From Nitrospirota bacterium (GTDB lineage: Bacteria > Nitrospirota > Thermodesulfovibrionia > Thermodesulfovibrionales > Magnetobacteriaceae): a stretch of DNA of 40,500 bases. The notes under the pieces are model-generated. The model saw only the letters and a program-made list of their open reading frames with translations, made no database searches and was not told the DNA's origin. A program made the position numbers and the translations under genes. Position 1 is the stretch's first letter, and the number at the start of each line of letters is the position of its first letter. The DNA lies in the NCBI GenBank assembly GCA_015233685.1, contig JADFXF010000002.1:1-40500 (forward strand), in the 5' to 3' direction. This document shows, piece after piece, positions 1 through 40,500 of the stretch.

Positions 1-1
1 T

Positions 2-118
2 TCTTTCGACTCTTTTGAAAATCACCTTGAAAAATCATTGCTTGACTTGGAAAACAATAAAGATAGAGTACGCTCTATCGTTTCTTGGCCTTGGATTATT
101 AATGCCCTTATGTCTTAG
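2..118 (+). CDS. Possible C-terminal end of an unidentified protein entering from the left edge
   Basis: Frame 2 stays open from the window edge for 38 codons to a TAG at 116-118. The residues are charged and include a Trp-Pro-Trp, which looks more like real protein than the overlapping frame-3 reading at 15-203. The fragment is too short to assign a family. It could equally be chance, since the stretch is AT-rich and 38 open codons are weak evidence. The sequence between 119 and 265 shows no gene I can support; a T-rich run lies around 230. Confidence 0.25.
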   Translation, partial: SFDSFENHLEKSLLDLENNKDRVRSIVSWPWIINALMS

Positions 119-265
119 AAATAGAATTAGATATAGGGACACATCCTTACTACTGGACAACGTAAAGAAAACAGATTTATTTATTGATATTTTCACGCAC
201 TGAACTTAGACAAAATGATGAAGGTGTGCTTTTTTTTGAAAAAGAGCTTGCAAAAATGGTGATAT

Positions 266-646
266 ATGTGTCAACGCATGGAGATGAGGGATACGCGGCT
301 AATCTCTTGGATTAAAGCGGCACAGAGGAATTTTGAGGAATTTCCTGATGATGTGCAGGCTGGTATGTTGAGAGCGCTTACGATGGCAGCCGAAGGCGGC
401 AAGGCGGACATTGCCAAACCCTTTACAGGTGTTGACGGCGGTGTCTTTGAAATAGCGTTTAAACATCAAGGTAATGCCTTCCGAGTCCTCTATGCCATGA
501 AAATTGGCGCGGAAATTTGAGTTATTCACGCCTTTCAGAAAAAATCAAAGACCGGATTTGAAACGCCTCAAATGGAGATTGACCTTATCCGTGAACGCTT
601 AAAACGATTGAAGGAGGCTCTACAATGGAAGACGATTTTGAATTGA
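266..646 (+). pseudogene. HigB/Gp49-like (RelE-superfamily) toxin, interrupted by an in-frame UGA
   Basis: The reading frame begins at ATG 266 (or the in-frame ATGs at 278 and 284) and meets TGA at 518-520. The same frame then continues uninterrupted to TGA 644-646, and the continuation encodes VIHAFQKKSKTG followed by a PQMEIDLIRERLKRLKE stretch. That is the typical C-terminal half of phage-derived Gp49-like/HigB toxins (DUF891), which degrade mRNA on the ribosome. The family normally has an aromatic residue (Tyr or Trp) where the UGA lies, so a single TGG-to-TGA change would explain it. The restored frame overlaps the start of the antitoxin gene by 22 bases, as expected for a toxin-first TA operon. 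As it stands the toxin lacks its last third and is probably inactive. Confidence 0.8.
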
Positions 647-945
647 TACACGGCAGCGGTAACGTGTTCCGTGACTTTGGCCGTCCCAACGCCAACGTTG
701 AACAGGCTCGTGCCATCATCGCGGCAAAAATTATTGGCATTCTCGACGAATGTAAACTCTCCACACGCGAAGCCGAAAGGCTTACAGGCGTGTCTCATTC
801 GGAGTTTTCACGCATCCGTAACGCACGGCTTCGGCGGTTCACGCTCAACCGGATGATTACGATTCTTGAAAAACTTGACGAAGATATTGAAGTGGATGTT
901 ATCTTCAAACCGCGTCATGCTTCGCAACAAGAGGTACACGCCTAA
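625..945 (+). CDS. XRE-family HigA-like antitoxin
   Basis: This 106-residue protein has a helix-turn-helix near residues 38-70 (the LSTREAERLTGVSHSEFSRI region) of the XRE/HigA type. An acidic N-terminus precedes it. Antitoxins of this class bind and neutralise the adjacent toxin and repress their own operon. The ATG at 625 lies inside the end of the broken toxin frame, after a GGAGG-like sequence (AAGGAGG at 611-617), so the two were translationally coupled. It appears intact while the partner toxin is broken, so it may persist as an orphan repressor or as protection against related toxins. Family assignment is firm; its exact operator is not visible to me. Confidence 0.8.
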   Translation: MEDDFELIHGSGNVFRDFGRPNANVEQARAIIAAKIIGILDECKLSTREAERLTGVSHSEFSRIRNARLRRFTLNRMITILEKLDEDIEVDVIFKPRHASQQEVHA

Positions 946-950
946 ACACG

Positions 951-1127
951 ATGGCGAGGAAAGAGCATATCGTCAAATACACGGATAAGGAATTGAGCAA
1001 GCTGGTCGAGCGTGAGGGGACGCTTTCCGATTGGGATAAGGCCGCCAGCATGACACAGGCAGAGATCGAAGCCTGTGTTGCCTCTGATTCTGAATTACAA
1101 GAGCTTAATAAGCGACGTGAGAGATAA
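951..1127 (+). CDS. Short BrnA-antitoxin-like N-terminal fragment
   Basis: The frame from ATG 951 encodes 58 residues starting MARKEHIVKYTDKEL, followed by a SDWDKAASMTQAEIE stretch. This resembles the N-terminal region of BrnA-type antitoxins (KYT-EEL ... SDWD ... T-EEIE). The usual C-terminal ribbon-helix-helix part that binds DNA is missing, and no BrnT toxin is next to it. It starts five bases after the preceding antitoxin stop. Its 3' end overlaps the convergent Fic gene by 33 bases. I read it as a remnant of a second TA pair or a short standalone relative; the family link rests on motif resemblance only. Confidence 0.45.
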   Translation: MARKEHIVKYTDKELSKLVEREGTLSDWDKAASMTQAEIEACVASDSELQELNKRRER

Positions 1128-2201
1128 CAACTGCGGACGACGCCCGCTTGCTTCCCTTATAACCTCTAAAATACCATTGTCCTTCAGGCTGCGAAGTAAA
1201 CCGGCCGTTGTCTGGCGGGTCACACCGGGTATTTTTATCTGTGTGCTCTTAAAAACCGGTTTCTTATACATTTGGTCAAGAAGCGGCACGGCATACTGTG
1301 AATGAGTATGTGAAATGATGCGTTCTTTCAGCTCCTCATATAACGCAATAATTTTTTGTGCCTTGACAATATTCCACTCAGACTGCGTTACAATGGCATT
1401 TAAGAAAAATCCTATCCAATCGTTCCATCCCGCTTCTGTCCGGCATAGGGCGTTCAGTCCAGAAATATAACCATCCCGATGTCTCTCAAGGTATTCGGAA
1501 AGGTAAAACACCGGCTGTGTAGTCAAATTCTTTTCGAATAGAAAAATTGGTAACAGTATACGGCCAATCCTGCCGTTGCCGTCAATAAACGGATGAATCA
1601 GCTCAAATTGTGCGTGTATAATTGCAAGCTGCACAAGTGGGTCAGGATAGTCAGCGTGATAGAATTTTTCCCAATTGTCAAGGAATTCCATCACAAGCAT
1701 ATGATCCGGGGGAACATAATCAGCCTGCTCTATTGGGGTTCCAGGTTTTCCAATGTAATTTTGCACTGTACGAAATCTCCCGCGCCCTTTATCTTTGCCG
1801 CGCACACTATTAAGGAGTATTTTATGAAGTTCACAAAGGAGATTCAAGTTAAATGGTCTCTTTTTTAATTCTACTTTTGCGCGGTGCAGCGCTATATGGT
1901 AATTGAGCACCTCCTTAATATCCTCAATATACTCATCCTGTTTATCTAATTGTTTTATTGAGTGTTTTTCAGCCTCATAGTTGAACACCTCCCCAAGTGA
2001 TACTTGCGTCCCTTCGATTCTTGATGATAGCACGGCCTCTTGTTTCGACAACGGATTCAGCAGAATATCCGGGTTAGGCATTCGATAAAGAATGCCCTCG
2101 TATTTTGCAATCGCGCGATTCGCCAGACCGATTGACGGGATTAACGCCTCAAGGTTCACCCCCGTTGTCAGGGGAAGTTTATCAGGGATATAAGGTTTCA
2201 T
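1095..2201 (-). CDS. Fic family protein (class II, N-terminal inhibitory helix, C-terminal winged helix)
   Basis: The 368-residue product carries the Fic core HPFIDGNGRIGR at about residues 203-214, which binds ATP and transfers AMP (or another nucleotide part) to target hydroxyl groups. An N-terminal SSRIEG sequence (S59 to G64) fits the (S/T)xxxE(G/N) inhibitory motif of class II Fic proteins, so the enzyme is probably self-inhibited. Residues about 300-360 look like a winged helix-turn-helix (IPGVTRQTTAGLLRSLKDNG). This full-length architecture is typical of standalone Fic regulators whose targets are mostly unknown. The 136-base region directly upstream holds six copies of a 12-base operator-like motif, suggesting that the gene is self-regulated through its C-terminal domain; that is inference. 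Confidence 0.9.
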   Translation of the reverse strand: MKPYIPDKLPLTTGVNLEALIPSIGLANRAIAKYEGILYRMPNPDILLNPLSKQEAVLSSRIEGTQVSLGEVFNYEAEKHSIKQLDKQDEYIEDIKEVLNYHIALHRAKVELKKRPFNLNLLCELHKILLNSVRGKDKGRGRFRTVQNYIGKPGTPIEQADYVPPDHMLVMEFLDNWEKFYHADYPDPLVQLAIIHAQFELIHPFIDGNGRIGRILLPIFLFEKNLTTQPVFYLSEYLERHRDGYISGLNALCRTEAGWNDWIGFFLNAIVTQSEWNIVKAQKIIALYEELKERIISHTHSQYAVPLLDQMYKKPVFKSTQIKIPGVTRQTTAGLLRSLKDNGILEVIREASGRRPQLLSLTSLIKLL

Positions 2202-2337
2202 TTTGTGTAAAGCAGATTATCCACTATTTTCTTTGTGTAAAGCATTTTCTTTTTTGCTTTACACAAATGATTTTGTGTAAAGCAGACTATCCACTATTTG
2301 TTTTGTGTAAAGCATTTTCCCGTTTACTTTACACAAA
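2202..2337. repeat. Tandemly duplicated operator-like array of six TTTGTGTAAAGC motifs
   Basis: The motif TTTGTGTAAAGC occurs at 2202-2213, 2232-2243, 2272-2283 and 2302-2313. Its inverse GCTTTACACAAA lies at 2256-2267, and a one-base variant at 2326-2337. Each motif in the first half has a counterpart exactly 70 bases downstream, so the array is a 70-base tandem duplication. In each half a motif and its inverse form a potential 12-bp hairpin with a 12-base loop. The same-orientation motifs are spaced 30 and 40 bases apart, close to whole helical turns. The array sits between the start codon of the Fic gene and the gyrA stop, so it most likely controls fic; it could also help end gyrA transcription. 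Confidence 0.75.
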
Positions 2338-2354
2338 ACAATTCAAATATGTGG

Positions 2355-4769
2355 TCACTCCTTGTCCTTTTCGGCGACCTTGCCGATGCCGACTATGGCG
2401 TTTTCCTTGCCGACATCCATTACCTTTACGCCCTGTGTGTTTCTGCCTATGACGTTGATGGCGTCTACGGATGTGCGAATCATCTTGCCCGCCTTTGTGA
2501 CTATCATTATTTCGTCTTCGTCTCTTACCTGTAACAGGCCTATTACATTGCCCCCTTTTTCGGTAACCTTTATCGAAATAACCCCGTGCCCGCCACGGCT
2601 TTGTACGTTGTATTCATTGGTCTTTGTCCTCTTTCCAAAACCCAGTTCCGTAACGGTCAGAAGCGATGTCCTCTCTTCAATGACCTCGGCGGCTACGGCC
2701 TCGTCTCCTTCCTTGAGTCTTATGCCGATTACCCCTCTTGAGCTTCGCCCCGTCTGTCTTACGTCGTCTTCGTTAAAACGAATCGCTATGCCAAAGCTGC
2801 TGCCAATAAGTATGTCCGACTTCCCGTCTGTCACCCTTACGGCTATCAGCTCGTCGTCATCGTCTATGTTTATGGCAATAACACCCTTGCCGCGTGGGTT
2901 GCTGAACTCCTTCAGCTCGGTCTTTTTTACTATCCCCTTTTTTGTAAACATCATCAAATACCCTGTGTCGAAGCCTTTTACGGGCAGGGCTGTTGCGATT
3001 TTCTCGCCCGATTGCAGTTGAAGCAGGTTCACTATGGCCTTGCCCTTTGCAGAGCGACCCGCCTCGGGGATTTGATAAATCTTCTGCCAGTAGAGCCTGC
3101 CCAAATTCGAGAAAAACAGGATGTAGTCATGCGTGGAGCCTATGAACAACTGCTTTACGTAGTCCTCCTCGCGTGTCTCCATGCTCAGAGAGCCTTTGCC
3201 CCCGCGGCGCTGCCTGCGATACTCGGAGATGGGATTTCTCTTTATATAGCCATTGTGCGATACGGTAATTACCATCTCCTCTTCAGTAATCAGGTCCTCG
3301 ATAGAGATTTCCTGGATGTCGGACACTATTTCGGTGCGCCGCGCGTCAGAGTATTTTTCATTTATCTCGGTGAGTTCAGCCCTGATTATCTCGTCTATGA
3401 GGGCGGTGCTGCCCAAAATTGCGGTAAGCCTCTCTATCTCTTTTATCACCTCGTTGTATTCGCTTACGATTTTCTCTCTCTCAAGGCCGGTGAGGCGCTG
3501 CAGGCGCATGTCCAGGATAGCGGCGGCCTGTATCTGCGTCAGCGGGAATGATGTGGTCAGGCCGAGTTTTGCCTCATCGGGCGTCCTTGCCGCCCGGATT
3601 AGTTTTATTATCGCGTCGAGATTATCTATGGCTATCTTCAGCCCCTCTAATATATGGGCGCGCTCCTGGGCCTTTCTGAGGTCAAACCGCGTCCTTCTGA
3701 TGATAACGTCCCGTCTGTGCTGCAAAAACTCCAGAAGAATTCGCTTAAGGCCCATCACATGCGGCTGCCCGTGAGACAGGGCCAGCATTATTATCCCAAA
3801 CGTCACCTCCATCTGCGTATGCTTATAGAGGTTATTCAATACCACCTGGGGCATTTCGTCTCTCTTTAGTTCAATAACTACCCTTATGCCGTCGCGGTCA
3901 GATTCGTCCCTTAGGTCGGAGATGCCCTCAATCTTTTTCTCACGCACGAGTTCGGCGATTTTCTCCATCAATCTGGCCTTGTTTACCTGATACGGCATCT
4001 CATCAATTATTATGCTCTCACCGCCTCTGGCGCGCTGCTCAAAGGAGGCCTTTGCCCTTACGCGGATTTGCCCCCTGCCTGTTTCGTATGCGTCCCTTAT
4101 TCCCTTAAGGCCAAAGATTATTCCACCTGTGGGGAAGTCCGGCCCTTTGATATAGCGCATCAGCTCCAGGACATCTACCTCCGGGTCGTCAACCAGCTTT
4201 ATCAGCGCGGTGACCACCTCACCAAGGTTGTGCGGGGGGATGTTTGTTGCCATACCTACGGCTATGCCGGCAGCCCCGTTTATTATAAGGTTCGGTATTG
4301 TGGATGGCAGGACAAGAGGCTCCTCTGTGGTCTCGTCAAAATTGGATTGGAAGTCAACGGTCTCTTTATCTATGTCGCGCAGCAGTTCCTCGGCAATCTT
4401 CGCCAGACGCGCCTCTGTATATCTGTATGCCGCCGCCGGGTCGCCGTCCATTGAACCAAAGTTCCCCTGCCCGTCAATAAGCGGGTAGCGCATGTTAAAG
4501 TCCTGGGCCAGCCTCACAAGGGCGTCATATACGGCGCTGTCGCCGTGTGGATGATATTTCTTTAACACCTCCCCTACAACGCCGGCACACTTGGAATACC
4601 TCCTCGTTGAGAGCAGCCCCTCGCGAAACATCGCGTAGAGAATCCTCCTCTGAACCGGTTTCAGGCCGTCTCTGACCTCAGGAAGCGCCCTGCCTATGAT
4701 TACGCTCATGGCGTAGTCAAGGTAGCTTACCTTCATCTCCTCTTCAATGCTTACTTGTATGGTGGACAT
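2355..4769 (-). CDS. gyrA: DNA gyrase subunit A
   Basis: The 804-residue protein is the breakage-reunion subunit of gyrase, which introduces negative supercoils in the cytoplasm together with GyrB. The catalytic tyrosine is Y117 in the AYRYTEARL segment. The quinolone-resistance region [17 protein letters not shown] carries S78 and D82, the residues usual in sensitive gyrases. The GyrA box QRRGGKG lies early in the C-terminal beta-pinwheel domain, which separates it from topoisomerase IV ParC. The length is slightly below the E. coli protein (875), mainly from a shorter C-terminal tail. AGGAGAT precedes the ATG. It follows gyrB after 20 bases and is presumably cotranscribed. Confidence 0.98.
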
Positions 4770-4789
4770 TCTAAATTATCTCCTGTGTT

Positions 4790-7691
<2,902 letters not shown>

Positions 7692-7693
7692 GG

Positions 7694-8596
7694 TCAGAAT
7701 TTCTCCTCCTCATCATCAAAAATAAACTCGTTACCCTCGCTGGAGAATCCCTCCGTATCCGCGCCCAACGCCTCAGGGATAGATATCGAAAACTGGCTGC
7801 CAATCCCTTTGACGCTTGACACTGTAATCTGCCCACCGAGCAAATCCACAACCGCCTTCGTTATGCTGAGGCCCAGTCCATGCCCCCTGTGTGTCTTTGT
7901 CGAGCCGGTCTCAAGCTGCCTGAATCTGTCAAAGATAATCTCCAAATCCGAGGTTTCCATGCCAATCCCGTTGTCTTTTACATCAATTTTGAGGCTGTTG
8001 CCGTCAGTCCACAGCTTTAGCTCTACCTTACCGCCCTCGTTATTAAACTCTATCGCGTTGGACAAGAGATTAGAGACGATTACACTGAGTTTTTCAGGGT
8101 CTGTCTTAAAAAATATCTCCGGGTTGTCTTGTCCAAGCCAGTCGTAAATCATTTCGACTGTTATGTTTTTGCTCTCCGAGTAATGCCTGAAGGAGGAAAT
8201 TATATTGGTTAACAGAGTAAGCACATCCACGACTGAGGCCCCCATGGACGTCTCACCGGATTCAATTTCAGCCGCCTCGAATATGTTCTTGAGCTGAAAG
8301 TCCAGATGGAATGACTCCTCGTGAATGATCGCAATGGCGTTTTTCATTGTGTCGAAGTCAATTTCAGGCGCGCTGAGAAGCTGCTGCGAGAGGCCTAAGA
8401 TAGCGGTCAGCGGGTTATTTATCTCGTTTCTGATATTCGACAGAAAATTACTCTTAATGGCCTCCGAGTCTTCAAGCTTCTTGTTGATTTTCACAAGTTT
8501 TTTCGTCATGACCTTTAAATCGAAAAGCGCGTTGTCGTTTTCCTGAAAACGTCTTTTCAACTCATCAATCAGTTCCTGATTAGTCAGTTTGCTCAT
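7694..8596 (-). CDS. Histidine-kinase-like protein lacking the phospho-accepting histidine
   Basis: The 300-residue protein has a short N-terminal coiled-coil-like helix (1-48), a HisKA-like dimerisation segment (FLSNIRNEINNPLTAILG, 51-68) and a full ATPase domain. The N box (NLLSNAIEFNN), G1 (DNGIGM), F-like (IFDRFRQ) and G2 (HGLGLSIT) motifs are all intact. In the H box, where the family has SHELRTPL, this protein reads RNEINNPL: Asn57 takes the place of the histidine, encoded by an unambiguous AAC. It has no transmembrane or sensory domain and no receiver. It therefore cannot autophosphorylate in the usual way and may act as an ATP-dependent scaffold or pseudokinase, perhaps together with CheD. 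An acidic tail (DDEEEKF) ends the protein. GGAGGGG precedes the ATG. Confidence 0.88.
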   Translation of the reverse strand: MSKLTNQELIDELKRRFQENDNALFDLKVMTKKLVKINKKLEDSEAIKSNFLSNIRNEINNPLTAILGLSQQLLSAPEIDFDTMKNAIAIIHEESFHLDFQLKNIFEAAEIESGETSMGASVVDVLTLLTNIISSFRHYSESKNITVEMIYDWLGQDNPEIFFKTDPEKLSVIVSNLLSNAIEFNNEGGKVELKLWTDGNSLKIDVKDNGIGMETSDLEIIFDRFRQLETGSTKTHRGHGLGLSITKAVVDLLGGQITVSSVKGIGSQFSISIPEALGADTEGFSSEGNEFIFDDEEEKF

Positions 8597-8611
8597 AAAC
8601 TATCTCCCCTC

Positions 8612-9721
8612 CTATATTCTCATCGGCATCAACACGCATTTATAGTCTTTGTTGCCCTCTTCTAATACCAAAGTCGGCGTCAGTGTGTCAAGAAGCTCCA
8701 TGATAATATTCTGTGACTTCATAGAGGCAACCGCCTCCAGCACGTATCTTGAGTTAAAGCCCAGCGTAATCGGCTCCCCCTCAAATCCAACCTTCAGCCC
8801 GTCCTGCGCCTCCCCCATCTCAGGGTCTGTGGCAAACACATTCATCTGATCTCTCTCTAAATCCACCCGCACGACACGGCTTTTCTCTCTGCCGATTACC
8901 GATACCCTCCTGAGGGTCTTTATAAACTCCTCCCTGTCTATGAGGACAGATTTATCGTTATTAACAGGTATGACCTGCTCATAATTCGGGTACGTGCCTT
9001 CAATCAACTTCGTGAGAAACTCCTTGTCGCCAAGTAAAAATCTGATATGATTCTTTGCTATCTCAAACCTGACAGGCTCCTGCTGTCCGGCTAAGAGCCT
9101 CCTTAGTTCCATCACGGCCTTTCTCGGCAGTATAGCCTTTATCTCCTCTACATCCGCTTCCATTTCCATGTCAGAGTAAACCACAGACAGCCTGTGGCCG
9201 TCTGTGCCGACCATGACAATCTTCTTATCTGAGCCAAGCACATGAAACAACACACCGTTGAGGGCATACCGCGGGTCGTTTTCACCTGCGCAGTATATCG
9301 TCCTGTCGAGCATGTCTATGAGCTTTTCCGGTGGGAGGGAAAAACCTATCTTGTCCTCCAAAGAGGGCCAGTGCGGGTATTCGTCCGGATTTAACGCCGC
9401 TATCCTGTATGAACTCTTCCCTGACTTCAGCTTTACCCAGTTCATGTCATCGTCTTCTATGTGAATATCGCCGGAGGCCTCTCTTGATATTTCAAAGAGC
9501 TTCTTGGCCGGCATACATATAACGCCCGATTTTTCGATTTCCAGTATTTCTATCGGCTCTCTGATTGCCATTTCGAGGTCGGTGGCGTAGACTGTGCTTT
9601 TTTCCCTGCTCACCTCCAGGAGAAAATTGTTGAGTATCGCTATGGTAGTCTTCTTCTCGGCAATATTCTGGATATCTCCAAGCCTTTTGTACAGTTCATC
9701 TTTCGATATTGTTACTATCAT
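8612..9721 (-). CDS. dnaN: DNA polymerase III sliding clamp (beta subunit)
   Basis: The 369-residue protein has the length and three-fold repeated layout of bacterial beta clamps, which form a ring around DNA and tether polymerase III. Recognisable segments are the N-terminal ISKDELYKRLGDIQNIAEKK, the IMVGTDGHRLSV-like stretch near residue 170 and the C-terminal MPMRI ending that lines the partner-binding pocket. AAGGAGAT is placed well before ATG 9721. It follows dnaA after 13 bases, the common dnaA-dnaN order. The next gene is not recF but the kinase-like gene, 15 bases away. Confidence 0.97.
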   Translation of the reverse strand: MIVTISKDELYKRLGDIQNIAEKKTTIAILNNFLLEVSREKSTVYATDLEMAIREPIEILEIEKSGVICMPAKKLFEISREASGDIHIEDDDMNWVKLKSGKSSYRIAALNPDEYPHWPSLEDKIGFSLPPEKLIDMLDRTIYCAGENDPRYALNGVLFHVLGSDKKIVMVGTDGHRLSVVYSDMEMEADVEEIKAILPRKAVMELRRLLAGQQEPVRFEIAKNHIRFLLGDKEFLTKLIEGTYPNYEQVIPVNNDKSVLIDREEFIKTLRRVSVIGREKSRVVRVDLERDQMNVFATDPEMGEAQDGLKVGFEGEPITLGFNSRYVLEAVASMKSQNIIMELLDTLTPTLVLEEGNKDYKCVLMPMRI

Positions 9722-9734
9722 ACTGAAAATCTCC

Positions 9735-11060
9735 TTACGGTTTTATTTTATTTATAAGATATTCGGCCATTTTATTGAATTCCTCGTCCTTTTCCATCTT
9801 CGCCTCTATCTGCTTACAGGCATAAATAACCGTGGCGTGGTCTTTTCCACCAAAGGCCTTGCCTATGTCGCCCAAAGACAACCCCGTCAGCTTCTTCGTT
9901 ATATACATGGCAATCTGCCGCGGCAGGGCTATCTCCTTCGTCCTTTTCTTCGATTTTAAGTCTGGCAGCTTTACGCCAAAATACTCGCACACCACCTTTT
10001 GTATGCTGTCTGTGGTCACAGGTTTTGACTCATCTGTAAAAATGTCCTTAAGCACATCTTTTGCCAGGGAGACATTTATCGGCCTTCCTGTCAGGTTGGA
10101 GTGGGCGGCCAGCTTTATCAAACATCCCTCCAGCTCCCTGATATTAGACTTTACCTTCGTTGCGAGGAAGTATACCATATCATCGGGCAGGATTATCTTA
10201 TGAGTCTCAGCCTTTTTTTGTAATATCGCCATCTTCAGCTCCACCGAGGGAGGTTGTATGTCGGCTATCAGGCCCATTGTGAAACGCGATTTCAGCCTGT
10301 CTGTTATATCGGACAGCTCCTTGGGCGGCCTGTCGCTTGATATAACAATCTGTTTCTGTTTCTCATAGAGGGCGTTAAACGTATGAAAAAACTCTACCTG
10401 GGTCTGCGTCTTGTTGGCGATAAACTGTACATCGTCAAGCAGCAATATATCAACCGTCCTGTATTTCTCCTTCAAATCGCTCATCTTCTCATGTCTTATG
10501 GCAGAGACTACCTCGTTTGTAAACTGTTCTGAGGATACGTAAATAATATTAGCGTTTGGCAGCGTGTCAGCTATCTTATTTCCTATCGCTGTGATTATAT
10601 GTGTCTTGCCAAGCCCAACGTCTCCATATATAAAAAGCGGATTATACGTCTTTCCCAATGAATCGCTCACTGCGAGAGCCGCCGCGTGGACAAATTGATT
10701 TGACGGGCCGACGACAAATGTATCGAATGTGTATTTGGGGTTTAAAAATATCCCCTTGACCGCAAGTCTTGTCTTTCGTGTTTGTGTTACCACGCTGACA
10801 TAATCCGCCGCCGGTTCCTGGTCTATCTTAAACTGTACATTGATGTTGTCCTTTGCCGCCCACTCAAAGGCGTCGCTTATCAGTCGGGGGTAATTGTCTT
10901 CAATCCACTCCCTGAAAAACCTGTTAGGCACTGACAACAGCGCGTCGTTATCCTTTAACTCAACCAGTTTTATTGGCTTAAACCACAAGTCATACGTGGA
11001 TTTGCCAACCTTTTTCTCAATAAAATCAAGACAGTCCTTCCATGTATTTCCTATATCCAT
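9735..11060 (-). CDS. dnaA: Chromosomal replication initiator DnaA
   Basis: DnaA binds DnaA boxes at oriC and opens the duplex. The 441-residue protein shows domain I (1-80), a short linker (about 80-105), the AAA+ domain with Walker A GDVGLGKTH (146-154) and Walker B LLLDDVQF, and the domain IV DNA-binding signature GGKDHATVIYACKQIE. The linker is short compared with E. coli DnaA (467). The gene heads the dnaA-dnaN-kinase-cheD-gyrB-gyrA string. The 274 bases upstream contain DnaA boxes, so the gene is probably autoregulated as well as next to its origin. Confidence 0.98.
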   Translation of the reverse strand: MDIGNTWKDCLDFIEKKVGKSTYDLWFKPIKLVELKDNDALLSVPNRFFREWIEDNYPRLISDAFEWAAKDNINVQFKIDQEPAADYVSVVTQTRKTRLAVKGIFLNPKYTFDTFVVGPSNQFVHAAALAVSDSLGKTYNPLFIYGDVGLGKTHIITAIGNKIADTLPNANIIYVSSEQFTNEVVSAIRHEKMSDLKEKYRTVDILLLDDVQFIANKTQTQVEFFHTFNALYEKQKQIVISSDRPPKELSDITDRLKSRFTMGLIADIQPPSVELKMAILQKKAETHKIILPDDMVYFLATKVKSNIRELEGCLIKLAAHSNLTGRPINVSLAKDVLKDIFTDESKPVTTDSIQKVVCEYFGVKLPDLKSKKRTKEIALPRQIAMYITKKLTGLSLGDIGKAFGGKDHATVIYACKQIEAKMEKDEEFNKMAEYLINKIKP

Positions 11061-11334
11061 ATGCCGCCTGAACCTTTCTGTTTTGAATAGGTTACTAACA
11101 TGTTACAAACAATTGTTAATAACTCCTTTATATTTCTTGTATAAAGCATTGATATAATGTTCATAAATCCCAACCGGAGCGGTAATGTGAATAACTCCCA
11201 AAAACACGCCTGTTTCCTAACACAACCGCTAACATGATAAACCCCGTACAGCACCCGAATTATCGTGTTGTTCTAGTTCCCAACAAACACTACTGCTACT
11301 ACTATTTATATATATAAAAAGAGTAGTAATAGTA
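11061..11334. other. Probable replication origin region (oriC) upstream of dnaA
   Basis: This gene-free interval between dnaA and prfB holds TGTGAATAA at 11186-11194, a perfect complement of the DnaA-box consensus TTATNCACA. Two one-mismatch boxes in the same orientation lie at 11114-11122 (TGTTAATAA) and 11158-11166 (TGTTCATAA). At 11291-11334 an AT-rich core (TTTATATATATAAAAA) is flanked on both sides by repeating triplets: CTACTGCTACTACTA on the left and TAGTAATAGTACTAA on the right. Such triplets resemble the DnaA-trio element of the Bacillus subtilis unwinding region. Location next to dnaA, boxes and an AT-rich core together support oriC. The flanks could also pair as an imperfect hairpin after the prfB stop. 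Confidence 0.6.
11186..11194 (-). promoter_or_regulatory. Consensus DnaA box
   Basis: On the minus strand this reads TTATTCACA, matching TTATNCACA at every position. It is the only perfect match I found between dnaA and prfB, and it sits about 125 bases upstream of the dnaA start codon, where it can serve both origin function and dnaA autoregulation. Confidence 0.7.
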
Positions 11335-12439
11335 CTAACCAGTTTTCTTCCAGAATAAGTACTCTTTGATAAAGGCATCCAGCTCTCCGTTTAAGACTGC
11401 GTTTACATTTCCGGATTCATAACCTGTCCTGTGGTCTTTTACCAATCTATAGGGCTGTAATACATAAGAGCGTATCTGATTTCCCCACTGAATGATCTTT
11501 TTGTCGCCTACGATTCCCTCCATTTTTTTCCCCTGGGCGAGTATTTTGGCGTAAAGCCTTGATTTTAATATACTCATTGCCCTTTCCTTGTTTCTGTGTT
11601 GTGAGCGCTCATTTTGACAGGATACAACAATACCACTTGGGGCATGGGTAATGCGCACGGCGGATGACACCTTGTTGATGTGCTGCCCACCGGCCCCCGA
11701 CGCCCTGAACGTATCAATTCGTATATCCTCTTCTTTTATCTCTATTTCGACCTCTTTCTCCACGTCCGGATAAACCAGAACCGCGGCAAAAGAGGTATGC
11801 CTTCTTTTGTTTGAGTCAAACGGGGATATGCGCACAAGCCTGTGCACTCCTACCTCCGGCTTCAGATAGCCATAGGCATACGGGCCGTTAAATGTGATGG
11901 TAGCGCTCTTTATGCCTGCCTCATCCCCGTTTTGAACATCTATGGCCTCTGTCTTAAAGCCGTTTTTTTCGGCCCATCGAAGGTACATTCTCATAAGCAT
12001 TTGCGCCCAGTCCTGACTTTCTGTGCCACCGGCACCCGGATGGATGTCCATGATGGCGTTGTTAATATCAAGTCTGTTTGAAAGCAGGTGTTTAAGCTCC
12101 AGTTTATCTATCTTTATCTCAGTGGTTCTTAGTTTCTCCTCTATGTCTTTGACAAACAACTCGCCGTCCTCCTCGCCCAGTACGGACAGCGAATCAAACA
12201 AGTACCCAACATCCCCCGCCACATCGTCATAAGAGGATACAATGTCCTCAATATACGATTTCTTTTTTTGAAGCTCATTAAGTCGCTCATACGACGACCA
12301 TGTGCCGCTTTGAGAGAGCGTCTCGTCTATTGCCTTTATCTCTTTGAGCAGTGTATCTATTTCAAAGATAACCTCTTAGGTATGAGAGTTTTTCCTCCAG
12401 TGGCCTGACTTTCTCCTTCAATTCCATCTCAATAATCAT
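11335..12439 (-). CDS. prfB: Peptide chain release factor 2, made by programmed +1 frameshift
   Basis: RF2 recognises UGA and UAA stop codons and triggers peptide release. The second frame carries the SPF stop-codon recognition motif (RISPFDSNKRRHTSFA) and the catalytic GGQ (SGAGGQHINKVSSAVRITH). Translation starts at ATG 12439 after AAGGAG and runs 25 codons, ending LRGYL before UGA at 12364-12362. The text AGAGGT TAT CTT TGA is the standard prfB frameshift site, with slippery CTT and stop at codon 26 exactly as in E. coli. Skipping one base continues at GAA (12363-12361) to the stop at 11335, giving 367 residues (E. coli 365). RF2 thus controls its own level. The start overlaps lnt by 11 bases. 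Confidence 0.96.
12362..12376 (-). promoter_or_regulatory. prfB programmed +1 frameshift site
   Basis: On the minus strand the site reads AGAGGTTATCTTTGA. The AGAGG acts as an internal Shine-Dalgarno-like stimulator at the usual distance, CTT is the slippery codon and TGA is the regulatory stop. When RF2 is scarce the ribosome pauses at UGA and slips forward one base into the main frame. The peptide LRGYL before the stop is the conserved one. Confidence 0.93.
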
Positions 12440-13982
12440 TGCGACGTCTCCTTTTTCTCAACAAATTTACAATAATTGCCAGATTTACGATGTTGCATAT
12501 ATGGGCAAATACGCTGCCGAACACCGAATAAAACGTAATAGTCGGGTTTGTATAAATATCCCTTGTCAAAACGGCCGTCGTAAAAAGCTCCGTCTTTGCC
12601 GCAACCGCCCCTGTGCTGTCTATGAAACCGGATATGCCGGTATTGGCCGAGCGCACCACAGGTTTGCGGTTTTCGATGGCCCTGAAGACGGCCATTATAA
12701 AGTGCTGATACGGGCCGGATGTACGCCCAAACCACGCGTCGTTTGTAATAGTGACGATAAAGTCTCCGCCATACCTGTAAAATGCCCCGACAAGTTCGGG
12801 GAATGCTATTTCATAACATATAGGGGCCGAAAACGCCCCCAACGGGGTTTTAGCAACTGTAAGCGTGCTTCCCTTTGTAAAATCACCTATACCGGTTACA
12901 AGTTTATCTATAAAAAACAGCGCATCCCTTAGAGGTACATACTCCCCAAAAGGAACCAGATGAATTTTATCATAAATGCACAGAATTTTTCCAGTAGGGG
13001 CCAGAACAACGGCACTATTTGTCAGCGTATATCTGCCGTTTACATAGTCCCTGACAAGATCGGTGCCAAAGACCAGATGGATATCAAGCCGCTTTTGGAA
13101 TGACAGCAGGTCCTCGGTAAGTATTTTGTCACTCCCGAATAGAAACGGCAGCGACGACTCAGGCCAAACGATGAGTTTAGCCCCGTCTCTGGCCGCCTTT
13201 TGAGTCATAGTCTTGTAGGAGTTGAGGATTTCCGCTGTGAGTTTCTTATCCCACTTGCTGTCCTGGGCTATGTTGCCCTGGATGACGGCCACTCTAACGG
13301 GGTTAACTGCCAAATTATTGTCTAATCGCCCGTATCCATAGACCATGACAAAGGCGATAATTATGGCAAACAGGGCAAACGGCAGCAGTTTTTTATACAG
13401 CGGGTAATTTGCTGAGTTGTCTTTAATAATGAAATCAGCGATGGCGGCATTAAAAAATACAATAAGAAAAGATACGCCGTAAACACCGGTAATATCGGCA
13501 ATCTGTATCAGCGGGAGAACTTTATACTGCGTATAGCCCAAAAATGACCAGGGAAACCCGGTAAACAGCGTGCCGCGAAAATACTCAAGCCCTACCCAAA
13601 GCGAAGGCGCGCTCAGATATATGGGAATCTTAGTCCTCTTTGCAAACAGATGAAGCATCAAGCCAAACACACCGGTATAGAGGCTTTGGTAGAGAGACAG
13701 AAGTAGTACAATGGATAAACTTACGGGAAGTGGCATATGGCCGTAGTTATTTATGGAGTGTGATATCCAGTACTGGGTCAGGAAGAAATACACCACGCCC
13801 GCCGCAACACCGGCCTTAAAGGAATACACATGCCCGTTGGAGTTTAATATCGCATATAACAAGGGAACGAGGGCGACCCACGCCAACCACGAGATATCAG
13901 GCATAGGAAATGATAAATACAGAAGGACACCCGTGAAGACGGGTGGAAAAAAAGTAATCACAATTTTATTAGCAGTTCTCAT
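12429..13982 (-). CDS. lnt: Apolipoprotein N-acyltransferase
   Basis: Lnt adds the third acyl chain to the N-terminal cysteine of outer-membrane lipoproteins and works in the inner membrane. The 517-residue protein has several N-terminal hydrophobic helices (about 1-215) followed by a periplasmic nitrilase-fold domain. The catalytic triad is visible as Glu in VVWPESSLPF, Lys in YDKIHLVPFGEYVP and Cys in APICYEIAF. A final transmembrane segment lies near the C-terminus. The last bases overlap the start of prfB, so the two are likely one transcript. Presence of Lnt supports a Gram-negative cell envelope. Confidence 0.95.
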   Translation of the reverse strand: MRTANKIVITFFPPVFTGVLLYLSFPMPDISWLAWVALVPLLYAILNSNGHVYSFKAGVAAGVVYFFLTQYWISHSINNYGHMPLPVSLSIVLLLSLYQSLYTGVFGLMLHLFAKRTKIPIYLSAPSLWVGLEYFRGTLFTGFPWSFLGYTQYKVLPLIQIADITGVYGVSFLIVFFNAAIADFIIKDNSANYPLYKKLLPFALFAIIIAFVMVYGYGRLDNNLAVNPVRVAVIQGNIAQDSKWDKKLTAEILNSYKTMTQKAARDGAKLIVWPESSLPFLFGSDKILTEDLLSFQKRLDIHLVFGTDLVRDYVNGRYTLTNSAVVLAPTGKILCIYDKIHLVPFGEYVPLRDALFFIDKLVTGIGDFTKGSTLTVAKTPLGAFSAPICYEIAFPELVGAFYRYGGDFIVTITNDAWFGRTSGPYQHFIMAVFRAIENRKPVVRSANTGISGFIDSTGAVAAKTELFTTAVLTRDIYTNPTITFYSVFGSVFAHICNIVNLAIIVNLLRKRRRRNDY

Positions 13983-13986
13983 AATC

Positions 13987-14017
13987 TTGACATATCATAG
14001 GGCAAATTGTTTATAGT
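13987..14017 (+). promoter_or_regulatory. Promoter for tRNA-Phe
   Basis: TTGACA at 13987-13992 matches the -35 consensus. TATAGT at 14012-14017 is a good -10 at a 19-base spacing (18 if TTATAG is used). The tRNA begins 10 bases further on, which is a sensible distance for a short 5' leader. Confidence 0.55.
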
Positions 14018-14027
14018 ATAACTGCGT

Positions 14028-14100
14028 GGGCAGTTAGCTCAGTCGGTAGAGCAGAGGCCTGAAAAGCCTCGTGTCCGCAGTTCAATTCTGCGACTGCCCA
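14028..14100 (+). tRNA. tRNA-Phe (anticodon GAA)
   Basis: The 73-base sequence folds as a cloverleaf. The acceptor stem is GGGCAGT with ACTGCCC, the D arm contains the AGCTCAGTCGGTAGAGC pattern and the anticodon stem is GAGGC/GCCTC with loop CTGAAAA. The T arm GCAGTTCAATTCTGC has the TTCAA loop. The GAA anticodon reads UUC and UUU. The discriminator base is A and CCA is not encoded, so it must be added after transcription. The gene stands alone between lnt and hisD. Confidence 0.96.
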
Positions 14101-14174
14101 CTTTCAGAACTACTTATTATATTATACTGGATGGAATTAATGCTGGAAAATATAGCTTATTTAAGGGGATTTCA

Positions 14175-15467
14175 ATGAAAATAATAGAAAATGACAGGGA
14201 CTACAGAGAATTCATAGGGATAATAAGAGGCAGGTCAGAGGACTTTGGGATTGATATCATAGAGGACGCAAAGATTATTATAGAGGACGTAAAAAGAAAC
14301 GGCGACACCGCGGTTGAGTTATACACGAATAGATTCGATAAGTTTCAGAGGGATACCTTTAAGGTATCACAGCAGATGATAGAAGACTTCGCTGACAAGA
14401 CCGGACGCCCTTTTCTTGAGGCCCTGAATAAATCAATAGAGAGAATCAGGCAATTTCACCAAAGGCAGCTTGAGCGTTCGTGGAAGTTTCAGGATGACAA
14501 CGGGGTTGAGCTTGGCCAGCTTGTAAGGCCGCTTCAAAGGGTAGGGGTGTATGTGCCGGGAGGCAAGGCGGCATATCCCTCGTCTGTGTTGATGAACGTC
14601 ATTCCGGCGCAGATAGCCGGTGTAAAGGAAATAGCCATCTGTGTGCCATTCCCTGATGGGCAGATTGATCCATGTGTAATGGCGGCGATAAGGGCGGTGG
14701 GGGTGACAGAGGTCTATGCTATTGGCGGGGCGCAGGCCATAGCCGCGATGGCCTATGGGACGCAGACCATTAAAAAGGTTGATAAAATCGTAGGCCCTGG
14801 TAATGCGTATGTGGCGGCGGCAAAGAAGATGGTATTTGGAGCGGTGGATATAGACATGATTGCCGGGCCCTCAGAGATTGTGATAGCGGCTGACGAGACG
14901 GCGGATGAGACTTTCATAGCGGCAGACCTCTTAAGCCAGGCTGAGCATGACGAAAACGCCTCTTCAATTCTGGTTACCACATCAAGGGCGCTGGCTGAAA
15001 AAGTACTCACAGAGCTGGACGCGCAGCTTGAGAAATTGACAAGAAGGGCAATAGCTATAAAATCGTTGGAAAGCTACGGCGCTATCATAATAGCCGCGGA
15101 CACGGCGGAAATGTTTGACCGCGTTAATGAAATAGCCCCTGAACACCTTGAGATAATAACAAAGGCACAGGACAAAGACGTGGAGCTGGTAAGAAACGCG
15201 GGAGCGGTGTTCATAGGGAAATGGTCATCAGTGCCGCTGGGTGATTATGCGGCAGGCCCGAATCATGTACTGCCGACAAACGGCACGGCGAGTTTTTTTT
15301 CTCCGCTTGGCGTGTATGATTTTATAAAGCGGACGTCGCTGATAAATTTTACGGCGGCGGGATTCAAAGATATTGCCGGTACAGTGGAGGCAATGGCTGA
15401 TTCCGAGGGATTTCAAGGCCACTCAGAGGCGGTGAGGGTAAGAAAAAGGGCGCTTGCGAAAATATAA
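14175..15467 (+). CDS. hisD: Histidinol dehydrogenase
   Basis: HisD carries out the last two steps of histidine synthesis, oxidising histidinol to histidine with NAD in a zinc-dependent reaction. The 430-residue length is standard. The segments VGPGNAYVAAAK, IAGPSEIVIAADETAD and LLSQAEHDENASSILVT are family hallmarks, the last containing a zinc/active-site histidine. The C-terminal APEHLEI and the FSPLGVYDFIKRTS stretches are also typical. AAGGGGAT precedes the ATG. No other his genes are nearby, so the pathway is dispersed in this genome. Confidence 0.97.
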   Translation: MKIIENDRDYREFIGIIRGRSEDFGIDIIEDAKIIIEDVKRNGDTAVELYTNRFDKFQRDTFKVSQQMIEDFADKTGRPFLEALNKSIERIRQFHQRQLERSWKFQDDNGVELGQLVRPLQRVGVYVPGGKAAYPSSVLMNVIPAQIAGVKEIAICVPFPDGQIDPCVMAAIRAVGVTEVYAIGGAQAIAAMAYGTQTIKKVDKIVGPGNAYVAAAKKMVFGAVDIDMIAGPSEIVIAADETADETFIAADLLSQAEHDENASSILVTTSRALAEKVLTELDAQLEKLTRRAIAIKSLESYGAIIIAADTAEMFDRVNEIAPEHLEIITKAQDKDVELVRNAGAVFIGKWSSVPLGDYAAGPNHVLPTNGTASFFSPLGVYDFIKRTSLINFTAAGFKDIAGTVEAMADSEGFQGHSEAVRVRKRALAKI

Positions 15468-15499
15468 ACAAAATATTTTAGAAAGGCAACTTAAACTCC

Positions 15500-15528
15500 T
15501 TCCAATAAAATAAAAATTGCGTTATAAT
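15500..15528 (+). promoter_or_regulatory. Candidate promoter for the ftsE-ftsX block
   Basis: A perfect TATAAT lies at 15523-15528 in the gap after hisD, with a weak -35 (TTCCAA, 15500-15505) at 17-base spacing. It is 63 bases before the preferred ftsE start. The hexamer match is good for -10 and poor for -35. Confidence 0.4.
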
Positions 15529-15590
15529 AGCGCTGTGTTAAATGCTATGACATTTTTGATATGCGGGGCGTCCCAAGGGTGGCGCGCCAG

Positions 15591-16250
15591 ATGATAGAAT
15601 TAGAGAATGTGTCGAAGACCTATGGTGGCCATGCGGCGCTGAGTAATGTGTCCCTGAAGGTGGAACGCGGGGACATGGCGTTTATAACCGGCCCAAGCGG
15701 AGCGGGGAAGACCACGTTATTTAAACTCCTGTATCTTGCCGAGAAACCTGACGAAGGGACGATAACCATAGCCGGCTGTAACGCGGCTGACCTGAAGTCG
15801 TCATCCATACCGCTGGTAAGGAGAAACATCGGGGTAGTGTTTCAGGATTTTAAGCTGCTCAACAATAAGACCGTTTATGACAACATCGCCCTGACACTGA
15901 GAATTCGCGGTTTCATGGAAAGGGAAATCAAAGAACGTGTGCACAGTGTGCTTAAAATGGTAAACCTGAGGCACAAGGTGGACAACTACCCGCTGACCCT
16001 CTCAGGGGGTGAGCAGCAGCGAATCACCATAGCCAGATCAATCGTGGGAGAACCAACGGTAATGCTTGCTGATGAGCCGACAGGGAATCTCGACGAAGAG
16101 AATGAGAAAGAGATAATGAGGATATTTAAGCAGATAAACACCAAAGGCACGACCATATTGATAGCCACACATAACCGCGCACTCTATAAAAACACGGCAA
16201 GAAAGGTGTTTTTCTTAGAGGGCGGCATCTTAAAGGGGGAGGAGGAATAG
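15591..16250 (+). CDS. ftsE: Cell-division ATP-binding protein FtsE
   Basis: FtsE is the ATPase of the FtsEX complex, which sits at the septum and activates peptidoglycan hydrolases through EnvC-type partners. The protein has Walker [11 protein letters not shown], the ABC signature LSGGEQQR and Walker [15 protein letters not shown] prefer ATG 15591 ([13 protein letters not shown]), because the family starts at this point and a GGGTGG lies upstream. An in-frame ATG at 15561 would add ten residues of no known match. The stop directly abuts the GTG of ftsX. Confidence 0.95.
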
Positions 16251-17117
16251 GTGTTTTCACTAAGACTGGCCCTTCAGAGCGTCATTAAAGAGAAGTGGAT
16301 GAGTCTCCTTTCCATGCTTTCCATAGGCGTAATGCTGTTTATACTGGTATCAGTTGCCGTAATCGTATATAATGTTGAGAAGCTCACGGCGAGGCTGCCT
16401 GAGCGGCTCACCGTGATGGTCATACTGAAAGACGGCGTGACAAGCGAGGAAAACAAGGCCGTGCTGGCGGCGATTAAGGCTGAGCCGACGGTTAAGGTGG
16501 TGACATTCGTGTCAAAGGAAAAGGCCCTTGACGAGCTGAGAAGATCATTAAAAAAGGATGACTTTATCCTCAAGGGTTTTGCGGATAATCCCCTGTTCGA
16601 TTCGTTTGACGTGAAGATAAAAAGTGAAGGTGTACGTGTGGAGGATGTCAAGCGGCTGATACAGAAGATAAAGTCTATGAAGGCGGTGGATGACGTGGAA
16701 TATGGGGAGGCGCTGATGGACTCTGTCTACGCGTTAAAGAGCGGGTTGAGGGCGTTGGGGCTTAGCATAGGGATTGTCTTTGTGTGTTCGGTTACGTTTA
16801 TATGTTACACGACGGTGAAGATACTTTTTTACAGGCATAAGGAAGAGATAGAGGTGTATAAACTTCTTGGCGCGACGAGGTGGTTTGTGAGGGCGCCGTT
16901 TTTCATAGAAGGCAGTATAATAGGCATTTTTGGTGGGGTAATGGGTTCGGGGATGCTGATGGGGTTTTATTATTATTTTCTTAGAAAGCTGGTGGCGGAT
17001 ATACCGATGTTTGCGTTTATGAGCATACCGGTGCAGTTTATGTACATGCTGCCGGCAGTCGGGATGTTGCTGGGGTTGGGCGGGTCGGTGTTGGCACTTG
17101 GAAGGCTGAAGTATTAG
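16251..17117 (+). CDS. ftsX: Cell-division protein FtsX
   Basis: FtsX is the membrane part of FtsEX. The 288-residue protein has an N-terminal transmembrane helix (about 20-43), an extracytoplasmic domain (about 45-165) and three further helices typical of the FtsX permease fold. The KLLGATRWFVRAPFFIEG stretch is a recognised element of the family. It starts with GTG right after the ftsE stop, with a GGGGGAGGAGG ribosome site inside the end of ftsE. It precedes its probable partner, the EnvC-like protein, by one base. Confidence 0.93.
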   Translation: MFSLRLALQSVIKEKWMSLLSMLSIGVMLFILVSVAVIVYNVEKLTARLPERLTVMVILKDGVTSEENKAVLAAIKAEPTVKVVTFVSKEKALDELRRSLKKDDFILKGFADNPLFDSFDVKIKSEGVRVEDVKRLIQKIKSMKAVDDVEYGEALMDSVYALKSGLRALGLSIGIVFVCSVTFICYTTVKILFYRHKEEIEVYKLLGATRWFVRAPFFIEGSIIGIFGGVMGSGMLMGFYYYFLRKLVADIPMFAFMSIPVQFMYMLPAVGMLLGLGGSVLALGRLKY

Positions 17118-17118
17118 A

Positions 17119-18270
17119 ATGCGTAAGGCGGTGCTGCCGATAATTGTTTTGGTGTTGATTCATGGCATAGTATTAGCGCCGGTGTTTGCCGCTGAGGTTG
17201 CCAATGACAAGTATAAAAAGATTCAGGAAGAGATAAAAATCCACAAGGACAAATTGGAGCACTCAGAGAAGAAAGAGCTGAGTGTTATGGATGAGCTGGA
17301 GAAGGCTGACAATGATTTACGGCAAATCACGCGCCAGATTGAAAAAGAAAGGGCGCAGGTAACCGAGCTGGAGGAAAACATAAAGACAGTAAGGCAGGAG
17401 ATGGCAACGGCCGAAAAGACGATTACGGCGCTGCGCGCTTCACTGAAGAGCCGACTGCAGGTAATACAGCGCTACGGCTATGACGTTGACAAGGTTGTGA
17501 TAATATTAAACATGGACAGTTTTTACGAGATGTTAAGGACGACGAGATATTTGTCGAAGATGTCTGGCAGTGAATATAAGCAGATGGGGATTTACCAGGA
17601 GCAGTCAAATAAGCTGTTGGAAAAGGAGAAGAAATTGCAGGCGCTCGCCTCACAGTTAAAGTTGAAGGCGGATAAATTAAAAAGCTCCGAGGCTGACCTT
17701 GCACAGAAGAAAAAAGAAAGAGAGGACATACTACTGGCCGTGAGAAAGGAAAAGGCCTTATACAGCTCAATGCTGAAAGAGCTGGAGTCAACGTCAAATC
17801 GTTTTAACGGCCTGTTGGAAAAGGAAAAGAAAGAGAGTGATTTGACAGTGTCCGGCAAGGAATTCAAAAACCTGAAGGGAAGTTTGTCGTGGCCAGTACA
17901 GGGCCACGTGTCCATTCCATATGGGTCGCACAATGACCCCCAGTTTAAGACCCCCGTTTACAGAAACGGGATATATATAAGTTCTGAACAGGATTCAACT
18001 GTAAGGGCAGTTTACGACGGCAAGGTGGTGTTTGCGGATGTGTTCAAAGGGCTTGGGCAGGTGGTAATCTTGAGCCACGGCATGGGCTACCATACCGTGT
18101 ACGCCAATCTCAACGGTATGTTTACCAAGGTTGGCGATATAGTGAAGACTAAAAGCCAGATAGGAAACGCCGGGACATCAAGCTTAATAAACGCCGTGGG
18201 GATATATTTTGAGATCAGATATAAGGGAAAACCGATTAATCCATTACAGTGGTTGAAAAGGGAGAATTAG
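17119..18270 (+). CDS. EnvC-like murein hydrolase activator with degenerate LytM domain
   Basis: The 383-residue protein begins with a signal peptide (cleavage likely after VFAAE). A long charged coiled coil (about 30-245) follows, then a LytM/M23 domain (about 255-380). In active M23 enzymes zinc is bound by HxxxD, a Y-H-L histidine and HxH. Here the matching positions read RNGIYIS, VYANL and GIYFE, so all the ligands are lost. This is the hallmark of EnvC/NlpD-type regulators that activate amidases instead of cutting peptidoglycan. The location right after ftsEX supports a role downstream of FtsX at the septum. No amidase gene is in the window. Confidence 0.9.
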   Translation: MRKAVLPIIVLVLIHGIVLAPVFAAEVANDKYKKIQEEIKIHKDKLEHSEKKELSVMDELEKADNDLRQITRQIEKERAQVTELEENIKTVRQEMATAEKTITALRASLKSRLQVIQRYGYDVDKVVIILNMDSFYEMLRTTRYLSKMSGSEYKQMGIYQEQSNKLLEKEKKLQALASQLKLKADKLKSSEADLAQKKKEREDILLAVRKEKALYSSMLKELESTSNRFNGLLEKEKKESDLTVSGKEFKNLKGSLSWPVQGHVSIPYGSHNDPQFKTPVYRNGIYISSEQDSTVRAVYDGKVVFADVFKGLGQVVILSHGMGYHTVYANLNGMFTKVGDIVKTKSQIGNAGTSSLINAVGIYFEIRYKGKPINPLQWLKREN

Positions 18271-18278
18271 GAGGATGA

Positions 18279-19595
18279 ATGAGTAAGAGCGTGCGGTTTT
18301 GGATAATATGGATGATATTGCCGACGATAGTCTTAGTTGGGGTGTTCGTAGGAAGTGGTGTAATGATAGGCAAGTGGGCGGTTAGGTCGGTAAGTGCCGA
18401 ATCGGACACATATCAGGAGCTGAAGTTGTTTACTGAGGTCATATCTATAATAAAAAGCAATTACGTAGAGGAAGTAAAGTCTAAGGACCTGATATACGGC
18501 GCGCTCAAGGGGATGTTGAACTCACTTGATCCACATTCGAGTTTTATGACTCCGGATTTGTTTAAAGAAATGAAGGTGGATACAAAGGGTGAGTTTGGAG
18601 GCGTTGGCATACAAATAGGGAAAAAGAGTGCGATGATAACCGTCATTTCGCCGATTGAGGACACGCCCGCCTACCAGGCCGGCATAAAGGCAGGCGACAC
18701 AATCGTAAAGATAAACGGGGAATCCACTGAGAAAATGACGCTCTACGACGCGGTGAGCAAGATGCGCGGGGCAAAAGGCTCAAAGGTAACGGTAACAATA
18801 ATGAGGGAAGACTGGAAAGAGCCGAGGGACTTCACGCTGGTACGCGATACGATAAAGGTTAAGAGCGTTAAATATAAGGTAATCAACGAAGATGTCGGCT
18901 ATGTGAAAGTAAACCAGTTTCAGGAAAAGACGGTGTCCGATTTAGAGAAGGCGCTGGCAGCTTTGAAAGAAAAAAAGGTAACCTCGTTGCTGCTGGATTT
19001 GAGAAACGACCCGGGCGGCCTCCTGCAGGGGGCGGTAGGGGTTGCGGAGCAGTTTTTGCCGCCGGACAAGCTGGTGGTATACATAAAGGACAGGACGGGC
19101 GAAAAGAAGGAGTTTTTTACAGAAGGCGATGGCAAGTACGAGAAACTCCCTATGGTTGTGATGGTAAACGAGGGCAGCGCCTCTGCGTCAGAGATAGTTG
19201 CCGGAGCGCTGAAGGACTGGAACAGGGCAATTGTATTAGGAACCACGACATTTGGAAAAGGCTCCGTGCAGAGCGTCCTTCCACTTTCTGACGGTTCGGG
19301 ATTGCGCCTGACAACGGCACGCTATTACACGCCAAAGGGGACGTCCATACAGAACACGGGCATTACGCCGGATATAGTGGTGAAGCAAAAGGCCGACAAG
19401 AGCAAGGAACGCCCGGTGATGAGAGAAAAAGATTTAAAAGGCCATCTTGAAAACGAACAGGCGGAAGAGAAGGACCCCGAAGAGACAGAGGCCGCTCCCC
19501 TGGAGGTGGACGAAAAGGATGACGTACAACTTCAGCGCGCCGTAGATATTCTAAAGACATGGGACGTGATGAAGAAATTTAATAAGGCCGCTTAG
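18279..19595 (+). CDS. C-terminal processing peptidase (S41 family, CtpA/Prc-like)
   Basis: This 438-residue periplasmic serine protease has an N-terminal signal or anchor helix (about 8-31), a PDZ domain (about 100-185) that recognises C-termini, and an S41 catalytic domain. The Ser/Lys dyad is Ser302 (NEGSASASEI) and Lys327 (TFGKGSVQ), 25 residues apart as in E. coli Prc. A charged acidic region lies near the C-terminus. Ctp proteases degrade or process envelope proteins, including peptidoglycan hydrolases, which suits its place after the EnvC-like gene. AGGAGG precedes ATG 18279. Confidence 0.94.
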   Translation: MSKSVRFWIIWMILPTIVLVGVFVGSGVMIGKWAVRSVSAESDTYQELKLFTEVISIIKSNYVEEVKSKDLIYGALKGMLNSLDPHSSFMTPDLFKEMKVDTKGEFGGVGIQIGKKSAMITVISPIEDTPAYQAGIKAGDTIVKINGESTEKMTLYDAVSKMRGAKGSKVTVTIMREDWKEPRDFTLVRDTIKVKSVKYKVINEDVGYVKVNQFQEKTVSDLEKALAALKEKKVTSLLLDLRNDPGGLLQGAVGVAEQFLPPDKLVVYIKDRTGEKKEFFTEGDGKYEKLPMVVMVNEGSASASEIVAGALKDWNRAIVLGTTTFGKGSVQSVLPLSDGSGLRLTTARYYTPKGTSIQNTGITPDIVVKQKADKSKERPVMREKDLKGHLENEQAEEKDPEETEAAPLEVDEKDDVQLQRAVDILKTWDVMKKFNKAA

Positions 19596-19599
19596 AAGC

Positions 19600-20301
19600 G
19601 TGTCAAGGGTAATATTTGACATAGAGACGGCCGGGGCGGACCTTGAGTCTTTTGACCCCGAAGTGCAGGAGTATCTGTTAAAGCTGGCTAAGACGGAGGA
19701 GGAGATTCAATTGGTAAGAGAGAGTCTCTCCTTCTATCCCAACACCGCCGTGATTGTGGCCATCGGTATGTTAAATCCTGACACCGAAAAGGGCGTGGTG
19801 TATTATCAGTCGGCTGAGGCGCAAGACAGAGCCGCCGAACCCGCCGAGGAAAACGGGATTACCTACCGCCCCTGCACAGAAAAGGAAATCATTGAGGGGT
19901 TTTGGGATGTGATAAGAAAATATGACAAATTTGTCACATTCAACGGCCGTGGATTTGACTGCCCGTTTATAATGATTCGCTCCGCCGTACACAATGTCAG
20001 GCCGACACGGGACTTATTGCCAAACCGGTTTGGCAACGAACACATTGATTTGCTTGATAAGCTGACATTTTACGGCGCCGCCCGAAGGCGCTTCAGCATG
20101 GACATGTGGTGCCGGACTTTTGGCATAAAAAGCCCAAAATCCGAGGGTGTTACGGGCTATGACGTCAAGGACATGTTTAAGGCCGGCAGATGTAAGGAGA
20201 TAGCCGTCTACTGTGCCAGGGATTTGTGGGCTACGAGGGAGCTGCTCTTTAAATGGGAAGGTTATGTAAAGTACCCGCCCGAAGGATTAAAAAGCAGCTG
20301 A
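19600..20301 (+). CDS. Predicted 3'-5' exonuclease, DEDDy/RNase H-like fold
   Basis: The 233-residue protein shows the three exonuclease motifs: FDIETAG near the N-terminus, FNGRGFDCPF in the middle and YCARDLWATREL near the C-terminus. These supply the four acidic metal ligands and the tyrosine of DEDDy enzymes. This resembles the standalone PolB-like 3'-5' exonuclease family, whose physiological substrate is not well defined. It starts at GTG 19600, four bases after the protease stop, with only a weak ribosome site, so it depends on the operon. Function beyond nuclease class is not certain. Confidence 0.85.
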   Translation: MSRVIFDIETAGADLESFDPEVQEYLLKLAKTEEEIQLVRESLSFYPNTAVIVAIGMLNPDTEKGVVYYQSAEAQDRAAEPAEENGITYRPCTEKEIIEGFWDVIRKYDKFVTFNGRGFDCPFIMIRSAVHNVRPTRDLLPNRFGNEHIDLLDKLTFYGAARRRFSMDMWCRTFGIKSPKSEGVTGYDVKDMFKAGRCKEIAVYCARDLWATRELLFKWEGYVKYPPEGLKSS

Positions 20302-20354
20302 TTTAAACCGCCTCTCGCATTCTATTCATATCTTTCAGAACTCACTAACTTTAC

Positions 20355-21467
20355 TTATTTCCAGCTTATCGCTAAAGCGTACGAAGTACCATTATAATAA
20401 GTATATATATATCCATCTGTCCATGCTACAATGGCAGAACCGTTGGTAAACCATTGGATGTAGTATGTGGCTGAACCGGATGTGTATGCAGCTATGCTTC
20501 CTGATGGTGTTCCAAAGAACGAAGAGTATTGATTGTATATTGCAGTAATCTCTGCGGCTGCCCTGGCAATGTTGCTCCATGCTACCCCTAAAGCGTACGA
20601 AATACCATTATAATAAGTATATATATATCCATCTGTCCATGCTACAATGGCAGAACCATTGGTAAACCATTGGATGTAGTATGTGGCTGAACCGGATGTG
20701 TATGCAGTTATGCTTCCTGATGGTGTTCCAAAGAACGAGGAGTATTGATTATATACCGCGTTAATCCACTTACTTGCGGTAGTGTTGTCCGATGACCCTG
20801 ATGATGTAAATGTCGCCGTTACTGTAATGCTGGTATTCGATGTCAGTGTACACGTCCCCGTTCCTGAACAACCCGCACCTGACCATCCGGCAAATGTTGA
20901 GCCAATGCCTGGCGTTGCGGTCAGGGTAGTAGCGATTGGTGGTGTATATGAAGCCGAACAAACGCTTCCACAGTTGATTTTGCCATCGGAGCTTGTTACA
21001 GTGCCGCTGCCTGTGCCAGATGGCGCAATTACCAAATTGACCGGATTACTGTTTCCACTCGATGCACTCCATGTTCCACTTTTTGTAATCCCCTTGCCAC
21101 AAAAAGCATACGTTTCGCCAAAGTTCCAAGTCCCTGAAGCGGTGCTTGAGCTGCTAAAGCTGCCTGTTACTGAAAGTTCCCAGGTCGTTGGACTACCAAC
21201 ATTGAAAGAGAATTTACCCCCTGAAATACCGACACCTGGGGTAAATACATAGTTGTCGGTAGGACTACAAGTACCGCCGCCATAAGAACTTAATGGTACA
21301 TCAAATTCGGTTACAGCATCACCGGCAACCTTAAAGCTTATCCTTATTCCATCGTTTGTTGTTCCTGACCAACTGCCATCATAAGCCGAGGCATTGGTGT
21401 AAGTCGCCATCAGCGTAATAACAAATACAACTACCAATATACCGAATAGTTTTTTAGCTTTAAACAT
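20355..21467 (-). CDS. Exported repeat protein with two copies of a 72-residue TYYIQWF module
   Basis: The 370-residue protein starts with a signal peptide (positive N-terminus, hydrophobic stretch, ANA/SAY region around 25-28). An N-terminal Gly/Ser-rich domain (about 30-140) of unknown type follows. Next comes a bacterial-repeat unit (about 145-225) with Cys pairs INCGSVC and GAGCSGTGTC and the LTATP-F-GWSG pattern. Two tandem modules of 72 residues end the protein, each with IYNQYSSFFGTPSGS and TYYIQWFTNGSAIVAWTDGY. The same modules occur in the protein at 31947-35105. There is no sorting signal or catalytic motif that I recognise. A strong AAAGGGGG site precedes ATG 21467. A surface or periplasmic binding role is possible but only inferred. 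Confidence 0.85.
   Translation of the reverse strand: MFKAKKLFGILVVVFVITLMATYTNASAYDGSWSGTTNDGIRISFKVAGDAVTEFDVPLSSYGGGTCSPTDNYVFTPGVGISGGKFSFNVGSPTTWELSVTGSFSSSSTASGTWNFGETYAFCGKGITKSGTWSASSGNSNPVNLVIAPSGTGSGTVTSSDGKINCGSVCSASYTPPIATTLTATPGIGSTFAGWSGAGCSGTGTCTLTSNTSITVTATFTSSGSSDNTTASKWINAVYNQYSSFFGTPSGSITAYTSGSATYYIQWFTNGSAIVAWTDGYIYTYYNGISYALGVAWSNIARAAAEITAIYNQYSSFFGTPSGSIAAYTSGSATYYIQWFTNGSAIVAWTDGYIYTYYNGTSYALAISWK
20374..20750 (-). repeat. 216-base tandem duplication inside the exported repeat gene
   Basis: The stretch 20374-20534 recurs at 20590-20750, exactly 216 bases (72 codons) later. By eye only four of about 161 bases differ. The duplication encodes the two C-terminal modules. 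Such identity means that it is recent or is kept uniform by recombination, unlike the diverged copies in the larger relative. Confidence 0.9.
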
Positions 21468-21564
21468 TTTCCATTCCCCCTTTGTAAATATTCATACTAA
21501 ATCCGCAATTATACCTGTCTGATGGATTAAAAAGTGGCTGAATTAACCCGCAATTTAATTATCA

Positions 21565-21876
21565 TCAGGCAATTCCACGTTCCTTTAATAGCTCTATGAC
21601 CTTATATCCTCCGCACGGAGGGCTGTTGAGGCCGTCGGCGTAGTCGCATCCATCCACGCGAAAATCGCACTCCGCGCAGATATGCCCCCTGATAAATGTG
21701 TCAAACGCGAAGGTTGGTGATGTTGTTTGCGATTTTTCCAATATCTCCTGTAGTCTTTCTACCGGTATGGCGTCCCGCACAGCCTCATAGGCCTTGCAAA
21801 GCATGGAGTCCTTACCCTCTGAGTAAAACTCACAAAAGCCCTTACAAATCAGTTGTGTGTGCAGTTCGTCTTTCAC
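21565..21876 (-). CDS. Small cysteine-rich protein of unknown function
   Basis: I do not recognise the family. The 103-residue product has no signal peptide or membrane helix. Its cysteines fall in two groups: CKGFCEFYSEGKDSMLCKAY near the N-terminus and ICAECDFRVDGCDY...PPCGG near the C-terminus. Seven or more Cys in this arrangement suggest an iron-sulfur or zinc site. The protein ends with a helix (GGYKVIELLKERGIA). It lies on the same strand as the DsbC-like gene upstream, after about 75 bases that include a strong hairpin, so the two may be separate transcripts. Confidence 0.6.
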   Translation of the reverse strand: MKDELHTQLICKGFCEFYSEGKDSMLCKAYEAVRDAIPVERLQEILEKSQTTSPTFAFDTFIRGHICAECDFRVDGCDYADGLNSPPCGGYKVIELLKERGIA

Positions 21877-21909
21877 GCCGCCGATGTCCCCCTGTGAAGG
21901 ATTAACGAC

Positions 21910-21930
21910 GAAGGGGGGTAACCCCCCTTC
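21910..21930. terminator. Strong G/C hairpin after the DsbC-like gene
   Basis: GAAGGGGGG, a TAA loop and CCCCCCTTC form a perfect 9-bp stem 22 bases beyond the stop of the thiol protein gene (minus strand). No clear U-run follows on either strand, so it may be an mRNA-stabilising hairpin or a non-classical terminator. Confidence 0.45.
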
Positions 21931-21952
21931 ACCCGTATTTTCGCTGGCTAGT

Positions 21953-22750
21953 CTATTTATCTTTATCTATCAGATGGAGAAGCTCTTCCGCCTGCATTGC
22001 GCCTCTGATTAGCACCCCATCAGGCAAAACGATTGCCGGAGTGCCGGTGATGCCAAGGCCCTCGGCCGTCTTAATATTATCATCAATAGGCTTAGCGCTG
22101 CAAGCAGGCTCTGGCATCGGCTTCTTGTCAAACGCGTCATCAAGAAGCTGAAGCGATTTAGCGCACATCACCGCCCGTGACTTTTTCATGGAATCAGGAT
22201 GGAGCTTCGATATAGGATACAGGAGTATGTAAAAGGCTATGTCTGATCTTTTGGCAACTATTTTCTTTAACTCTTCGTGGAGTTTTTTGCAATAAGGGCA
22301 GTCAGGGTCGGTAAAGATAATAATCTTGTGTTTCGCATTTTTTTCACCCAGAAAGAGGGCGTCCTTCACGGGTATAGACGAGTAATCCACTTTGTTTAAC
22401 TCCATGTTGCGCTTATCGGTCAGATTTTCTTTTGTCTTGAGCTTGATTAACTTTCCGACGAAAAGGTTGCCTTTAGAAAAATCCAGATACAGGATGACCT
22501 TTTCTCCTTTTGGTTCAGCCTTCGACTTGACGATAATCTCCCACAGGCCCTTTGACGGGGACACCGCAACCCCCTCTACGCTGAGGCCTGGATTAATGCC
22601 GCTGATAATCTCGGCGGCCTCCTGTTTGTCGAGTTTATGGCAGGAGGCGCAGTTCGTATCGCAGCCATTCATGGCGGCGGCGTGCGGCACCATGAGCAGC
22701 ACCATCGTTGTGGCGGCTAATATCAGGCAGACACTTATTACGATTCTCAC
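21953..22750 (-). CDS. DsbC-like thiol-disulfide protein with N-terminal CxxCH
   Basis: The 265-residue protein has a signal peptide (to about residue 26). The mature N-terminus carries C30, C34 and C37-H38 (CASCH), a form that fits a c-type haem motif or a metal/thiol site. A DsbC-type dimerisation region follows, then a thioredoxin fold with the active site CPYC (C151, C154) and the cis-Pro motif GTPA. DsbC proteins rearrange wrong disulfides in the periplasm and are kept reduced by DsbD. The fused CxxCH head is found in some anaerobe and metal-reducer relatives; whether it binds haem is not known from sequence. It may serve cytochrome maturation or the Cys-containing exported repeat proteins nearby. 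Confidence 0.85.
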   Translation of the reverse strand: MRIVISVCLILAATTMVLLMVPHAAAMNGCDTNCASCHKLDKQEAAEIISGINPGLSVEGVAVSPSKGLWEIIVKSKAEPKGEKVILYLDFSKGNLFVGKLIKLKTKENLTDKRNMELNKVDYSSIPVKDALFLGEKNAKHKIIIFTDPDCPYCKKLHEELKKIVAKRSDIAFYILLYPISKLHPDSMKKSRAVMCAKSLQLLDDAFDKKPMPEPACSAKPIDDNIKTAEGLGITGTPAIVLPDGVLIRGAMQAEELLHLIDKDK

Positions 22751-22815
22751 AACTGCTTTTATATCATAAAACTCAATGTACAGTCAATTACTATTTGTTT
22801 GATGTCAAGCCAAAG

Positions 22816-22851
22816 TAGAAATGTCCTTTTTTTGGCAAAATAGAAATGTCC
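22816..22851 (+). repeat. Paired TAGAAATGTCC motifs, possible insertion-sequence end remnant
   Basis: TAGAAATGTCC occurs at 22816-22826 and 22841-22851, with AAAGTAGAA and AAAATAGAA contexts, 25 bases apart in the same direction. Repeated motifs of this kind are familiar from the ends of IS21-like elements. No transposase gene is present, so if the reading is right only a solo end remains, just upstream of the radical SAM operon. Confidence 0.35.
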
Positions 22852-22912
22852 TGGTTGTGGGCGGTGTACAGAGGGGAATTATAGAGATATTAAATGTTAT
22901 ACTACCCGTGCT

Positions 22913-24289
22913 ATGAGAAAAGTTCTCTTGATCTCAGTTAATAACGAAAGGCTGCCATATCCAGTTGCCCCAATCGGGGCCGCTTATATCGCCGGAGCAC
23001 TCGCAACGGCCGGCCTTGACGTTAAAATCCTCGATTTGTGTTTTGTTGACGACGATTTACAGGCACTGAAAGACTCAATCGGTGGCTTTAACCCCGACGT
23101 TATAGGCGTCTCTATCAGAAACGTTGATAATCTTACCTACAATCGAAGCGTGTTCTATATGCCCAGAATTCGGGACATTGTGAACTTTATCAGGACGATT
23201 AGCAATGCCCCGGTGGTTGTCGGTGGCTCAGGGTTTTCCCTTTTCCCCGAGGAAATCCTGCGATATCTAACGCTCGATTTTGGAGTTGCGGGCGAGGGAG
23301 AACAGGCGTTTCTCAGTCTTATCAGGGCATTTGAAAACGGTGGCAATATTGATGAGATCCCAAACCTGTCAATTATTAAAAACGGCTCGTTCCATCAGAA
23401 TCCCGTCTCATACAGCCCTGTGATGTGTCTGCCAGACAGGGCGGTTCTTAACAATGCCGCGTATCTTCAATACGGCGGGATGGGGAATGTTCAATCCAAG
23501 CGCGGCTGCCCGTTTAAGTGCACATACTGTACGTATCCCATGCTGGAGGGGACCCGCCTGAGGCTCAGGCCCCCGGAGGAGATAGTCGCGGAACTTGCCG
23601 AAATGAAAGACAGGCACGCAATAGATTACGTGTTTTTCGTGGATGATATATTTAACGTCCCGGCCGGACATTCAATTCAGATATGTGAGGGAATTATCAG
23701 AAAGAATCTGAGAATTAAGTGGACGTGTTTCGCAACCCCATTCAGTTTTACCGAAGAGCTGGCAAGGCTTATGAAACGGGCCGGTTGTACCGGCATAGAG
23801 TTCGGCTCAGACGCCGGTGCCACCCAAACACTTAACGCCTATGAGAAACACTTCACGCCGGACGATATAGCGGCGGCCTCCGCCATATGCCGAAAGATTG
23901 ACATGCCCGACGCACATTATATTATAATTGGCGGCCCGTCTGAAACAGAGGAGACACTGAATGAGACATTTAAACTGTTTGATATGATAAAGCCGCGCGC
24001 TGTAATCGCCCTTGTTGGCGTGAGGATATACCCCGGTACGGCTATCTGCAAAAGGGCGGTGCAAGACGGCGTCATACCGGCGGTCCCGGAAGGAAAGGGG
24101 CTGCTTGAGCCGGTGTTTTATCTGAGTCCGGAGACACCGTCAGGGCTGCTGCTCACGCGGGTTGCCACATGGGCAGAAGGTAGGGCAAACCGTGTAGTGC
24201 CTGCCCTTGATATCCACTATGACGCCTCAACGCTGGGTGCTATCAGAAAGATAATTAAACGCGGCCCAATGTGGGACGTGTTAAGATGA
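22913..24289 (+). CDS. B12-binding-domain radical SAM enzyme
   Basis: The 458-residue protein has an N-terminal cobalamin-binding-like Rossmann domain (about 1-140; PVAPIGAAYIAGAL, GGSGFSLFPEEIL, GEGEQAF). The radical SAM domain follows with the cluster motif C199-x3-C203-x2-C206 (KRGCPFKCTYC). This class methylates or rearranges unactivated carbons using SAM and often B12; substrates range from lipids to antibiotics. Its stop overlaps the ATG of the reductase gene (ATGA), so the product is made with the FabG, ACP and FabZ homologues that follow. An acyl-ACP or lipid substrate is therefore likely, by context only. Upstream lies the TAGAAATGTCC pair. Confidence 0.87.
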   Translation: MRKVLLISVNNERLPYPVAPIGAAYIAGALATAGLDVKILDLCFVDDDLQALKDSIGGFNPDVIGVSIRNVDNLTYNRSVFYMPRIRDIVNFIRTISNAPVVVGGSGFSLFPEEILRYLTLDFGVAGEGEQAFLSLIRAFENGGNIDEIPNLSIIKNGSFHQNPVSYSPVMCLPDRAVLNNAAYLQYGGMGNVQSKRGCPFKCTYCTYPMLEGTRLRLRPPEEIVAELAEMKDRHAIDYVFFVDDIFNVPAGHSIQICEGIIRKNLRIKWTCFATPFSFTEELARLMKRAGCTGIEFGSDAGATQTLNAYEKHFTPDDIAAASAICRKIDMPDAHYIIIGGPSETEETLNETFKLFDMIKPRAVIALVGVRIYPGTAICKRAVQDGVIPAVPEGKGLLEPVFYLSPETPSGLLLTRVATWAEGRANRVVPALDIHYDASTLGAIRKIIKRGPMWDVLR

Positions 24290-25032
24290 AGGAAGCGGCG
24301 GTAAATCATACCGTGGCCGTGGTAACAGGAGGAGGTAAGGGTATTGGGGGCGCTATATGCAGGGTGCTTACGAAGGATGGCTCTTCTGTGGTAATCAACT
24401 ATATGTCATCATCCAATGAGGCCGCGGCGCTGTGTGAGGAGCTGCGCGCGATAAATCCCAATACAATGGTCTATCAGGCTGATGTCACAGATTTCTCACA
24501 GATGAAAAAGATGATGGACGACACTGTAGCCCTGTTTGGCCGCGTGGATATCCTCGTCAACAATGCCGGCCTTGCCAGAGACGGACTTCTCCTGCTGATG
24601 CCGGAAAAGGACTGGATGGACGTTATGGATGTAAACCTGACAGGGGTTTTTAACGCGTCAAAGTCGGTACTACCACACATGATAGCCCAAAGGAGCGGTG
24701 TTATAATAAATATCTCATCTTTAAGCGGGATAGACGGCCTTGCCGGGCAGGTCAACTATGCGGCGGCCAAGGGGGGTGTGATTGCCCTGACGAGGGCGCT
24801 CTCAAAGGAGCTTGCACAGTTTGGCATCAGGGTAAACGCGGTTGCCCCGGGCGCTATTGAGACCGATATGCTGGATACTATGAAGGATACCGCGCGTGAG
24901 GATTTACGCCGTAACATTCCACTGAGGCGATTTGGAAGGCCAGAGGAGGTTGCCTCTGTGGTCAGGTTTCTCGCCTCTGAGGAGGCCGGATATATCACGG
25001 GTGAGGTTATTTCTGTAACGGGAGGATTATAA
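24286..25032 (+). CDS. fabG: 3-oxoacyl-ACP reductase (FabG-like short-chain dehydrogenase)
   Basis: FabG reduces 3-oxoacyl-ACP with NADPH. The protein has the cofactor motif TGGGKGIGG, the NNAG element (VNNAGLARDG) and the catalytic Ser/Tyr/Lys (NISSLSG, then YAAAK). The C-terminal GRPEEVA and GYITGEVISVTGGL segments are typical of FabG. I choose ATG 24286, whose ATGA overlaps the upstream stop; a start at 24271 would add five residues. It is probably a paralogue dedicated to this operon rather than the main fatty-acid enzyme, because no fabF, fabD or fabH is adjacent. Confidence 0.9.
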   Translation: MKEAAVNHTVAVVTGGGKGIGGAICRVLTKDGSSVVINYMSSSNEAAALCEELRAINPNTMVYQADVTDFSQMKKMMDDTVALFGRVDILVNNAGLARDGLLLLMPEKDWMDVMDVNLTGVFNASKSVLPHMIAQRSGVIINISSLSGIDGLAGQVNYAAAKGGVIALTRALSKELAQFGIRVNAVAPGAIETDMLDTMKDTAREDLRRNIPLRRFGRPEEVASVVRFLASEEAGYITGEVISVTGGL

Positions 25033-25038
25033 GAGCGC

Positions 25039-25299
25039 ATGTCAGACACATTTGAAAGACTAAAGGGATTGCTTGTCAGCAGGTTAAAACTCTCCGTAGG
25101 GGAGGAAGTAATTAACAGGGATACGACACTATTTGGCCCCGGCGGGCTGGGGCTGGACTCCATTGATGTCCTGGAGCTTGTCGTGGGCATAAAAAAAGAA
25201 TTCGGCGTTGACATTACAGACAGGGAAACCGCGGAGAAAATCTTTACATCAGTCGGCGCAATAGTGGGATACATAGATGAACAAAGAAGAACTCGTTAA
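25039..25299 (+). CDS. Acyl carrier protein
   Basis: The 86-residue protein has the helical acidic build of ACPs and the phosphopantetheine attachment serine S41 in GLGLDSIDVLEL. It tethers acyl chains for the flanking reductase and dehydratase. The sequence differs from the usual housekeeping AcpP (longer N-terminus, GPGGLGLDS in place of the common LGADSLD), in line with a specialised carrier. Its 3' end overlaps the next gene by 23 bases. The acpS gene that activates carriers lies at the right edge of the window. Confidence 0.9.
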   Translation: MSDTFERLKGLLVSRLKLSVGEEVINRDTTLFGPGGLGLDSIDVLELVVGIKKEFGVDITDRETAEKIFTSVGAIVGYIDEQRRTR

Positions 25300-25723
25300 A
25301 CGGCTGCCGCACGGCGCGCCCTTTATATTCATTGAGAAGGTGCTGGGCATAGACAAGGGGCAGCGTATCAAGGCATTGAAGACCGTCACGGGCGGCGAAG
25401 AGGCCATCAACCGGGGCGGCGATGGACAGCAGTCATTTCCATTCGTGCTGCTTGTAGAGGCAATGGCCCAGGCCTCAGGGCTTGTCCTTGAGGCTGAGGA
25501 AATTGAGATGGCGTTTCTGACGATGATTAACGACGCGCACCATGTCAAACCCGCGATGGCGGGCGATGTCCTCATCATAGAGTCTGAGCTGACAAAGAAG
25601 TTCCCACCATTATACGTCTTCCGGGCAAAGGTCAGCGTTGACGGGGAGATCGTCTCCTCGGCTGAGATAACACTAACCTCTGTTCCCAGGTCCGCCACCA
25701 GCAGGCGTCGGGCGCGGCCATAG
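25277..25723 (+). CDS. 3-hydroxyacyl-ACP dehydratase (FabZ/FabA-like hot-dog fold)
   Basis: The 148-residue protein has the FabZ pattern LPHGAPFIFIEKV, with the active-site histidine, and FPFVLLVEAMAQASG, with the catalytic glutamate on the central helix. It would dehydrate 3-hydroxyacyl chains made by the neighbouring reductase. The C-terminus is basic (RRRARP). It is slightly divergent from housekeeping FabZ (G for R/Y after the H, FPF in place of FPG), as expected for a pathway-specific version. It ends the operon; a convergent epimerase gene stops five bases later. Confidence 0.85.
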   Translation: MNKEELVKRLPHGAPFIFIEKVLGIDKGQRIKALKTVTGGEEAINRGGDGQQSFPFVLLVEAMAQASGLVLEAEEIEMAFLTMINDAHHVKPAMAGDVLIIESELTKKFPPLYVFRAKVSVDGEIVSSAEITLTSVPRSATSRRRARP

Positions 25724-25728
25724 CGACA

Positions 25729-26760
25729 CTATGGGATATTAAAATACTCCTTGTACCATGAGACGAAGTTTCTGATTCCAACATCCAGCGGCGTGGACGG
25801 TGTAAAGCCTGTGTCTTTTGTGAGTTCCTCTATGTCGGCATAAGTCTCGGCAACATCGCCCTGCTGCATTGGCAGGAGATTTTTTCTCGACTTCCGCCCC
25901 AGCGTGTCTTCGATTATTTCTATAAAATTCAACAGGCCAACGGGTTTATTGTTGCCGATGTTGTAGAGTTTGTATGGGGCATAGCTTGAAGATGGGTCGG
26001 GGTGTTTGCCGTCCCACGCGGGATTAGCCTGTGGTATGCGTTGAATCAACCTGAAAACACCCTCTACTATGTCGTCAATATAGGTAAAGTCACGCCGCAT
26101 GTCTCCGTGGTTAAAGACATCAATTGGCCTGTCCTCAAGGATGGCCTTTATGAAGAGGAACAGGGCCATGTCCGGGCGTCCCCACGGGCCGTAAACGGTA
26201 AAAAATCGAAGCCCCGTGCAGTGCAGCCCATAGAGACTGCAATATGTGTGAGCAAGGAGTTCGTTTGATTTTTTTGTAGCCGCGTAAAGCGACATGGGAT
26301 GGTCAACATTGTGCCGCACAGAAAAAGGGATGTTTGTGTTTGCCCCATAGACCGAACTCGACGAGGCAAAGATGAGATGTTTTACGTTATTGTGCCGACA
26401 GCCCTCCAGTACATTGACGAAGCCCACTATATTGCTTTCAATATAGGCGTGGGGATTTATTATAGAATACCGGACGCCGGCCTGTGCGGCCAGATTTACC
26501 ACATAATCGAATTTCTCCACAGCAAAGAGTCTCTCCATGGCCGGCCTGTCTGAGATATCCATCCTGACAAACCGGAAATTCCCTACGCCTTCAAGAAGCC
26601 TGAGCCTGTCTTGTTTAATGGCAACATCGTAGTAGTCGTTGAGATTATCAACAGTTACAACGTCAAACCCGTGCGAAGCCAATCGCTTACACAGGTGAAA
26701 GCCAATGAACCCCGCCCCGCCGGTTACCAGTACTTTCTTCTTATCCTGTAATTTCATCAT
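25729..26760 (-). CDS. NAD-dependent nucleotide-sugar epimerase, UDP-glucuronate 4-epimerase-like
   Basis: The 343-residue SDR protein has the NAD motif TGGAGFIGFHL (about 14-24), a VDNLNDYYDVAIKQDRLRLL segment typical of CapI/UDP-glucuronate epimerases, and the catalytic YAATK. RFFTVYGPWGRPDMALF is another mark of that subfamily. It interconverts UDP-glucuronate and UDP-galacturonate for surface polysaccharides. An alternative is UDP-glucose 4-epimerase, but the length and motifs favour the glucuronate type. The gene stands alone; it ends close to the FabZ-like gene on the other strand. Confidence 0.87.
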   Translation of the reverse strand: MMKLQDKKKVLVTGGAGFIGFHLCKRLASHGFDVVTVDNLNDYYDVAIKQDRLRLLEGVGNFRFVRMDISDRPAMERLFAVEKFDYVVNLAAQAGVRYSIINPHAYIESNIVGFVNVLEGCRHNNVKHLIFASSSSVYGANTNIPFSVRHNVDHPMSLYAATKKSNELLAHTYCSLYGLHCTGLRFFTVYGPWGRPDMALFLFIKAILEDRPIDVFNHGDMRRDFTYIDDIVEGVFRLIQRIPQANPAWDGKHPDPSSSYAPYKLYNIGNNKPVGLLNFIEIIEDTLGRKSRKNLLPMQQGDVAETYADIEELTKDTGFTPSTPLDVGIRNFVSWYKEYFNIP

Positions 26761-26943
26761 TGCCGCCTATGGTATTTTTGTGAAGCTCAGCGCCATTAAA
26801 GTGCGCCTCCCTGATATCTCTGACCACCATGCCTATATGCTAAACCATAGAGGGACATCCTGTCAACGCGCACGCCACCACAGAAGATTTATTGTCCATC
26901 AGGCGCGCTCTGTATAATCCAGAAAACTTAGCGGGATAAGAGA

Positions 26944-26976
26944 AGAGGGGATTGCCTCTGAAAAGGAATCCCCTCT
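26944..26976. terminator. Hairpin terminator between cox operon and epimerase
   Basis: AGAGGGGATT (26944-26953) pairs with AATCCCCTCT (26967-26976), and the loop adds an inner CCT/AGG pairing with one bulge. It lies 26 bases beyond the cox I stop, a good place to end that operon. Only a weak U-rich tail is present on either strand. Confidence 0.5.
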
Positions 26977-27002
26977 GTGTTTAACTGGATTTAAATGGGC
27001 GC

Positions 27003-28598
27003 TTAGTGCGCCTTTACGGTTGTGTCCGCCGGTTTGCCATACTCATAAGGCCCATCGGTAATTGTGGGAATTTGCTCGAAATTGTAAAACGGTGGTGGCG
27101 ATGGAATCTGCCACTCAAGCGAGAGTGAGTTCCACGGATTGGCCGGTGCCTTCTCTCCCTTTATCGCCGAATGGACGAAGTTATAAAGGGTCATGAGAAA
27201 TCCTGCGATAGTGATATAGGAGAATATTACGGCAATTCTCATCTCTCCGGCGTACTGCGACGGCAACTTCCAGTACCTTCTTGGAATGCCGTCATAGCCG
27301 AGGTGAAACTGTGGCAGAAAGGCAATCATAGCCCCAATGAGGGTTATCCAAAATGCCGTCTTGCCGAGCTTTTCGTTGTACATCTTGCCGGTAAACTTAG
27401 GGAACCAGTAGTATATCGCGCCCATGCACAACATGGACATGCTTATTGCCAGCACGTAGTGGAAATGCGCCACGACCCAGTGCGTGTCATGTACCTGAAT
27501 GTCAAAGCCGAGCAGTCCGTTTGCTATGCCGGTAACTCCGCCAATCGTAAACAAGGATATAAACCCAAGGGCGTGAAGCATAGGGGTTTTTAAGTCTATT
27601 GAACCCTTGTGCAACGTCGCCAGCCAGTTAAATGTCTTAATGCCGGTCGGTACTCCAATTGCAATCGTACCCCACATAAACACTACCCTTGTCCAGTTTA
27701 GGGTACCGGCGACATACAGGTGATGTACCCAAGTCTCAAACCCCACGACTGTGATTATCATTATGGCAATAGCCATGCTGGTGTAGCCATAAATCCTCTT
27801 TCTTGAAAAAGTCGAGATTATGTCCGACACTATGCCAAACACCGGAAGCGCTACCACATAAACCGCCGGATGGGCGTAAAACCAGAACAGATGCTCATAG
27901 AGAATCGGACTTCCACCCTTAGTGCCGTCATAAAAACTCGTCCCAAGGTACTTGTCAAAAAGCAGCAGGGTAACCGCGGCGGCCAGTACCGGAACGCCTA
28001 CGAGCTGTATGATAAACCCTCCGAAAAGTCCCCACACCGTGAGGTTCAGCCTTCCCCAAGTCATCCCCGGCGCCCTTAGTGTGATTATCGTCGTGATGAA
28101 ATTAACCGCGCCGGCAATACTTGATGCCCCGAGCAGATGCACCGCAAATACATAAAACGCGGTATTGGCCGGGCCTACGATTGAATAGGGCGGATAACCT
28201 GTCCAGCCGGTGTCAAGCCTTCCCGGCAGTATAAGCGCCATAACCGCTATCAATCCCGCCCCAACATACAGCCAGAAGCTGAGGGCGTTGAGCCGCGGAA
28301 AGGCAACATCGTGCGCGCCTATCATCAGGGGTATCATATAGTTGGCAAGAAACCCAAGCAGCACCGGTATCATCCAAAACAGCACCATTGCCGCGCCGTG
28401 AATCGTAAAGGCCGTGTTGTAGAGGTCGGCGTCAATTATCACTTTTTTGGTAATATCAAGCTGCTCCGTTCTCATTATAAACGCCAGAAGCAACCCCACT
28501 ACGAAAAACACCAGCGATGTGACCAGATACATAACCCCAATCTTCTTATGGTCTGTCGTCAGAAGCCACGACTTAAACCCAGTAGGTTGTGTACTCAT
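27003..28598 (-). CDS. ctaD: Cytochrome c oxidase subunit I (haem-copper oxidase, A-type)
   Basis: This 531-residue integral membrane subunit holds the low-spin haem and the haem/CuB centre that reduces oxygen. Ligands are visible: H67 (TIHGAA), CuB H243 (YAHPAVY, with cross-linked Y247) and H292-H293 (WVHHLY), and haem ligands H378 and H380 (VAHFHYVL). The K-channel lysine K321 (VPTGIKTFNWLATL) is kept. In the D-channel the usual Glu of HPEVY is Ala245, and the segment reads YAHPAV, so the enzyme resembles the A2 group (YSHPxV) with Ser replaced by Ala. It lies last in the cox operon, 14 bases after subunit II. Confidence 0.95.
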   Translation of the reverse strand: MSTQPTGFKSWLLTTDHKKIGVMYLVTSLVFFVVGLLLAFIMRTEQLDITKKVIIDADLYNTAFTIHGAAMVLFWMIPVLLGFLANYMIPLMIGAHDVAFPRLNALSFWLYVGAGLIAVMALILPGRLDTGWTGYPPYSIVGPANTAFYVFAVHLLGASSIAGAVNFITTIITLRAPGMTWGRLNLTVWGLFGGFIIQLVGVPVLAAAVTLLLFDKYLGTSFYDGTKGGSPILYEHLFWFYAHPAVYVVALPVFGIVSDIISTFSRKRIYGYTSMAIAIMIITVVGFETWVHHLYVAGTLNWTRVVFMWGTIAIGVPTGIKTFNWLATLHKGSIDLKTPMLHALGFISLFTIGGVTGIANGLLGFDIQVHDTHWVVAHFHYVLAISMSMLCMGAIYYWFPKFTGKMYNEKLGKTAFWITLIGAMIAFLPQFHLGYDGIPRRYWKLPSQYAGEMRIAVIFSYITIAGFLMTLYNFVHSAIKGEKAPANPWNSLSLEWQIPSPPPFYNFEQIPTITDGPYEYGKPADTTVKAH

Positions 28599-28612
28599 AT
28601 TTTTAGCCTCCT

Positions 28613-29596
28613 TTATTTTAATGTGTTTATGTAAGCCGCGATAGCTTCATATTCTTCTTTGGCCAGTGCGTTGGGGGGCATTATGTGGCCGAACCCCTTT
28701 ACCGGCTTTGCCTTCGGGTCTGCTATTTTCTCTTTGACGAATGCCTCGTCAATGACGACTTTCGTGCCGTCTTCCAGTTCCTGGGACTTTCCTATGACGC
28801 CGTTTAAGGCAGGGCCAGCCTTTATCTCACCAGCTATACCGTGGCAGCCAAGGCAGCCAAGCCGCTCGACAAGCTCCTTGCCCTTTGTCTCAGGCGTGAG
28901 GGCAGCCACTGTTGTGCCTTCGCCCTTTTGCTTCTTAACCCACGCGTCGTAGTCCTCTTGTTTCATCACAATAACCTTTGCAAGCATAGACGAATGCCCT
29001 GAGCCGCAATACTCCGCGCAATAAACCGGATACTCCCCCGGTTCCTTTGCCGAAAACCAGAGATACGTATTCTCGCCCGGAACCATGTCCTCTCGGGTTC
29101 TAAAGGCCGGCAGGGCAAAATCGTGTATCACGTCCTTGCTTGAAAGATTTACCTTTACGTTGCCCACAGGTACGCGCAGTTCGTTTATTGTCTTAATCCC
29201 CTCAGGGGAGTACATCTCAAAGCCGTACATAAAACCAACCGCCTTGACCTCGATATGGTCCTTTGGCACGTCTCTCAGATCATTAAAGACCGCCCACGAC
29301 TGAACTCCGAGCATAATGATTATTATCATCGGAACTATCGTCCACAGAATTTCAAGGGCGGTGTTTCCCACTATGTATGCTCCGGTTTCGTCCTTGTGCC
29401 TTCTCTTGTATTTAAATACGAAGTATATGAGCGGCACAGTAACTACCAGGTAAACGACTATTGACACCACCGCCCACGTCTTAAAGTGATTGTTCCACGC
29501 CTTGACCGGGTCAGCCACTCTTTCGGCTGCCGCTGCCGCATATGGCAGCGACACAAACAGCGCAGCCGTTAATAATCTCACCATTTGCTTTAGCAT
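28613..29596 (-). CDS. ctaC: Cytochrome c oxidase subunit II with fused cytochrome c domain
   Basis: Subunit II passes electrons to subunit I. The 327-residue protein has a signal peptide, two transmembrane helices (about 40-95), a cupredoxin domain with the CuA site (CAEYCGSGHSSM) and a C-terminal cytochrome c domain with CLGCHG and a distal methionine in GHIMPP. Such caa3-type fusion lets a soluble cytochrome c donate directly. It follows SCO, which inserts CuA copper, after 18 bases. Confidence 0.95.
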   Translation of the reverse strand: MLKQMVRLLTAALFVSLPYAAAAAERVADPVKAWNNHFKTWAVVSIVVYLVVTVPLIYFVFKYKRRHKDETGAYIVGNTALEILWTIVPMIIIIMLGVQSWAVFNDLRDVPKDHIEVKAVGFMYGFEMYSPEGIKTINELRVPVGNVKVNLSSKDVIHDFALPAFRTREDMVPGENTYLWFSAKEPGEYPVYCAEYCGSGHSSMLAKVIVMKQEDYDAWVKKQKGEGTTVAALTPETKGKELVERLGCLGCHGIAGEIKAGPALNGVIGKSQELEDGTKVVIDEAFVKEKIADPKAKPVKGFGHIMPPNALAKEEYEAIAAYINTLK

Positions 29597-29614
29597 CTTC
29601 TACCTCCTGATTTT

Positions 29615-30454
29615 TTAAGGGCTGAGTACTTCAGCCCGTCTTTGCTTTTTCAACTTCCTTGAGTATAAGAAAACTATTACCGCCGTAAAAATAGCGAATA
29701 CGAATCCTATAGTTTCAAGGATGAAGATCATGTTTATCCTGTAGCCGCCAATCTTTGTGTCATAAGTATAACACGCAAGGGCAACTTTGCCTACCACAGG
29801 GAACTTGCCGACTTTGCCGTCCGCGGCCTCAATCAGCGCCAGTCTTACGTCCATTGAGAGCGGATAGAGGCCGAACAGGTACCTCATAACCTTACCCTCC
29901 GGAGACAGAAATATATACACGTTTGGATGCACGAAGACCTTGTCCAGCGTCGAATAAAAAAACCTGTAACCGATGGCGTCTGTAAATCTTTTGGCCTCCG
30001 CGTCAGTCGTTACGGCAAACACCCATTTATCGAAGGACTCGGGCAGGGTGCCCTTCATCTTAATCCGCAGGTCATTGCGGAATTTCTGCGCGTCCGCCGG
30101 TGTTTCCCTGCCGTCGAAACTCAGCGTTATTACGTTGTAATCCTCGCCAAGCCTTAGTTTAGCGTCCTTCAGGGCGGTGGCCAGTCCCTCGTTCAGCACA
30201 GGGCACGACTGGGCGCACCTATAGTATATTATGGACAGGATAAACGGTTTTCCAGCGTATTTACTGAGGGTTATGGCGTTGCCCTTGTCATCGGTCATGC
30301 TGATGTTCGGTGCCGTTTTGCCCAGATAGTCGTCCTCTTTTATCTTCAGCACAGACGGGTCAAACTGAGTTGAATCGGCTGATGGCCCAAAACCCCACGC
30401 ATGAGTGGCGGCCAATAAGCACACGATTAACAAGATACGCGCTGCTTCTTTCAT
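29615..30454 (-). CDS. SCO1/SenC-type copper chaperone
   Basis: SCO proteins deliver copper to the CuA site of subunit II. The 279-residue protein has an N-terminal signal or anchor helix (about 5-20), a thioredoxin-like domain with YYRCAQSCPV (CxxxC) and a conserved histidine in VFVHPNVY. A further hydrophobic helix near the C-terminus (about 243-268) anchors it in the membrane. Its start overlaps the subunit III stop by four bases (ATGA). Position between subunits III and II supports a role in assembly. Confidence 0.9.
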   Translation of the reverse strand: MKEAARILLIVCLLAATHAWGFGPSADSTQFDPSVLKIKEDDYLGKTAPNISMTDDKGNAITLSKYAGKPFILSIIYYRCAQSCPVLNEGLATALKDAKLRLGEDYNVITLSFDGRETPADAQKFRNDLRIKMKGTLPESFDKWVFAVTTDAEAKRFTDAIGYRFFYSTLDKVFVHPNVYIFLSPEGKVMRYLFGLYPLSMDVRLALIEAADGKVGKFPVVGKVALACYTYDTKIGGYRINMIFILETIGFVFAIFTAVIVFLYSRKLKKQRRAEVLSP

Positions 30455-31254
30455 TGCCCTGCCTTAAGATACGGAACCACATATATCAACGACACGACCA
30501 AAAGCCAGACTATATCAACAAAGTGCCAATATAACCCTGTCACCTTCACCATTGTCTGGCGGTTCTTGCCGATTTTAGCGCCAGCCGCCAGAATCATACA
30601 AAATATCTGCATCAAAAGGCCGACGATGACGTGTGAACCGTGAAACCCCGTGATGGTGTAGAAAAACGTCCCATATTCATTCGTGCGGACGGTAAAGTTT
30701 TTCTCGGCTATCAACTCATGCCATTCGTAGGCCATGAACGCCATAAAGAGGGCGCCTAAAATCGTTGTCATTACCAGCCAGCCTTTGAATCCCCCCATGT
30801 CGCCATGAGCTAACTTCTCCTCGGCGTTATGTATGGTAAAACTCGACGAAAGGAGGAAAATTGTCATTAACACCGCAAGGCCGATAGGCGGCACGCCTTC
30901 GGGGGTGTTGGCCGGAGGCCATAGGTCTGTAAACAGCATGGCATACAAGTACCCGCCAAACAGCCCGCCAAACAGCGCAACCTCCGATACTATGAACACT
31001 ATTATCGCTAGTTTGCTTAACCCCGCATCCTCCTTTTTGGCGTGTACCTCGTTAAGCCACCCGAAAAGCCCAACAATCAATACCACTACCGCCACCCCGG
31101 CAAGCACAAGCCCCACTGAGGACAAACCCCACGAGAACGCCGTCATAAACGATATAGGTATCAGAAACGCCCCTACCGCCGTTATCAACGGCCATACGCT
31201 TAGCTCTACCTGGTGGTGTACCGCTTTTGTTCCACCGTGCATGACATTTTCCAT
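30451..31254 (-). CDS. ctaE: Cytochrome c oxidase subunit III
   Basis: The 267-residue protein is hydrophobic with about seven transmembrane segments. FTIHNAEEKLAHGD, FYTITGFHGSHVIVG and GLYWHFVDIVWLLVVSLIYV are the standard family segments, including the conserved HxxH-like and WHFVD elements. It stabilises subunit I and is not itself a redox carrier. It is the first structural gene after the Rrf2 regulator. Confidence 0.94.
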   Translation of the reverse strand: MENVMHGGTKAVHHQVELSVWPLITAVGAFLIPISFMTAFSWGLSSVGLVLAGVAVVVLIVGLFGWLNEVHAKKEDAGLSKLAIIVFIVSEVALFGGLFGGYLYAMLFTDLWPPANTPEGVPPIGLAVLMTIFLLSSSFTIHNAEEKLAHGDMGGFKGWLVMTTILGALFMAFMAYEWHELIAEKNFTVRTNEYGTFFYTITGFHGSHVIVGLLMQIFCMILAAGAKIGKNRQTMVKVTGLYWHFVDIVWLLVVSLIYVVPYLKAGQ

Positions 31255-31277
31255 TTCTTAGCCCCTCCTGATTGTTA

Positions 31278-31718
31278 TTATTGCACTCCTGATGGAGTTT
31301 TGCCTGTGACACTGTTTTCATATTTTTTTGCCAGTGTTGCGAAGTCAATTTGTTTTAACCGCTGTTGCACCATCTGTTTTATCTCAAGCCAGATGGGAAA
31401 TGTTGGACAATCCTGCATCAACTCACACCTGCCCTCTTCCGTTGTACACTTGTTTATCACTATTTTCCCGCTTATGGCCTCAACCACATCAAGTACGGTT
31501 ATGTCGCATGGGGCTTTTGTCAGGACAAACCCGCCTTTTGCCCCTCTGATTGACTCTACAATACCGCCCTTTGTCAGTTTTTGCAGTATCTTTGCCAGAA
31601 AACTCGCCGGTATGAGCTTCTCTTTAGCTATCTCACTAATGACAAAGGTTTTTTCCGGATTTCCCGACATAAACAATATACACCTCACCGCATAGTCCGT
31701 ATCTCTGTTAATTACCAA
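31278..31718 (-). CDS. Rrf2-family transcriptional regulator
   Basis: The 146-residue protein has the Rrf2 winged helix (DTDYAVRCILFM, then SFLAKILQKLTKGGIVESIRGAKGGFVL) and three cysteines in KCTTEEGRCELMQDCPTF that match the iron-sulfur ligands of sensing members such as IscR, RsrR or NsrR. It would sense iron-sulfur status, nitric oxide or redox state and regulate the oxidase operon just downstream (23 bases). The start is a TTG at 31718 preceded by GGTGG; the usual family start is M-x-L-T-x-x-x-Y-A. Which signal it senses cannot be told from sequence. Confidence 0.88.
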   Translation of the reverse strand: MVINRDTDYAVRCILFMSGNPEKTFVISEIAKEKLIPASFLAKILQKLTKGGIVESIRGAKGGFVLTKAPCDITVLDVVEAISGKIVINKCTTEEGRCELMQDCPTFPIWLEIKQMVQQRLKQIDFATLAKKYENSVTGKTPSGVQ

Positions 31719-31795
31719 AGTCCACCCCCGAAATCATAGCTGTTAATGTTACCCCCTCATAGCTTCAAATGTACCCAATTGCCACGATGGATTAA

Positions 31796-31823
31796 GATAT
31801 ATTAAGAGGACTTGTGTTGTCAA
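31796..31823 (-). promoter_or_regulatory. Candidate promoter for the rrf2-cox operon
   Basis: On the minus strand TTGACA (31823-31818) and TATATC (31801-31796) lie 16 bases apart, about 80 bases before the rrf2 start. The -35 is perfect. It is divergent from the candidate promoter of the large exported protein gene. Confidence 0.5.
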
Positions 31824-31848
31824 GTATTTTTTTGTGGTTACCATAGAC

Positions 31849-31878
31849 TTGACTTTTGCTAAAAAACATTTATATATT
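31849..31878 (+). promoter_or_regulatory. Candidate promoter for the large exported repeat protein
   Basis: TTGACT (31849-31854) and TATATT (31873-31878) have an 18-base spacer and lie about 70 bases before the preferred start. Each hexamer differs from consensus at one position. Confidence 0.5.
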
Positions 31879-31946
31879 ACATACGTGAGGGTGTGCGTTA
31901 AAACGAGGCTGTGTTTGTACGTATGTGTACATATGGAGGGGCAGAG

Positions 31947-34900
31947 ATGGTAACGCCGCGGCATAATATGAGAACACTTCAGATGTCAAAATATAATGTG
32001 TGTTGTTCGGCCCTGCGCGTGTTGCTGTTGTGTGGTGTAATGGTGTCGGTTGTGATATTCATAGCGGCGGATGCGTTTGGCTACACAGACCTTTGCGGCT
32101 ATACATGGACACAGCACAAGAATATCGGACTGGGATCGAATAACTATGGACAGGGATATTGGTGGAGGGTAGCTGCGTCAGATAATGGGACTAGCCTCGC
32201 CGCGATAGAATATGGGGGATATATTTATACGTCAGGCGACGGTGGTGACAATTGGACAAAACAGACAACCGCCGGACAGAGGCCCTGGTACTCAATTACG
32301 TCGTCTGCTGATGGAAGCCGCCTTGCCGCCGTTGACAGTGATGGTTCTTATTCAGGACATGTTTGGACTTCGAATGATTATGGCGTTTCATGGACCAAGG
32401 ATAATATCACTCAGGCCAGCATAGTGCCCCACAGTTTTAACTGGGTGGCTATAGCCTCGTCAGCCAGTGGGGCAGCCCTGCATGCCCTGGATTACGATGG
32501 CAATGTTTTTAACGGCGTATCGGCAGACGGTGGCAACTGGACCTGGACTGAAACCGACAATACCACATTCATTTGTACCTCGACGATACCCCGCTGCCAA
32601 TTTTACTCAATAGCGGTGTCACGCAATGGAAGCATCGTAGTTATCGGCACTACAAACGAATTTCTTTATGAATCGTCTGACGGCGGTACGACATGGGTAA
32701 GAGATGTTGAAACTACCGATGAGGCGAAGCGATACTGGTGGGGCCTGGCGAGGCCTTTGATTTTGAACAATGCCGTTGCGGTATTCGGTGTGGATGGCGT
32801 TGGGGGGAATGTTGTACCTGAGGACGATGAAACACACATAGCTAACATGGGCAGCACAAACCTGACATCTATCTCATGGTCTGATTATCTTGATGAGAAT
32901 GCCGGTGCTCAATTATATTTCACCGTTACCGATTTTGGTTTTGGCGGCTCTGGCGGGTATATTTATACGACGCCTACATACAACACGACCAATGGTTTCG
33001 GCATATGGTCAAAGGAAACCAACTTGTTTGACAAGGACAACACAACCAAAAACGTCAGCAAACAACAGTGGTCTTCAATTGTGGCAGGGACACAAAATGA
33101 TGAGATCAGGCTTGCCGCCACTACTTTTGGGGGATATATCTATACCCGCACACAAAACCATCCATCTTATCCTGTTGTCATTGACAATGGTACCGGCACC
33201 GGCAGAGGGACAGTGTACTCCTCATCCGGCCCTATAGTCTGGGGTCCGCCGTCTTCAACCAGCACCAATGTCGGCACTGCTATCTATAATTGCCCCAACT
33301 ACATAACTCTGACGGCTATCCCAAACACTGTCGGCAACGACGAGTTTGATGGCTGGGTAGGGTGTGATAACACAACAAGCGGTGCGAAATGCACCCTGAT
33401 GATGACGTCGGTTAAGAATATTGCCGCCGTATTTGGCAATGCCAGGACAGACCATGTAATGACTGTGGCCGTAACGACTGACAACGGCACGGTAACGAGC
33501 AGCCCCACTGGAATCAACTGCAGCGGGGCGGGAAGTTCCTGCAATTCCAATTTCCCCGATAATTATACGGTAACACTTACGGCAACACCGGACACGGGTT
33601 ATTATGCGAGTTGGACAGGGTGTGATAACGCAACCGGTTACCAATGTTTTGTTACAATGTTATCAAACAAATCCGTATCGGTGGCGTTTGCGGCTGCTGC
33701 CTTTTCTTATTCCCTTAGTGTCAGCGAAACTGGAACTGGCACAGGGACAATTACAAGTTCTCCATCGGGGATAAGCTGCGGTGCCAACTGCTCTTTCACC
33801 TATACCTCCGGCACGTCTGTAACGCTTACGGCAACGCCTGACTCCGGCAGTAGTTTTTTAAGCTGGACAGGGTGTGATTCTACAAACGGCTCTCAGTGTA
33901 CGGTTGTGGTGTCGGCGAATAGATCCGTATCAGCGGCATTTTTGGCGGGGCAGTTGTCTTATACATTGTCTGTGGCAAAGACCGGAGTGGGTACAGGGAC
34001 AGTTGCGAGTTCCCCGTCGGGGATAAGCTGCGGTTCTGTTTGTTATAGCTCTTTTGCCGTCGGCACATCCGTAATTCTCTCGGCAGTGCCTGACGCCGGG
34101 TTTAGTTTATCAGGCTGGACGGGGTGTGATAGCACAAGCAGTTCACTATGCACTGTTGCAATATCATCGAATAAAACCGTGGCGGCGGCATTTTCGCAAT
34201 CAGCCGAGTTTGGCACTGCCTCGTCAGGCCTCAGCTCTGTATACAGTCAATACGCTACTTTGTTTGGCGCTAAATCAGGTAGTGTAACGGTAGGGACATC
34301 GGCGGGCGGGACGTACTATATCCAATGGTTTACCAATGGTACGGCCATAATAGCGTGGTCTGATGGGTATATATATTACTACCCCGGCAGCGGTTCGTCA
34401 ATGTCTATGGGAATTACATGGAAAACAACGAGTGACTCTGCCCTGGCGGCCATGTGGATTAGCTCGTTTTATAATCAATACACGTCATTTTTTGGCACGG
34501 CCTCAGGTGGAGTGACGGCTGGTGCGTCAGTAGGCGGGACGTACTATATCCAATGGTATGCCAATGGTTCGGCAATAATAGCGTGGACTGATGGATACAT
34601 GTATTTCTATTATGGCGGCAACTCGTACCCTTTTAATATGCCATGGAAAACCATCAGCACCGCTGATAAGGCAAGCGCGGGGATTAGTAAAGTATATAGC
34701 CCATATGCCTCTTATTTTGGCGCTGTATCCGGAGGCCTAGTCACCGTGTCATCATGGAACGGCACATACTACATCCAATGGTTTGCAAATGGAACTGCCC
34801 TCCTGGCGGGGGCGGATGGATATGTTTACGCCTTTGATGGAACAAATTGGTACAGCTCAGGGGTTACGTGGCAGACAACCACCCCCTATGATAAGGCAAG

Positions 34901-35105
34901 CTCGAAGATAAATTCCCTTTATACCTTGTCCAGCGGATATTTTGGCATGAAATACGGCATCATAACCGGCGGAGCAATGCCAATCGGGACATACTATATG
35001 CAGTGGTTTATGAATGGTACGGCAATAATAGCGTGGACTGATGGGAATATGTACTATATTGACAGCACCGGAATCTGGCACTCTTTTGGGACGACATGGA
35101 AATAG
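31947..35105 (+). CDS. Large exported protein: Asp-box repeats, bacterial repeats and four TYYIQWF modules
   Basis: ATG 31947 follows GGAGGGG and gives 1,052 residues; an upstream GTG at 31911 has no ribosome site. A signal or anchor segment (about residues 20-45) comes first. Residues up to about 400 hold Asp-box-like repeats (SGDGGDNWTK, SNDYGVSWTK, SSDGGTTWVR), as in sialidase-type beta-propellers. Then come about four bacterial-repeat units, roughly 80 residues each, with paired cysteines and the LTATPDSGSSF--WTGCD pattern. Four C-terminal modules of about 72 residues share TYYIQWF-NG-AI-AW-DGY. The modules match those at 20355-21467. I see no catalytic motif or cell-wall anchor. It is likely secreted or on the surface; the role is unknown. 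It ends WK and a TAG, inside the repeat that flanks the following mobile element. Confidence 0.85.
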   Translation: MVTPRHNMRTLQMSKYNVCCSALRVLLLCGVMVSVVIFIAADAFGYTDLCGYTWTQHKNIGLGSNNYGQGYWWRVAASDNGTSLAAIEYGGYIYTSGDGGDNWTKQTTAGQRPWYSITSSADGSRLAAVDSDGSYSGHVWTSNDYGVSWTKDNITQASIVPHSFNWVAIASSASGAALHALDYDGNVFNGVSADGGNWTWTETDNTTFICTSTIPRCQFYSIAVSRNGSIVVIGTTNEFLYESSDGGTTWVRDVETTDEAKRYWWGLARPLILNNAVAVFGVDGVGGNVVPEDDETHIANMGSTNLTSISWSDYLDENAGAQLYFTVTDFGFGGSGGYIYTTPTYNTTNGFGIWSKETNLFDKDNTTKNVSKQQWSSIVAGTQNDEIRLAATTFGGYIYTRTQNHPSYPVVIDNGTGTGRGTVYSSSGPIVWGPPSSTSTNVGTAIYNCPNYITLTAIPNTVGNDEFDGWVGCDNTTSGAKCTLMMTSVKNIAAVFGNARTDHVMTVAVTTDNGTVTSSPTGINCSGAGSSCNSNFPDNYTVTLTATPDTGYYASWTGCDNATGYQCFVTMLSNKSVSVAFAAAAFSYSLSVSETGTGTGTITSSPSGISCGANCSFTYTSGTSVTLTATPDSGSSFLSWTGCDSTNGSQCTVVVSANRSVSAAFLAGQLSYTLSVAKTGVGTGTVASSPSGISCGSVCYSSFAVGTSVILSAVPDAGFSLSGWTGCDSTSSSLCTVAISSNKTVAAAFSQSAEFGTASSGLSSVYSQYATLFGAKSGSVTVGTSAGGTYYIQWFTNGTAIIAWSDGYIYYYPGSGSSMSMGITWKTTSDSALAAMWISSFYNQYTSFFGTASGGVTAGASVGGTYYIQWYANGSAIIAWTDGYMYFYYGGNSYPFNMPWKTISTADKASAGISKVYSPYASYFGAVSGGLVTVSSWNGTYYIQWFANGTALLAGADGYVYAFDGTNWYSSGVTWQTTTPYDKASSKINSLYTLSSGYFGMKYGIITGGAMPIGTYYMQWFMNGTAIIAWTDGNMYYIDSTGIWHSFGTTWK

Positions 35106-35413
35106 GCTGCGGTAAATTTGTTCTCCATCATAAGTAAGCGGTAGTTGCTTAGATTGTTGTCATCATTGTCCCTTTCCGTATTGTCCCTTTCCGTCATTCC
35201 GGCTTGTCCGGAATCGTCCCTTAAATGGTTGTTTCATGATGATTATGATTTTGCCTATTCTGAGGTATAAGGACAGATTCCGGACAAGCCGGAATGACAA
35301 AATGAGGCCGGAATGACGGACTAAGAAAAGGACAGTCCATAAATCGTTGCAACTTCCAATGAGAACTTGTTTTATCCGTCAGAACAAATTTATCGTGTGG
35401 AAATAGGCTGCGG
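35097..35413. mobile_element. MITE-like element with terminal inverted repeats and flanking direct repeats
   Basis: The 16-mer TGGAAATAGGCTGCGG occurs at 35097-35112 and again at 35398-35413. Between them the ends read TAAATTTGTTCT (35113-35124) and AGAACAAATTTA (35381-35392), perfect inverted repeats that extend to 15 bases with one mismatch. The inside carries no credible gene. Short size, inverted ends and duplicated target-like flanks are typical of non-autonomous elements. The left copy contains the stop codon of the large exported protein. The right copy ends five bases before the stop of the ATPase gene. It fills the 312-base gene-free gap. Confidence 0.6.
35193..35298. repeat. Perfect 23-base inverted repeat nested in the element
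   Basis: The stretch 35193-35215, beginning GTCATTCCGGC, is perfectly complementary to 35276-35298, ending GCCGGAATGAC. A third partial copy (GGCCGGAATGAC) lies at 35307-35318. Each arm is itself partly palindromic (TTCCGG-CCGGAA type). Such GTCATTCCGG palindromes are commonly dispersed through genomes as REP-like or BIME-type units. Confidence 0.75.
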
Positions 35414-35417
35414 CCTT

Positions 35418-36563
35418 TTAATCTGTGGGTAGTATCTGCTCGAAAAAAATATCGTCCCTGATCCCCTTGCACAGCAAAAACGCGACCACCTCGGTGGGTT
35501 TAAAAAACAGCCTCAACTGCCAGAGTTTCCTCTCCGTGGGGGTAAATGTCTCGTCGGGCTGGTCTTCTATGATTGCGCTGATTCTTTTAATCGTGTCGTC
35601 GTCGTATGTTTTTACGAGTTTGAGTCTTTCCATGATCACGCCTGAGTCGTGAATATTGAGGAGAAACTTTCTCACGATGCCCTTAAGTGATTTGAGGAAA
35701 GCTGAGGACGAGGTGGCCCGCAAAAAGGCGGGTATGTTAAGGAGATACGAGCTGATTTCCCTGACATTGGGGAGATTGCCGAGATACTTAAGCTGAATAT
35801 TATACTTTGTGCTGCAGTGGCTGATGAGTGTGCCTACGAGATTGTTGGACTCCTCGGCACCGATTCTGTTGAGGACGAGGCATGGCCTGAACTCCGCGCT
35901 GATCTCGTTTACCAGTGGGTAGGCCGAAGGGTCTATTTGCATGACCTGCTCGATAAAGGCGTTGAGCATAAGGGCGTCGCTGTATGCGGCGTCTTTGGCC
36001 ATTGATTGCAGTGCTGTGGCAAGCTGTGGGTGATTTTTGAATACCCCGTGGAGTTTCCGAAACAGAGCACCCTTGATAAACCTGTATGCGTTCATTATAG
36101 CGGCCGGCTCTGCCACAGTAACGATAAAGCCGATATCTGCTGATATAAAAAAGTCCAGCGTATTTAGTTCCATACCCGCCCCAAGGTCAATTACGATGAA
36201 GTCGGCGTCTAGGGCCTTTATATGCCTAAGCAGTTTCATTTTCAGAGATGACCCGGGACTTGACATCGAGGGTAAATAATGGGCGCCGCTGATTAATTTC
36301 AAATCCGGCACCCTCGTGGCAATGAGCACCTCGTCAAGTGTCCTGGCCTTTTTTTGAAAAAAATCGGAAAGCGTCGGTGTACTTCCGAGTATCCCCATAT
36401 ATGTATGGAGATTAGCCCCGCCTAAATCCAAATCTACCAAAACGACCCTGTAACCCATCCCAACTAATGTCGTTGCGAGGGTGATGGAAAAAACACTCTT
36501 TCCAACGCCGCCCTTACCTCCGGCAACGGCAAGGAGATGCCCTGCTTTTCTTTGAATTACCAT
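35418..36563 (-). CDS. MinD/FlhG-like ParA-family ATPase
   Basis: The 381-residue protein has the deviant Walker A GGKGGVGKSV (signature lysine K17, second lysine K22), the switch I-like DLDLGGANLH and Walker B-like IVIDLGAG. This matches the MinD/FlhG branch of P-loop ATPases, which position flagella, division sites or large assemblies on the membrane. The fold takes about 270 residues. The rest is a helical extension (TPTERKLWQLRLFFKPTEVV) that is not usual for MinD and may bind a partner. There is no clear amphipathic membrane helix at the C-terminus. No flagellar or min genes are near. It follows the metallo-hydrolase gene by 28 bases. Confidence 0.85.
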   Translation of the reverse strand: MVIQRKAGHLLAVAGGKGGVGKSVFSITLATTLVGMGYRVVLVDLDLGGANLHTYMGILGSTPTLSDFFQKKARTLDEVLIATRVPDLKLISGAHYLPSMSSPGSSLKMKLLRHIKALDADFIVIDLGAGMELNTLDFFISADIGFIVTVAEPAAIMNAYRFIKGALFRKLHGVFKNHPQLATALQSMAKDAAYSDALMLNAFIEQVMQIDPSAYPLVNEISAEFRPCLVLNRIGAEESNNLVGTLISHCSTKYNIQLKYLGNLPNVREISSYLLNIPAFLRATSSSAFLKSLKGIVRKFLLNIHDSGVIMERLKLVKTYDDDTIKRISAIIEDQPDETFTPTERKLWQLRLFFKPTEVVAFLLCKGIRDDIFFEQILPTD

Positions 36564-36591
36564 TGTCGCATTTCAAGGCAAGTGGGCATAT

Positions 36592-37341
36592 CTAACCGAT
36601 AGTATCTACAGAGGCAAATTTTGGCTCGTGCATAGGAATCAAAATATCTGCCATATCCCTGACCTTAAGCATAATGTCATAGGCCGTATAAGGATTTACG
36701 ACGGTACCAGAGGGTATGACCTCAAGCCCCATGCCTCGTGCGGGAGGTGGAGGGTTGAAGTTTTCCATAATACAGCAAAACCCCGTGATAATCGCCTTAC
36801 CGTCTTTGGTGTCTATCATAACGCTCATACCGCCTTCCGTATGCACGGGCGTGTGAAACATCGTAATCCCCGGCACAACTTCGATATCCTTGTCTGTCGT
36901 TACTATTTGTCCATTTTCCTGCACACCTGAAATGAAATCCTCCATGTAACGGTAATCAAGGGGGTGCGGGTCGAAAATTGTCTGAATTTCTTTTTCGTGG
37001 ACATATATGCGGGCGTTAACGCATTTGTCGTCGTTTTCGCAGTGGTCGTTATGCAGATGTGTGTTAATGACGATATCAATCTCTTGCGGTGAGGTATTCC
37101 AGCGTGCCAGTCCATCCTCTAACGACGGGTAAATCCTGCCGCCGATGGCCTCTTCCCGAGCCTCCGAACGTGCCGGGCTGAGTTCTCCCGTATCAACTAA
37201 TATCTTGTGCCCGGCACCCTCTATGTACCAACTGTATATGGGTATAGTATATTTCTGCCCATAACCGAATTGATACGTCATAAAGGACTTATCGAAAAAC
37301 TTCGTGCCCACTACTATGGGATGGATTTTATATAGACTCAC
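36592..37341 (-). CDS. Metallo-beta-lactamase fold hydrolase, N-acyl homoserine lactonase-like
   Basis: The 249-residue protein carries the zinc motif HLHNDHC (HxHxDH), a further H in FHTPVHTEGG and a C-terminal MHEP histidine. The layout fits the AttM/AiiA lactonase group. The usual bridging aspartate of the GDA motif is replaced: the segment reads TGFCCIMENF, so metal binding or substrate may differ from true lactonases. Activity on signalling lactones is therefore not assured. It starts at GTG after AAAGGAGG, a strong site, and TATAAT at 37416-37411 may be its -10. Confidence 0.8.
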   Translation of the reverse strand: MSLYKIHPIVVGTKFFDKSFMTYQFGYGQKYTIPIYSWYIEGAGHKILVDTGELSPARSEAREEAIGGRIYPSLEDGLARWNTSPQEIDIVINTHLHNDHCENDDKCVNARIYVHEKEIQTIFDPHPLDYRYMEDFISGVQENGQIVTTDKDIEVVPGITMFHTPVHTEGGMSVMIDTKDGKAIITGFCCIMENFNPPPPARGMGLEVIPSGTVVNPYTAYDIMLKVRDMADILIPMHEPKFASVDTIG

Positions 37342-37418
37342 AGACGAACCTCCTTTTAAATTGCCGCCTCACGCAGGTGGCAGAGAACTACCCCCTGAAT
37401 ATTAACACAAATTATACG

Positions 37419-37454
37419 AAAAAAAAAGTGGCCCGCAGGCATCGGGAAAAGGCC
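37419..37454 (-). terminator. Rho-independent terminator after queE
   Basis: On the minus strand a CCCG...CGGG hairpin, with outer GG/CC pairs, is followed by nine Ts (37427-37419). It lies 25 bases beyond the queE stop and separates it from the metallo-hydrolase gene. Confidence 0.6.
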
Positions 37455-37478
37455 AAACTCATCACTCTGGTACCGACA

Positions 37479-38153
37479 CTACACACCCCTTACATCCTGG
37501 CCAAAGATATATCTATGCAGTTGAATGTTCAGCCTTACTGAGAGTTTATCATCAAGAATCCACTTTGAGAGGAGTTTTGGGTCAATGGATGACGGGGGCA
37601 GCGTCATGGGCGACATAAGGACAGTGCATATCTTGTCTATCTCATATTGGCGCATTATCCGCACCGCCCATGTGTAGTCATCCCGCGAGCCTATGACGAA
37701 TTTCACCTCATCCTGCCGGGTTAACCTTGCTATATTTGTGAAATCGTTATTGTCTGACATACCGCTTGAGGGCGTCTTTATGTCCATTATGACGGTAACG
37801 AGGGGGATGGATTTAAGACAGCTAATGTCTATTGAGCCATTTGTCTCAATGACAACGGCGATGCCCATGCCGCAGAGCGTCTCGGCGAGGGCGGGGGTTT
37901 CTTTTTGCAGGAGGGGTTCGCCGCCGGTGATTTCAGCAAGACGTATGCCGGTTGCGGCGACTTTCGCGGCGATTTCACTCACCGTTAAGACGTCTCCTTC
38001 GTAGTAGGCGTATTTGGTGTCGCAGTAGCCGCATCGCAGGTTGCAGCCCGTCAGTCTGACAAATGTACATGGCCACCCTGCGTATGAAGACTCCCCCTGA
38101 ATACTCGTAAATATTTCACATACCTTCAACGTATTATCCTTTTCCATTGACAT
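37479..38153 (-). CDS. queE: 7-carboxy-7-deazaguanine synthase
   Basis: QueE is a radical SAM enzyme that makes the ring of 7-deazaguanine on the way to queuosine in tRNA. The cluster motif is C37-x3-C41-x2-C44 (TGCNLRCGYCDT). The N-terminal EIFTSIQGESSYAGWPCTF and the ITGGEPLLQ segment are family marks. I choose ATG 38153 (MSMEKDNTLK), giving 224 residues, the usual length; the longer frame to 38375 has no conserved sequence. The start overlaps the end of the upstream nuclease-like gene by about 20 bases. The other que genes are not in the window. Confidence 0.93.
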   Translation of the reverse strand: MSMEKDNTLKVCEIFTSIQGESSYAGWPCTFVRLTGCNLRCGYCDTKYAYYEGDVLTVSEIAAKVAATGIRLAEITGGEPLLQKETPALAETLCGMGIAVVIETNGSIDISCLKSIPLVTVIMDIKTPSSGMSDNNDFTNIARLTRQDEVKFVIGSRDDYTWAVRIMRQYEIDKICTVLMSPMTLPPSSIDPKLLSKWILDDKLSVRLNIQLHRYIFGQDVRGV

Positions 38154-38787
38154 CACCCCGCGGTTGTGGTATAGTAGAGGTAGTAGCGTTGCTCTTGCCT
38201 GTGCGCAAAGCGTTAGTGCCCTGAGCTTCACTGGCATTAGCGTATGGAAGTGGGTTAAACTGCTCAGGTTTAACGATGGGTGATGCGCCCCTATCCAAGA
38301 GTAGCGTTCTATCATTGGCATAGTCCTTTCTGAATATACCACCAGAAGTAACGCCATAAAAATCACCGCTTTCATCTGGGATTAGCTGAATAACAGCTAT
38401 CTTGTTTTTCCCGTTTTTCTTGATGAGCATTAATCTGCTACCATCACCCATTCTTATTTCACTAAAATTGTTGGCTACATCCTGTATGAAATCCGCGGTA
38501 CCTTTATATCCTGCCTTCTTGATAACTTCAAGGCGATTGTTGCCATCTGCTGTATCAATGTGTTGTTTGCCATAACCGGCTGTTCCTTCTTGTAATCTGA
38601 CCGGCGCGGACTGCCTGCCAATAGCCTGTCCAATTTCAGGTGTAATATGTCCAAAGTCATACGTCCCATCGCTGGCTTTAACGAAGTCCGTCTCTTTCGG
38701 CTGTGCTGCCGCAGAGGCCAGCGGTTCTTTTTCACGTATCAGCTTGTGTATTTCCTCATAGCTCAAAACAATAGCCTTTAACTGCAC
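38134..38787 (-). CDS. Phage-type barnase/EndoU/ColicinE5-RelE-like nuclease domain protein (tentative)
   Basis: The 217-residue protein is not a housekeeping family I recognise. Residues about 45-180 resemble the C-terminal nuclease-like domains of phage MuF proteins (PBECR group). Shared features are FGHITPEIGQAIG, the GTAGYGKQHI turn with a conserved His and a FIQDVANNFSEI helix. A low-complexity Ser/Thr/Pro tail (TTSTIPQPRG) matches such phage proteins too. It starts at GTG with a GAGG next to it. It lies between nnr and queE with short spacing or overlap, so it is probably transcribed with them. No immunity gene and no other phage gene is nearby. Nuclease activity is inferred, not shown. 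Confidence 0.5.
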   Translation of the reverse strand: MQLKAIVLSYEEIHKLIREKEPLASAAAQPKETDFVKASDGTYDFGHITPEIGQAIGRQSAPVRLQEGTAGYGKQHIDTADGNNRLEVIKKAGYKGTADFIQDVANNFSEIRMGDGSRLMLIKKNGKNKIAVIQLIPDESGDFYGVTSGGIFRKDYANDRTLLLDRGASPIVKPEQFNPLPYANASEAQGTNALRTGKSNATTSTIPQPRGDVNGKG

Positions 38788-38806
38788 CCTCTGCCTGATA
38801 TGGGTA

Positions 38807-40372
38807 TTAATCGTTTAAAAGGAAACTAATCGCCGGGCCGATGTTGTTGATGAGGTCTGAGGCCACTGTGGAATGGAGGCCGGTTTTAGTTGCCGCGATT
38901 TCACCCGTCAGGCCGTGCATGTAAACGCCCAGTATAGTTGCGTAGAGGGGCGGGAGGCCCTGCCCTATCATGGAGGCTATCATGCCGGTCAGTACATCGC
39001 CCGCCCCCGCGGTAGCCATTGAAGGGCTTCCCGTTGGATTGATAAATGTATTTCCCTCAGGGTCTGCCGTTACTGTGGGCACCCCCTTGAGTACGACATA
39101 TGCCGTGGATTCAGCGGCAAACGACGAGGCTGTCTCTATTCTGTCCCTTTCTATCGCCACGCATTTGGTTGTCATATTTGACTTTACATCGCTTAAAATC
39201 CGTGCCATTTCTACCGTATGCGGCGTTATTATCACCGGAGAGGCCGAGGTGTTCAGGGCGCTTATTCTCTCCTGATATTTCATTAGCGCGAGGGAATTAA
39301 TCCCGTCGGCGTCAAGGACTACCGGCACGGGGGAGTTGGCTATTACCTCCTTTACTATCTCTACGGTATCGCTATCCACACCCATGCCCGGGCCAAGGGC
39401 TATGACATCGCAGCGTTTCTCCGCAAAATCAAGTATATCGTTGATTGACTTTTTGGAGAAGTTCCCCTTTCCCTTGTCCTGCAGGGCAAGGGTCATCTCT
39501 TCGGTTACTCTGGCCTGGCAAGAATCCATCAAAGATGCCGGAACTCCTATAGTAACAAGCCCCGAACCTGACCTCATTGATGCCCTGGCCGCCAATAACG
39601 CTGCCCCGGTCCTGCCGCTGCTGCCCCCGACAACCAGTACGTGGCCAAAATTTCCCTTGTAGGCATAGGGCGGCCTTGTCGGTATCAGCATTGACATGAA
39701 TGCCTTTTCCATGAGGTCACAGCGTATCGTATCCGAGCTCAGGAACTGATATGGAAACCCTATGTTCTCCACAAACAATTCGCCCGTGTGGTCTTTCCCC
39801 GGGTAAAGCAGGTGTCCCCTCTTTGGCAGCCCGAAAGTCACAGTGGCATTAGCCCTTACCGCCTTGCCGAGAACCTCACCAGTGTCGGACGATATACCGC
39901 TGGGTATATCTACGGAAACCACTGCCCTGTCCCTTGAGTTTACTGTCTCTATCGTCTTTGCGATTGAGTCTTTTACCGGTTTATTCAGGCCAGTTCCGAA
40001 CAGGGCGTCTACAATAAGTGAATCCCTGAGGTCGGCCTCTTTAATATTGCTTTTAAAGACAACTTCAATCCCCAATTTCTCGGCTATCTTATACTGAAAA
40101 CGGCAGTTGTCGTTCAGCCCTTCCATGTGGGAGGCAATGAAAATTCGTACATTGAAGCCGTTATTAAATAACTCGCGGGCTGCTACTATACCGTCTCCAC
40201 CGTTGTTGCCCGGACCGCACAACACACATACATCACGGGGGGGGAACTTTTCCAAAATATGGGCAGCCGTAACAACCCCGGCACGCTCCATTAGTACCAT
40301 CGCAGGGATTCCAATGTCTTCGATAGTCTTTGCGTCTATTTGTCTCATCTGTGCGCCAGTCACTACTTTCAT
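38807..40372 (-). CDS. nnr: Bifunctional NAD(P)H-hydrate repair enzyme
   Basis: The 521-residue protein fuses the epimerase NnrE (about 1-215; GPGNNGGDG, VDALFGTGLN and VSVDIPSG motifs) with the ADP/ATP-dependent dehydratase NnrD (about 225-521; GGSSGRTGAALLAARA, LGPGMG and the TGSPSMATAGAGDVLTG segment). Together they repair damaged NADH and NADPH hydrates. The length is that of the usual bacterial fusion. It begins 16 bases after the acpS stop, a common neighbour arrangement. Confidence 0.96.
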   Translation of the reverse strand: MKVVTGAQMRQIDAKTIEDIGIPAMVLMERAGVVTAAHILEKFPPRDVCVLCGPGNNGGDGIVAARELFNNGFNVRIFIASHMEGLNDNCRFQYKIAEKLGIEVVFKSNIKEADLRDSLIVDALFGTGLNKPVKDSIAKTIETVNSRDRAVVSVDIPSGISSDTGEVLGKAVRANATVTFGLPKRGHLLYPGKDHTGELFVENIGFPYQFLSSDTIRCDLMEKAFMSMLIPTRPPYAYKGNFGHVLVVGGSSGRTGAALLAARASMRSGSGLVTIGVPASLMDSCQARVTEEMTLALQDKGKGNFSKKSINDILDFAEKRCDVIALGPGMGVDSDTVEIVKEVIANSPVPVVLDADGINSLALMKYQERISALNTSASPVIITPHTVEMARILSDVKSNMTTKCVAIERDRIETASSFAAESTAYVVLKGVPTVTADPEGNTFINPTGSPSMATAGAGDVLTGMIASMIGQGLPPLYATILGVYMHGLTGEIAATKTGLHSTVASDLINNIGPAISFLLND

Positions 40373-40388
40373 GAACTGCCTGCCCTCC

Positions 40389-40500
40389 TCATTTTTCCAA
40401 CACTACCACAGCTACGCTGTATCGTTTTTGGTGGCTGATGCTCAGGTGGCTGCCATTTATCGCATTATCAGCCGTGAACTCCATTGCGGAGTTGTGGAGC
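40389..40500 (-). CDS. acpS: Holo-ACP synthase, C-terminal part (cut by the window edge)
   Basis: The minus strand from the window edge to TGA 40391-40389 encodes about 36 residues ending SHLSISHQKRYSVAVVVLEK. The pattern LSISH--RYSVAVVVLE is the end of AcpS, which attaches the phosphopantetheine arm to acyl carrier proteins. Its place directly before nnr is a frequent bacterial arrangement. It would activate the ACP at 25039-25299 among others. Only the C-terminal third or less is present. Confidence 0.8.
   Translation of the reverse strand, partial: LHNSAMEFTADNAINGSHLSISHQKRYSVAVVVLEK

Follow-up and report, generated by a model that had tools for sequence, protein, structure and literature searches.

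A four-gene operon in the window

What can a radical SAM protein, a ketoreductase, an acyl carrier protein (ACP) and a FabZ-like protein do together when no condensing enzyme is encoded beside them? The question is raised by a locus in the genome of a Nitrospirota bacterium (G000; 2.03 Mb), on a stretch of 40,500 nucleotides that we analysed as a whole and refer to as the window. A sequence-only reading had described four tightly packed genes here, and the open reading frame (ORF) list and translations, the Pfam and NCBIfam matches and the gene overlaps confirmed this description, with all four genes on the same strand (Table 1). The FabG gene starts at the ATG at 24286 and overlaps the stop codon of the radical SAM gene in a 4-bp ATGA; an alternative GTG at 24271 is the mechanical start of the ORF. 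A gap of 6 bp separates the FabG and ACP genes, and the ACP and FabZ genes overlap by 23 bp.

Table 1. Coordinates of the features discussed in the text (window positions unless another contig or locus is named).
Feature	Position	Strand	Evidence	Kuenenia orthologue
Secreted-looking protein, repeat unit	20355-21467	-
Tandem AGAAATGTCC, two copies	22817..22851	+
B12-binding radical SAM protein, TIGR04072 rSAM_ladder_B12	22913..24289	+	Pfam, NCBIfam; orthologue by position	kuste3342
FabG-type SDR ketoreductase	24286..25032	+	Pfam, NCBIfam, motifs	kuste3341
Acyl carrier protein (ACP)	25039..25299	+	Pfam PP-binding	kuste3340
FabZ-like hotdog protein without GHF catalytic His	25277..25723	+	Pfam FabA, alignment, model	kuste3339
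Cytochrome c oxidase-like genes	27003-31718	-	ORF translations
Secreted-looking protein, repeat unit	31911-35105	+
KS396; 337-aa ketosynthase-like protein; methyltransferase; KS391; 189-aa ketosynthase-like fragment protein (KSx189); FlxY-like acyl ligase	contig C38, 12174-18403	-
Radical-SAM-rich locus on contig C68	L013, 7985-13688

The FabG protein matched Pfam adh_short_C2, and its NNAG and Ser/YxxxK motifs are present; on the NCBIfam FabG equivalog TIGR01830 it scored 294.5 bits, slightly under the cut-off of 297.75. The ACP carries its attachment residue, Ser41, within GLDSID, and is 63-69% identical to the ACPs of the nearest full clusters described below. Neither a ketosynthase nor an acyltransferase came to light when the ORFs of the window were read and the operon and its neighbours were analysed with Pfam. 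The order radical SAM, FabG, ACP, FabZ was repeated in the loci L081 and L083 (75-98% identity) and in distant phyla. This recurrence, together with dN/dS values of 0.07-0.24, indicates that the operon is more than a chance arrangement. Dispersal of the genes in relatives would have counted against the sequence-only reading; they stay together, except that FabG and ACP have been lost in the genus mate G134.

Upstream of the operon, two copies of AGAAATGTCC start 25 bp apart, where 0.09 would be expected, and this tandem is possibly a regulatory site or the remnant of a mobile element. The 11-mer TAGAAATGTCC had a single occurrence, in L074, among the fetched loci other than those holding the window stretch. 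The genes beside the operon look like those of a cytochrome c oxidase operon that also encodes an SCO-like protein and a regulator resembling Rrf2; such an operon is an unusual neighbour for an oxygen-sensitive radical SAM operon. A repeat unit about 60 residues long (YNQYSSFFGTPSG...YYIQWFTNGSAIIAWTDGYIYYY) is shared by two secreted-looking proteins of the window; Pfam gave only a sub-threshold InlB-type repeat for the smaller of them, which is encoded on the minus strand.

The radical SAM protein

The radical SAM protein scored 412.4 bits, over nearly its full length, on TIGR04072 (cut-off 360), a model that NCBIfam places under "lipid biosynthesis". The Pfam domains B12-binding (PF02310) and Radical_SAM (PF04055) were both found above their cut-offs, and the iron-sulfur motif CxxxCxxC reads CPFKCTYC at residue 199. 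The predicted structure (mean pLDDT 87.7) was nearest to TsrM, followed by MgmA, AprD4, OxsB and CysS. Methylases dominate these fold relatives; the ring contraction by OxsB and the dehydration by AprD4 are precedents for other radical steps. TsrM (6WTE), a cobalamin-dependent radical SAM tryptophan methyltransferase, is the best solved relative by both profile and predicted fold, but it is only about 22-23% identical in the fold alignment and its substrate is tryptophan. For the window protein we prefer C-methylation, or the forming of a ring or C-C bond, on an ACP-bound chain. Radical modification of an ACP-bound lipid by methylation or ring formation, as put forward earlier, is still the best reading.

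In a tree of radical SAM proteins built by a quick method, the five sequences of the window genus formed a clade. Around it lies a 16-row group with a support of 94, made up of Nitrospirota and Brocadiales sequences and of one long-branched deltaproteobacterial sequence (L099), whose placement is unsure; this group in turn sits in a wider one of 27 rows, to which Myxococcota-labelled loci and further deltaproteobacterial ones belong. The TIGR04072 members that score around 600 bits form a separate clade, whereas the window protein belongs to the Nitrospirota/anammox/deltaproteobacterial one. Horizontal transfer between Planctomycetota and Nitrospirota is likely. No literature on TIGR04072 was found among open-access papers.

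Several other radical SAM loci were encountered. In Nitrospirota (L079, L051 and related loci), members of the 600-bit clade have a cluster of their own, in which two radical SAM genes lie side by side and FabF-type enzymes and an ACP are also encoded. Radical SAM genes are numerous on contig C68 of the window genome, but this contig lies outside the cluster; besides glycosyltransferases, its locus encodes a protein distantly related to TIGR04072 (251 bits), and matches of comparable strength are present in genus and family mates that lack the window cluster. A TIGR04072-like paralogue that anammox genomes commonly carry (L218-L222), and that is widespread in the Brocadia family, was set aside because its surroundings are unrelated; it lies next to a thiolase/CHS-like gene, of 366-383 aa in L218, L220 and L221, and the two are possibly a type III PKS pair. 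As the Kuenenia orthologue, kuste2803 was first considered and was replaced by kuste3342 on the basis of cluster order.

A FabZ-like protein that has lost its catalytic histidine

A catalytic histidine is required in FabZ. On alignment of the four FabZ proteins from the genus, the GHFxxNPxMPG segment was found to be a variable loop in every one (NRGGDGQQSFPF in the window protein), and the glutamate of EAMAQ (Glu61) is kept. Outside the genus, GH is kept in 10 of 11 FabZ relatives, the exception being L055, which has GR. The AlphaFold model of the window protein is a hotdog fold, with low confidence at the variable loop, and matches FabZ structures including that of the anammox amxFabZ. Canonical and amxFabZ dehydratases (6N3P, 8AYB-8AYI) share this fold and the EAMAQ glutamate, but they keep the GHF histidine where the window protein has the loop. 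A structure of an amxFabZ His48 mutant exists (8AYI, H48N), and the making of this mutant shows that His48 was regarded as catalytic. With the GHF histidine gone, dehydration by the window FabZ is doubtful, and the protein, judged from its sequence, probably does not perform it. Dehydration had been among the functions credited to the set.

The ketosynthase half of the cluster lies on a second contig

The absence of a ketosynthase holds for the window but not for the genome, in which two ketosynthase pairs, a methyltransferase and an acyl ligase are encoded on contig C38 (Table 1). The 337-aa ketosynthase-like protein is devoid of active-site motifs. The methyltransferase is homologous over nearly its full length (281 bits) to AmxMT1 (8HD2), a Brocadia fulgida protein for which binding to an anammox ACP has been shown (PMC9821293); here the methyltransferase is encoded on a contig separate from that of the window radical SAM gene, and its orthologue is missing in the genus mates G134 and G400.

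The 189-aa protein was used as a marker for this half. Strong matches (at least 285 bits; next best 57) were found in 5 of 396 genomes of the phylum, and the same five carry the window subtype of the radical SAM protein. The chance of such a co-occurrence is about 1e-11, a figure that ignores shared ancestry. The split into two loci is genuine, since the flanks at both sites are conserved in genus mates: an epimerase gene downstream of the four genes is common to the window, G134 (L082) and MYbin6 (L083), and the C38 half has the same DUF218-type and OYE-like genes as flanks in G134 (L215). An assembly artefact is ruled out, as both loci lie inside contigs with the same flanks in genus mates.

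Elsewhere, in other Nitrospirota, in Planctomycetota (including Kuenenia, Brocadia and Jettenia) and in "Deltaproteobacteria", one long operon joins the genes of the window block to two ketosynthase/ketosynthase-like pairs, to methyltransferase and acyl ligase genes and, as a rule, to others. The succession of ketosynthase, ketosynthase-like, methyltransferase, ketosynthase, ketosynthase-like, ligase and SPASM radical SAM genes was observed in Nitrospirota (L054, L055, L087 and, with no methyltransferase, L076) and in Planctomycetota (L084, L089, L105, L216 and L217), and in most full-cluster loci the radical SAM-FabG-ACP-FabZ block comes next. In L054, L055 and L076 the ketosynthase genes are followed by the SPASM radical SAM gene and then by the B12-binding one (55-58% identity). 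L054 and L055 continue with FabG, ACP, FabZ, a second methyltransferase, an MMPL protein, a CrtI-like oxidoreductase and a GT2 gene; L054, whose cluster is about 17 kb long, has an extra small gene amid the FabG-ACP-FabZ stretch, and the 3' end of L076 is cut off. This gene order indicates that the window block is the detached second half of a longer operon. The nearest named loci outside Nitrospirota were those of Brocadia, Jettenia and Planctomycetes GWA2_39_15; synteny was near-complete in L084, L089 and L105, and L085 starts inside the cluster.

The full operon corresponds gene for gene, read in reverse, to kuste3335-3352, a candidate cluster for ladderane synthesis in Kuenenia stuttgartiensis (Rattray 2009, PMC2649909; Javidpour 2016, PMC4790861), the gene functions of which are tabulated in PMC4790861 (Table 2). 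The four window genes match their Kuenenia counterparts in the same order, and the ketosynthases, the AmxMT1-type methyltransferase and the ligase are matched on C38. However, what is one cluster in Kuenenia is split over two contigs here and its FabZ histidine is lost, and orthologues of the SPASM radical SAM, CrtI-like and MMPL proteins of such clusters were not found in the window genus. Since the amxFabZ of genome G418 shows 100% identity over the aligned stretch of 8AYD, a K. stuttgartiensis structure, we take G418 to be Kuenenia and L217 to be its cluster; L217 shows the same gene order, with a 66-aa ORF where kuste3350 (66 aa) is expected. The cluster type is already known from anammox bacteria, and the split and reduced form in a Nitrospirota genus is new.

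The four genes could instead work alone on chains from the housekeeping fatty acid synthase, the ketosynthase genes on C38 belonging to a separate pathway. Their own site, with the same downstream epimerase gene in genus mates, would fit this, as would the retention in G134 of the radical SAM and FabZ genes without FabG, ACP and the first ketosynthase pair. However, all five genomes that have one half have the other half too, and both halves are one operon in the full clusters, which makes this alternative unlikely. The earlier proposal that the set is fed by the main fatty acid system is not supported, as the genes belong to a cluster that brings ketosynthase pairs itself and whose two halves co-occur perfectly.

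The make-up of the cluster also raises the alternative of an exported aryl-polyene or flexirubin-like pigment. The model nearest to the ligase is FlxY (432.8 bits; cut-off 520), while FabG reaches 265.7 bits on FlxB (cut-off 340); ketosynthase/ketosynthase-like pairs with a FabG and no enoyl reductase suit polyene synthesis, and the full clusters include an MMPL protein. However, both flexirubin models stay under their NCBIfam cut-offs, aryl starter genes were not seen in the examined clusters, the MMPL protein was not found in the window genus and the FabZ has lost its catalytic histidine. We regard a pigment as distinctly unlikely.

Reduction and selection within the genus

The cluster is reduced to different extents within the genus. 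In G134 (99% complete), one site is left with the radical SAM and FabZ genes alone and the other with KS391, the 189-aa protein and the ligase. A search of the rest of its genome for KS396, the 337-aa protein, the methyltransferase and the ACP gave no close homologue, taken as one above 49% identity. Five genes present in the window genome, FabG and ACP among them, have been lost in G134. In G400, KS396 and the 337-aa protein are followed directly by KS391, with no methyltransferase between them. Orthologues of the SPASM radical SAM protein, of the desaturase-like CrtI-like protein and of the MMPL exporter were not found in G000 (65% complete), G134 or G400, where the best matches are 25-37% identical, the best long ones 25-30%, and orthologues would be expected at 50-70%.

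Between members of the genus, dN/dS was 0.12-0.18 for the radical SAM gene, 0.10-0.12 for FabG, 0.07-0.11 for ACP, 0.125-0.24 for FabZ and 0.08-0.11 for the KS391, 189-aa protein and ligase genes. These low values indicate that the genes are maintained by purifying selection. A locus that is decaying and no longer functional in the window genus might be suspected from the split, the five losses in G134, the missing FabZ histidine and the SPASM, CrtI-like and MMPL genes not found; however, the ORFs are all intact and the genes tested are under the constraint just described, and we consider decay quite improbable.

Distribution of the cluster and the ladderane question

Genomes were counted as anammox here by the presence of hydrazine synthase (HZS; PF18582). 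The cluster radical SAM protein was found in 7 of 33 Brocadia-family genomes (at least 705 bits; next 381) and the cluster methyltransferase in six, the seventh locus being cut off by a contig end. Both proteins were missing from five HZS-positive genomes (G403, G405, G408, G420 and G422), in three of which the relevant contig is near genome size. All five have amxFabZ, in two pieces in G408, as do 12 of 12 Brocadia-family genomes checked. The cluster is carried by G399, Nitrospirota and "Deltaproteobacteria"; hydrazine synthase had no match in G399 or in the incomplete genome G000, and no close amxFabZ homologue was found in the latter (64.65% complete). Desulfotalea has similar clusters, yet no ladderanes have been found in it (Rattray 2009, PMC2649909). 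In a limited search of open-access papers we found no earlier report of a patchy distribution of kuste3335-3352 among anammox bacteria; nor did we find open-access papers on ladderanes with Geobacter clusters, or on the combination of cobalamin, radical SAM, ACP and polyene.

The likeness to ladderane clusters noted in the sequence-only reading is borne out by the orthologues and their order, but the distribution argues against a ladderane product. Were the cluster to make ladderane (linearly fused cyclobutane) lipids, also in the window genus, the radical SAM protein would drive a cyclisation cascade; the gene-for-gene match to a cluster proposed for ladderanes, and the binding of an anammox ACP by its AmxMT1, are in keeping with this. 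However, the cluster is absent from five HZS genomes that have amxFabZ and is present in non-anammox bacteria, in Nitrospirota and "Deltaproteobacteria", including a window genome in which neither HZS nor a close amxFabZ homologue was found. Desaturase-like or SPASM radical SAM orthologues were not found in the window genus either, and a ladderane product is therefore very improbable. It is likewise very improbable that this non-anammox genus makes a ladderane-like or other ring-bearing lipid with the split cluster, its His-less FabZ sharing in radical cyclisation of the ACP-bound chain.

Proposed working of the split cluster

We consider it likely that the four genes supply the carrier, reductase and radical functions of a FAS II-like lipid cluster of the kuste3335-3352 type, of which they make up one half, and that in the window genus this cluster was divided between two loci and reduced. 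The data show the gene content and order, the orthology, the split, the co-occurrence, the selection and the loss of the catalytic residue; for the reactions, substrates and product of the split cluster we infer the following. The acyl ligase on C38 would load a starter acid; the active KS396 and KS391, each with a ketosynthase-like partner lacking catalytic residues, would extend the chain on the dedicated ACP; and FabG would reduce the 3-keto group, these steps being drawn from knowledge of the protein families. The B12-binding radical SAM protein would then modify the ACP-bound chain, most likely by C-methylation or by forming a C-C bond or ring, in each case at a carbon that is not activated. 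Possible roles of the His-less FabZ are to hold, protect or pass on an intermediate; alternatively, the main fatty acid synthase may supply the dehydration. With the cluster split, the chain-building enzymes encoded elsewhere and a key residue of the dehydratase lost, the product in the window genus is probably a modified lipid other than ladderanes. Kuenenia genes expressed in E. coli yielded no new lipid (PMC4790861), which counts against the scheme, as does the incompleteness of the window genome. Nor can the scheme be essential as a whole across the genus, as G134 keeps only the radical SAM protein, FabZ, KS391, KSx189 and the ligase.

The biosynthesis of ladderanes in anammox bacteria is a long-open question, and kuste3335-3352 is among the candidate clusters. 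Clusters of this type are neither confined to anammox-type genomes nor universal in them, and this patchy distribution argues for another lipid product and turns the focus to other candidates, for example the amxFabZ locus. The split and reduced versions in Nitrospirota suggest that the core consists of the radical SAM protein, the FabZ-like protein, the KS391 pair and the ligase, with the other parts dispensable; with so small a core, function could be tested with few genes.
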